DNA of 64,000 nucleotides from Trichuris trichiura. Taxonomy: Eukaryota > Nematoda > Enoplea > Trichinellida > Trichuridae. The notes below the pieces were generated by a model. That model had not been told where the DNA came from. It saw nothing but the letters and a program-made list of their open reading frames with translations, and did not search any database. Shown here piece by piece: positions 1-64,000 of this stretch. The DNA lies in the NCBI GenBank assembly GCA_037903355.1, contig JBAJFE010000005.1:3720001-3784000 (forward strand), written 5' to 3'. A program made the translations under genes and the position numbers. How positions within the stretch are numbered: the first letter of the stretch is position 1; each line of letters opens with the position of its first letter.

Positions 1-1869
1 GCTCGTAATTCTCTATTATTCTAAGCAAATGACCATTTAAGCGGTTTCCTACTGGCCAAAGGGCTAAACCTGCTCGGCCGAGGATAACATGTTCGCTCTC
101 TCTTTGAGCATTTCGTTGTCCTTTCGCAAAGCTTCAAGCGTCGATTGCAACTCACGCTTTGACGACTGCTCTTGCTGAAGAAGCGTTTGCAATTCCCGAC
201 TGCAACATTTTTCGACGTTCGGTTGAAGAAAAAAACCAAATTCTCAACAACAACTCACCAGAGGGCGCTGCTGCGCTCTAGCTCAGTTTCGAACGTATGC
301 AAGGAATCTCGGTTCGACTTCAGCTCCTTTTCCAATTGGTCAATCCTGAAGATAACAGCAAACGAGATAACCATTGAGCAAATGACGTCAGCGAAAAAAA
401 AGTGCAAAGGCCAACCTTGCCTTTGATTCTTCAATTTGCTCATTCAGCCGCGTTTCGTTTACGGCCTTTTCCGTTTTTATTTGGGAAAGCGATAGGTCCT
501 TCTCGCGACTGACTCCTTCCAGCAGCTGCAATGTGGATATGTGCAGAGCAAAAGCAGCCAAGGGCGCACCCTGAGCTGCCTGTATAGATCCATATTGATA
601 CGTTTGATGTCGTCCAACTGCTCGCGAAGAGAACATATAGCATCCTGCTTTTGATGAACGTCCTGTTCCAATAGGGTCATCGCCACTTCAAGCTCGTCGC
701 TTTTTGAAGAAGCAGTCGGAAATGGGGCTTCTTTTTCGGGCTCCTTTTTAAACCAATGAACTTAAATAAGAAAAACAAAAAGCTTCCGTCTCTCTAACCT
801 GCTTGCCATTGCGTAGGCGTTCCTCTAAAGCTTCGAGCCTTCTAAGCAATGCTTCCTTCTGCGCTCTGAAAAATTTATTGGTTTTAAATTTCACGCGGAC
901 TTATTGCTTACTGAAGCTGACTGTTCCTTTCTTCCAAATAGCTGCCTTGATCCATCAATGATTTGACGTGAGCGTCCGTACGACTGAAAATAAAAATCCA
1001 CTTTGCTAAGTGAATTGGAAGAGATGATTACTCGAAATCGGACAGCGCATCGTTCATCTGCTCGGCGGAAAGGCTTGGCAATCTGATCATAATCGATAAA
1101 TCGACGTCAGCCGGCTTTAAACGTTTTCAAAGATCAAACAATTATAGTTAATTGCTTGCTTACCTGTCCCATCAAGTCATCCTCTTTCAAAAAAAGTTCG
1201 CAATTCAAAGCGCGAAGACCCAACAAACTGCCGGCAAAAGGAACGGCAGTTGAGTCGTGACGAAGCAACGCCCATTCCTCGTAATAAATACTTTAAGAAA
1301 AAAACAGCGTCCTCACATTCTACTGTCATTAAGCGTAAACAAAAGCAAACTGCTTACTCCGTAATCGACTTTGACTCGATGAGCAGAAGAACGTAATCTG
1401 CCAACTTCTTTTGAATGATAGACAATCGAAGCCAGGCGCGCAGGCGACCCACGTAAGAGCTGCAATGAGTTTGAAAATAAAGAAATGTGTCGACGACGCT
1501 GACAACGGGCCACCAACTGAACACGAGGAAGTTGGTCGATGCACGAGACTGCCTCCCGAAGTTCCTTCGAACCCGCTGCCACTCGATGCAACATTTGCCA
1601 AATGTCCTGAGCCTCCTGCTTCCACACAGCCGTATCTTAACGGACAAGTTGGCGGCGCTTGCTTTAAAAAATTCGGGATTCGCAAATAACTTACTTCGGC
1701 TGCCGTGGCGGATCGCTTTTTCGAAAGTGACAAAAAAATTTATTAACTGAGCATCTTCGGCACCAATACAACGGTCTTCCGTGCTCATCGCCTTTTCCAA
1801 GAGGCTACGAATGGCCAGACGACTGAGCAGGAACAGATTGTTCCGTTGAATAGCTGAAAAAAGAAGCAA
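1..1869 (-). CDS. RUFY-like RUN domain and coiled-coil protein (partial)
   Basis: RUFY proteins are endosomal adaptors with an N-terminal RUN domain, a long coiled coil and a C-terminal FYVE finger. Reading leftwards, the exon at about 1859-1700 encodes RNNLFLLSRLAIRSLLEKA and then a stretch resembling the first RUN helices. Near 1640-1540 lies WKQEAQDIWQMLHRVAAGS, and near 1460-1370 RLRAWLRLSIIQKKLADY, which closely matches the family's GRGRAWLRLALMQKKL block. Near 1290-1150 the frame reads YYEEWALLRHD and then LLGLRALNCELFLKEDDL, like the FYEPEALMMEEEG..LLVGLNVIDANFCMKGEDL block. Below 1100 the exons encode charged coiled coil such as SLREQLDDIKRINMDLYRQLR around 650-590. Short introns separate the pieces. 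The FYVE domain, if present, lies beyond the left edge. The first coding exon is unresolved, because a splice acceptor sits at about 1860. The family call is from memory of RUFY1/2, and subfamily is not decided. Confidence 0.8.
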
Positions 1870-3843
1870 TACAATTTAGCTGTACAAATATGCAAATTAC
1901 TCGGCAAAATAGACTACAGCTTACGAAGGTGACTCTGATCTATTGACGCGAACTGTCAGCTTAAAACTGCGTTGCTTTGTTTTTTGCTCGCAAAGAATTG
2001 CAAGCTGTAAACATAATAATAAAAAGATGCGCATATATTATTATCATCCAGCGATAGCAAAAAAAATGTTAGTAGAATAAATAACATTTTTTTCCAACAT
2101 CGCCGCTTCTCTAGTCTATGGCTACCTTAAAACTTTCGCTTGAAATAAAGGTTCCGAAAAAATAAAATAATTTTCAGAGTGGTAAGAAAGACGGAACGTA
2201 AAAGCTGCACGGAAAAACGGTTACGCATTTCGCGGAAGTCGCCCGGAAGCTTACAGTAATCAAAATTTAAAAATAAAAAAATGCAGGTACATTTCTGGAA
2301 AAATGTCACTCATGCTGTTTTTTTTCTTAGCCACGCCTAAACGAAACCGCAGAGCCAACGTTCCCGCTCAGGCCTACGCAAGGGCAAAACAGTAGGCCTG
2401 GCATGCCAGCCGGTAAAGACAGAACAAAAATAGCCGCCGTTTTTTAACGTGTGTACCTGCATTCCGTTGTTTAGTCGCACTGCTTACTGTAGGTTCGCAG
2501 GCGAGTAAACCAGACGGTGCGAAGACCCAAGAAAACTAGCAAAACAGAATTTAAAAAAATAGGATAGGAAATTTTGAGTTGGCTCTTTGTGTTGCCATTT
2601 AAGCGGAGCTACAAGATTTATTTATTTATTGTTCCAAAATTAGAACCTGAGAGTCAAGTAAAACTTTAATATGAACTGCTCAAGAGCTGAACGAAAAACA
2701 GGCCTTCTCATTCAAACGAAAGTTGAGTTCTTCCGTGCTGCCTGCACGCATTATTGTACGATAACCTGCATATCATATAAGTACTGTATTAAAATCTCAA
2801 CTTTGTGATTTCGTAAGTCTCGAAACCTTTTGAATGCGCCACTTTACTCTTTTCACTGTATGCGCAAAAATAACCCGCAATTGACAAGTCAATTTTTTAG
2901 AAATAAACTTGATTTCTACGTTTCCCGCCGTTCGGTAACAAGACGAAAATGCCTCCGAATTAATACTCGTTTATTCCCGCCCGCTTCAAGCAACAAAAAA
3001 GCACTACGCAACTATTCGTCCGCCTCAAAAGTAAAGTTAAGCGGTACAATTTGGTCTGCGAAAAGTATGCCCAAATTTGGGTAGAGTAAAATGTCCATTT
3101 CCATTGTATACTTACCGCGCGTGTCCTGGAAACTGCATCCGCCAAAGTTCAACGTTGACATGTTCATCTGCCCATTTTTAGTTTGGCCCCCTAAAAGAAC
3201 AATAACGAGGATTAAGCAACTATTCCGACTATTAAAGGTAGCACATAACAGTAACGCGTTAGATCTTTTTCGCGCGATTCATCTACTATATGCGTAGCGA
3301 GCTGGTCATGCTGGCAGCAATACCCGCAAACGACGAATCTGTCTGCGAGAACAACAATTCCAAAAAAGGGAGATGTTCAAGGCCTAATGCAAATAATCGA
3401 CAATACTTGCACCTCCAGTTGCATAATTTACATACGTACTACTACGTTATCATTCATGCAAACAACTCAATGTAAGAATGAACCCTGGGTGAAAACCCTG
3501 AAGCTTGAATCCGCTCAGACCTATTACGGGATAGTTCGAACAAATTGTTATTGTAAAATTAAAATCGCCGCTGAAATTAGTATTTGCATGCTCGCGCCCG
3601 CTTGCTAAAAACACGCTGCTACGTAACAGACAAACGCTGACAGCTTTACGCAGCCCTTACATGGTTTAGCTTTTCTACAGAACCCCTGCAAAAAAGTATG
3701 CAGGTACGTACACTTGTTGTTATGCGCATTGCTTGCTGCAGCTCTGCCGCCGTGTCAACAACTCTTGTGCATACATTTTATTCCATAAACAAGTCGGATG
3801 TTAAACGAGCAATGCTAAAATTTTAAATTTATATTTTTATTGC
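1870..3843. other. Intergenic, no gene recognised
   Basis: This AT-rich stretch has only short open frames without family motifs, signal peptides or convincing splice pairs. A possible 5' leader of the RUFY-like gene, with a GTAAGC donor, lies near 1925-2010 on the minus strand. It contains several copies of the word GCAGGTAC or its complement (for example near 2284 and 3700). Confidence 0.6.
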
Positions 3844-4401
3844 TTAAGCAGGCGGCGGACCAGCGTCACCACCTTCGGCAGGCGGAGGTGGAGGCGGGGC
3901 GTCAGGTACGGGCGCTGCCCCACCGTCTCCGCCTTCGGTTTTGAAGATATATTTGTTGGCCATTGGCCGCACCCAGTTTGCGTACAACTTTTCAGCCCCT
4001 TTGTATACCGGCAGGTAGAGCCAAAGGAAGAATATGCATTTTATCAACCAATAAATCGGGAATACGCCAACAATCTTCTCCGAAAAAAAATCGATCAAAG
4101 AGAACAAAGCAAATACTGTCCAATAGGTAAGCCATTGAGTGTCGTCGGTCTTTTCCTTCGATTCAATAGCTATTATGGACATGTAAGCTGGATAGGCAAA
4201 GCAGATCGAGTTGCACAGCAGTTCGGCCGCAAAACCAATAACCAAATAAATGGCCAAAATTGAGCTCAAAACCATAGCGCACTCTTCGCGGGTTTTGCCC
4301 GTTGTCTGTTCCAGCTTTTTGAAGCATTTCCCCAACAGCGACGCGTCGTCATATAACAATGGCTTCAAGTCATTCTTAATCTGTTCGAACTGCTCCGCCA
4401 T
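3844..4401 (-). CDS. REEP5: REEP5/6 (DP1/Yop1, TB2/HVA22) ER membrane-shaping protein
   Basis: Members of this family insert hydrophobic hairpins into the ER membrane and curve it into tubules. The 185-residue product comes from one uninterrupted exon starting at 4401. Residues about 45-75 form one hydrophobic segment (LSSILAIYLVIGFAAELLCN), followed by CFAYPAYMSIIAIES and then DTQWLTYWTVFALFSLIDFF, which is the hallmark TB2/DP1 block. A second hairpin, YWLIKCIFFLWLYLP, follows near residue 120, and YKGAEKLYANWVRP is the usual amphipathic end. The tail after residue 155 is a Gly/Pro-rich low-complexity run. Length is normal for REEP5/6. The family call is secure; orthology to REEP5 versus REEP6 is not decided. 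Confidence 0.93.
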   Translation of the reverse strand: MAEQFEQIKNDLKPLLYDDASLLGKCFKKLEQTTGKTREECAMVLSSILAIYLVIGFAAELLCNSICFAYPAYMSIIAIESKEKTDDTQWLTYWTVFALFSLIDFFSEKIVGVFPIYWLIKCIFFLWLYLPVYKGAEKLYANWVRPMANKYIFKTEGGDGGAAPVPDAPPPPPPAEGGDAGPPPA

Positions 4402-5160
4402 GTCGTACGATTATTTCAGCTTAAACTGGATCAACTGTCCGCTGGGACTGAAAGCTCTAACAATGAGCAGTGTCACAAATTTTCCATCATTGCCTAGATT
4501 CGATTTTAAATAATGCGCATAAAAAATTTAAAGTTACCTGCGAATCATGAACCTGCAAATCATTTAACAAATTCAAATGAGTACTGTCATTTCGTTGTCG
4601 CTTCTGATTGGCTGATTTTTAGGGAAGGCGCTACAATTGCCTTTTAAGCTATTTAGAAGCACGCGCCTATCAAATACCTCCACTCTAAGCTCAATCAATT
4701 TGTTTAGCATTTCGAAAGCGGCTGTAATTAAGTTTGCTCACTCCGCTGTTTGTCTTTTCAATTTTACCGTTGTCCATGTTTGGCGAGGATCAATAGCGTA
4801 TAATAGAAACTCGATCGAAATCATTGAAGAGCTGAGCTATTTCCGTTGATGAACGAAGGGCGCCCAAGGCGAACAATCATTCGTCGCCAAATAGTCGGCA
4901 ACGCAGGCTTTGAGCCTTCATTACGCTTAATAGCTGCTCTTGGTGACGTAACAACTTCATATGCAAATAAAATTGGTGACGCGCTCCTTATCAAAGTTTC
5001 CTTAGCGAGAAAACGGTGAGCGTGCTTCACTGCAGCTTGATATACTTGTCGCATAACAACGAGTAAACAAAGTGAAAAATATAAGTATTCAAAAGGCAGC
5101 CTTTAACAGTGCAACAATTGGACAAAAGCTACCGTACCGACCGAAGAAAGCAAGGTCTGA
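4402..5160. other. Intergenic between REEP and membrane-protein genes
   Basis: No coding exon is supported. The 14-base word CCTGCAAATCATTT at about 4554 recurs elsewhere in the window (near 8053 on the other strand and 22804). The region should hold the promoter of the leftward REEP gene. Confidence 0.5.
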
Positions 5161-5792
5161 TCAAGCGACAGTGGTGCGCTGATTTGGAGCGTACAATTTC
5201 AAGTCTTCCTCGTTCTCTGTAGGCATTGCGCTATAGACAACTTCATCTCCGGTAGCTGAAAGTTGAGCGGATGCCAATGGGTGCAAAAGAAGTAATAAGA
5301 AAACAATACCTATGTAATCTGGCTTTGCTTCGGTTCGACAAATTAAGTATAGAGGACACCGTTCCCAGCAGCAGCATAGAATCAAAACGACAGCGGTTAC
5401 AACACAAACTATGATCACTCCAGCGGCAACGAATATTCCGGCTCTACAATGAATAAATGAGCAATAAAAGATAGGTGAAAGGAAAATTGTTACGTTTGGT
5501 CGATTTCGAATAGATTGGACGGCTCCTTGCCGGGCACTCGGCAACAGTTGTGCGAAGGTGGATCGCAACAACTTGTCCAATGCTGAGGCACACCCGGAGC
5601 GGGACACGTGTAAGGTTGAATGAAAATGCTCAACGGGCGTACGGAACTATTTGAACTGGACAACGTGACCGTCTGACCACCGCATCTATCTCCTACGCAC
5701 AATGGCGAATACAATTGAAGAAGGGAATGATCAATCTTCTTACCCGACGACTGACGTACGTTGAAGAAAAACAAAAGCGTAGCAAAAAGCAT
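5161..5792 (-). CDS. Small Cys-rich type I membrane protein, unknown family
   Basis: Three exons (5792-5494, 5443-5310, 5255-5161) join in frame across 50- and 54-bp introns with good GT/AG borders. The roughly 175-residue product starts with a signal peptide (MLFATLLFFFNVRQSSG). An ectodomain follows with paired cysteines, including CVGDRC and a CC-x6-CC motif (TSCCDPPSHNCCRVPG). One transmembrane helix (IFVAAGVIIVCVVTAVVLILCCC) sits near residue 105-128, and the cytoplasmic tail is short and acidic. The juxtamembrane CCCWERCPLYLIC suggests palmitoylation. The layout recalls shisa/CX-type single-pass proteins, but I cannot place it in a named family. The exon structure is seen directly in the sequence; the topology is inference. 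Confidence 0.75.
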
Positions 5793-8700
5793 TCTCTCAA
5801 TGGAACCTTAAAAAAACTTGACTTGAAAACACACAAGGCAATTGTTGCTCAATGGGAAGGTGCAACTATTTGTAAAAAAAAGATGAGCAAGCGAACAGCA
5901 GGTAAACGAGCGTAGCGGAGCTCGGAAGAGAGACTGAGTCACCGTCGCTGGGTTGAACTAAACAATTAGTAATGCATTCTGCATGCAGGCTGATCATTTC
6001 GCTCTTGTAACTTTGCCTCGGAGTAATCTTGTCAGCAGCCATTAGCACCAATAGCCACGAAACGAAAACAAGCTGCTTAGCAATAGGCGTTCAACAGAGA
6101 GAGAAAGAGAAATCAAATCATTGGAAACGATCGAGCGCGTTGCAACTGCTATTCTTCCAGCTAGGCGTTTCGTCCTGTTCTTGTAATCGACGGTTGGAAG
6201 GAGGATCGATTCTGGAAACCGCACAGCTGTTTGAACTCGATTCGGCCATCCGCCAATCGGCAACTAAGGAAAAGAAAACGATTCAACGTCCACCCAGAGA
6301 GTAACAGGCCGCCCGCGCTTAGCGGTGCTAAAACTCACAGGTAGAATTCTAAGTTGTAAAAACTTCTTCAACCTATTAATAGAACGATCAAGAAAGCAAA
6401 CAAAGCAAGCTTAAGGCATTTAAGGCAGATAATACAGATACCCTTAAGGAAAACGTTGTCTGGAACATGACGTCATCGTCGATGGAAGAGAAAGACTTAA
6501 TTAATTGCAATAGTTAATATCGCTAATGGTCGAAGGAATTCAACCAGGCAAAGCATAGCTTAAATAAGCAGCATTAGCTAAAGAGGACTATTAATCATGG
6601 AGACATGAAAGGCAAACACTCACGTCGTACGATAAATCTCAAAGGAAGACAAATGCTGAATGTTGTGAAGGCCAGAAGGTGGTTCACCTTTGCTGCTGAT
6701 GAATAGTGAAAAAATGAGGCTACCCGGCATGGTACGAACTGAGTTGCGGGTTCAGGGTTTGGCAAACGTTTTTCTCCGGCGCTGCCGACTAAAAGGCAGC
6801 AACAATGATCAGTTTGCAGTTAAAATTGGTTACACACGCACAGCAGCTAAGAAAACAATGAAAACGGGCGTAATACAGCGCAACTTGCGACGGAAATGTT
6901 CGCTTTTTAAAATAAGAACACGAAAGAAGAGAAGAATGCGTTCAATGACCTATTCACGAAGTAAAAAATACAATTGCGGGCGAAGCAGCTGTGTGGGGTT
7001 TAAAAAATTCGCAAAGCAAGCGGGGCAATGGAACAATGGCGGATTACTGTAAACAATTCAAAATTTTCCAGCAGAGCAAGCAGGTACGAACAAATTTCCA
7101 AAACCGCCTGTCAAAAAACTTTGAGCAGTTTTAATCTTACCATAGTTATAAAAAGTTACATCGACCTCATAAACTGAAATTGAAATGAGCTGCTGGTAAA
7201 AAAATGGTTTAGCAGTTGTTAAGCCGAACAGGGGTGAACTTATTTTGACAAATTGCAGGAAAGGTTGGCAGCGTTAATCGGTGCCAACGAAGGTTTCTGT
7301 TTTTTATAGAACAACTGCAGCCGACAACTGCGTTTTGCTCTCTCCGAAGCACTTCATCACCGCCGGGAAATTTAGGCTTACTTGTGAGCGTGGAATCGCT
7401 GCATGGCACATCCTCACGATTAGATAATTTTTTACGCACATTTTAACATTACTTTTTGACACTCCGCATGCGAAAGCGTTCGAAGAAAAGGCGGCAAGTC
7501 TAATCTAATGATCAAATCAGAAATAGGCAACCTGGCAAATGTTTGTTCAACGCATTATTTCATTCATTAATTTCCGCTTGTTGCTTGTAAATTAAAGTCA
7601 AACAATCGTCGACTCGAGTTAAGAGTACATGCAAATCAAATAGCTTACTGTATCTAAGAACTTTTATTCAAACAATTGGTCGCACTGGCTTTATTATCTT
7701 AAAAGAGAATATAAAAAATTATGAAACTTCGCTTTCCTATCGTTTAATTGCATCAAACAGTTGCGTGTTCAAAACTACAATGCAACTTTCAAAGTAGCGA
7801 CTTTTTAGTCTTAAATGTAGAGCGGTGTAGTCGGGATTACTTTATTCGAGCATAAGAGCTGGTTACACGTTAGCCGCGCGGCTTCCTGAGGGCACTTTTT
7901 ATTACAACCGTCATGTTATTAATTCGCTTAATTTTTGCACAGAAAGCAAAAGTCGGTTAGATATTTTGCCCAGAAAATTTATAAAATGCTTTTAGCCGCG
8001 CTCCGCATTTACTATTGATCATAAGAATGAAAAATCTCGCGGTCTCCTTCGAAAATGATTTGCAGGTAGCAACATAATTTTTGTATGCATTATAGAGAAA
8101 AGAAGAAGCAAAACGCATTTTTGAAGCAACGCTCAGCTTGGTTTTATTACAATATAATGGCAGAATAGCAATAATTAGCAAATGCAAAGCTTTTCACCGC
8201 CTTTGAATACTGTGTATCATGTTTACTTGTCTTAAGAAAAATGTCTAAAAAGATGAACGCGGTTTTAACCGCTAATTAATTCTTGAGAAATGAGGAGTAA
8301 GGCCTTGTACCTATCGCAAGGTAAGCAAAGCTATCTCATTGATTAAGTCACAGTATAGACGTTAAAGTTAGCGCTGACGTAAAGAGCAGTGTGCAACTCC
8401 GTCGTAAAATTACAATACGAATAGTAAACGTGTCTTTTTCCTTAGAAATACTTCGCAGAGCAAAGAAAAATTTAGCATACACTTAAACAGCTCGTATAAT
8501 CTGTACGTGCTGTACTTTTGGTATGACAGCTAACCGTCTGCACACCAAAAACGCAGAAACAAAGCTATTTGGCTATCATCGAAATGGTAATAAACAATCC
8601 ATCTCCAACTCGTTTGGCTTACGTCAGTGTATTATAAAGCGACCAGATTGTACCTGAAAACCCTGAAAACACGTACAGTATACCGGACCACGCGTTGTTG

Positions 8701-9071
8701 CCACGATTATTCACTGCATATGATTAAGCGTTCGAATCTCGCTATCGGCGGTATTATTTTTAACATTTTTTGCCATTAGTTTTTTTTCTTATTTTATTTT
8801 CGTCACGTCTGACGTCACGTAGGACTCGACGTATCGCGTTCCATTGAGTATTTTTCCACTGAAGTTAGAGGCATCGTTTGTCTCCGCCGCGCTGCGGATG
8901 GACTTAAACTTTTGCTTTGCACTACGCGATTATGCCCGAATATTTGTAACTACGATTAGGTAATGTTAAGCTTGGCTTGATGCTGTCCACAGGTAGGACT
9001 GGTAAAATCAATTCGCGGAATATATGCGTGAATGAAGCCCTACTGCCGCAGTGGTTCCAAAAAACCATGCA
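5793..9071. other. Gene-poor stretch before GTF3C1
   Basis: No gene is supported in these 3.3 kb. A basic 120-codon frame at 6690-7052 and a few antisense frames at 6042-6263 and 7957-8187 lack domains and splice context. A T-arm-like GTTCGAATC near 8722 has no matching A box or acceptor stem. AT-rich simple sequence is common. Confidence 0.55.
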
Positions 9072-12000
9072 ATGACGAGCAAAGATGCACATATGGTTGC
9101 AATTTGTTTTGACGAGGTAGCCCTAGAAGGACTTGAAGGTAAACAGCTAAGACAAACAAACTTAACTTATACTAAAGAGAATATTCGACGCAGGTATTAC
9201 CTTAAATAGTCTTTGGGTTCGTCTGCTAACGCGTCCAGGCTTCGAGGTGCACGCCGACGGAAGTTTGAAGCAACATTTGTGGTCGGCAATACGTCCACAA
9301 AAGCATCTGCAATTCTTCGTTTTGGATACGGCTCGAGCGGCATTGACGAAGCGCAAAATTGACGTAAACAAAAAAAAGAGAAGCTCAATTCGACCTCTTT
9401 TAATTTCCATTTTTAGGAGGACACTTTTCCCGCCGCCATTGTCAAAGGCGAACCGGGCATATACGGCTCCTGTTGCGACTTTCGCACGCGAAAAGATGTA
9501 ACCAAAACGCTACGACTTGGCGACAAATACGAACTTTACTCAACTGTTGTTGAAGAGTAAGTTTTCAAGCGACAACTGTACATCAAGCAACATTTTTCGA
9601 TTGCATAGTTTCGACGATCGTCTAGTTGTCGTCGCGTCGCAGGAGTGGCGCACCAAAGCCATAATAGGGCCGGCAATAAGTGTTCAGGTCTTTTTACGAA
9701 CTTGCATTCACATGCTACCCGTCCATTACGCTATGCTGGAACGTATTGCAAGGTGAGCGCTATAGAAAAAGCAAAATTTAAATATTTCATTAAAGAAGTC
9801 GCCATCACGGCGTAAAAACCTGCGGAGACACCAGTTTGCACAAAGTATTCAATGTGCGCGCCAAGGACGTTTTCTACTTGGTGGAGCGCTATGTTCGTAT
9901 GGGAGTCTTGTACAAGCGAGTACGTCTTCCGCTGCCTTTTTCTTTTTATTTTTCACTTTTGCTTTTCGAAAACAGAGTTGCGAAATGTCCGTCGACGGTA
10001 TAGGACTTCGAGTTGGCGCTTTTATATGCCTGCAACGGTTCAGCCCTAAAAATATGCGCGACACTCCAGAAATGAGACGTTTGCTTGATTACTTACGTTC
10101 AAGGCCGGACAAGTGTTGTTCCAAATCGGATTTGATCGAAGTTGGCGATTTTTTCGTACTTTTCGCAAAGCTAACGTTTTGACGCAACTTCAGGAGCTAA
10201 AATTGGACAAATGGGGATTGGAAAGAGCGATTCTTCGCCTGCAACATCGAGTCAAGGTGCGTACGGAGATCCAATACACGAGAAAAGGAAATCCGTTGAA
10301 AAAGCCCAGGTAAAATGGGAAAATGAAGCAGAGAAAAGTGACTTTTTTTAAAACCGGGCAGAATCCCGCGAGATCAAATGGAAATTGTCTGTCTTAACGA
10401 AAAATGCGCAAGGCGTGTCGTCGACCAAAAGAAACGCGAGAAGAGCGAAGAAATCGACAGCAGCAGCGACGGTAGGCACATTGTATTACCGTAACGATCG
10501 TTTGTTCGAATTTTTTCCATTTTAAGAAAAACCCAATTGGCCTCAGAGCAACTACTTTCGCGCGCTCGATTATAAAATAATTCAAACGGTTAATTCGTCC
10601 GGCAATGAAGGAATAACTTTGAAAGATATAAATAGGTACCTGCGAATCAGTAGAAAAGTACTGGCTAGACGTCTTACGCGATTCGAGAAAGACGGTTACG
10701 TAAAGGCGCTTATGTTCACGGCTGGTCGAGTGAGAATGTGGAAGTAGGTTGCGAAATGCTAATTTTTTTAAAGTTTTTCTTACTTTTTTTTATCTTCCAG
10801 ATACTACGATCCAAAAGCGGAGCCGCCGAGCGCCGAACTCTACGATCAGTTGTACAAGAAAACGTCGGTGGACTTCAATTCGCTGCGTAAGCGCGAACGG
10901 TTTTTTTTGAAATTGTCAACCGGCATTGACGAACGCTTTTGTAGCCAACTTTTCGCTCACCGATCGCTCTTGCAAACGTCTTATGGCAATAATCGACTTT
11001 GTCAACGAGCGACGAGTTGTAACCAACTTTGAAACGGGCCAGATGATTCGAGAACGAGAAAAGGAGGAAGGCTACGACTATTGTATTGACAAAAATGCGA
11101 CTGCTACGTTGCTGCGCACTTTGGCTAGCCAAAAATTGGTGAAAGTATACCAGACGATCTTGCTTGATTCGCGAAACAAGGCGGTAAGGTTAAAAGTGAT
11201 CGAAGTTCAAAATTTTGATTGGTCGATCGCCAATTGTTCAGGTTGAATTCTTTTGTTCCCCGGACGTCCAATCAAACGATGCTACCTTGTTGGCCAGAAT
11301 GCGCAAAGCTCAACTGAAAAGTTCACCCTCGAGCGCGCTGAAAGCCGCTGCCGCCCCAAAGCAACCGGCAAGTAGCCGGAAGGTCGAAAAGGTTGTAAAA
11401 AAGGTATTTCCTCTTTTGGAAGACGAAGCAAGGTATGGCGTTTCGTCGAATTTTAGAGCTACGCCAAGAAAAGAAGCAGTCAAGGAAAGTTTGTTCGCAT
11501 GCAACTGCTTCACGAGTTTATTTATTACCTGGTTAGAGACTACGCCGGTGAGAGTCACCCCGAAATAGCCAATCGTCACCCAGTGGACAAGGCTGACGGT
11601 CAAGAGCCAATAGTCTACGTGGACGAAATTTCCTGGCGCAGATACTTGCCACCCCTACCACCTCGCAATGGTATACCTATGCGCTTACTGTAGCCGGGGA
11701 AGCGAAATTCTTGTTGTCCATCATTAGATCTGCCATCGGGATGGTTCCACGTCGACGACTTGGTTCCAATGTTGCCATTGTCCATTGCTTGTCAAATTGT
11801 TGTACCCTCGGAAGAGGTGGAGAACAGTTTGCCTTTTGAATTCGAATTTAAACGATAATTAATTTTCAGGTTGACTGCTTTACCGAATACCTATGCGATC
11901 GAACCAAACGTCATTACATGATCGGCGACCTGCCCTGCTCTTCGCAAAATCATTACATGTCATTTTCGTTTGTGCGACAGCGACTAATCAACATATGCTG

Positions 12001-15000
12001 GAAGCTTAGCTATCTTGGCCTGATTGCCTGCAGCAATGCGGAAAGCGCGGGCGGCCAATTGAAGGATGTGCGCCTTGGTCATCCTGTTACTAGCTGTAGG
12101 TTTAGTTGCTTTTTCATTTAGGAATACTACTTCGTCCACGAAAGCGCTCAGCTTATGGACACGAGCACTAGCGCTGCCGCCTACATGACGATCAGCGAGC
12201 CGATATCCCAATACCCAAAGCACATTCATAAGTTCGTTTCGTTAAACGACGTCCGCATATATTGGCTTCATTTGCGAGCAGTTGTTCTCAGTACATGGCT
12301 CGGCAGGCGCAGCGCTAAGCGCCCAGATGGTAGGTACATAATGTCGCTTTAACTGGCTGGATGCGGTTTGTCAAAAAGCGATAAATCGACTTTTACCGCT
12401 TCCTCAATTCTGTCGTTACTACAAAATATCCTAATTCGTACAAAAAGTAGAACTGCACAAAAGCGTAGGGCTATTCCCAATCTAGCGCGCTCTGGTACCG
12501 CAGAATCTTATTTATAACGAAAAAATTCTTCTCTTGTTACTTCGCTACGTGAGAACCTGCGAAGCTTTTGTAGAATTCAAATGTTAAATACTGTAACGTT
12601 GCAGACTTTCCGCGTCCAAGAGACTCTTACCTGAAAGCCAGCTTGCCTCGGTACAATTTTGATCAAGTTAAATTGCTTGGCGAACCGGTTGGTCCGCGCA
12701 TAGGCGCCGCCGGTCTAAATCCTTACATGTTCGCCCATCGAATTCCCAATTGGGTTGTGAACACAAGAAACGCGTGCGAACTGGAGAACCTAGAGCAAAT
12801 GAAACTATTCGCGATTACTCATAGCCACGAGATCGCCTATCGAGTTGCCCGTTTGAACAAGAATTGGCAGTCTTCCAGCTTCATGGCGCTGTCAAAGTAC
12901 AAAGGTACGTTGGGCGCGCGCGCGTTGGCGATCGGTCAATCCCGAAGGTGCTTTAAGAATTGACCGCGAAAACTATTGTAAAGAAGCGAAAATCGGTGCC
13001 TCACGTCTTTTGGCGTTCCTGGGTAAGAAAAAAGGCTCCGGCACCCCCAATCGGCGAATCGCGTACAGCCAGAAGTTGTAAGCTTACAGCGGCAAATGGT
13101 AGGTGGTCGAACGCGCGCTTACCTTAAATGGGGCGTAATAATTTGGTCGATTGAGCAGGCGCCCAATTGGCAAAGGGCAAAATTGCTAAAAGGAAAAGCG
13201 CCTTCCTCCATTCGCATCGTCGCATGTACCAACGACAAGGCTACACCAACACGGAGCTTCGACTGGTAAGAAATGACGTCATCAGTGACGTCAGGCCTAC
13301 TTGGAATGCTAATTTTTAAGTTGGTTCTGCTGAAGTCGGCTTGCGAAGTCGTATCTTCAATTTTTCCCGGCTGGTACGACCTGTCAACATTGGTCGAAAT
13401 GATAAGAAGACATTTGCCCGTAATTTTTTCCGCTCTTTCTTTGTTGGCTTTGACCGTTCCGCATTGCAGGCCTTCCTTACAAGGCACGGTTCCAGCGTGA
13501 CCAGCAAGGTGACCGCTTTGTTGAGCAACAATAGAAAATTTGGCAGAACCGTTGTTAGTACGGTGGGACAGCTGAAGCGCAACAAGGCAAGCAAGGCGCC
13601 ACTCCAGTGGCTGAATTGTTAGTTCGTCTTGCGCATCTTCAGAAGATAAACCAAATCGTAGAGAACTATCAAGGCAATTCGACCAGGCTTAGCGCGGCTG
13701 CAAAAAACCAAGTTTTCGCCGAAGTTTTCGACATTGCTTGTAACATATACAAACCGTACGCACCGAGCGAAGAGTAGGGTCACTTTCGTTTCTAAGTTAG
13801 CCGCGTATTTAGCAACGAAAAGGAGGAAGGACTTTCGTTAAACAATTTCGAATTGATATGGCCAAGTAGTCAAGCGCAGACGACGTCTGAAAAGCTGACT
13901 GAAAATACGGTTCGCCGGTGGGCATTAAGCAACGTCATTGTGGTAATATTTTTCCTATTTGACGACTACGAGGTCGTTTGATTATTTAAATTTCCAGGGA
14001 TCGCTGGCAAGCGACAATGATCCACTTCAACTTCGTTATCCCGAAAAATGCCCCGTTGCGAAACAGCAGCACTTCACCATGTCGGACATAGCCGAAGAAA
14101 CGGACGGAACAGTACGATCAGCCGGAGCATCGTCAATTGTGGTTGCTCATCCTTTTTCGCGTAACCAAGTGAATATATGCGGCCAGTAGGAAGCAGCTTT
14201 TTTTTCGATTTGCAGGTTGACCAAAAGTTCAATTGTTTTTTTCCTTGCAGATTCCGAAATTTGTTTTCCCATAATTTTTGCCCGAAATTTTTGCGGGACG
14301 CTTTGGCTCTGGGAAGGTTGATTACTTCTCAACCGTCCGAACGGCACAACGTTTTGGGCGATAGCGCCGGATTCGTTTGCAGCGTGGCTGCACTGATGAA
14401 TAGGCGTCAGGTGAAGGCTGAGCGCCTTTATGCTAATTGTATATTTATTCCTTGGCCGTACTGTAGGCATCTTTCGAAATCGTCATTCCAAATGACTTAC
14501 TAGCCAACGAACAGGACACCGCCGACTCGCCAGCAGAGGATGACGCCGGAACGAGCGCGGATAGGAACCGTTGGTCTTTCATTGTTGGCGTCAACAATGG
14601 GGCCCAAACTTCCGAACAAAGTTCCATCGCGTCTTCTCAGCTGAGCGCCGTTTCGAAAATGACCATTCTGTCGGTTCGAAGGAAGTTGGACGAAGAGTAT
14701 CAACGGGTTGGAACCAGCCAGTCGGTGACCGGACGAGTACAGCATTTGAGACTCAATCCGTGCAAAGTGTTTGCCCAATTTCGCAATACCGAACAACATC
14801 CCTCCGAAGGGCGCGGATCGACAGACCCTTGGCAGATTGCCAAAAGACAGCTTGTCAAAAGGTTCGCAGGCGACACGCCGGATTTGCGTAGCGTCGAAAA
14901 ACTGTACAAAGGCGATGTGAACGTTTTGAAACGAATATTCACTTGGGTAGATCAGCTCGGCTTCGAAGGAATGCCAATGGACGAGGTAGTACCCATTTAA

Positions 15001-15978
15001 CGCTCGTTTGTAAATAGCATTTCTTCTTGCGCAGATTCCATTTTCGGAAAGCAGCGAAGAGTCGCAGGCGGTTCACTTCCTTGTTGAAAATGAGCTTCTA
15101 GTTCGAGTTGGTATCAGCAAGGAAAGACTTGTGGCTCGCGGGCGCCTCGAGCCATGGATTTTGCCCGCTATTGGTACGTTCAACTTGGACGCCATCACCG
15201 AACAAGTCATCAACGCCCTTTATCGAAACGATGCCGAAGAAGGAGAAGAAAAAGAAGAACCTCCGAAAAAGAAAATCGCTTTGCAAGAAAATGTCGTCGA
15301 CTCGTAAGACAAATACTATTTTTAATTTAGCGAACGCGGCAGATTTGGTTTAAAAGCAAATACGAAAAAAAGGCGTTTCGTTGAAATTTCGAGAAAAAAA
15401 GAAGCGCGCGCAGTGAACAACGCGTTGTCGCGAATTGAAATTTTCAAATTGTTTTTTAAAAACTTACCTGAACATCATTTGCATTTTTTGTAGGGAAGCG
15501 TTTGTTGTACTTCCAAGAAGGTGGCTACGATTGGACGGCTCCATCAATCGACCGTTGTTGCGATGGTTCTGCGAGGGAATATTCACGCGTATTCTGACCC
15601 TGCCGGGCGTACTTGAAACGGACCTTTGCAATCATTATTGCTCTTTTTTGACATCTTGCCAAGTGAAGGAACTGTTGAAGGTTCGTTTCCATTTTTGGTC
15701 ATCCAACGTATTTTTTTAATTTTCTTTTTTTTTCAGTTTCTTACCGATGTTGGTTGCATTGAAAGAACGGTGACCGTATACAGGCCAAAGAAGTTCACCC
15801 TATTTGGATGCAGTTTGGGTAGGTGTATATTGTATCAGTTAAGCGAGTACCGTACAAGTTTTGCGCTTCTTCAGAAGAGCCTGTTGAATGTGTATCCTAT
15901 ATGCCCACGTTGGATTGCGTCACCAAGTTCGCAACCGTATTCGAAGGAATCCCTTTGCCGGAAGGCGTCAACGTCTAA
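9072..15978 (+). CDS. GTF3C1: General transcription factor 3C polypeptide 1 (TFIIIC220)
   Basis: GTF3C1 is the B-box-binding subunit of TFIIIC, which recruits RNA polymerase III to tRNA and other genes in the nucleus. The first exon ends VAICFDEVALEGLEG, matching the conserved DEVALEGLDG start. Resolved exons are 9072-9138, 9194-9363, 9417-9556, 9609-9752, 9796-9919, 9976-10140 and 10194-10309, all phase-compatible. Landmarks include LVVVASQEWRTKAIIGP, the B-block winged helix MLERIARSRHHG (9740-9810), a second winged helix near 10560-10740, VYVDEISWRRYLPPLPPR (about 11600-11670), GAAGLNPYMFAHRIPNWV (about 12700-12760), and the C-terminal RWLRLDGSINRPLL and YMPTLDCVTKFATVFEG before TAA at 15976. 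About 25 short introns give roughly 1,900 residues, normal for the family. Middle exons between 13,000 and 14,500 were only partly joined. The family call is strong across the whole length. Confidence 0.93.
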
Positions 15979-16965
15979 CAGGGTGGCGTATATTTCCAAT
16001 AAAGCTGCTTCAGCGTGCTATCGGCTCTCTTTTCGTTCTCCTCCACAAGTTAACGCTTACTACTTGACGTCCTATTGATCGCTTCGAGTTGGAAAGGTTG
16101 GTGACGGTTCCCTGTAGGAAAATGGCCGTACAACAGAGAGAAAACAATGCTGGCGCCAATGACGGCCGTTTAACCCAATGGTTAACCTTTTTGAAGTTTG
16201 CCAAAAGTGATGGGGAAGGGTGGACAAGGGTCACCGACATGCTGACCAAACGGTATGCAGGTTGCGCCGGTACTTTTTTGGTCAATTGATTATCATCTTA
16301 GCGACCGTCAGTTGGAAAGCTTCGAAGTAAAAATGATGAAGAAAGCGTCATTAGGCAGTTTTCTTGTTGGCACTTTAATTGCCGGTACGAGGGAAATGCC
16401 ATGGGCAAAGCAACGCTTCAAAGAGCAGCACACTTTGTCCTTATTTTCCAGCCGTGCCGAAGCTGTTGTAAACAACTGTTGTTGTCGTCTTTTTGATGCT
16501 GTTACCATTTGGCGGTTTGTAGAGTCGTCTGTACAGTTATATGCTTATCACTTTCTGGAAAGTTGGTGGTCGCGTCGGTGTGCGTATGGCCGCTTTTGCC
16601 TTCAGCTACACGTGAGAGAAAGAGAACGATTTTTTTTTGATAGACTGCCTTATCAAAGTTTGATATTCAGGTTCCTGGTAGCTTGCCTGGCTAGGTACAG
16701 AGACCGTTTGAAAATGTACGACTTCCTCATTGGCGGAAGTAAGCGGCCTCTATTTTTCCATTGGACAACCTTAACGACCTTTGTCATTTCTAAGCCGTTG
16801 CCGGAGCAGTGTATCGACTTCCCAGAGGGCTTCGCGCATCCTTTGCCGCCAGTATATTAGGACTTGCGTTCAGGTACATCCGCCCCTTGATTGTTGCTCT
16901 TAGGTAAAATCAAATTTTGCTGCCTTAGTGGGATTAACGTCCTTTGTATTTGTCCTCTCCTACTC
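15979..16965. other. T/G-rich spacer downstream of GTF3C1
   Basis: This spacer is richer in T and G on the plus strand than its neighbours. It contains an open frame of 201 codons (16255-16860) with no recognisable domain, no splice support and unusual residue content (many Phe, Trp and Cys). I treat that frame as chance or as untranslated sequence. The spacer probably includes the GTF3C1 3' UTR and the promoter of the small gene at 16966. Confidence 0.45.
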
Positions 16966-17229
16966 ATGACGAAAATGTCTTTGGACGAGTGGTACAAGTA
17001 TATTCGCGAAGAGCACTACCGCCAAGAACTGTGAGTAGAAATTACCGTTTAAAGCACTGAATTTAAAAAATGGGTTCGCTACATCAGAAAGGGTATAAGA
17101 AAAGAGAGAGCGTTGCGTGAAATAATGAAGAAATATAATGTCTCCTGGTGGAAAGCCGAAGCTATTTGGAAAGTGGAGCAGGAAGAAACTTGCGCAGTCG
17201 ATTACAAAAACTTACAGGACTGCTTGTAG
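16966..17229 (+). CDS. Small charged protein, 68 residues, unknown
   Basis: Two exons (16966-17030 and about 17087-17229) join in frame across a 56-bp intron with a GTGAGT donor and CATCAG acceptor. The product begins MTKMSLDEWYKYIREEHY and continues with KGIRKERALREIMKKYNVSWW. It is highly charged and probably alpha-helical, with tryptophan-rich turns and no signal peptide or membrane segment. Size and style resemble small mitochondrial or ribosome-associated proteins, but I do not recognise a family. It is convergent with the Nudix gene, whose stop codon lies 78 bp downstream on the other strand. The match of splice phase and the regular residue pattern make it more likely real than chance. 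Confidence 0.5.
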
Positions 17230-17306
17230 CAATAAGTGTGGGCATAAGAAGAATTTTAAAAAATAATACCGCTATAATCGATGTTCATGCTTTGAAGAGT
17301 ACGCGA

Positions 17307-20300
17307 TCAAGAGACGAGCCATCGTTCAATCATAGCGTGAGCAATAACTCCGCGCGGTGGCAAACGAAGCTCCGCGTTTTTCTCGGTCGTCCAGACAACG
17401 TTCGCGCTCTTTTCGAATGCCTTTTTCACAACATCTTTTGGGAACCATTGGGCTTTTAATCCCGAATTTTCGGGATCTAACCGCCTGCGTAAAAATAAAA
17501 CGTGCAACCTTTGTTAAAAGCAGACGACGCACTCGAGCAATCACTTACGCGTTGCTGTCTGCTACTTGACCAAAAAAGGCGCACATCAAAGAATTGTGAG
17601 GAAACGGCCAAGCTTGCGACATTCCTACGTATTCGAGCGCGTTTATGTCGAGTCCAACTTCTTCGGAGACTTCTCTAATAGCAGTTTCCTCGAGCGTTTC
17701 GCCTGTTGCATTGATAAAAACGATATATTTCCTTCACTAACCGAAACGTAGCACAATAGTTACGTAGTCTTAGGCTAAGCAAGAATTGGCACGCTGCCAA
17801 ATTTCCTATTGTCCACATCTTTGAATTGACGCACTCTTATCGAATTGTTTATTATCAGTTAGCCCAATGTAAAATAAGACGCATTACAATAATGTATGCA
17901 GGTAGCGTGTTTTAATGAGCGTAGCAACTGACGGAGCGCCATCCATGATGGGAAGCCAACGTGGATTTATTGCGCCTTTAAAGGAAGCGGTTCACTGCGT
18001 CATTCATCAGCAACATTTGGTTGGAAAACATCTTAGCGACCTTTCGAGCTGCTCACTTCAATTTTTCGTTTCAGCAATAAAGAAAATCAAGATTAAATCG
18101 TTGAATGAGAGATTATTCGGTCAGTTGTGTGAGGAGAATGATAAAGAGTTTAACCGTTTATTACTTCACACTGAAGTCCGTTGGTTATCGAAAGGCACTT
18201 GCTTGAGCCGCTTTCAAAGCTTTTTGGTACAGTTTTGGAATTCTTAGGGGACGAGTACGCTAAGCTGCGAGATAACTTGAAAAAATTCAAAAACGAAATC
18301 GTATACCTGACGGACTTACAGTCAAAGTTCAATAAGATGACTTTAACTTAATCAAAACAAAGGCCTTTTTATCTGCACTTATTTCAAAGATAATTATTTT
18401 CAAACGAAACCTAGGATGTGGCGACTTTTGTCAGTTTTCACTCAAGAAAAATTCACAAGTCGCTGATGAAGACATCTCGGTGTGCTGCCATCACCTGGAA
18501 ATGATTAAGTTACATTCTACCCATGAAAATTCCAGACTAGGTTGTAGATCCATTCTGCAATGTGGAAGAGACAGAAATGGAGCTACAGGAAGTTAGTTGA
18601 ATTCCAAAGGAGTGAAGAGATAAAACCAAAGTTTAGGAGCGGATATCGCCAGTTTTAGTTGCAGCGACAAGTAGCACAACTTTATTTTCGGTTGCAGACT
18701 GTTGTGCGAAAGCTTCTTATCACTTTTCCATCTTTATACTTAGCTGAACGTGGATTCAGTGCAATTACTCAAATGATGAGGAAGAAAAGGAATCGGCTAC
18801 GAATAGTGAAACGAAATGAGCTAAGAATAATGTTCACAAATATTAATCCCAATGTAAAAAAATTAATTTCACTTCATCAGGCGTCTAGTTATTACACAGA
18901 AGCTGTCTGTACTAAGTACACAGTCAGCGCATATGCACGCAGTATAGACTGCTTACTCGTATACTATATTCTATTCTGTAAATTTTCTACAACATATGCG
19001 TAATATAGAGGTCGTATGTAGTATAGATCCAAGGTATTCATGGAATATGCGGCATTCATGCAGTATGCTTTACCTATAAGCTGTAGCCACGGTTTCTGAG
19101 ATACACAAGTAGTATGTACGCTGTATGTAAAGGAAGATTTTTACGTTATATATGACTTCTGCTAGATACACATTGCTATAAGACATGATAACTACGGCAC
19201 GGACGCAATTATATATATTTGCACATTGAAAATATTTAGTGTATATATGCCTCAGGCATGTTTATAAATAGGATATTGTAGGATATTTGTGATATACAGC
19301 GCCTGCGGCCACACATGAATTATCTGTGGCTGATGAGATATCTGCGATATCCCAAAATCGCATGCGCACATTGTTGCACGGAGCGAATATTTATGGCGCC
19401 TATAGCATACACGTGGTATACATTGCCTATGAAGAAAACATTCGTAATATCTAATGTCACTAGGATATGAATACAGTATACCATATAGGGGATAAATATG
19501 CCCTCTGGGCAAATATATACAATGGATAGTGCACCTGTGGCCAAAGATCTCGTATTGCGCAAATAATTTCAATACGCAAATATATACAACGTAGATACTG
19601 CATCTATGCCGTAGATATCCTATTTCTAAACAACGGTTACCACGTAGAAAGCCATATATAACGTAAGTAGTCTTCGTAAGCAAGTACATACAGCATACGT
19701 AGTACATGCACACCACAGAGACCGCGACTACAGCAAGTATTGTGCTTATAGGCAAAGTATACTGCATGAATGCCGCATGTTCTATGAATATCTTAAATGT
19801 ATACTATATACAACGTCAATATTACGTATACGTTGTAGAAACTTCGGAGAACAGAAGACAGCATACGTGTAACATGTACTGCGTAAGTACGCGCTAGCCG
19901 TGTTGTTAGTACGCATAGCTTTTATGTAATAAGTATACTGGATTTAGGCCAACGAAATTGTACGCGTGAACGCTGGTGTTGCTTCTAGGCCAAGTTGACT
20001 TGAGGTCAAGTCGGTTAGGCGAAGTTGGTTAGATCAAGTTGCATTGTTCCGTAGTGAAACAGATACAAGAACTGCAAAATGTACTACTGAACGACTGGTT
20101 GTCCAGCCGGACTGAAAATGGATTAATTTTAAAATAAATAAAGTTCGACCGACTGCGCGCCTCCAGAGGAGGGTATTGCAAGCAACTACAGTATGGTACC
20201 GTTACCTGAGAGTACTCAAATGAATTCTCGTCGAAATTCAATTCGAATTAAGCTGCGTTGAAAGCGGATAAAAATGCGGAAAAAGCAAGCAACAATGGTC

Positions 20301-23300
20301 GGACCATGTGATTTTCTCAATAAAACAGAAGCCAATTGCGAAAACGACTATTAAATGCGAGCTAGTTCGACGAAACTGCCGGCGATTGGACTAGGTTGCG
20401 CTTGTAGCAATTAAGAACTTTGAAAAAAGACTATTTTGGTCAGTTTACAATAGTATAGAGACTAGGGTCAAAATCGTATGTTGCGAAAAGCAGGATGCGA
20501 TAGGTAACAGGACATATGTGCGAGTTGATTTATTAAGGTAAAAGAGACTGAAAAAAATTAAATACAAAGACGAAGAACCTTAGCTCGGCAAAACCTGGCA
20601 CGACAGACGGGGCAGGAATGAAAATGTCCTTGCCACAACCTACAGAGGCACGGATGGCAGATTACGTGACCGCACGGAAGAGCCATCAAATCGTACTCGC
20701 CGTCCAACACGTCTTCGAACGTCTCGTAGCATACGGGACACTTACATAAACGAGAATCGGATGGCTGACCATCTCCTCCTTTGCTGGGTGCCTGGGCTCT
20801 CCGGTTGGCTAGAACCGTACGACGACGGTTTTCGTTTGCTGATCGCTCGCAATCGATAGGTCTAGTCAAGTCTATTACTTCGACTACTTCACCATCTTCC
20901 GTGCAGGTCAAATCTATCACGCCATTTGGCTCCTCCATCGTCTCGATCAAATAAACGGTTACAGTAATCTACATACACTTTAGCGGGAACGCAGGTACAA
21001 AGAGTGCTACTTAACGATGCGCACTATTGACCTCGTTTGTTTAAACTTTCAATTCAGAAATAACTATCTTATTAGACGATTATTTAAAACGTTAAAACTC
21101 GGTTGTCTTTTTTATTTGACCGCAAATCATACGTCATATAGTCATTTTAAAAACACTTAGGTCTATTCAACTAAGAAATATACAGTAGGACAAACAATAT
21201 GATTCTTGAAGGTGCGTGCATCGTGCTGCCGTACCTTCGCGACGTCTCATCCCTCCTAACGGTACGCTTTGGCATATTTGACGTGTGAAAGCATCTTCAG
21301 CAGCATTCCAGTAGAAATCATGATGCTTAAGCAAAGAACTTTCGCTAAGCTGTGCTCGAACAATGCTTCATTTTCTCTATCAAAATGCCGTACCAAGAAA
21401 GGGATGTGTTTGCTATTGTTTACATCCTATCCACTGAGGATGAAATACGATCTAATTCAATGCTTCGTAAACAAAGACTCGGTTTGTTTACTTTGCTTCT
21501 TCTTTGTCAACCATAGCTAGAGGACTACGAACGAAAAACAAGGAGAACGTATCAACTTATATAACGACGTAAGACTGTTGGTGCCTTAATGAGGTAGCAA
21601 TCGGTGTATGCACTGCTGTTTAGGCACGAAATCTGCCAGCAAATACTGCGAAGGCTATCACAGTGACATCAACGTGAAATACCGCGCTTAAATTAAAAAC
21701 TGGTGGGTTTTTGTCTTACTGTATATTTGCTAGAAGAACAGACCTGACTATTGTTAAGATTACTGTGCTATTTGCAGGCAAATGCACAAGTGGACCCCAA
21801 TGAGTGTTTTAATGAGACCAATAGCAGCAATGTCATCTATGCTGAAGCTATTCCGCAAAGTTGCTTCTTTAAAACGTGCGTCGCTGCCTTTCCAGCGCAA
21901 ACTATCAAAAAACATATTATGCCAACGGCACACGATTTGACTCGCTGAACTCAACTCATATGACTACGAAACAACTGCCCAATTATCTAGCTTAATGTTC
22001 ACCTAATTCTTCTCTATAAGCAATAATTTCGTGAATGTTTAAGGTAAATATTCGACAGTTAAGCTGTTAACTACTTATTCCCCACCCAACTAAAGCCTTT
22101 TTGATGCGCGCCCATTTCTCAATTGTTACCCAGCAATGGCATAACTTAAAAGTGAGTTATACGAGAGGCCGGCTGCACTCAGATAATCGCGGAAGATGAT
22201 TGCCGTATGCTCTTTCCGTGCCCTTCCTGTTCTGTTCTTGCCTAAATTTTAGCCGAAACATAAGCGTCAAGTAAGCACGGTGGAACTGCATCCTAACAGG
22301 TTGATAACATGCTGAGAAACTCGAACCGAGAGCGAATCGAACCTGAGCATCACAAAACTTTTACAGTAGACTTGAGGGATCGATGGCTAAGAATGCCGGA
22401 AATCTTCAACTGAGGCAGCATTCTGAGCTTCCTTAGTGATAAAAAGCAAAATACAAACGTAGGACGAATGAATACAGGCCCGCGGTAAGCGCTGATGCCT
22501 TACATGCATTTGATTGGCTAACGACATGGTTTTCAAGCCGTTATGTTTGCTTGGGCTCCTTGCAAAGCTAAGCCAAAAAAAGTTCGTCGAATGACAGCAA
22601 ACAATCCGACAATCAGGATGACTTGTTTTTTACGATGGAAAAAGTGAAAAGCTTAAGTATGAGCAAGTGATTAAATTAACGCGCTGCAAAGCTTAAATAA
22701 AGATGAAGAGGCTTATTACCAGTGCTGAATAATGACCAGATCACTGTACATTACTTGGAAAGTAAAAATTCAAACAGCGTATCGAACTCAGTTAATTATA
22801 ATAACCTGCAAATCATTTCTGATCATTACAGTAATCTACAAATCTTTAGCGAATTTTTAAAAACTGATCATGTTTAAACGTACGCATAACAGAATGAGAA
22901 TGTAGGAATATCTGCGCTGATAATGTGAAACTTTGTTTTCACCGATTGCCGATAAAATAACGTCGATATTAAGCTGAGCTGAGCTAGTCTTAAACCATTA
23001 AATGATTTGTAAAAGAAAATATACTCACCGCATTCGTTAAAGCCGGCAATAGCTGTATAAAGTCCGGGCGGGTGCCACGGATGCCGAATTAGGACAACGT
23101 TTTGGCGCGTACTGTCCATAACCAAAACGATAGCTGCCGGGGACACCTGCAGCGCAAAGGATCAGCTGCACAGAAATGCGTAGCTTAAAGATACGTACGG
23201 GCGGGTAATATTCGCTTTTGCATTGGACGCATGAGGCGGATGCTTTTGAAATTTTCATTTTCAATGGAGCCGCGCAACGCGGGCAATACTTGAACGTTCT

Positions 23301-23901
23301 GTACCAGCGCAGCAGTATTCGAGCCTGAAGTGTTCGCATCCAACGTACGTTGAAGAATGTTGAGAAACGGGATTACGTGCTTTACATAACAGGTTCGCCA
23401 TTTTCGAGTCTTCAAGACAGAACAGCGCTTCCCTGAAATCGACTCGCGCTGCGCCAAACTCGTTGGCTATGTCGTTTGCATTTTTCTGCCCGTCCTTGTC
23501 CAGACGTATATTCAAGGCAAAAATAGGCATCCAATTTTGTTCCGTGTCGGTATCGACAATGTCAAGCAAAGCGCAGTCTTCAACGCCAAAGCTGAGCTCA
23601 TTTTTTCGCGTCACCCGTTGTAATTCTAACGCAATCCTTTTAGAAAGCAGCAATCAAAATCCAATAACTTACGATTGTATTTCAGCCAACAGACATTGCC
23701 CTTTTTAGTCGACGGAGAGGAGAGCAAACGGAACAATGGTTTCTGGTCAACAAAGACAAAAAATTGGCCGCGTTCGAAATTTTCTTCCACGCAAGAATCG
23801 TTCTTTTTCATCTGTTCCAAAAGGCGCAACCTTTTTGCATTGAAACCACTCAGTCGGCGTACAAATTTCAAAAGCATTGTAGCTTTGCTATTTAAGCGCA
23901 C
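17307..23901 (-). CDS. NUDT13: NUDT13-like Nudix hydrolase (NADH pyrophosphatase type)
   Basis: Nudix enzymes of this type hydrolyse NAD(P)H or NAD+ to mononucleotides, and NUDT13 is mitochondrial. The start (23901, or 23877 for [18 protein letters not shown]) gives an Arg/Leu-rich mitochondrial-type leader. Then come [15 protein letters not shown] and [14 protein letters not shown], a zinc ribbon CPRC..CVQC (about 23300-23220), and [19 protein letters not shown]. The exon ends at 23029 in AGFNEC. The next coding exon is 17702-17549 and opens with the Nudix box [18 protein letters not shown], where the catalytic REVxEExGL is intact, then [16 protein letters not shown]. The last exon (17484-17307) encodes [13 protein letters not shown] and [16 protein letters not shown]. 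The phase across the 5,326-bp intron (17703-23028) is exact. That intron contains a hAT relic, a satellite and an RNF4-like gene. Some upstream exon borders are approximate. Confidence 0.88.
17915..18903 (+). mobile_element. hAT-family DNA transposon remnant (ZBED5/FAM200-like)
   Basis: Two blocks of hAT transposase are recognisable. Positions 17915-18247 encode [29 protein letters not shown] and [19 protein letters not shown], the conserved catalytic-domain words of ZBED5/FAM200-type hAT proteins. Positions 18680-18890 encode [25 protein letters not shown] and [15 protein letters not shown], the C-terminal dimerisation region. The 400 bp between them are full of stops and shifts, so the element cannot make transposase. 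I could not see terminal inverted repeats or an 8-bp target duplication. It lies inside the NUDT13-like intron, in the opposite orientation to that gene. Confidence 0.88.
19000..19920. repeat. Degenerate tandem (satellite-like) AT-rich repeat
   Basis: The region is built of recurring words such as gcaaatatatacaa, cgtagat, tgcagtat and gcatacgtag. The 14-base word gcaaatatatacaa recurs 66 bp apart (19509 and 19575), and a worn third copy follows about 75 bp later. The composition differs sharply from the flanks. A long minus-strand frame (19767-19252, 171 codons, rich in Tyr, Ile, Cys and His) runs through it. A 66-bp period is a multiple of three, so this is likely a by-product of the repeat rather than a gene. 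Confidence 0.6.
20558..20950 (-). CDS. RNF4: RNF4-like SUMO-targeted ubiquitin ligase (RING E3)
   Basis: RNF4-type enzymes bind poly-SUMO chains through SUMO-interaction motifs and ubiquitinate the modified protein in the nucleus. The 130-residue intronless product has two SIM cores near the N-terminus, [10 protein letters not shown] (residues about 10-19) and VVEVIDLTR (about 22-30), both followed by acidic or charged residues. A basic linker with [14 protein letters not shown] follows. The C-terminal C3HC4 RING is complete: CPVC, then [10 protein letters not shown] and CPVCRARFC, ending with AKVLRLCI as in RNF4. Small size and SIM plus C-terminal RING order fit RNF4/STUbL well. The gene lies wholly within the NUDT13-like intron on the same strand. 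It could be a retrocopy, since it has no introns, but no poly(A) remnant was identified. Confidence 0.88.
   Translation of the reverse strand: MIETMEEPNGVIDLTCTEDGEVVEVIDLTRPIDCERSANENRRRTVLANRRAQAPSKGGDGQPSDSRLCKCPVCYETFEDVLDGEYDLMALPCGHVICHPCLCRLWQGHFHSCPVCRARFCRAKVLRLCI
20951..23028. other. Intronic sequence of the NUDT13-like gene, no further gene seen
   Basis: About 2 kb between the RNF4-like gene and the donor at 23028. Only short uninformative frames occur. Copies of TACAGTA (20957, 21181, 22361, 22829) and of CCTGCAAATCATTT (22804) lie here. It must contain the promoter of the nested RNF4-like gene. Confidence 0.6.
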
Positions 23902-24816
23902 GTCGCCAATTTTGACTACAAAAGTGTACCTGAAAATCTGGATTACTGTATAAAAATCGCTGCCCTCTCTACGGATATTCTTTTTCTAAAATGTTCACAA
24001 TAGATTAGTTAAGGTTAATCTTGATTGCTGCCTTCCTGTTCTAACTTTGAAATGGCGTGGCTTTCTTTTCTCCGTCTCTGCTAAATTTGCCTATGCAAAT
24101 GGACATGCTTTGGAATGGTTTCCTTGCACCGTTTTAGCAAGCCGGCAGCATTCAAGCGTTGCATGTGCAGCCGCAATAATTTCAAAGCGTTGAACAGTAC
24201 CTTTACGCTTCAATACAATTTCGTATATTATTCATTCTGTTAATGATGCTTAGGTACGCATAATTTCATCTCCTTACTGTATTTTCACGTATTCAAGAGA
24301 GCAGTCTGTACTGGATGGGCGGTAAGTCTGTTTCGTTTTATCATTTGCTTGTCTTTTCGTGCAGAAGAAGAGTTTCAAGATTCACCTATTATTTGCATGC
24401 GACAGTAGTCTGCAAGCGCTCTTTTGTAAGTTTTCCTATCGGCGTCGGATACGATGAGTCATATTCTCTTTATTCCAACCTTTAAGCCGCGTCCTGCTTG
24501 AATTGATTGTTTTCGTAAAATCTGCATGCATCTATTTTCGTTATCTTCAATGCACTCTTATTGTGATAATGAATTCGTTGTAACTTAATACGATGAGGCA
24601 AATAGCCAACGCAATGTTGAAAATGTGATAGCAGCATCATCGTTGCTTCATTCTTATGATTGTATAGCTTTGCTGGTTGTCCTTTATTCGTATTAGACTT
24701 TCAAGTTGGATGATTGTTGTTTAAGCATGCGTTTCGCATTGATGCCATATTATTTGTTCTATTTCCAGAATTTCCGATTCGAATAGCTTTAAAGCTTCTA
24801 TTTGACAAAGTCTAAG
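23902..24816. other. Divergent intergenic region (NUDT13-like / CHMP6)
   Basis: These 0.9 kb separate two genes transcribed away from each other and should hold both promoters. I see no coding exon. The stretch before 24817 is T-rich and ends close to the CHMP6 ATG. Confidence 0.6.
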
Positions 24817-25404
24817 ATGGGAGGTCTCTTTTCAAAAAAGCGTAGCAGAATTACGAAACAGGATCAGGCTATATTACAGTTAAAAAGTCAACGTGATCGA
24901 CTGAATCGATATCGCGACCGAATAAGTCGCAATGTGGACAAGGAAACAGCTGTGGCTCGTACGTTGCTCAGACAAGGCCTTCGCGATAAGGCTATGCTAA
25001 TTCTACGCAAAAAACGTTTCCTCCTATCATTGGTGGAAAAAACGGGTGACCAACTGGACGCGGTCGAAAGAATTATTCACGACGTCGAGTTTGCGCAAAT
25101 AGAAATGGACGTTCTGGAAAGTTTACGAGTTGGCAACGTATGTTTGAAATCGCTTAACGACGCTATCCGCTTGGAAGATGTTGAAAAAATATTGGAGGAC
25201 ACTAAAGAAGCGGCTGATTATCAGCAAGAAGTGACGAACATCCTTTCCGGCGTCCTCGAACCCGAAGACGAAGCAGCTGCCGAAGCTGAACTTAACGGTT
25301 TGTTAAAAACCGTAATGGAGTACCCTGAAATTCCTTTCGAAGAATTTCAAGCCGAAGAAAACATATCTCAGCGCGTAAAGCAACCGCTGACAGTTACCCA
25401 GTGA
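24817..25404 (+). CDS. CHMP6: CHMP6/VPS20, ESCRT-III nucleating subunit
   Basis: CHMP6 bridges ESCRT-II to ESCRT-III and starts filament growth for multivesicular-body sorting on endosomes. The 195-residue product starts MGGLFSKKRSRITKQDQAIL. Gly2 in an MGxxxS/K context fits the N-myristoylation known for CHMP6, so I place the start at 24817 rather than at an upstream in-frame TTG. The basic N-terminal helical half (LRQGLRDKAMLILRKKRF, VEFAQIEMDVLESLRVGNVCL) and the acidic C-terminal half (VEKILEDTKEAADYQQE, EVTNILSG, EPEDEAAAEAELNGLL) match the family closely in order and length. The gene has a single exon. No defect is visible. Confidence 0.95.
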   Translation: MGGLFSKKRSRITKQDQAILQLKSQRDRLNRYRDRISRNVDKETAVARTLLRQGLRDKAMLILRKKRFLLSLVEKTGDQLDAVERIIHDVEFAQIEMDVLESLRVGNVCLKSLNDAIRLEDVEKILEDTKEAADYQQEVTNILSGVLEPEDEAAAEAELNGLLKTVMEYPEIPFEEFQAEENISQRVKQPLTVTQ

Positions 25405-25500
25405 ACCTCTAATGGTTTAATTTAATTAAATGTAATTTCACCAGCAGTTCGCGTCAAGCTCTAGCTAGCCATACGAAATATTATTTGAACACAAAAAAAA

Positions 25501-26935
25501 TCATCGTCGTCTGCTGCCGCCTCCACCAGCCAGAAGTATCGCAATACGCATGAAAATGTTGATGGTATCCAGGTAAATTCCCATTTGCCTGTAAATATAC
25601 AACGTTTGCAACAATTGGAGCAGTGCTAGAACGCTTACGCATTAATCGGGTCGTACGGTCGAATTGCAAGCTGAGGATAAACTTCGGCTAACTTGATTAC
25701 ACGTTGCGTATCGTACAGTAAGAATCCGGAGAACAATACCAATCCGCCATAGGTAACAATTGAGTACAAGCTGGCGCCTAGCATTGAAGTAGGCGGTAGA
25801 AACAAAGTACCTGCAGATCAAGTAAATTTACTGTAAAAAAATGTTGTTTGTTTTTTTTATTTACCGATCGAGGAAACGAAGACGACACCGAGTCCGACGC
25901 CAAGAATGCCGCCCATTTTTAAAAACTTTTCATTCGGGGCGCACATAGCGACAGCGGACATGCCTAAAATGTGACAGATGTACTTTTTTGGCCAACTTTT
26001 CGAGCACAGATACGCACCACCGACAACTCCAGCGGTGTAGCATGCCGCGCGAACTAACAAAGGGCCGCCAAGAAATGTCAGCGGAGCTATAACGGCTCCA
26101 AGGGTACCGCAGTGAAGTATCCAGGCCAGTTGTTTCGCTCCGAATTTGTTAGCTTCGTATGGAATACTTTGGCACAGCGTACCGGTGCCAATGACTGCGG
26201 CTATGGTTCCAAGTATGCTCTGCAGTACAGTCATAAAATAGAGGGGAATACCGTTACGGTCTGTTACCAGGAAACTGTTTCGCGTGACAAGATTCATAAT
26301 TGCGGGAGACCGTGCCATCATTAAGGTTGAAGCAGCCGTAAGAACAAGTCCACCACCGAGATACTGATACGTACGGTGGACACGATCGCGGACATACTGC
26401 GGCCACAAACTTAACATAACATAAGCTTATGCGAGAAAAGAAACTAACTTAGCTTGGTAATGTTAAAACTTACGCGGCATGCTCTATAGCACCTGCCTCG
26501 GATGAAAGACCAAGTCCGTAATAGCACAAGGCACTCAAACCAAGCGCTGCGCCTCCGGCAACGGCTAACTTGCCCACGGTGAAGGCTACAAAGGTAAGAT
26601 GAAAATTTTATGCTTAAAATAAAATTCAGATCGTAAGAAGCCTAATGTAATTCATTAAACTAATACTAAATGGTACTGTGAACTCGCTTTGTCAGCAGGA
26701 AAATAATGTCTGCAAATTGAAACTTACGTGTTTCGGTGGTCGGTCGTCCCAGAACTTCTTGCAAGCCGGGACGCTTAATTGCTTGTCCAACATTTCGATA
26801 CGATCTGGTGGCAAAAAAGCGAGCGCCAATACCGGCATTACCACCATTAAGAACAAGTGGTTTTGATAACTTGCTTGAGTACAAGCAGAGCCGAGAAAGA
26901 GAGCCGTTCAGCACAACCATTTTAACGATAGTCAA
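25501..26935 (-). CDS. GHITM: GHITM (TMBIM5), mitochondrial inner-membrane Bax-inhibitor-like protein
   Basis: GHITM/TMBIM5 is a multi-pass inner-membrane protein that supports cristae structure and cation/proton exchange. Five exons (26935-26728, 26585-26474, 26409-25865, 25810-25639, 25588-25501) join in frame to 374 residues. The N-terminus is a mitochondrial leader (SLSRLCLYSSKLSK, FFATRSYRN). The body contains ALCYYGLGLSSEAGAIEHA, LWPQYVRDRVHRTYQYLGGG, KQLAWILHCGTLGAVIAPL, GGPLLVRAACYTAGVVGG, APNEKFLKMGGILGVGLGVV and LFSGFLLYDTQRVIKLAEV, ending PYDPINAQMGIYLDTINIF and a GGGGSRRR tail. Eight or so hydrophobic segments are evident. Every block aligns with the vertebrate protein, with a small insertion (VTDRNGIPLYF) between helices. 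An alternative start is the ATG at 26920. Confidence 0.95.
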
Positions 26936-27457
26936 CTAACGAAAATAAAACATTTACAGTATACAACTTACATGATCTGCAGGGACAATTCAGCTAGCTA
27001 AAAGAAATTAAAGTTGCGTTGTTAAAATCGCCCTTAGCTAACGCTTGTAACAAGTATTTTAATCCACGCGTTTTTACGATGGGAAATGACAGCTTGCGGG
27101 AAACTATTTCTTCAAATTTAAAAAAAAATTTAGTTATTACTGATGTCACACGGTTGTTTTGGACTGTAGTCACTTGCTCTAAGAAAAATATTTTCTGAGT
27201 TTAAGCAAATCTTTCAATACAATGGGCCGACAGTTTTTGAAAATGTTTCGTTGGCGATAAAATTTGCACGTTCAAGAGGCAACATGTTCCGGACTTCAGC
27301 TGTCGAATTCGCAGCAGAAGGCATTGAAAAATCAATAAGTTTTATTGGGCAATATGAAATAGTGAATAAGAAGGTGAATTTTTAACATGAAGGGAGACAT
27401 GTGTTAACTCAAGAATAAATAGACCGCTAACAAATTAAGCACTTGCATTTATAATAT
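26936..27457. other. Intergenic, upstream of GHITM and left flank of LTR element
   Basis: Short AT-rich spacer with no coding signal. It includes the GHITM promoter and ends with the ATAT target-site copy immediately before the 5' LTR. Confidence 0.6.
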
Positions 27458-27696
27458 TGTAGCAATTCCTGCCAGCTCTGGCCAGCCGAAACGATCTTCA
27501 AGTTAGGGCTACGATAGTCTCCAGCGGTGACTAGGGGTACAGTAGAGAGTGTGTGACAGACGAGTGAGCGAGTCGGTTGGTCGCTGTGTTGTGTTCGTGT
27601 CGCCTGAGAGAAAGTAAACGTTTGAGCAACCCCTCGTAGCGTGTATCCTGCGTCCTCGTTGGGTGGAACCTCTTCTCGTAACGACGGTTCGTTACA
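27458..27696 (+). repeat. 5' LTR of Gypsy-type element
   Basis: This 239-bp direct repeat matches the 236-bp copy at 30813 except for three single-base insertions: an extra A in the cttcaagttag word, an extra G in cagtagagagtg, and an extra C in aacctcttctcg. No substitutions were seen. It starts with TG and ends with CA, as LTRs do. Confidence 0.97.
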
Positions 27697-27700
27697 TATT

Positions 27701-27714
27701 TGGCGCCCACGCAG
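27701..27714 (+). promoter_or_regulatory. Primer-binding site of the LTR element
   Basis: TGGCGCCCACGCAG follows the 5' LTR by four bases. The TGG start is complementary to a tRNA CCA end, and TGGCGCCC is the form used with tRNA-Lys in many elements. The exact tRNA is not confirmed. Confidence 0.7.
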
Positions 27715-27726
27715 TATCCACCCGTG

Positions 27727-30700
27727 ATGATGAGAGAGACTAGGAACCGCAAAGCCGAGGAAGCTCAAGCGGAGATGGATAGACAGTCGGCACCTGGTGG
27801 ACAGCCAGAGAGCACTGAAGCTGGTAGAACGGTGGACCAGGGTTGGCCTAGGTCTGGTACCACAGAAGGAGCGACGAGGCTCTGGTGCCGACCGCCGTCG
27901 TGCTTCTCCCCCACCACCGACGTTGGAGTCTGGCTTAGCCGTCTGAACGACTATCTCATGCTGAATGAGGTCCCGGAGGACAAATGGGCGGCAGTTTTGA
28001 GGTCTTTTGTGGATGATGACGTTTATGTGGTTCTCGCTGAGGAAGGACCCACGGCCACGTATAGTGAGCTGACATCATGCCTAAAGAGACGATATGGCCC
28101 CGGTGACTCAGAGTTAATGGTATGGACGAGATTTGCTCAGCGGCGTCAGAGACCCACGGAATCACTGGAAGAGTTTGCTGACGACCTACGGAAGTTGGGA
28201 AGGCGAGCAGGAAGGTCTGACCTTGACTTGCACGGGCAATTCCTTGGTGGAATCTTGGATCAGGAAATTCAGGCCAACGTGCTGAAGGCGGACACAAAAA
28301 GTTTTGCTGAGGCAGTTCGCACAGCCAAACATTTCCACGCCGTCCGGCGGGATGCCGAAGAGATGCAGAGCTGTCAGGCCAGCGATAGCAGCGGGCGGTA
28401 TGTAAACAAGGAAAGGACGAGCAACGGGTGTAGCAATGCACGCCAGGGAGCGTTGGAGGCAGCAATACGGCGCCTAGAAAACCGGTTAGCTGAACTGCAG
28501 CTGCCAGCAGGGAACAACTCCGTGAGCATAGGTACGGACAGGTTGCCCCCACGCCGTGCTGCTATGACTTGCTTCGTTTGCGGACGTCAAGGACACTTGG
28601 CGCGTAACTGCGCTGAACGTTCAAGAACAGAAGCTGATGTTCAGTTGCCAGGCAAAGGTAATGCCTCAGCCTTGGCATTCCAGCTAGCGGACAAGAAGTT
28701 AAGGAAGAAAGTGCCGACACTGCGTGTTAGTGTAGGCGAGCGAGAGGTGGAAGCTGTCATAGATACTGGAGCCACGTCGAGCTTCGTCCACAAGAGCCTG
28801 ATCGCAGATGGCCAGGTTATGATGGAGCCATGGAATGCTCCTTGTTTCCAAGGCGTTGACGGGAAAAACGTCTTACCGATTGGAAGAGCCACTCTGGCCC
28901 TGGTTCATCAAGGGCAGCCACTTGAGGTAGAAGTTGCAGTGCTACCATCATGCCCTTGTATGCTGGCCTTAGGCACAGAGGCGCTAATGAAGTTGGGCCT
29001 TACCATGCGTTTCTCACCACTGGGTTGGCACATCGAGAGAAGCTCAGACTCAAAGGGATCTGCTCCAGGAGACAATTTCCAGTTGATCAGCGGCACAGAT
29101 CAAGCACCTCCATCAGGGACATGTCCAGACTTGGGAGACATGCCTGGTAAGCTGGTCGCTGGAGGCGCGGATGATAAAGTGCTAGTAAAGGAAGACATGC
29201 CCCAGGATGCTCATTTGGGAGCAGTGCTGCAGAGAGTGATAAAAAGTTCCGCTCAGCTTTGCTACGGGAAGCTGTTGTCCAGCGGTGAACGTGATGGCCT
29301 TCTTAGGCAGGTACATTCGGTTGAGCATCTGGTTGGTCCACTAACAGTAGGTGAAAAGAGTGGACACCTAACTAAGCATTGGATCCCCAACGGGGATGCC
29401 AACCCCATACAGTGCAGACCGTATAGAATCTCGCCTCAGGAACGGGAGGCTGATAGGGTGGGTAAACGGATGGCATGTATGGCGGTCGACTCGATAACTG
29501 AAGAGGAATTGGCACAGGCACAAGAAGCAGACCCAATCTTATCAGACCTGATGAAGAGCGTAAAAGGAAGTGGTGGCGGCATTACAAAAGGCGATTCTCG
29601 CGATGCCGAAGGCTTCCGATTGAATGAAGGGGTGTTATACAAGAGGAACGATAGGAATGGGCGATCATGGTTACTGGCCGTACCGGAGCGACTGCAGTAT
29701 GGATTGTGCGTGGCGGCGCACGCTGCAGTAACTTCTGGACACTTGGGCGTGAGGAAGACCCTCTCCCGGCTAAAGAGCCGCTACTGGTGGCCTCGGATGT
29801 CCAAGACAGTTGAGAAGGTAGTGTTGTCCTGCATTAGCTGTCAGAAAAGGAAGGTTGAAAATGTCAAGCCTGCCGGCTTGCTACAGAGCATCGTTCCACC
29901 GACCGCGCCGGGTGAAACGTGGGGAATTGACCACTTGGGTCCGTTTCCATTGTCGAGACGAGGAAATCGACATGTAATTGTTTGCGTCGACTACCTAACT
30001 AAATGGGTAGAATTGAAAGCTGTACCGGATACGACAGCGGAGAAAGTGAGAGATTTTCTGACAGAGTGCATTGTGGCACGTCATGGTGTCCCGAAGAAAA
30101 TTATTTCGGACCGAGGGACAGCGTTTACGGCAGAGAGCCTGAGGCTCGCATTGAGTTCAATGAGCATTGCACATGGAATGGTTAGCGCTTGTCACCCACA
30201 AGCAAATGGACTGGTAGAAAGGACGAATCGGACTATAAGCGACATCTTGTCGGCATATGTCAACGCGAAGCATAACGACTGGGACGAGTTTCTGCCGTTC
30301 GTTATGTTAGCCTTGAATACCGCGGAGCAGTCAAGTACAAGGTTTACACCGTTTGAACTGGTCTACGGGCGTGTGGCCATGCTTCCAGAAGAGAGCTGTT
30401 TGCCTTGGCCACGCGATGTTAGCTTGCCACACGAAGTCTTCAAGGAGCAGTTGCAACAACGTCGAAAGGAAGCACGAGCAAACTGCCTGCGTAGCCAGGC
30501 GGCTCAGAAAAAGTACTATGATGGTAGGCGTCGTGTAGGCACGAGATTTCAAGTTGGACAGTTGGCATGGTTACGGCGGAATGTGCGTCGCGTAGGGAGA
30601 AGCGCTAAACTACTACCACGCTACGTTGGACCTGTCCGGATTACCAGTGTTTTGGGCGAAAACACTTATCGGATTGAAAGGTTAAACGGACGAATGAAGG

Positions 30701-30888
30701 GCCGCATTTCGTCGACAGCCCATATTTCGCAGTTGAAGCGTTACGTGGAATCAGTGAGCAGACATACACGTCGTCGATTACGGCGATCGACTTCAAAGGG
30801 AGGGAGGCGGATTGTAGCAATTCCTGCCAGCTCTGGCCAGCCGAAACGATCTTCAGTTAGGGCTACGATAGTCTCCAGCGGTGACTAG
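27727..30888 (+). CDS. Gag-protease-integrase polyprotein with RT/RNase H deleted
   Basis: The frame runs 1,053 residues from ATG at 27727 to TAG inside the 3' LTR. Gag has the retrotransposon capsid region (WLSRLNDYLMLNEVPEDKWA, FAQRRQRPTESLEEFADDLR) and a CCHC zinc knuckle CFVCGRQGHLARNC near 28570. The protease active site is VIDTGATSSFVH at about 28758. The pre-RT linker (NPIQCRPYRISPQERE) ends near 29450, where RT should begin, and passes directly into the spacer before integrase (ITEEELAQAQEADPILSDLM). Integrase has the HHCC finger (H..SGHLGVRKTL..C-x2-C) and all three catalytic acidic residues in GIDHLGPFP, IISDRGTAF and HPQANGLVERTNR. A C-terminal GPV-type module (LLPRYVGPVRI) follows. 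Roughly 450-550 residues are missing in frame, with no stop or frameshift elsewhere. Confidence 0.93.
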   Translation: MMRETRNRKAEEAQAEMDRQSAPGGQPESTEAGRTVDQGWPRSGTTEGATRLWCRPPSCFSPTTDVGVWLSRLNDYLMLNEVPEDKWAAVLRSFVDDDVYVVLAEEGPTATYSELTSCLKRRYGPGDSELMVWTRFAQRRQRPTESLEEFADDLRKLGRRAGRSDLDLHGQFLGGILDQEIQANVLKADTKSFAEAVRTAKHFHAVRRDAEEMQSCQASDSSGRYVNKERTSNGCSNARQGALEAAIRRLENRLAELQLPAGNNSVSIGTDRLPPRRAAMTCFVCGRQGHLARNCAERSRTEADVQLPGKGNASALAFQLADKKLRKKVPTLRVSVGEREVEAVIDTGATSSFVHKSLIADGQVMMEPWNAPCFQGVDGKNVLPIGRATLALVHQGQPLEVEVAVLPSCPCMLALGTEALMKLGLTMRFSPLGWHIERSSDSKGSAPGDNFQLISGTDQAPPSGTCPDLGDMPGKLVAGGADDKVLVKEDMPQDAHLGAVLQRVIKSSAQLCYGKLLSSGERDGLLRQVHSVEHLVGPLTVGEKSGHLTKHWIPNGDANPIQCRPYRISPQEREADRVGKRMACMAVDSITEEELAQAQEADPILSDLMKSVKGSGGGITKGDSRDAEGFRLNEGVLYKRNDRNGRSWLLAVPERLQYGLCVAAHAAVTSGHLGVRKTLSRLKSRYWWPRMSKTVEKVVLSCISCQKRKVENVKPAGLLQSIVPPTAPGETWGIDHLGPFPLSRRGNRHVIVCVDYLTKWVELKAVPDTTAEKVRDFLTECIVARHGVPKKIISDRGTAFTAESLRLALSSMSIAHGMVSACHPQANGLVERTNRTISDILSAYVNAKHNDWDEFLPFVMLALNTAEQSSTRFTPFELVYGRVAMLPEESCLPWPRDVSLPHEVFKEQLQQRRKEARANCLRSQAAQKKYYDGRRRVGTRFQVGQLAWLRRNVRRVGRSAKLLPRYVGPVRITSVLGENTYRIERLNGRMKGRISSTAHISQLKRYVESVSRHTRRRLRRSTSKGGRRIVAIPASSGQPKRSSVRATIVSSGD
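30795..30811 (+). promoter_or_regulatory. Polypurine tract of the LTR element
   Basis: A 17-base purine-rich run (aaagggagggaggcgga) ends just before the 3' LTR, where plus-strand DNA synthesis is primed in LTR elements. Confidence 0.75.
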
Positions 30889-31048
30889 GGGTACAGTAAG
30901 AGTGTGTGACAGACGAGTGAGCGAGTCGGTTGGTCGCTGTGTTGTGTTCGTGTCGCCTGAGAGAAAGTAAACGTTTGAGCAACCCCTCGTAGCGTGTATC
31001 CTGCGTCCTCGTTGGGTGGAACCTTTCTCGTAACGACGGTTCGTTACA
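30813..31048 (+). repeat. 3' LTR of Gypsy-type element
   Basis: This is the 236-bp direct repeat of the 5' LTR. It is followed at once by the second ATAT target-site copy. The polyprotein frame ends inside it. Confidence 0.97.
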
Positions 31049-31052
31049 ATAT

Positions 31053-34000
31053 TAATATTTTTGTTGTGTAATTGTGCGCGAAAAAATACTTCTCAAAAGA
31101 AAACGGCAAGTTGCATCAATTGAACCTGGCTATCGAAGTTTAAAATATTATTTACTGTAGCTGGGCTGCTTCGTTCGGCTTTTCCCTTATTGTGCTTTTA
31201 TTTTGTAATATACGTTACAGTTTTCGACTCCTATGAAGCAGTTTTTCGAAGCCTTTGTGAGCCAACGAATACGGCGCTGGTTGAAATTGCCACTTTTGCC
31301 TTCTAATGCTCGCATCGGTAGGTAGTTTTGAAAAATTGATTACTGTAAAAACTTCCCGCTAACTTTTCAAGTTCTTAGTATTCCTTCTTTAAAAACGATG
31401 GATTGAAAATGACGTCATTGATAAATAATTCAGTTAAGTCATAACCATAAGACGGATGAAGGAAAAATGATATTGGAGCATTAAAGTCCGCTTAGTGTGA
31501 TCCTTATCAAAGCAGTGACGTTTGATCTCCAAGTTTAGTGTTTAATAAGTTCCATTAGTCGGCTGATGATCCATCACGAGCGATATTTATGCCCTTTTAA
31601 ACAGAAAGTCTCAGTTTGCTGCTGATCTGGTTGCTACTGCTTTTAACTCAGCCCATCCTTCCTTAATTTATAGATTAGTTTTCCCAACGAGGGGCTTTAC
31701 CGCCGAATGGGTAATTTCTTCTATTTGCCCGCCTACATTACAGTAATCCTGACAGTAATCAGGTTTGTTGTGCTCTTAAGCATCAAATTAGACAGTCAGC
31801 TCCAGTTATTCATTTTTTTCTTGCGTTACGTTTGAGAAGTGCCTGCTTCCTTTCCTTTAAGCATGAAACCGTCCTGTTCTGCTCCTATCTAAGCCCATAC
31901 CAAAATATAGGCCTAACGTTTAGGCAAAGGAATAGTAGGATGGCCAGCAAAGTCACCGGTTTTTGAGGGCAGCAACTGTCATTATCCATTCATCCGCGAA
32001 GTCTCTCCTTCCGTACGTCTGTAATTTTTTAATTTGGTTGCTTTTTCTCAATGGCAACGCTTTGAAAATTCCATGCCGTCTTATAGCATATAGGAAAAAC
32101 CAGTTTTTATCAACGAAGCTTTCCTATATTGTTAAGCGTAATCGTGTTGACAATTTTTCGTCTCCCCAAGTCAAAAGTGAATAAACAAACGCGGCTGTTT
32201 CTTAACTACGTAAGGATAAGTTGATTTTCAGGTACTTATTTAAACGCTGCTTGTGGTAAGTTTGCAAAATACGCTTATAACCGCTTCGTATTGCTAATAT
32301 TTATTAATCACACTTACTGTCACTTGGGCACACGGAGCGCGTCCTTCTTGATTAGCATACCGGGATCCCTAGTTTTTCTTTGTGAATACAGTAGGACAAA
32401 GTTTTCAGCCGTCCTTAGCAAGTAGATTGATGTTGCAACTATTAATATTTATTCGCGCTACAGTAGCAGAGAGGCAAAGCTGCTCATCTGCGAGTTGGCT
32501 AAAAATTGTTCCCGCCTTACCCAAATGTCCACCTATTAATTACTACTTATCGCCGTTATTATTAATATTTAAACTGACAAGTACTTGGACCTTTCGGGAT
32601 AGCGATAGGTGATACTTTTGTAAGGCGATTTCATGTGCTGAGTTTATCAAGTCGATGATGTTCCCGCGCAATAGCGCATTGTAGATTGGCTATTTATTGA
32701 AAATATTACTTTTTGCTTAAAAAGCTAAATAAATGCTTTGCATTTTAAGCTTCTTTTTATCCCATACGAACGTCGTACCGTTGAGGCGGTTTAAGCTTTG
32801 TCGTTAACAAGTTTTTGCAAAGTAGACGGCAGAGCTTAGCTTTACAAGGAAATATGGTGCATTATCGAACCTGCTAATGACCGATCCGACTTTTAAATTT
32901 ATGAATACCGTATTTGGGTAATTCAAACATCAATCACTAAGAGAGCAATACAGAATCCTTATTTGCCCAGTATCCAATATCAAATGCCAAGTATACGTAA
33001 GCTTCCTTACCAAACTGTTGTAATTATTGTCAAAGGCGGGTTGACGTTTCACGCATCGTTTGGTAATAAGGCATTAGTTTACATTAATATCAATGTTGTC
33101 AAAGTAAGCCTGTAATAATCAATTCATTTTACTTCTGCTAAGTTGCTGTATTTACTTATACTTTAACAGCTAAGATAGCCAATAGCCCATTAGTAAAGTA
33201 TAGCACTCTTTCTCCCTCTTTCTATGCAAATATTTGATCGGATTGTTGTACGGCTAAAAAAAGCGAACGATTCTTTCAAGTTATGCTCGTAAAATCGATT
33301 GGCGAAGAAATGATAAAAAAAAAGTTATCCATTGCGAACACTCTTTGCTTATCTGATGCGCGGGAAAATTGCGATGATGCGTATCTCGTTGCGCCGAGAG
33401 TGTTCAATTGTTTTCAAAAAAGCGGAAGCGGACATCCCGTTCGGCTGTCGATAATTCTCGAAACGGCGAATTGAAATGAGCTGTTAAAAAGTGAATTGGC
33501 TAATAATAATGCTTTCGCTTGTTAACAGCCACCGGCGCAGTTTGGCGGTTATTTTAATTATTTTCTTTGAATAGGGCGGCATTCGCTTTGGGGAAATTTG
33601 ATAGCGTACGAAAAGAGCGAACGCGCAACGACGACGCGGTTAAACAAATGGGCGTCTTTTTTTTGAAAATTCAACCGACATTTCTGCATTATTATTTTTT
33701 CTTTGCTAATACGTTGCACGAACGAAAGGTATAATGGGAAAACGATTGCTCAATAAAAAGTGTTAACGATTACTTTCTGCCAAATCGTATATGGTAGCTT
33801 GATCGAGTGGTTCGTTTCGGCGGATAGCCGTACTTTCTTGTTTTGAAAGCTGCTTCGGATCTTTGAAACGGCACTCCAAGCGCACCTCTTAAGCCGACAC
33901 CTGTTCAATAAGGAATAAGTCTACAATGGGATATAAGCCGAAAAAATACATAAATAAAAATAAAGCCAAAACAGCTTGCAAACAGCCCATTCATTTTGTT

Positions 34001-34346
34001 CTATACGGTTTCACCTTGACTGGACAACATTAGATATGAAATTAGCTGAAATGCCTAAATGCTCACGTCAGTCTGATTAGTGACAGCTACAGATTATCAA
34101 AAAAATGAAAGGGATCGTCAAGGGACGATGAAAATGCATTGTCTTTTTAGCCTTTTGTATGTGCACAATGTTTTATCAGCTTTTCGGGATTCGCTTTAAC
34201 AACGTGCTACTTGCCCTACAGGAAGCGCATCTAAGACGGATGTGTTGACATTAGAGGTACGTCGTGTCTTCAAGAAAAGATATTCTACAGACTCTTTGCA
34301 AAGAATTGTATCGTAAATTCTAATCTATTGGGCTTAAAGCGTATAT
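31053..34346. other. Gene-poor AT-rich region
   Basis: No gene is supported over 3.3 kb. Several TACTGTA/TACAGTA words cluster here (31154, 31342, 31738, 32387, 32459). A 63-codon frame at 33283 has three cysteines but no signal peptide or splice support. Confidence 0.55.
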
Positions 34347-34565
34347 TTATGAAAAGATGAACTTGCCATCGTCTGCTTTGGGATTGTAGTTGGCAAAAAG
34401 CCTTGCGACGCAAATGTCGGGTTCGTCGTCACCGCACAACTGTTCATAACGTCGCATAAAGTTGTCAGCATCTTCAAATACGTATTCGCCGTACAGCGGG
34501 TATGGATACAACGCTGTAGCAAAGCAGATATGCCATAAGAGTAGGAGCACAAGCGGCGATTCCAT
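34347..34565 (-). CDS. Candidate small secreted protein (72 residues)
   Basis: A single-exon frame starts with a textbook signal peptide (MESPLVLLLLWHICFATA). It continues LYPYPLYGEYVFEDADNF, then a charged middle with two cysteines (QLCGDDEPDICVARLF) that could form one disulphide, and ends KADDGKFIFS. A TATATAAT box lies about 170 bp upstream on the same strand. I do not recognise the family. It could be a peptide precursor or a small secreted effector. Chance occurrence cannot be excluded for a frame this short, but a leader of this quality is uncommon by chance. Confidence 0.45.
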   Translation of the reverse strand: MESPLVLLLLWHICFATALYPYPLYGEYVFEDADNFMRRYEQLCGDDEPDICVARLFANYNPKADDGKFIFS

Positions 34566-34730
34566 TCTGCTCTATCGCAGTTGTTGGTGTGATGATTGGA
34601 TTGGCGGTGAGTCGAAGGCGTAAAGGAAAAATGTTAGCGACAATAACAATGGCTAATTGGACGCTTCTTAGCAAGCCGTTGCGCTCTTCACTCTGTTGGC
34701 ACGGTGAATGGGTCTGTCGTCTTGTGGGTG

Positions 34731-34741
34731 TCATTATATAG
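34731..34741 (-). promoter_or_regulatory. TATA-like box upstream of secreted-protein candidate
   Basis: The minus strand reads ctatataatga here, 166 bases before the ATG at 34565. Position and strand suit a core promoter, although a T/A-rich genome gives many such matches. Confidence 0.3.
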
Positions 34742-36500
34742 TCAAATGGAAGCTCATTTGTCATAACGGAATGTAATAGCCTAATAGCTACCGACCTGTC
34801 ATTTTCGCAAAGCCGACCAAAGTGAGTCTTACATTGATTACTGTAATTCTAAATCTTAACTTACAAAGCCTTGAGCGACACATCCCTATTCAACACATTG
34901 GCCAATATTTGTGAATAGGGATGTCGCCAAGATAAAACTAATTACCATTTTGTAAGTACACGCGTGTATGCGTGTAGGAAATATGCAAAAGAAATAGTTA
35001 GCTTCATCCGAAAAGCAGATTCTCGTTAATTCATAAATGAATGCCTTACAAAACTCAGTTCGACTATTACGGTGTCCTTGTCTCTGTAATGTTTTTATCC
35101 TGTATAAATACATGAATGAATCATACTTTCGCTTGAGCCGCGCCAATTTTTACAACTCGACCGGAAACGCGGAGAGAAGTGATAAATGGAAGAACTTGTT
35201 ACTACTAAGCCGGCAGCCCATTGCGGCTTCTATTTCGTTTATTCTTTTCTCGCCTTATTTAACCTTATTTTCTAACAGCAGTTGACAATTGACGCACCAG
35301 GAAGGGACAGCGCGCCTCCGTTTCTTCAAATCACCAAAGATGCCTATCTGAGACGAGCTCAGCGGAAGTCTCCTTTTTTGACAACAGTAAAATCCAGTAA
35401 ATAACTTCGCGCGAATCCCGTAGAAGCGATTTTCCTTTTTTAGGCGTTTCTTACGCGAACAGAGGAAATTGTAAAACTTATTGTGGGAAATAAGCTGCGG
35501 CATATAGACAGTGAATATATTGTTTTTTCTGCAATATCCTCTATTAACCTAAAGGCGCCTGCTGGAGAACGTGGCAGTCTTTGTCAGCATAGCAAAAGGT
35601 AAAGCTCGTTGATTATGCTAATTTTTTTATCTATCTCTAGTACATTGCCTCGATTTGTTGTATATCTTAACGAGAATGACGTCGAGGTCGTTGTAGCCAC
35701 GTCAGTTGGTGATGTTCAAGTATAACAATTCTTAAAAACAAAATTATTGCGTAAACAACTTAGGCGCGCGCAACAAATAATCGTTAACTTTATTTAGGTA
35801 AGTGGTGAACTTTATCTTAAAAATTTTCACCTCAACATGACGTCATTTTAAACGGAAAAACTTATATTTTTTGTAGCTGAATTTGTCGACGACTAAGAAC
35901 GTTTTCTCATTCAATTATGACGCGAATGGAGCGCGTCCATCTAAACCACTATCCAACATTTCCAACAACAACAACGCAGCGCAAGCACACATTATTCATA
36001 GAGCTTATCTTTCCGTTCAATTTCCTTGTCTTATCTCCTCAATGAACACTTAATCTAGACAAGAAGAGCACTTTTCGATCGATCAATAATGTTTGACGGG
36101 GACAGTCAACTTTGCTAAATTAAAATTACAAAAGAAAAAAAGCACGCATGAAGTCATTGCGTTCGGCATTGCTGAACAGGTAAGCGACAACTGGCAGACG
36201 TCAACTAAGTGACTGTCTTCATTTTTGAATAAAAATGAATATTCAATATGGTCAATCGAATTGATGAGCAAAAAAGGAGTGCGCGTCGTCCGTACGACAT
36301 CATCGGCACAATGGCAAAGGGTTTGGTCGAACAAAGCTTGATTGATTTGTTGCTAAATCGCCAATGCAACGGAATGGAAAAAGCTCATTTCCAAATGGAA
36401 TGGCTTAAAGTGACACGGCCGAACAAAAAGGCGTATTCATTTCGCCGGCGACCCAATAGCTTCCTCCTCCTTCTTCGAACAAGTTTCCCTTTCGGGATGC
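34742..36500. other. Gene-poor region, no gene recognised
   Basis: Only short frames without motif support are present. A basic 94-codon plus-strand frame at 36248-36532 overlaps the antisense EF-hand candidate and looks like a shadow. Confidence 0.5.
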
Positions 36501-36529
36501 TATTGTCACCGCGGGCGGTCAACATTAAG

Positions 36530-36645
36530 TAGCTTAAGAAGTATAGTTTAGGAAAGTCGACCATTTCCGCTCCTTCTATTTTGCCGTCCATTGAATGGTC
36601 GTAATCGTATCGGTTCTGAACAATTCTTATTAACAATCGCAAACG
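36530..36645 (-). CDS. Possible EF-hand exon
   Basis: The minus strand encodes RYDYDHSMDGKIEGAEMV. DHSMDGKIEGAE (36600-36565) fits the 12-residue calcium loop D-x-S-x-D-G-x-I-x-x-x-E exactly, with hydrophobic flanks, and recalls the first EF-hand of MCFD2-like secreted proteins. A possible acceptor (GTTCAG) precedes it near 36620. I could not join it to a start, a second EF-hand or a stop, so this may be an isolated exon, a gene fragment or coincidence. Confidence 0.35.
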
Positions 36646-36820
36646 GAAAGTTGTTGTCGTCTTCCGAATGTGTGTTGCATTAATTTATTGCCGTTCGCGT
36701 CAGGCAATTGTATAGAAATAGATCGAGTCCGTGTCACCGTCGCTGACAGCTTCCCAGCTAGTAGTGACAAGCATTCTATGCCTGCGGATGCGCATACTTT
36801 TACAGAAACGTCATTGCACA

Positions 36821-36823
<3 letters not shown>

Positions 36824-36860
<37 letters not shown>
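36824..36860. repeat. (TA)n microsatellite
   Basis: A 37-base pure alternating AT run. Confidence 0.97.
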
Positions 36861-36863
<3 letters not shown>

Positions 36864-37789
36864 GATGCCTGTGTAAGACGTTTAGTAATTGTCAGCCGCT
36901 AAAAAAGGGATGAATCAGTGGACTATACGCTGCTGGCTTAATCCGTAAAATAGCGCAAACTAATCAATTCTTTCATTGATTGATTTCAAATCGAATTGAT
37001 AACGTCTGTCTGAAGACATGTCAAAATTTGATATACCTGAAGGACTTATTAACCATACGACGAAATAGCGCCTTAATGAGCAAACAGATCGAATGTATTC
37101 TGGAACAAATTAAAGACGAGCTGTGATGGGGCTATGAGGCAATTTTGTTTTGCCAGCGGATCATCCATCATCCTTTATACGCCTGATTTCAGCTATTAAC
37201 GGCACAAGAGTGCGCCACTTACCTAACTTAATCAAACACATCTGATAAGCATGTTCATGACAGCTTATGCTAAGTTGAAAGCTATAAGAGCTCGTTCGCA
37301 CTTATTGGAATTAAGGTGGTCCTGCTTATCATATTTGTTGGTACAGTAATTCTAATATTGTGAGGGAAAACTGTCAATTCCGACGCTTAAACCGCGTACG
37401 CATTCCGGCAGAACGTCTGCAACGTTTAGACGCGCGCGCAATGCCATTCAGGGGTAAGAAAGTTACTCAAGTCAACAAAGGCTGATCCAACCTATTGTGT
37501 ATTCAATAAAAATAAGAGTAATTCAAAGAAGTGATCGAAGAATCACGAACGTAAACGTGCAAGCAATAAGCATATCAATCGCGTGTGGATGCTTGTAATT
37601 GAAAGTACCTGAATATCTTTCAGTATTGAATATTATATCCTTAAATGGCTTTACAGTAACATCATATACAGATTGGGCTAATTTAGTATTAGCGAAAGAT
37701 GGCTGAATTTGATTATGCTTTTAGATGACCCAATGGGCAGCAAAACAATGTGGAAAGAAGAAATACGTACTTCCCTTCTTCCATCCGTA
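36861..37789. other. Spacer, no gene recognised
   Basis: AT-rich sequence without supported coding exons. A 60-codon open frame on the minus strand (about 37505-37703) could be a second exon of the secreted-protein candidate at 38026, behind a TTCAG acceptor, but this is speculative. Confidence 0.4.
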
Positions 37790-38026
37790 CTACATGACCA
37801 CATATGGTGAACTCACGCGGAAAGAAAGAACAAAATGTTGCCTACCATTTACGGAAGCCTTGACAATGGCTCGCAGTATGCTGTCTACGTCGCTTGCTCG
37901 AAAATGGTCACCCTTCTTGGCTGCATCCAAGTTGTTACCATAAATGTACGTAGAAAATACATTTTTTCCACTAAGAATAAGCAGCAATGAAAAGAGCAAC
38001 TGAATAGGCGCAATAGTTGCACCCAT
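37790..38026 (-). CDS. Candidate secreted protein, first exon
   Basis: The frame opens with a signal peptide (MGATIAPIQLLFSLLLILSG) followed by YIYGNNLDAAKKGDHFRA and SDVDSILRAIVKASVNGRQ, an amphipathic-looking charged segment. A GTGAGT donor lies after LSFR at about 37815, so the coding part probably continues in another exon rather than to the stop. No family is recognised. A secreted or ER-targeted small protein is the simplest reading. Support is the leader and donor only. Confidence 0.35.
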   Translation of the reverse strand: MGATIAPIQLLFSLLLILSGKNVFSTYIYGNNLDAAKKGDHFRASDVDSILRAIVKASVNGRQHFVLSFRVSSPYVVM

Positions 38027-38676
38027 AACGCGCGCTAAGCAGTTCCTTCACTATTAAACAGATTGACGGATTAACGTTGTTAAAACGATAGGAATGACGT
38101 AATGGAGGCTGTTGAAAGGTGGGAAGAAACGAGCGTCAAAGCCAATGAAAGCAACCTTAGCGACTGTCGTTCAAAATGAAACTGATTGGAGCGGAAGATC
38201 TTTTACGCTCATTTTACAATTTTCCATTTAAGGTAAGTCGCCAATATTGTCTTCAAATAGGTCGGTCGATCTTCTAGTCGCAAAAAGGCAAAATTGCATC
38301 TCACTGAGGTTACCGGAGATATTTTACCGTTAAAAAAACAAAAATGATACTCTCCATCTTTCAAAATGCTAACAGTTCCATCGTCGTAGGAGCGAAGTTG
38401 GAATTGTTGCTAAAAAATGTTCAGATTAAGTGAAGCGCTGAGAAGAGGCGACATGTCGCGCAATAATGAAACTTCATTAACAATTTTTAAAAAATTAGCA
38501 TACTTAATACGAAATGAGATAAGTGCTAAGATTTTCCAAATGTTGAAACCCATTCAAAATATGTAATTGCATATTGCATCTTTTGGAAAGTTGCTGTCAG
38601 CGGCAAGCCGTAAACGACATTTTAAGTGGTTAAAAACGTTGTCATTCTCGCTAGTGCTGCCTCACGCATAGCTTGC

Positions 38677-38731
<55 letters not shown>
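38677..38731. repeat. (TAA)n microsatellite
   Basis: About 18 uninterrupted TAA units. Confidence 0.97.
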
Positions 38732-38733
<2 letters not shown>

Positions 38734-38805
38734 GTTGTCGCTTTTCAATTAACGAATGAAATTATTATTTCAATTGAAAATCCGGCCTTGTCTAACCGGA
38801 ATTAT

Positions 38806-38832
38806 ATATATATCAATTGTATTGATATATAT
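38806..38832. repeat. Short perfect inverted repeat (hairpin)
   Basis: Two 12-base arms (atatatatcaat / attgatatatat) flank a 3-base loop. This looks like simple-sequence palindrome formation beside the TAA microsatellite rather than a regulatory site. Confidence 0.8.
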
Positions 38833-40858
38833 GTAGCAGGCCTCTGAATAATTCTTTACCTAATAAGGCGTGCACAGTGAATGAAATTCTGACGTGTTAA
38901 CGAAGCGCCGCTGACTCAATGAATACTTGAGGTTTCCCACGGAATAATAAAGAAGTTTGGAAGAAAATAGGAAACTCAAAGCGAACGTGACTGAAATGCG
39001 TAAAGGGACAGCATAATGGCCGCGCCTACAGCAGTCGTTGATACAACTGCACGAAAAGGTCAGTACAATATGTCAGTCAATGTCACGTCAGATGTACGTT
39101 CATTCATAATTTACCAAAAAAGGCTATTGCGTAATTAACCCACCTTATCCTACCTACGCATAGCTGAATTTTAAATAATAGACTGCCGTATCGATAATGA
39201 CAAATTAAGACACGTAAAGGCATTTTGAGGTTGGAGTTCGAAGCAGAAATAGGAGATATCCAATTCCGCCCGCAGCTACGGGATATTACACTGCTAAAGG
39301 TCTTAAACTTTAACATGTGCTACTATTGTCCCTTAAAGAACAACAACTGAAAAGAAATTTCAAAAATGCAGAGGTCCAAAAATGTAGAGCAGATATTCTC
39401 TCTTTCTCTCTCTCGTTAATATCTACGCGGTACCAACTATATACTCATAATCAGTTTTTTTAGCATATAAGCAACAATAATTAAGAACCGCCACGTCGGG
39501 TAGACTAAAAATGAATAACCTACATTACAAAATTATCAATTATGAAATTAAAATGTAAAAAGCTCATCTGTTTACCTGAATATCCGTTACACAGTAATCA
39601 ATATCAGCCTACTAATTCATCCGACCGCAATTTATGAACTTATTTACATACGTCGCTACGCGGAACACTGCTACATCACGACAACCAAAGAAGCCATACG
39701 GCGTACACGTTACGCAAGGAAGCTTTGTAACTGAGACTTTTAGACTACTGATTTGAATATTAAATTTAACTATGCTATCAGGTCTAATTTTGCTGGCGAA
39801 ATACGTCCAAAATAGTACCTTAAGATCAATGTGTAAAGTTTTCATCGACTAATGCTTCCGGAAGCTTCCATGAACGCAATGTTCTGCTTTAACATTGCTT
39901 CAAAGTGGGGAAAATATCCGATGCGCAAAAGCAAACCTACTCAGCAAAAGGTAATTGAATTGAAGTTCAGTTGGCAACGACGAACGCCACGTAGGCTTTG
40001 AGCAGAATAAAAATGAAGTCTCTCGCGAGATACGGAGATGAGACAAAAATCAATGCAAACAATGGAGACCGTTTGATACGAGCGCGGAAAGGCATTTGTC
40101 CTCGAGGGAGCGCGTCGTCGAAACAAAAAAACGAATTTCAATGGGCAAAAGATTAGCTAAAATCTTAATAACCTGACAATCAATAGTGCAATGAGCTTTT
40201 TCGCGCATTAGGACAGAAATAGCCAACCACCCAAAGGACATTTACTAATTGCAATTGCCCTTTACGTAATGGCACTGAAGAGCTTGAAATCAACTCGATT
40301 TGATTGGAGAGCTCATATTCCCTTAAGCGCCGCGACGATATTCCACCTTTCCAACGTTGCCATCAAAAGTTATCAATATTTCTCGATGAACCATTGCCAG
40401 AACGCTAAGACATAGCTGTACAAACTGTTTTCAATAATACAGCGTGGCGGGATGGGCGAAAAACCAATTTCAACCTCGCATCATGCAGACATACACTAAT
40501 ACTTTGTCAGTAAGGAATATGCAAAATTAACAGAAGTTCAAAGCAACTCGTATAAACTGCTATTGGTCTATCATATTTTACTTAACGCGACTGGTGCTAT
40601 TTCAACGCCGGCTTCGCTTTTGTCTTCGAGGCAAAATTGTTATCCAAAAAATATGGCCTACCTTTGATGGTCGTTGAATCCTTACGGGATTTTTATTCAT
40701 GCAAAAATGACAATCGTATCATTAGGAAACTAACTAATAAACGACTGCCCCCACGGCACCGATTGTTGCTTAGTAGCCAAGTGGTCCCAAGACATTACAA
40801 TTGCATCGGAGGTGGACTGCTCAATCGCCCTTTTTGTAATTAAATATTCAGTAAACAA

Positions 40859-40868
40859 TATATAAAAG
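40859..40868 (+). promoter_or_regulatory. TATA box for secreted peptide gene at 40980
   Basis: TATATAAAAG is a near-ideal TATA box, 112 bases before the first ATG. It would place transcription start near 40890 and give a short 5' leader of about 90 bases. Confidence 0.55.
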
Positions 40869-40979
40869 CACATTACAAGTAGACGAGACGACCAGTCGAG
40901 AAAATAGCAAACGAGCAGACACCTTATACGCTTCAGCTGATCAAACTGGTGGACGAAGGCCAATTATAAGAGAGCGCCA

Positions 40980-41311
40980 ATGATGAAAGTTCTTTTCTTT
41001 GCGCTTCTCTTTACGGACCTCGTTTTTGCTGAACAAAATAGCTACAACGACAAGGAAGACGCGAGCAGTACAATTCCGAAAGACTTTACCGGTTTGCAAG
41101 ATTTGGTCAACCAATACGCCAGTAAGATTCAACAACAATTATTTGCATATATATACGTATATAGAGTGAAAATTATTTAGATGAATACTATTCGAACAAC
41201 AAAGACAATTACAAGGTGGCGGGAAAACTATTTTTTAGACAACCGAGACATGGCTTCTTGGCAAGCAGAAGAACGTCAAGTTTCATCCCGCCCAACTTCG
41301 TATTCTACTAG
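40980..41311 (+). CDS. Candidate secreted peptide precursor (90 residues, two exons)
   Basis: Exon 1 (40980-41121) encodes a clear signal peptide (MMKVLFFALLFTDLVFA) and EQNSYNDKEDASSTIPKDF. A 59-bp intron with GTAAGA donor and ATTTAG acceptor joins in frame to exon 2 (41181-41311), which encodes NEYYSNNKDNYKVAGK, then LFFRQPRHGFLASRR and TSSFIPPNFVFY before TAG. There are no cysteines. A dibasic RR near the end could release a 12-residue C-terminal peptide, as in neuropeptide-like precursors. A strong TATA box lies upstream. I do not recognise the family. Three independent signals (TATA, leader, phase-matched splice) make it the best of the small secreted candidates here. Confidence 0.6.
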
Positions 41312-42344
41312 GAATAGAAACAGTAAGAAAACAACCAACGTTTGCTACTTAAACTGACTCGAGAGAACATTGCAGCAAATGCTTATCCGGCAAAGTTATG
41401 ATTAAATAGAATACGCGTCCCCTGCTCGCACTTTGCATTTTTTCCCGCGCAGCTAAATAAGCAAAACGAGTATTCTTTCTCAACGAGACGACGCTTTCGT
41501 AAAACGTCGCAAAGCAACTTAGAATACTTATCGAAAACCCAATGAAACCTTCGTGGCTTTACCCAAACAATTTGAATAGCAAATGAAGTATTGAACGTTG
41601 CCCGAAAATAAAAGATAAGCCGTAATTCACAATACAATCTTATAATCGCTAACAAAATAATTTATTTTTCAACTAAACAGCGTTCCTCCAACTTAGAAAG
41701 CATTTGCTGTTGAAATATGAACCCAAATGAAAGCGCCTAATCGATTAGGAATCAAAAACCATTATGGGAGACCTAAAAAACTTATAGCGCGAAACAGACT
41801 ACCATTTTTTAGTAAAATGTCAGACTTATGCAAATTTATGTCTTCGAAAATCTTGCGACTACTTCTTTGTTAAGTAATTACATAATGAACTATGTGGCGT
41901 CTCAATCTCAAAGATATAAAGGGAAAATTGTAATTGAACTAAACAACTCACAGTAATTATACAGTTGCTCACCTTCACAAAAAGAGGCTCTTCTATCAGC
42001 GTGGCGTTGTCAGTTCCATTGTCACCTATATCCAACACACTCTTAACAGATTAACGTAAAACTAGAGAATAAAAACTTAAAAAACAATTTTAGAAAAGTA
42101 TACATATTCGTGACCTATAAGCAACACATTGACTCGACGGAACAATACAACGACCACAAATTTAATTGCTCTTCATAAAACTGCATTTGCACGCTACCTC
42201 TCCCTACCTTCTTTGTTGGCGAGAAAAGAAGGAGAACAATTAGTGAAGCGAACGGTCGTCCCCTAACAGTCCTAACGCGCATTCGTCGCGTCGATAAAAA
42301 AAACATATAAAAAGTATTTTAAAAAAAAAAGATGTCGGCAGCGG
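41312..42344. other. Spacer downstream of glyoxylate-cycle gene
   Basis: AT-rich, no gene recognised. A 90-codon minus-strand frame (41655-41383) lacks motifs. The right part should contain the 3' UTR of the leftward isocitrate lyase/malate synthase gene. Confidence 0.5.
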
Positions 42345-45300
42345 CTAAAGGCCCTTTTTTATAAGTTTGTCGTACGCTTTGAGCGTTAAAAATTCGGGCA
42401 TCTCTTCGCTAACGGTCAACTCTTTGAGCAAGTCGGCTGCCTCGGAAAGCGTGGCCGATTTGACGCCGCGCCTTTTCCACTCCTCCACCTCTTCGGCAAT
42501 CACTTTTTCGACCAACTGCCACGTAATTGAACGGCCGTCCGACAGTTTGCCGTTGTGGCGAACCCACTGCCAAAGTTGGGAACGACTGATCTCCGCTGTT
42601 GCCGCGTCTTCCATCAAATTGTACAACGGTACGCAACCGTTGCCTCGAAGCCAAGCTTCCATGTAACCCAACGTGACGCTGACGTTCCTTCGAAGTCCCT
42701 CCTCCGTTCGGCTGCCCGCAGGAGTGACAATAAAGTCGGCAGCTCGCGGAGTAAAATCGGCTAGTTGTTTACCCAACTGAAAGGCGCTTTTTAGGCAACC
42801 AGAGTATGCAAATTTAGGCGGCTTACCTGATTGGGCTGCGGCATTGCCTTATTAAAGATGTCCATTGCTACGGGTACAAGTCCAGGATGAGCCACCCACG
42901 TACCGTCATGTCCATCGTTCGCTTCCCGCTCCTTATCTTCGCGAACTTGCGATAATGCTCGATCGTTTAATTCGGGATCACTTTTGACTGGTATGAAAGC
43001 GGACATTCCACCTATTGCGTGGGCGCCTCTTTTATGGCAAATTTTGATCACGTACTTGGCGTAAGCGCGCATGAAAGGCACCGTCATTGTTACTTGTTCT
43101 CTGTCAGGCAAAAGATACTCTGGATGACGGCGAAACGCCTTTATGTAGCTGAATATGTAGTCCCAACGCCCGCAGTTCAATCCAACCATATACTCCCTCA
43201 TGCTATGCAGTATTTCTTCAATTTCGAACGTGGCCAGCATATGTTCGACTAAGGCGGTCGACCGAAGCGTGCCGACCTTCAATCCTAATCGATCTTTCGT
43301 AAAGTCAAAAACTTGCTTCCACAACTTCGCCTCAAGGTGCGATTCCATCTTTGGCAAGTAGTAATAGGCGCCGGAGCCTTTGCTCTCCAACGCTGCGGCA
43401 TTATGGAAGGCAAAAAGACCAAAGTCGAACAGCGAAGCGGACATTGGCTGACCGTCAATGCTTGCGTGCAGCTCGTCCAAATGCCATCCTCTTGGACGGA
43501 CCATCAGTACGGCGGGACTTGCCGACAGAGCGTACTTCTTAGCCGTCGTCGGATCTTGGTATTCAATACGGCCGCGTACAGCGTCGTACAAGTTGCGCTG
43601 ACCGCCGATAACGTTCTGCCACGTTGGCGAATTGGAATCTTCAAAATCGGCCATGAACGTTTTCGCGCCTGAGTTGAACGCGTTGATCACCATCTTGCGA
43701 TCCAAAGGACCGGTAATTTCAACTCGACGATCCTGCAAATCATTAGGCGCTTTTGCTACAGTCCACTCGCCCATACGAATTTCGCTTGTATGCGGCAAAA
43801 AGTCGGGCAAATGACCGTCGTTCAACGCTGCCTGCCGCTCCAAACGTCTGGCCAGCAACTTGCGGCGTTCCGGCTCGAATTTTTCGTGAAGCTCAACAAG
43901 AAAGTCCATCGCCGAGTCGGTGAGAATAACATCATCGACGGGCGGCAGGGTGAATGCTAATTTTCCATTTCTAAAACCGACCGCTTGGGCGGAATGTATG
44001 CCGCGGGCTTGCGTTGTTCTATGCAGGACAAACTGGTCAGTTTCAGTCGAATCGACCAAGCCAACGGTCGACGATTGGCCAAGGGTTATAACCTGAGAAA
44101 TACAGTCATAATACTGGACGCCGACCTCCCGCTGATGATGAACCGCCGTATATCCTTCCTCTTCAGCTTGCAACTCATTTTGTTGCAAATTCGAATAGGC
44201 TTCCATACCAAACATCCGATAATACTTGGCCAGCTTGAACATGCTATAATTGATGCAGTGAAAGCCGGCCAAAGTGACGAACTGATATTTATAGCCCATT
44301 TTGCCTAGTTCGCTTTGGAACGTACGAATAGTCTGCGTGTCAAGTTTAGCAGACCAGTTAAAGGATGGAGAGCAGTTGTAGGCGAGCAACTTGTCCGGAT
44401 AAACTCGACGCACCGCTTCGGCAAAAAGCATAGCTTCTTTTAGATTCGGTTTTGAGGTTTCCATCCATAGCAGATCCGCGTAAGGAGCGTAGGCGATTGA
44501 TCGGCTGATGCAGTGCTGCAGCCCAGTGTCTTCCTTAAGGTGAAAGAACCCTTCGGCGGTTCGCCCAACGGTTGTATCAATGAAAGGGCGATCCCTTTCG
44601 TCGATGTCACTAGTGATCAACCTTGCGGACTCCGCGTCCGTGCGGCAAATGATTACAACAGGAACTCCGCACACGTCGGCGGCAAGTCGAGCTGCCGTCA
44701 AATTTCGAATATGTGAAGAAGTCGGTATCAACACTTTCCCGCCAAGATGCCCGCACTTCTTCTCCGACGCTAACTGGTCTTCGTAGTGAACGCCTCAAAT
44801 AGGAGCAAAATTCAAATTTCACTCTTGACTAACGAAACGGTAGCCCCGGCCAATTAAAGCATACGCAATTTGATCGTTTCTGAAATTGTGACAAGTAGGC
44901 ATCAACTAAAACGCAGCCGCGATTACAAGCTAACCTTTGAAAACTTAAAAAGTATTACGGTAGCTTGATACATGAGAATCATTATGACAAAAACAAATTT
45001 TTCTGGCTGACCATAAGCAATTGTCGCTCTAGATGAAAGCTAGCCAACAAACGCTATTCAAAACGCGCAGCCGCCTAGACTTAGATCAACTTAATTGCAG
45101 GAATTCTTAAGTGCAAGTGCTGCCTACAGTAATGGTTAAAAAAAATAAAGTAACAATGAACAAGTATAGTAATCAGCATTCGCAGTTTGCTTTTATTAAG
45201 TAGCGATGAACGCGAGAGAACTTGCTTACCAGCAGCTCCAGCTTCAATGTAGGCTCTCATAATTTCGTAACAGTTTAGTGGGCCACCAAAACCAGCTTCC

Positions 45301-45803
45301 GCGTCGGCGACGATTGGAAGTAGCCAATCGCGCGTCACGTTTTCTTCAAGGTGCTCAATTTGGTCGGCTCGGAGAAGAGTACGGTTGAGCCTTTGGCACA
45401 AGTTGGGTCCCGAATTGGCCGGATAAAGGCTCTGGTCCGGATACATCATTCCAGCGCTATTGTTATCCGCTGCCACTTGCCATCCTGAAGCCATTCAAGA
45501 AAAAAAGGTAGTATTGTCGTAAAGCGTTGCGCCGTACTTACCGGACAAATATATCGACTTCAATCCTGCGCGAGCCATTTGCAATGCCTGATTTCCGGTA
45601 ATGGCGCCCAACGCCGGCACATATTCTTCCTTATTGAGCAAATCCCACAATTTGACTGAGCTTCGCGTTGACAATGTATAATCGATTTGAACGGAGCCGC
45701 GAAGACGTAGTACATCTTGCAAGTTGTAAGGGCGTCGAGTTGATGTGAAACGCCCTTTCGGAACACTGCGAATGATGTCTTGAAAACCCTTGGATATGCT
45801 CAT
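42345..45803 (-). CDS. icl-1: Bifunctional isocitrate lyase / malate synthase
   Basis: The enzyme carries both glyoxylate-cycle steps: isocitrate to glyoxylate plus succinate, then glyoxylate plus acetyl-CoA to malate. This lets acetate or lipid carbon feed gluconeogenesis. The N-terminal lyase half begins [19 protein letters not shown] and has [37 protein letters not shown] and [17 protein letters not shown]. After a large intron it continues with [19 protein letters not shown], where KKCGH is the catalytic cysteine motif (about 44770-44740), then YNCSPSFNW and [10 protein letters not shown]. The malate synthase half has [46 protein letters not shown] and MTVPFMRAY. The last exon is 42776-42345, and the tail ends KKGL, not a peroxisomal SKL. 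The main exon is about 44792-42827. An upstream in-frame ATG at 45914 would add an Arg-containing, possibly mitochondrial, leader. The usual signature His before VGLN is Tyr here (REYMVGLN). Confidence 0.95.
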
Positions 45804-47125
45804 TGTTCTAACTGTTAAGCTAAGAGCGACTGGCAACCTATAGGCGAGCGGGAAACTTGCAAATAATGGTGAACCGGCCAGCGATTGCCAAGCACTGGAC
45901 GGCAGAATAAACATATGCCATTATAAATACTGATGGCCAATCGTAGTGACCCAACCGACTGACCAATGCGTGGACATACAGAGTTAGCACTGGTGCGTAC
46001 GCGCCTTGCTCTGCGTAGATCAATCAATTCTGTTCAACAACGAATGCAGGTCAAAGTTGTAAACCGTCTGGACAAGAAGGACCAGCTGCCCACAAGATTA
46101 TCGCTTCGCTTCGACGAGTTATCAACGATGCCCTCAGCTGAAACCGTGATGAAGATAGCGAATGAAACCATACGCATGTTGATCAGACCCAATTTCCAAA
46201 CAACACAGCGAAACGACCTGAATTCGTAACGAAGCAAAACACTGTTAGCAACAGTGGACGGGTCAACTTTCATGTAATGCATAAGTCTCGCCAAAACGAT
46301 GCTACCGTATATTGACCGAGTGCAGTTGGGGATCGATAAATCTGTAACCTGTCAAAAAAACTTCCTTCAAGCAGAAAATAAAAAATTTCCCCCCCTTAAT
46401 TTCCCCGTGGCGTGTTTTTCACAGTCGGGCGGCATTCCCGCTGGATTTCCTGATTATTTTTTCAAATTTCTCAAGTTGAATAGTCTTAATTAAAGATGCA
46501 AACGCTAATAAGACCTTTTGCGACGCACATACTTAAAAGGAAAAATCTAATCTCGTCTCGTCTCATTCGTCTTTCGGTTGAACTAATTGCGTTACCAAGC
46601 ACCGGTGGGAACACTATGCGGACGACATGTGCTAATCAAGCATGGATGCGCCCAAAAGCCGACTGCTCAGGTGTTCATTTGGCGGCTAGACTATATTTAG
46701 CCAGCAAGGCCGCTTTTTAAAATTGCTTAAGCTTTCAACTTCCTCAAGCTTAAGTGGGAAATTCGCAAAACCGCAGCCACGCAATTACGAATGCGAAATT
46801 CAAACGTTTAAAACGCATACTGTAAGCTTAAGTGAATTCAGGTTCTGTTAGGCATGTAAACGCCCTGATCGCTTACAGTCGCACGTAGCAAAGTGCCTAA
46901 AGGTCACTACAGGTAAAACATTACGCGCAAGAAGCAGAAGAAGAAAACTAAAAAAAATTTTACCTTGAAAAAATATGCAGACTACCATTCACAACGGCCA
47001 TTGGTGGCGATGCTCTCAGGCAGCTGACAGAGCAGCGCAACTTCAATTGAGAAGAAGCACTGTTGATCACGTTTAAGTCAGCGTAATTAGCCGTCAATGC
47101 ATACTGAACCATGACTGGTAGGACA
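45804..47125. other. Intergenic between glyoxylate-cycle gene and GPCR
   Basis: Holds the promoter of the leftward glyoxylate-cycle gene. Frames at 45966-46229 and 46294-46034 have no recognisable domain. No RNA gene was seen. Confidence 0.5.
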
Positions 47126-48041
47126 CTAGGCAGAAGCGACTGCATTGCGACGACCGCGACAGGAGCAACGACAAAACTTCGTCGTAAAATTGTCAAATAC
47201 CGTGTTAAGCATAGGCGACAAACCAAGGTAAAGAAAGACGGTTACGCATGGATATATGCTTCTGAAAGAATTCGACAGCCGCTGCAGTCCCCTGGAGACT
47301 GGCGTTACAAGACGAATTACGTTGATTATATCTGGAAGGATAGCCAAAACAACGTTCGTTGTCACGCATACGAACAGAAATGTAACGCTGTAGGAAACGG
47401 TGCTGTTCAGGAAACGATGGCGATAGTTGGCCAGGCCAAGTAAGCATAAGGCAAAAAGGCATACGCAGTCGCCTACCAAGTAGAAGAGACCAATTCCAAA
47501 AGTGAACGAATAAGAGCACTGTTGAGACGTGCATGTTATGGAGACAATCTTGTCCGGCTGATAAGTAACGCTTGTCCACCACCAGGCGACATTGGCCATT
47601 GAAGCCACCGTAAAAAAAATCAACAATGCCGGAATGCCACTTTTGCATGAGAATGTATGCTTGTGAAAATTCGGATAGCGAAAAAGGGCCAACCGCTCGA
47701 TCGGCAACGCTATGGAGACGAAGGTGAAGTTCGTATTGCTGAACACACGGCTGGTAAGATGGGGTGCCAAAAACAGACAGCTACTCGGAGACACTACCGC
47801 GTCTTCAATGTCTGACCACGCCAGGTAAAAACGTCTGGCCACTTCGAATGCCGCGCTTGCCAACGAAATTGAAGCGTTACAAGCCGCAACTGTAAAACGA
47901 AACCTCAATTCGTCAATCCGCAATAAACAATAAACAAAACTTCGATTACAATAGCATACGGCGTTTTCCAACAGTCTTGAACAGCGTAAACAAAAAATTT
48001 CGAAAGCCACAAGCTTCCGATAATAAAAGGGTTGTTTTCAT
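47126..48041 (-). CDS. Serpentine (7TM) receptor, nematode chemoreceptor-like
   Basis: The main exon (47889-47126) encodes at least six hydrophobic segments: ACNASISLASAAFEV, FTFVSIALPIERLALF (TM3 ending in an IER in place of DRY), GIPALLIFFTVASMANVAWW, FTFGIGLFYLVGDCVCLFAL, VTFLFVCVTTNVVLAILP and YPCVTVFLYLGLSPMLNTVF (TM7, with SPMLN in the place of NPxxY). Two cysteines in the loop before TM5 (ITCTSQQC) could pair with one near TM3. A basic Cys-rich tail (KFCRCSCRGRRN) suggests palmitoylation. A possible first exon begins at ATG 48041 and joins through a GTATGC donor near 47962, but it lacks TM1, which is probably further upstream. The layout fits nematode serpentine receptors, and the subfamily is not assigned. 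Confidence 0.7.
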
Positions 48042-48969
48042 TATCTATTTAGAAATGGACCGTTTTTGCTTCGTTGCAAAAAACTTCTATTCGACTATAG
48101 CTTTCGTGGAACAACTTTTTGCCGTCGTCAGCGTCTATTCTGCTAGGCACGCTAATTCAAACATTTAAAATGCCTACTATAACTTTCGGTGAATTCAGGT
48201 TTAACAGAACTATGCGTGCACCTCGAATGCTCGGAAACGCGAGCAACAATAAATCGAAGGGAAATACGTTAATGAAAGAATAGCAAGCAGGCGCGCCGGT
48301 TTTAAAAAGTCAACTGCGTCAACAACAAGATATTCGATGCTTCTTAGCCGTTTGAAACGTCGCAAAAATAAGGCAGCGTAAACGTGACTGCCTTAAACGT
48401 TGGCGGGAATAAATTGCTTCACTTCATCAGCTGAGCCGAAAAAGAGCGGGAAAATTTACGCTGTATTACGTAAAGACAACCGCGAGTGATTTAGAATTTT
48501 TATAGCCTCGCAAGTCAGTAGAGCTCATTGGCCATTTTAGTCGACTGCCCAGAGAAGGCAGTCTAATTGAATGGAGTGAGCGTGTATTACAAGGAAGCGC
48601 ATACTTAGATCTACAGTTACTTCCTTTGGGTTTACCTGAGATGCCATAGGGACTTTTTGAAAGTTTACCTCAGATTTGAGAAACAATAAACGAGAAACAG
48701 TCATATCATCTTACGGGAAAAAAGTTGGAGTGCGCTCAAGATTTCATAGCTTAAACTGTACCATATGCAGAAATTGGGTTTTTCAAATTACTGCAAAAGA
48801 TATGCTGAAGGCACGCGCAGTCTGCAGGCACCGTTTGGCAGGATTCAGTGCCCTTTCAGGATTTTCGATCAACAAGAATAAGCTTCATTAAGTATGCTCG
48901 ATGGACGGAAATTAAGCGTTTTCCAGGGTCCCCTCTTTTATTGAAATAATTAGCGAGCTGCAAGGCAAA

Positions 48970-51760
48970 AGCTATGAAAACTTACATGTTGAAATAGCAG
49001 TATGGCCTTTGAAGGGTCGGTAGCAAACGCTGATCACCACGCAAAAGATCATTGCAGCTAAGCAGACAATGTCAATGATAAAGGTTAATACAAGGCGGCC
49101 TAACGTTAAAGAATGCATAGCACGCATAGAGGTGAGTTTGAGCGCGCGACGTTCCAACTGAATGCTGCAAGACAAGAGAAACACAGTACGTCGATATCTA
49201 TGAAAGCACACACTTATTAAGGAAAGATGTGCTACTAATTTGACTCGACTACGGACCTGCACGCATCTATTACGGCCCGCAAGGGAATATTCATCACAAC
49301 ATGACAAATATCCTGCTTGAATGACGATAAACTTTCCATCTTTGTTCACTATTCGGCAATCGACAGTTAGTATTGGAATATCTTCCGACTACAAATTGCC
49401 AAGCCACGCAACGGTAATCAATAGAAGCTAATGCCCTTGAGCATTAGTTTCAAAAATTATTATAGTAACAAGACGTAAGCTTTCCCGATCGATTACCTCT
49501 TTCTACGATCGCTCGCCTCGGCAAGACAACATAATCTTACCTGTCCGAATATGAGAAAACCATAAACATGCTGGTTAATTCAAAATCAGGTGATTACCAT
49601 ATTGGCAAACGTTAGCTACCAACAACTTACTAATTAACCTTCCATTCTGCTTCACCGTACATTAAGATCAACACGGAGAAATTAATGTTGCCGCTAATAA
49701 TGGATCAAAAAGAGAAATACGTAAAGCGTGACCGAAACTCATAGGAGTGAAGCATTTTCGGCTACAATACGACCTCCGGAAATGATTTTGAAATTAGGCT
49801 TATATCGCTCAAATATTACTACGTTTCTTTGGTCGGCAAAACCTGAGAGCTCTACGGGGAATTCACATTCGCTTGACAACGCTGACAACAAGGAACAAAG
49901 ACAGTGTGATTGCATCCTACTTGCCCAGCGGGACTGGCAAGAAAAAGGTAGCAAACCTAATCTCCTTCTCCAAGCTGCACACGCAGAGCAACAGTAACTG
50001 GATAACAATGTAACGTGAGGCCGTTCGACGATTTCGTCTTAAGGGAGTTTCACGTATTGAACAACAACAGGCCTACCAAGTAATACAAGAAAACAGAGCA
50101 AGTTATCAACTCTTTCTGTCCGACGCTGGCGTAGACTATATATAAAAGAAATTTTAAGCCCACCGTCTGCTTTGCATAAATATGCGCCATTCTTTGGCAA
50201 CAAGGCACCTGCACGGTAAGCATGAGATAAGGATCGATTACGCAAAGTAAAGCCGACCATTTAGCCACCAAGTATGGCAAGGAAGCGGTCACCTAATATG
50301 ACAATCACCTCAATGAGAGCTTAATAAGACGCATCAACGTTGCAGGTAATACTATCAATTAAAGTCTTTGTTGCTCCACTAGCTAATTTCGCTGACAAAT
50401 GAGGATTGCAATGGCAAAAGCTCATCATTTCGGCAAACATCAATCAGTCGGAAAACATCAATACAGCCGCTGAAAAAGTAGTCAAGAATACAACAAAAGA
50501 CAGAGAAATGCTCTGCGATTTCAAATTGCAACCTTTACGCGGTAGGAAAACAGAAATGAACGACAACTGCGGCTACGATAAAGGGCCAAGCAGTAATTCA
50601 AACATTCAAAGCACCTACTGTAGATTTCAGCGAAATCAAGTACCTTCTAAGTTTACCCTTTGGAGTAGAGCCGCGATCTTAAAAAAAAACAAACGCGCAA
50701 AAAAGCGGCAATTTTCTACAGCTCTGGCGTCAAAGATAGAGAGATGTGCCGGGTGAGTAAATGGGACAAAGCAAATGAAAAGTGAGCACTTACGGTTGAA
50801 TTGGATTGCTTTAATTTCAAACGAGAAAACTGAAGCGCTCATTACAAAGTGTTCTACCCTCAAAACCGTATAAATTAATAATACTGCACAGTTTGAACAA
50901 AACATCGTAGTCATATTTACGAGCAGCGTCATTGTGGTAAACGGTAGCTTGAGTACATTACTACTAAAGGCACCATCTATATAAGTACTCTAATTTAAGA
51001 TTGTTTTGAAAATTTTTGCCAGTCAAAGAGTAGCCCATTCTCGATAGCTGTTTCAGAAGGTATCAGTTCAGTTAGTTCAGAAGGTTCAAAAGACATGTAT
51101 GGATAATAAAGTGACTCCTTTGGGACTAGACTTTGTTCACTTAAGAACTACCGTACTATGTTGCAGAATTGTTCAACTGAGCGGAGCGGGAAAACCAGAG
51201 GGACCACAGCCACTTGCTGATATCCACCCAAACTTGCCGTTATTAATTACAAAATTAAATCAGTTGCTATTGTATTACTTCAAAAATAAAAATGTTTTTC
51301 CATTTAGCAGTCCTCTAAGTGCTTTCACTTCACTGAAGGTGTCTAATCTGTCAGGAAATAAAGGCATTTTAAGTATAGTGATACGAAGGTTCATTTGTAC
51401 AGTAAACCAGGAAACTTTACGAATCGAAATTTGAACCCCCTGCTTGAAAGTCCCGGCACAATTCTTCGAAAATATTACCATTAAAACGTCTAACAATAGG
51501 AGACCTTTCTATAAATACATTCGTACGCAGCAATGTCGAAAAACATGACTTACCAGGGCTTCGGCGTACGCAGAGAAATTTTCAGGAGGAAGAGGTGATA
51601 GGCTGATATCAACAGCAAGAATGCAAGCTCCATAACGCCCTGCAAAATATGCAAAACTTCTATCTGTTACAGCCGTTCTATCTGAGAAGTCAAAGCGGGA
51701 AATCTTCCACCGGTATACAGAAGCGAAGGCAGAACAGCAGCAACAAGAAAAGCACCCTAT
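48970..51760 (-). other. Scattered hydrophobic exon-like segments, possible second receptor
   Basis: Several minus-strand pieces look like membrane segments beside splice signals. These are FLVAAVLPSLLYTG joined across a possible intron to VMELAFLLLISAYHLFLLK (about 51760-51593, then a GTAAGT donor), MTLLVNMTTMFCSNCAVLLI (50932, then GTAAGT at about 50795), PYLVAKWSALLCVIDPYLML (about 50280-50226), and LVLTFIIDIVCLAAMIFCVV (about 49100-49030). They may belong to one multi-pass protein, to an upstream part of the receptor at 47126, or to decayed receptor copies. I could not join them in frame, so no gene model is given. The remaining sequence to 52571 shows nothing recognisable. Confidence 0.3.
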
Positions 51761-52571
51761 AAAAAATTACCGTGAAAAAGTCAACTGATAAGCAACCTAC
51801 ATGCACAGCCTATGTCGCTAGTTTAAGGCCACTGGCTGCTACCGGAAGCTAACTTTTGGCAGACCCATTACAGTAAACCGTTGACCTTACTTGAATACCG
51901 CCTTTAAAAGAAAGAAAATTTCGCGGTACCTTTTAACCTTTTAAAAATGTACCTTTTCGATTATGACACCTGAATTCTAAATACGCGTTCAAATTTGTTT
52001 TTAGATCTTGTCTTTTAGCCACCTTGTCCTACTGTAGGCTTTGCTGTTTATCCCGTTTTGTCCTTATACGTAAACTTAAGTGAAAACATAAAAGCTTATT
52101 ATTTTAGCTTAAGCTTACATGAGCTTAGGCTTAATAACAAAATCAGTTTCATGCTTGCCCGAATAAAAGCTCTTCTTTTTTTAAACTGTTAGCCGGCGAA
52201 GAGACCAACATCCCAATATTTAACTGAGCATAGCAAACAGAAAGATTTCTAGCCGTTAAGAACGTAGAATCGTTAGTCGATCGTGTTTAGATAAACCATT
52301 AAAAATGCACTTTGTCCGAACTACTCGACGCAATGTATATTACGAATTGAGCTCTGAAGCAATTAAATACTCAGTTAACTCAACGAGGAAGCAATAAATT
52401 AAATGAGAGACTCAGGAAACTACATAAAATCGTTTGCAATACGCAGCGGACGGAAGTTTTTCTTTACAAGCATTTAAGCTCTAAACGAATAATAAAATGG
52501 AAAAGGAAAAAATATTTATTTTGAAGATATAGTGTCTTCGTACGGGACGAAATAATTTCATTTTTCGCCTT

Positions 52572-52612
52572 CTTCTTGTACGGATTTTCTATGTCCCGTT
52601 GAAAAAACTTTT
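52572..52612 (-). repeat. Inverted terminal repeat copy 1 of Penelope-like element
   Basis: Reverse complement of 54630-54670 with 40 of 41 bases identical. Similarity continues more weakly outwards, with a small insertion. Confidence 0.9.
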
Positions 52613-52625
52613 ATTAATAAACTGT

Positions 52626-52720
52626 CCGTAGCTTTCGGGTTCGAACTTGACCCGTCATCAGCGGTCTAAGGATTGACGTATGAATAAAGTGCACTAGTAA
52701 CGTGCAAGGTGTATAGCTGT
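52626..52720 (-). ncRNA. Hammerhead-ribozyme-like motif
   Basis: The minus strand has the core word CTGATGA (52661-52655), a stem II (GGGT / ACCC) and then GAAA (52636-52633). One extra C separates CTGATGA from the stem. AGCT follows GAAA and can pair with AGCT in CAGCTA near 52719, forming a candidate stem III with a UA cleavage site. A convincing stem I between these was not found by eye. Hammerhead motifs are known from the terminal repeats of Penelope-like elements, which raises the prior. Activity is unproven. Confidence 0.5.
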
Positions 52721-52771
52721 TTAAAGGCCCGTGTTTTAAAGTGGGCCTTGTAGTTCTTTTCTCTTTGTCTG

Positions 52772-54629
52772 TCAGCAGTTCGAGCGGGTTACAATATTCG
52801 TCCATATTTCATTTATTTCCGCTCCTTTATCTCGGTTGTAGGTTGTGTTGTTTCTAATATACAGAGCTTCCTTAATTTTTCGTAAGCGTGCATTCTTTTC
52901 ATAACATAAAACTTTTGCGCCAAGGCTTAGATTGCAATGTGATGCGTGTTCCACAACAGCCGAGGCTAGTATTGCCTTCTCCATGGTGATCCTTGGGTCT
53001 GATATTGGTCTTCCACGTTGTCTTGTGTGGTTGTTGCCGTTGCTGAGAATGTTTTTAGCGTTGTTATAAGTGGTTAACCCCTTTATGTGTTCATTGAATC
53101 TGTGTTCGAGGGTGTTGCCCGTTTCCCCAATGTACACTCCTGAACAGGGACATTCGATTGCGTAGACTAATCCTGTCCTTTTGTTTTCTGGGATTTTCGT
53201 TTTGTCCTTCCGGAGAATTGTCCTGAGGTTGAGGAAGTCTTTGAAAAAGACTCGGAACCCTAACCGTTTTCCTAACTGGACAATCTTTTCTCCTAGTCCT
53301 GCCACATAGGGGATAACTAAGCGTATATCAGGCAAATTACTTAGTTGCCGTGATTCCTGGTTGCGCAGCTTTTGCTTGAATACTTGGTCAATAAAAGATT
53401 TCGGGTAGTCATTTTTGTAGAATGTTTTTCTAATGTAGTTGAATTCCGATCGGAGAAATTCTGGATCACATAAATTGATTGCTCTGTTAATCATTCCCGA
53501 GAGGATTCCGCGCATTACTGAGCGTGGATGGTGCGATGAGAAATTAAGATATTGGTCAGTGTGTGTTGGTTTTCTGTAAACTCTGGTTTTTAGTCCTTGA
53601 TTAGTGCGAATAATCAGTGTGTCAAGGAAGGGGAGGGTTCGGTTTGATTCTTTCTCCATTGTAAAAACGATTTGATTGGGGCATACGCTGTTAAGAATTC
53701 TAGAAACTGTTCTTCCTTTCCATCTTTGATAATTACGAAGATGTCATCTACGTATCTTTTGAATAGTCGTGGGGCTATATCCACCGTTTTCAACATTTGC
53801 CTTTCAAAACTCTCCATGAATATTTCGGCCAGGATAGGAGATAGTGGGTTGCCCATAGGGACACCGTTAGATTGTTTGTAGAACTTATTATCAAACATGA
53901 AGTAATTGCTTTCTTGCATACAGAATGATACCAACTTGACAATGTGGAAAGGATTTAACTTGGTTCTGGTGAACAAATTTGTGTCTGTATTGAGGAGATT
54001 GTATAGTGTATCGAGAGTTTTCGAAATCGGAATGCTAGGGAATAAATCTTTTACATCGTAGCTAACTAAGATTTCGTCCGGTTCTAGATGGTATTCTCGT
54101 ATTTCGTTGACGAAGGTGTTACTATTTTTGACGAAGGACGGTTCTTTGCCAGTTAGTGGTTTGATCACCTTTTTCAAATATCGGCTGAGCTCACTTGTGG
54201 TGCTGTTAATCGTGGAAACTATTGGTCTTAGTGGGACCTCCGGTTTGTGCACTTTAGGCAGGCCGTAGAGCTGAGGGGGTCTGTAATTTGATGTGAACCT
54301 AAGATGTTTCGCTATCTTGATGATTTCTGGTTCCTTGGTTTCTGTGCCGTATGTGATGAGAAGGGAACGAAGATTCTTCCGTGAAAATTCTGTAGGGTCA
54401 TTTGGCAAAGGTGTATAACTGTCAGTGTTCAAGATAGTTATCATTTTTTCGTTGTAGGTGGTTCTGTCGAGCAGGACAATTCTATTGCCTTTACCTGCTT
54501 TAGTTATAATTCTATTAGGTTGCCTTTTAAGTCGATTTAAGCAGTTGACCTCATATCGGCTTAAGTTTGGGGTGGTGTTGAAGCGGTGATCTAAGATTAA
54601 CGTAGATAAATCCCGCTTGATCTGCGTGG
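52772..54629 (-). pseudogene. Penelope-like RT/GIY-YIG protein gene with a frameshift
   Basis: From about 54629 the frame reads LILDHRFNTTPNLSRYEV and TKAGKGNRIVLLDRTTYNEK. The RT core follows: PPQLYGLPKVHKPEVPLRPI, ILVSYDVKDLFPSIPI, SNGVPMGNPLSPILAEIFME, and the catalytic KRYVDDIFV (about 53750). Near 53700 one base appears lost or gained, and the protein continues in another frame from 53659 (MEKESNRTLPFLDTLI, RKPTHTDQYL). The C-terminal endonuclease has the CxC and GIY-YIG signature AIECPCSGVYIGETGNTLEH at about 53170-53110. Apart from the shift the domains look complete, so the copy is young or recently broken. A sequencing error is possible. Confidence 0.88.
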
Positions 54630-54670
54630 AAAAGTTTTTTCAACGGGACATAGAAAATCCGTACAAAAAG
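54630..54670 (+). repeat. Inverted terminal repeat copy 2 of Penelope-like element
   Basis: Pairs with 52572-52612 (see that entry). It lies upstream of the RT coding region. Confidence 0.9.
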
Positions 54671-55348
54671 AAGCCAAAAAATAGTTGTTTATATTTACGT
54701 TCCGCTTTACGAAGATTTTTCCGAAAAAAACGCTTAATTGCTACTTGTACTCAAATGAACCTGCGCATCATACATCGAGCACTCGATCGCATTTGGCGTT
54801 GTTCCGTGCTTTATTTCGATAGCCGGAAGCGCGGAAACATTTTTCAAGCTTTTTTTAAATACAGCAAGGCAAATACTTGTTTAAAATAGTTTTTTAGCGT
54901 TTAATTTGCGCATTTTAAAGCGAACACTTCTTTTTGGTACGCTCGGTCTTCTGAACCGATTTACAATGCTATTATTTGCTTGTTTCGTGCTTCTTTGCTG
55001 TGCACTGCTAGTCCGAGGTGGTTACTTAATTTGCATCGCGTGATTCAAGCCAACGACGCTGTTCTGAAAGTTCGAAAGTGGTGGCTTTTGAAAAAAAAAT
55101 AATAAATTTTATTTACCAACTACGTTAAGCGGTAAATGTTTTTTAATTCTTGCGCGCGTGGCTTCAAAAATTTCGTCTCGTTCTAAAACAGATTTCGTGG
55201 CGCACAGTACACAAGCGTATGTGCTTGAGCATCATTGATGGCTGTTTCCTGTTTTGTAGGGTTGCAATGCGATGAATAATCCATGCGCCCTGCATGGTAA
55301 ACATCTATACAGACATATTTGACCATTTTAATTGTCATTCTCTACTGA
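54671..55348. other. Spacer and promoter region of poly(A) polymerase
   Basis: AT-rich, with no further gene. A short basic 90-codon plus-strand frame (54617-54889) begins inside the element's inverted repeat and is not supported. Confidence 0.5.
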
Positions 55349-58654
<3,306 letters not shown>

Positions 58655-59845
58655 CGTGTTTGAGCTCTGGTTTGATGCCAGATTGTTGCAGCTAAAAAAT
58701 TTTTGTAGACAATGCGCAGTGCAGTTAACGTACTATGTTGCTTTTTTTAGGAACTTTCCGACGTCACCAGTCCTCACCTTACTGCGCCGCCTTCTGTGTG
58801 CAGTAAGAGCTTGAAAATGCACTTAAAATAGCGAGCGTTGCAGCGCATCTATATTTACCTGCGAGTCCAATACTGTCGCGGTCGATGCTCAAGCACAATG
58901 CATAACCGTAATGTACCGCATCGTATGTACTGCACTTGGTTGAAAGCACCTGCCGCCATCGTTAGACATGTAAGTTTTGAAAATTGCCACGTTTTTTCAG
59001 CGCCATCCAATACACGTCGCCTGTAAGCATGTTCACTAGCGGTCGTAGGTTATCCTTCGCTACCGACTCTTTCAGTTTGTTCCAAGATCGTAGAAGTAAT
59101 GTGTAAGGGACTCAGCGCGCGAGCATGCAACACGCGTACGTCCCTTTTTTGGACGGGATTCTTCGCTCTTCTATTTTCCTATTAAACTTGCAGCATAGCC
59201 GATGTTTTTTGGCGCTCCAGTTTGAAAACTTGAATTCTACAGTGCACTCATTATGAACGTACCTGCAAATAGCCTTTTTGAAATTTACCGTATACTCCAA
59301 CAGCGAACTAACCTTGCAAATGCGCAACGCATCTGAACACCTTTCTTTGAAATGAGCGCGCTCGCGCTGGATGAACTGTTAAAAATTAAACAGTCCGGCG
59401 TGCTTTCTCGTTTAAATTGTTTGAAATTTTGTTAAAAAAGCATATTTACGAAATGGCGCAAAAATGAGCATTCGCACTTCGGAAAAGTACCAAATACGGC
59501 ATTGCAAGCAGACGAATAGCGTAGCGTAAAGACGGCAAGCGTGCGTCCGGTTGAAACAAATGCTAAAGCTATTTTATTAAGGAAGTTTTTGCTTTTCTCG
59601 CCATGGAAAACCGCAAATTAAACCCAAACGTAATGTAGCAAGTTTCGGATTAACAAATATGCAATAATGGTTAACTGTAAGTTTCGAAAATCAACCGTTT
59701 GAGCAGGAAAAACCACTGCGCGGGAAAGTTGTACCTGCATAGTAAAGTGAATTACGGTTTTTGCGTGACGTCAGAATGCCACCTGCCGGTAGTACGGTAA
59801 TGATTAAAGTGCTCTCAAGATAAGTAATTTTTTGTCTACAAAAAC
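58655..59845. other. Intergenic between poly(A) polymerase and CHP1
   Basis: No gene is supported. Small frames on both strands lack leaders or splice pairs. Confidence 0.5.
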
Positions 59846-60122
59846 ATGAGCTCCCACGCGGAAAGTCGCTCCTATGCAGTTCGGGCATTGCCCAAAAATG
59901 CGCAAGCGTAAGTATCCCGCTTTTATGTTGACGCACTGATTGTCGCGTTAGTTTCTTTTTAGGAAGAGCAAACGACTTTCGTTAGCGGCTGCCATTTACT
60001 GGCGGGCAGAACCTCATTTTCAATTGCGAAGCTACTGTAGCGTAATTGGATACTGTTTTGATGACATTTATTTTCGTTGGTTTTTCAATTGGCCGATTTT
60101 TTGTGATCGCAGAGAAAGTGTA
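59846..60122 (+). other. Open spliced leader in frame with CHP1
   Basis: ATG at 59846 starts MSSHAESRSYAVRALPKNAQ. A 55-bp intron (59908-59962, GTAAGT..TTTTTAG) joins to KSKRLSLAAAIYWRAEPHF, and the frame stays open for 53 codons right up to the CHP1 ATG. It may be 5' UTR, a small separate gene using the GTAATT donor at about 60040, or a real N-terminal extension of CHP1 that would abolish myristoylation. Confidence 0.4.
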
Positions 60123-61355
60123 ATGGGCGCAAATACTTCTTTGCTGCTTCAAGATGAAGAAATAAGCGAAATTCAAAAAGAAACCGGCTGTACGTTTCCG
60201 GTAAGGCAATTTGGTAGCATTTTATTAGCCTCCAGCGGGTTTCAGTTTCGAAAAAGCAAATAGTCCGATTGTACAGTCGTTTTACTTCGTTGGACAAAAG
60301 CAGTACAGGCGCGCTTGGGTAACGCAAGTTCTCTAAGCGTTGTTTACCGTTTGACAAAAGGCTTGCAGAGTTGAAGACTTTTTGCGCATTCCAGAGCTCG
60401 CCATAAATCCTCTGCGCGATATGATTGTAAATGCATTCTTTTTCGAAAGGTATTCGCCGCTTTGGGCAGTCAGCTCGACTTTACTTTGTCCTTTCAGCGA
60501 GGACGGAGAGCGCGTGAACTTTCGTCACTTTGTACAAGTGCTCGCGAGGTTTCGACCCATTAAGAAAAACAAGCCGCACCCGTTAAATCGTCCCCGCGAC
60601 AAGTTGCGTTTCGCCTTTGGCATGTACGACCTTAACCGCGATGGATTCATTACCAAAAACGAGCTGCTCAGCATTTTAAACATGATGGTCGGTTCGCACA
60701 TCCACGCTGATCAGGTTTGAAACGCGGCGCCCCGTTGTTGCCCCCAAGTTTCACCGTTTGCTCTTTCCAGCTGGACCGAATTGCAACGCGCACAATCGCG
60801 GAATCCGATATGAACGGCGACGGTAAAATTTCCTTCGACGAATTTTGCCACGTAAGTCAACTTTATACGGCAACTCGTAAAGTTTGACGCTTTGATTTAA
60901 AATTTCGACAAGAAAAGGCTTTATTTGACTTTTTAATAGATGTTTATGTGTTTTTTACTAGTTGAATCGTCGATAAAATTGTACCAATATTCAGTTGTTA
61001 CCATATTGATGCTCAGGTAATGTTTGCAACTTTTCTTCCCGTCCCGCCAATTTTTGGCTTGCGCTTAGTTAGTTTTCCATAATTTGCTTCGTGCATCTAG
61101 AAGGTTAGCTACATTTGTAAAATCGCTAAGCATATCACCCGCGGCAAGTCCTTTTGTCATACTTCCACGTGTAAATATTCCTTCTTCGATTCTCAGGTAC
61201 ATACCTACTACAGTAATTTGAAATTTGAATTTGTTTACGATGCTCGGCGCCTGTGTTGTCGTTATGCTTGCATTTTTTCGGCCAACATGTTGCATTTGCA
61301 GGCGATGGAAAAGACGAACATTGAACAGAAAATGTCGATTCGATTTTTGCATTGA
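60123..61355 (+). CDS. CHP1: Calcineurin B homologous protein 1 (CHP1, EF-hand)
   Basis: CHP1 is a myristoylated calcium-binding protein that binds and stabilises Na+/H+ exchangers and acts in membrane traffic. The start MGANTSLLLQDEEISEIQKE carries the Gly2 myristoylation context. Spliced exons then give TGFSKKQIVRLYSRFTSLD, VEDFLRIPELAINPLRDMI, SEDGERVNFRHFVQVLARF and RDKLRFAFGMYDLNRDGF. EF-hand 3 (DLNRDGFITKNE, about 60630-60665) and EF-hand 4 (DMNGDGKISFDE, about 60810-60845) have canonical calcium loops, while the first two are degenerate as usual in CHP. A 450-bp intron precedes the last small exon (61301-61355) encoding AMEKTNIEQKMSIRFLH, the conserved CHP C-terminus. Five introns are phase-consistent throughout. 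Confidence 0.95.
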
Positions 61356-63725
61356 ACTGCCAGCAGGAGACGGCCAGTTTGCAATTTTGCTCATCATTTT
61401 CTTAGCGTTCATTTCTCTATCTCTCCCGGAGCGTGATTTGTCGCCTTCTGGCGTGTGAATAAAACTGGCACCCGTTAGCGTTATAGCCGGGGGTGAGCGC
61501 TCGGAACGCCGCCCGAAAGTGACGATGTGGCCCCCTTTGTGACAAATCAATCTGTTCTGCCTATTGGGCAAAATGTGACTCTCTCTCTCTTTCTTACCGG
61601 AGGCCTTTCGTTGTTCGATTATACATTTTTGCATTGCTTTAATTTTCAATCTGATCGAAATTGCAATGACGCTAGCCAAATTAAACACCGCGGATATGGG
61701 CCTATCATTGCACAGTGCGCCTTGGCGAATGCATTCCATATCTGCCAGGGAAGAGCCCAAACGAGGCGAAGATGCAAAGGTAATATTTTGCGCACTCTGT
61801 TCCGCAGGCAGGTGAAATTTTTGCTTGTTCAATCTATGCTTTTCGCCGAACATATGCCTCGTTGGTCCGTGTAGCCCAATGAAAGCACCGGGGATTCTTG
61901 GCCCTTTGTGCAGTGTTGGTTTACGGCCTCATTGCAGCTGCTGTTGGCTATACTGGCAACACCGGCTCCGGTCTTCTTATTTGTTCAACGTGTGCTGACG
62001 TTGATGAAGAGTTGCAAGGAGACGATGCGCTCGCTATAGGCCGTTTGTCGTTCGTTGATGCTGCCTAGTCGACGTTGCGTGACTTGTAAACATTTCGGTA
62101 GGGTGAGCCTGTTCCTTTCGGCATCCCCTGTCCATTTGCTTTTGCATGGTCAGCTTTTACTTGTTGTTTACTTGACGTTGATGGCCACCCCTTTTCTATA
62201 TGCCCAACTCATCGTTTGCCAAGTCCCCGTAGAATATTGCTAAGCGTAATCGAGGTCAAAGGTGAACATAGGACACACAAGTGGCAATGCCGACAAGTGT
62301 CAATTCTTTTTGTCGACCCTCACTCTTCTTAGCGCACTTAACATCTGGTAGTAATTCACCAAGTTGGCACTAGATGCGGTTTGAACCGGTTCTATCCTGT
62401 CACGGTTGTTGAGTTTGTCTCGTGCTTTGCAGATGGCGATCGTTTCGCCAATATTCGTCCTTCAACGCTATTGGACTTCTTAGTTTTCATTAGGATGTGC
62501 TGGCTAGATTTTTGAGCTTTGTCTTTTTTTGTTGCTTTCTCTCTCAACTCGTAGCGCGTTAGGCGTGATGCTACGTTTTCTAAGATATTTCAAAATCAAA
62601 GCGACCTAGTCAGTTGTCATTTGTTTTGATAGCATGCAAAGGGGGGGGAGATGTTTTAAGTGTTGACCCCTTGTCAGGCAAATCCGGTCGTTGGCCGATA
62701 GCTAAGGTTCTATGCTACTTTGAAGGTTGAACGCAATGGAGTGCAGTTCCGGCCTTCCATCTTTGTCGTTTGACGATGATGAGGTACATAGTGGTCGCTT
62801 TCGAATGGCCAAATTTTACCTGCACGACCCGGTGACCGTTTGTGTTTTGACGGGTAGCGCTTTCCGGTGCCGCCCAGTTCGCTGCTATTCGATTGGTCCA
62901 CTTGGCCTTTGTCGTCGTCGTCGTTGGCTTTCCGTTGTTCCATTAGTTTGCTCAAAAATCGCCCGCTGCAGATAGATATGAAAGCGACCGCAATGCTTCT
63001 CAGAAATGGCCGGGTAAGAAGAGATAGAGGCGGCTGTTGTTCGACCAACCAACCAGCTTTGATTTTATCTTTATTTGCATAAGTCAAAGTGCTCACAACG
63101 TTTAGTCGCAGACGGACGCAGTGCTCTCCGTTGTCGATTGACATTTCTCCTTTATTTACCATTGCTCATTTTGAACGGTCTCTCTCTCTTTTTTTGTATG
63201 GTCCATTCGATGAACTATTATTTCCTGTAACCAATTGGGGGCTTTGGCACTACGGAAACGTGGGACTTTCTGTTTGCATTTGACGCTGACTGGACACCCA
63301 ACTTGCCAAGTGAATTTTGTTATTTAAGCCATCAGTGTCGTTGTTGTTGTTGTTGTTATTGTCGTAGTCATCGTCTCACTCATAAAGCTTCCGTTAGAGC
63401 TTCTCAGCGCCAGATTGGCTTTCACGCGTTAGTTAGTGGTGTCGGAGTGCTTGACATGGCGCAACAGAGGTGTGCATGCACGCTTGGATGCAATGGCAGC
63501 AAAGAAAATGGATAAAGAAAACGGCCGACGCGGTTCAGCTCTTTAAAATACGTTGCGCCATCGAGCCTCTCTTTCGCCTCGTCCAATGGACGTTGCATTT
63601 ATAAACGATTGGTCGTTTTTTTTTAAAATCTTATCTATTCGATGTTTTACTTCGCGTCAAATTTGTATATCTCTTTTTTTTCTGTTGTTTAGGTCGGTGT
63701 GAGATCTTGCAGCTGCCGTACCTTA
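61356..63725. other. T-rich stretch, probably 5' UTR or intron of the right-edge gene
   Basis: These 2.4 kb are pyrimidine/T-rich on the plus strand and contain simple runs (GTT)n at about 63342-63356 and an eight-G run near 62641. A possible short first exon MECSSGLPSLSFDDDE (from about 62736, GTACAT donor) cannot be confirmed. No other gene is supported. Confidence 0.45.
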
Positions 63726-64000
63726 ATGGACGAAGACGAATACGGCAGCGGCAGTTGGACGCCGTCAGATTCTCGTCTCGAATTACCCGAAGAAGAGGTA
63801 TTCAAGGTTGAACTCATGTACAGTAGTCGAACGAGTCAAGCGTTCGTATGCCCATGTTTGGCCAACTTGTATCGTTACGGTAGGGAAGACGGGGACAACA
63901 ATGGAAGTTCGTCGTCGTCGTCGGACGATTGGACTTTGTTCGCCACGGGCGTTCCCTTGTTGGTGGTCGATTCCGGTGCTCCAAGCCAGTCGGTTGCCAA
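63726..64000 (+). CDS. N-terminal fragment of an unidentified acidic protein (cut by window edge)
   Basis: After a TTGTTTAG acceptor near 63690 the frame starts MDEDEYGSGSWTPSDSRLEL and continues EVFKVELMYSSRTSQAFV, CPCLANLYRYGRED, a Ser run (SSSSSSDDW) encoded by TCG repeats, and TLFATGVPLLVVDSG. Alternating beta-type residues after an acidic head suggest a PH/EVH1-like fold. I do not recognise the family. The frame is also open upstream of the ATG to the acceptor, so an earlier start is possible. Confidence 0.6.
   Translation, partial: MDEDEYGSGSWTPSDSRLELPEEEVFKVELMYSSRTSQAFVCPCLANLYRYGREDGDNNGSSSSSSDDWTLFATGVPLLVVDSGAPSQSVA

Follow-up and report, generated by a model that had tools for sequence, protein, structure and literature searches.

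TRIM and LARD elements, BARE-2 and the recombinants of maize CRM1 are LTR elements thought to be mobilised in trans, as we propose here for an element of Trichuris trichiura; TRIM and LARD elements have no coding frame, and BARE-2 has no Gag. To our knowledge, none of them keeps Gag, protease (PR) and integrase (IN) while losing exactly reverse transcriptase (RT) and RNase H. In the mouse, the IAP subtype I-delta-1 has an in-frame internal deletion that leaves one fused Gag-Pol frame; it is non-autonomous and uses proteins supplied in trans, its fusion protein aids in cis, and the review cited holds it responsible for most new insertions (PMC6466679). The C- and D-type elements of cattle ERVK[2-1-LTR] are described as competent and defective partners that recombine except near the edge of the deleted part (PMC10924933). 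In wheat, RLG_Quinta and RLG_Cereba are reported as Gypsy partners with common LTR ends and a common primer-binding site, of which the non-autonomous Quinta encodes a Gag that may help (PMC11302176), and old members of the Arabidopsis family Onsen are described as rejoining the active pool through recombination in transposition bursts (PMC5668417). Precedents for the reading given below exist. Gypsy elements that keep Gag-PR-IN and are exactly without RT-RNase H were not recognised by title or abstract among the open-access PMC papers searched, though they may be described elsewhere.

The window considered here is a stretch of 64,000 nucleotides from T. trichiura (assembly GCA_037903355.1, contig JBAJFE010000005.1, positions 3,720,001 to 3,784,000 of the forward strand). 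It contains an element, W, bounded at 27454 and 31052 by the outer ends of an ATAT duplication (Table 1). W is a Ty3/Gypsy element, with LTRs that run TG...CA, the ATAT duplication and PR before IN; its full-length relative B has the order PR-RT-RH-IN. The first-pass annotation had described near-identical LTRs with ATAT on both sides, and a zinc knuckle, a DTGA protease and an integrase in one open frame. Both descriptions hold, as the LTR pair differs by three 1-nt indels and 0 substitutions, and Pfam recovers the domains in a frame whose first ATG is at 27727 and whose stop codon falls within the 3' LTR. Neither RVT_1 nor RNase H is listed by Pfam in the W protein up to E 0.1. As in a non-autonomous LTR element moved in trans, an essential enzyme is missing from W, yet the insertion is structurally recent (no LTR substitution, perfect duplication).

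Table 1. Features of the RT-less element W (positions are those of the window)
Feature	Position	Strand	Basis
Target-site duplication, left (ATAT)	27454..27457		read from sequence
5' LTR, 239 nt, TG...CA	27458..27696	+	LTR comparison
One open frame of 1062 codons; Gag-PR-IN, no RT/RNase H	27700..30888	+	ORF + Pfam
Putative primer-binding site, TGGCGCCCACGCAG	27701..27714	+	same in full-length copies A, B
CCHC zinc knuckle, residues 290-305	28567..28614	+	PF00098
Aspartic protease (RVP), residues 337-436, DTGA	28708..29007	+	PF00077
Block flanking the junction, unlike full-length relatives	29201..29620	+	sequence comparison
Deletion junction	29439..29440	+	alignment vs B
H2C2 integrase zinc finger, residues 661-719	29680..29856	+	PF17921
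Integrase core rve, residues 735-833	29902..30198	+	PF00665
SH3-like C-terminal domain, Tf2-1 type (SH3_Tf2-1), residues 956-1016	30565..30747	+	PF24626
Putative polypurine tract 5' of 3' LTR	30795..30812	+	same in A, B
3' LTR, 236 nt	30813..31048	+	LTR comparison
Target-site duplication, right (ATAT)	31049..31052		read from sequence

A search for a full-length partner, as the annotation had suggested, finds two relatives on contig C9 (A and B) that are 99.5% alike. They are not one duplicated locus, as their target duplications differ (ATAT and ATAG) and the match between the loci stops at the element edge. B has an open frame of 1470 codons with RVT_1 at residues 612-770 and RT_RNaseH at residues 864-963, and its RT matches PF00078 and PF17917, while Copia elements of the same genome match PF07727. 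Relative to B, W lacks 1233 nt, or 411 codons (~B residues 581-991), which covers both RVT_1 and RT_RNaseH, and in A and B a 4-nt direct repeat, GAAC, lies at the two deletion ends. The junction had been placed near 29,440-29,490 and is found at 29439/29440. The frame had also been read as passing straight from the linker into the spacer; RT and RNase H are indeed absent, but a stub of the pre-RT/RT N-terminal motif, which in B reads HxIxTGDANPI..PYR, is kept before the junction, so the passage is not direct.

A decayed copy on contig C60, unlinked to W and 6-7% diverged, has an identical junction, so the deletion is more than chance, and the possibility raised in the annotation that only one copy is deleted does not hold. 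As just two copies share the junction, one of them decayed, this lineage was never abundant. Across the frame W is 98.6-99.3% identical to B except in the junction block (29201-29620), which differs from full-length relatives by 11% 5' of the junction and 4% 3' of it, versus 0.7-1.4% elsewhere in the frame. Upstream of the junction within this block W groups with C60; between 29100 and 29460, 10 sites set this pair apart from A, B and C2, the three copies that bear RT, and 4 informative sites contradict the grouping. Some of the shared sites change an amino acid of the RT stub (F to V, T to N); there, P0001 of Trichuris muris has the state of the RT-bearing copies. Downstream of the junction W is not grouped with C60, which there lies nearer to B. 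W reads as a mosaic, mostly like B and, in the junction region, like C60. Its open frame is mostly accounted for by recent exchange of sequence, through recombination, with relatives that are intact, so selection on this frame, which the annotation had entertained, is not supported as stated; the changes specific to W (14 nonsynonymous and 12 synonymous, with ~29% synonymous expected) give no clear signal.

A second RT-less Gypsy family, unrelated to W, is represented by E1 on contig C1 and E2 on contig C7, each 3033 nt with LTRs that are identical within the copy. Both carry the same in-frame RT/RNase H deletion of 1341 nt (447 codons), which ends on a 7-nt repeat, and both share two derived bases, on either side of the junction, which are absent in 6/6 full-length copies of the family. 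Their target duplications (GGGGC and AAAAT) and flanks differ, which rules out tandem or segmental duplication as their source. E1 and E2 are two insertions descended from one deletion. The zero coding capacity of TRIM and LARD elements is found in neither family, the frames being 1062 codons long in W and 888 in E1 and E2. All coding differences between E1 and E2 are synonymous (7/7; chance 1.2e-4), a result that rests on few changes, with full-length gag compared over ~240 nt in two copies; when polarised, 3 changes after the split are private to E1 and 3 to E2, and 1 is not polarisable. Purifying selection on this family is suggested. The 7/7 result could also arise if synonymous patches had been acquired from full-length copies outside the sample.

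Across the genome, RT is missing in 3 of 84 long integrase frames, namely W, E1 and E2. Another 17 had at first looked RT-less, giving 20/84, but are Copia elements, in which RVT_2 lies downstream; the idea that these were Pao elements failed. Among protein-database matches (57 to W and 78 to E1, by Pfam lists and motif scan), no Pfam list has protease and integrase without RT and RNase H, and the few matches without RVT_1 (P0063, P0123) yet keep RNase H domains.

We consider it likely that W is an RT-less, non-autonomous Gypsy element, a Gag-PR-IN satellite that is copied in trans and recombines with full-length partners. Precisely the RT-RNase H unit would have been lost, in frame, through an old internal deletion with short direct repeats at its ends, of the sort that template jumping during reverse transcription produces. 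The RNA of W would then be packaged in particles holding full-length Gag-Pol from relatives such as A and B, copied by the partner RT in trans and inserted, and would recombine with partner RNA during copying. The annotation had proposed a non-autonomous lineage that borrows RT; the deletion is shared and partners exist, and the borrowing itself is what we infer from the sequences. More than one insertion per deletion is seen both for W with C60 and for E1 with E2, a full-length partner with matching cis signals is present in the same genome, and an unrelated family that has also lost RT and yet spread suggests that a borrowed enzyme does the copying.

It is improbable that these copies are one-off dead ends, with no RT-less lineage behind them, in which RT was lost through template jumping in the inserting cycle or through later deletion or gene conversion at the locus. 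Short repeats of 4 and 7 nt fit jumping within one template, and the LTR variant of W has no second copy (nearest LTR ~97%), but C60 shares the identical junction and 10 linked sites with W, and the account is further weakened by the junction and derived flanking bases common to E1 and E2 at different target duplications. The derived bases common to each pair, which adjoin both junctions, likewise speak against a recurrent deletion hotspot, where RNA structure would pair the same repeats and W and C60, or E1 and E2, would have been deleted independently; so do the RT-stub changes common to W and C60, which look like decay following RT loss. Direct repeats lie at the deletion ends in both pairs, and the U3 variants of E1 and E2 match different full-length copies, as a hotspot would have it, but we give it a still smaller chance.

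An assembly artefact is very unlikely, with four loci in two families, different flanks and a diverged sequence at C60, although the three indels between the W LTRs could be sequencing error. Hardly credible at all is a retrocopy of spliced genomic RNA with the RT-RNase H segment as an intron: the removal is clean, in-frame and domain-exact in two families, but wherever either deletion is set within its repeat, its ends are not GT...AG, which refutes the idea for GT-AG introns.

Beyond the satellite reading of W, it is conceivable, though we doubt it, that single-frame Gypsy elements repeatedly pass through a selected stage in which they are RT-less and encode Gag-PR-IN. Where Gag and Pol are translated as one equimolar polyprotein, exact excision of RT-RNase H would produce a helper that raises the share of Gag and integrase in the particles relative to RT. 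This satellite would exchange sequence with its full-length partner, and purifying selection would maintain its own proteins because they act in cis or avoid poisoning mixed particles.

Non-autonomous LTR elements in the literature covered have mostly lost coding capacity or retained Gag alone. That one genome has two families which retain Gag-PR-IN, have lost exactly RT-RNase H in frame and later spread makes a testable case for division of labour between retrotransposon RNAs. Onsen is a Copia family, and an RT-less class is not described in the account cited, whereas the elements here are Gypsy (PMC5668417). RLG_Quinta is described as Gag plus an unknown domain, without protease or integrase, and its split from Cereba is put at 28-35 million years ago, whereas the elements here keep integrase and are recent (PMC11302176). 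The recombination pattern reported for cattle ERVK[2-1-LTR] is that of the 29201-29620 block of W, and in both families a deletion may persist, as in the cattle ERVs, via recombination with intact relatives; however, the cattle D-type elements are described as having no functional genes, whereas W, E1 and E2 retain an open Gag-PR-IN frame (PMC10924933). IAP I-delta-1 is alike in its in-frame fusion through internal deletion, with 411 (W) and 447 (E1/E2) codons lost here, but as reviewed it loses 1.9 kb of gag and pol, whereas W, E1 and E2 keep Gag and protease and lose RT and RNase H alone (PMC6466679). It is also a retrovirus-like mouse element whose behaviour is experimentally shown, while W, E1 and E2 are Ty3/Gypsy elements known from sequence alone (PMC6466679).

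The first-pass annotation of W, the Ty3/Gypsy element of the window, had reported near-identical LTRs, a flanking ATAT duplication and the loss of reverse transcriptase (RT) and RNase H, and all were borne out. The LTRs are separated by three 1-nt indels and no substitutions. Pfam lists a zinc knuckle, protease, H2C2 finger, rve and SH3_Tf2-1 in the W protein, with RVT_1 and RNase H absent up to E 0.1, and the nearest named proteins are from Trichuris (T. muris 78%, T. suis 54%), which makes a whipworm or a near relation the probable host.

Positions and dimensions of the elements and related loci (W in coordinates of the window, C5:3720001-3784000; others by contig)
Feature	Position	Length	LTRs	Target duplication
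W	27458-31048	3591 nt	239 + 236 nt	ATAT
W, single open frame	27700-30888	1062 codons
W, deletion junction	29439/29440
A, full-length relative	C9	4823 nt	<=1 base different	ATAT
B, full-length relative	C9	4823 nt	<=1 base different	ATAG
Locus with the copy sharing the W junction (L054)	C60:175500-184500
RT-bearing relative (L055)	C2:4512725-4515259
E1, second family	C1:5380111	3033 nt	170 nt, identical	GGGGC
E2, second family	C7:5752218	3033 nt	170 nt, identical	AAAAT
LTR copies of W's family (L056/L057)	C28:445000-463500
Copia element, example (L001)	C1:6912339-6915644

Both a junction-sharing copy and a full-length partner, proposed as a check on W, were found in the genome (72.7 Mb, 62 contigs), where the junction probe gave 7 matches, W itself included, the LTR probe 30 and the gag probe 6. 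The C60 copy matches the junction probe straight through (338/341 nt, 93%), while the probe splits at the junction in A, B and the C2 relative. A and B are 99.5% alike; the frame of B is open (1470 codons) and that of A is broken into 557 + 896. Relative to B, 1233 nt are absent from W, as calculated from total lengths with the LTRs (474 nt in B, 475 nt in W) allowed for, and RT and RNase H of B (residues 612-963) lie inside the missing stretch. The C60 copy is decayed, without a 5' LTR beyond its end and with a 168-nt gap in the integrase part and a ~1.06-kb insertion in gag. Read by eye, this insertion ends CATAGGTTCTCAAA...TTTGAGAACCTATG with an apparent 8-nt duplication, GGATAGGT, and looks like a non-autonomous hAT-type element. 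On C28, three LTR copies of W's family lie ~6.9 kb apart, each with a second partial LTR close by, an arrangement suggestive of tandem duplication of a larger unit.

Divergence between W and B is uneven, at 11/1467 nt (0.7%) in gag-PR, 27/237 (11%) before the junction, 8/183 (4%) just 3' of it and 17/1191 (1.4%) in the integrase part; the divergence of W from C60 is 6-7% on either side of the junction (15/237 before, 13/183 after). Within 29100-29460, 10 sites place W with C60, apart from A, B and C2; another 7 set A and B apart from the rest and 4 conflict. The run of W+C60-joining sites (29309-29438) was reached in none of 100,000 shuffles of 211 informative sites, taken as exchangeable. This grouping was not seen 3' of the junction, where B and C60 are closest (5 differences, against 8 and 13). 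The U3 of W is unlike that of A and B. The picture suggested is of an otherwise B-like element carrying an old deletion-bearing block. Two replacements in the stub before the junction, F to V at 29332 and T to N at 29389, are common to W and C60; B, C2 and T. muris P0001 retain F and T. Such changes fit an ancestor of W and C60 that was already free of RT constraint. R to W at 29380 occurs in W alone.

A and B themselves diverge over a short tract immediately 5' of the W junction site (L052, the locus of A), and A may also be a recombinant, since it has the W/C60 bases at 29427-29438. The decayed C2 relative has kept RT sequence, little of the integrase part and none of 5' gag; its RT start is so close to that of B (3/150 nt different) as to hint at recombination.

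Comparison of integrase with RT matches revealed two RT-less elements of a second Gypsy family, E1 and E2, which encode the same 888-residue protein. Pfam lists an H2C2 finger and rve in it, with RT and RNase H not listed at E 0.01 and no match to the protease model; we call a putative protease from DPGA alone, read in frame at the expected position. The 14 matches to a 601-nt probe of the junction run straight through in E1 and E2 and fall into two halves in each of six other copies. The deletion, 1341 nt (447 codons), lies on a 7-nt repeat; deletions of this kind, in both families, could arise where reverse transcription jumps from one short repeat of the template to another. Bases at positions 2264 and 2529 in the numbering of locus L071, on opposite sides of the junction, are shared by E1 and E2 and absent from 6/6 full-length copies, and by sequence the two are of one origin, followed by spread. 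Their U3 variants match those of different full-length copies, as recombination would give. Because both descend from an RT-less ancestor, RT for at least one must, on this evidence, have come from elsewhere; the same follows for W, provided that a single deletion underlies the W and C60 junctions. The RT-less RNA of W retains its cis signals, judging from sequence.

Selection for the open frame of W is not supported as first proposed. All 7 coding differences between E1 and E2 are synonymous (chance 1.2e-4 by product, 5e-5 by simulation, for random placement of the same changes). Codons 47, 67 and 113 carry changes found only in E1 when it is set beside two full-length copies, and codons 437, 570 and 707 changes found only in E2 when it is set beside six, which polarises 6/7, codon 363 being the exception. 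Purifying selection is suggested for the second family; in W, with 14 nonsynonymous to 12 synonymous W-specific changes, there is no clear signal of it. The RT-less lineages are small, with two copies each. Of 351 integrase candidates 150 were scored, and among the 84 listed in frames of at least 779 aa (decayed copies such as C60 left out), 64 are preceded by RVT_1 at no more than 3 kb, 17 are followed by RVT_2 (Copia) and three, W, E1 and E2, show neither. Several copies of intact-looking Copia elements have frames of 1321-1374 aa.

RT-less forms might act as satellites enriching particles in Gag and integrase relative to RT, an idea based on the analogy of Quinta, a presumed supplier of Gag (PMC11302176), and on the need of yeast Ty elements for Gag in excess over Pol (PMC7175516). 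In the literature consulted, the nearest precedent with experiments is mouse IAP I-delta-1 (PMC6466679), and the pattern in W is that described for cattle ERVK, in which recombination is unrestricted other than close to the boundary of the deletion (PMC10924933).
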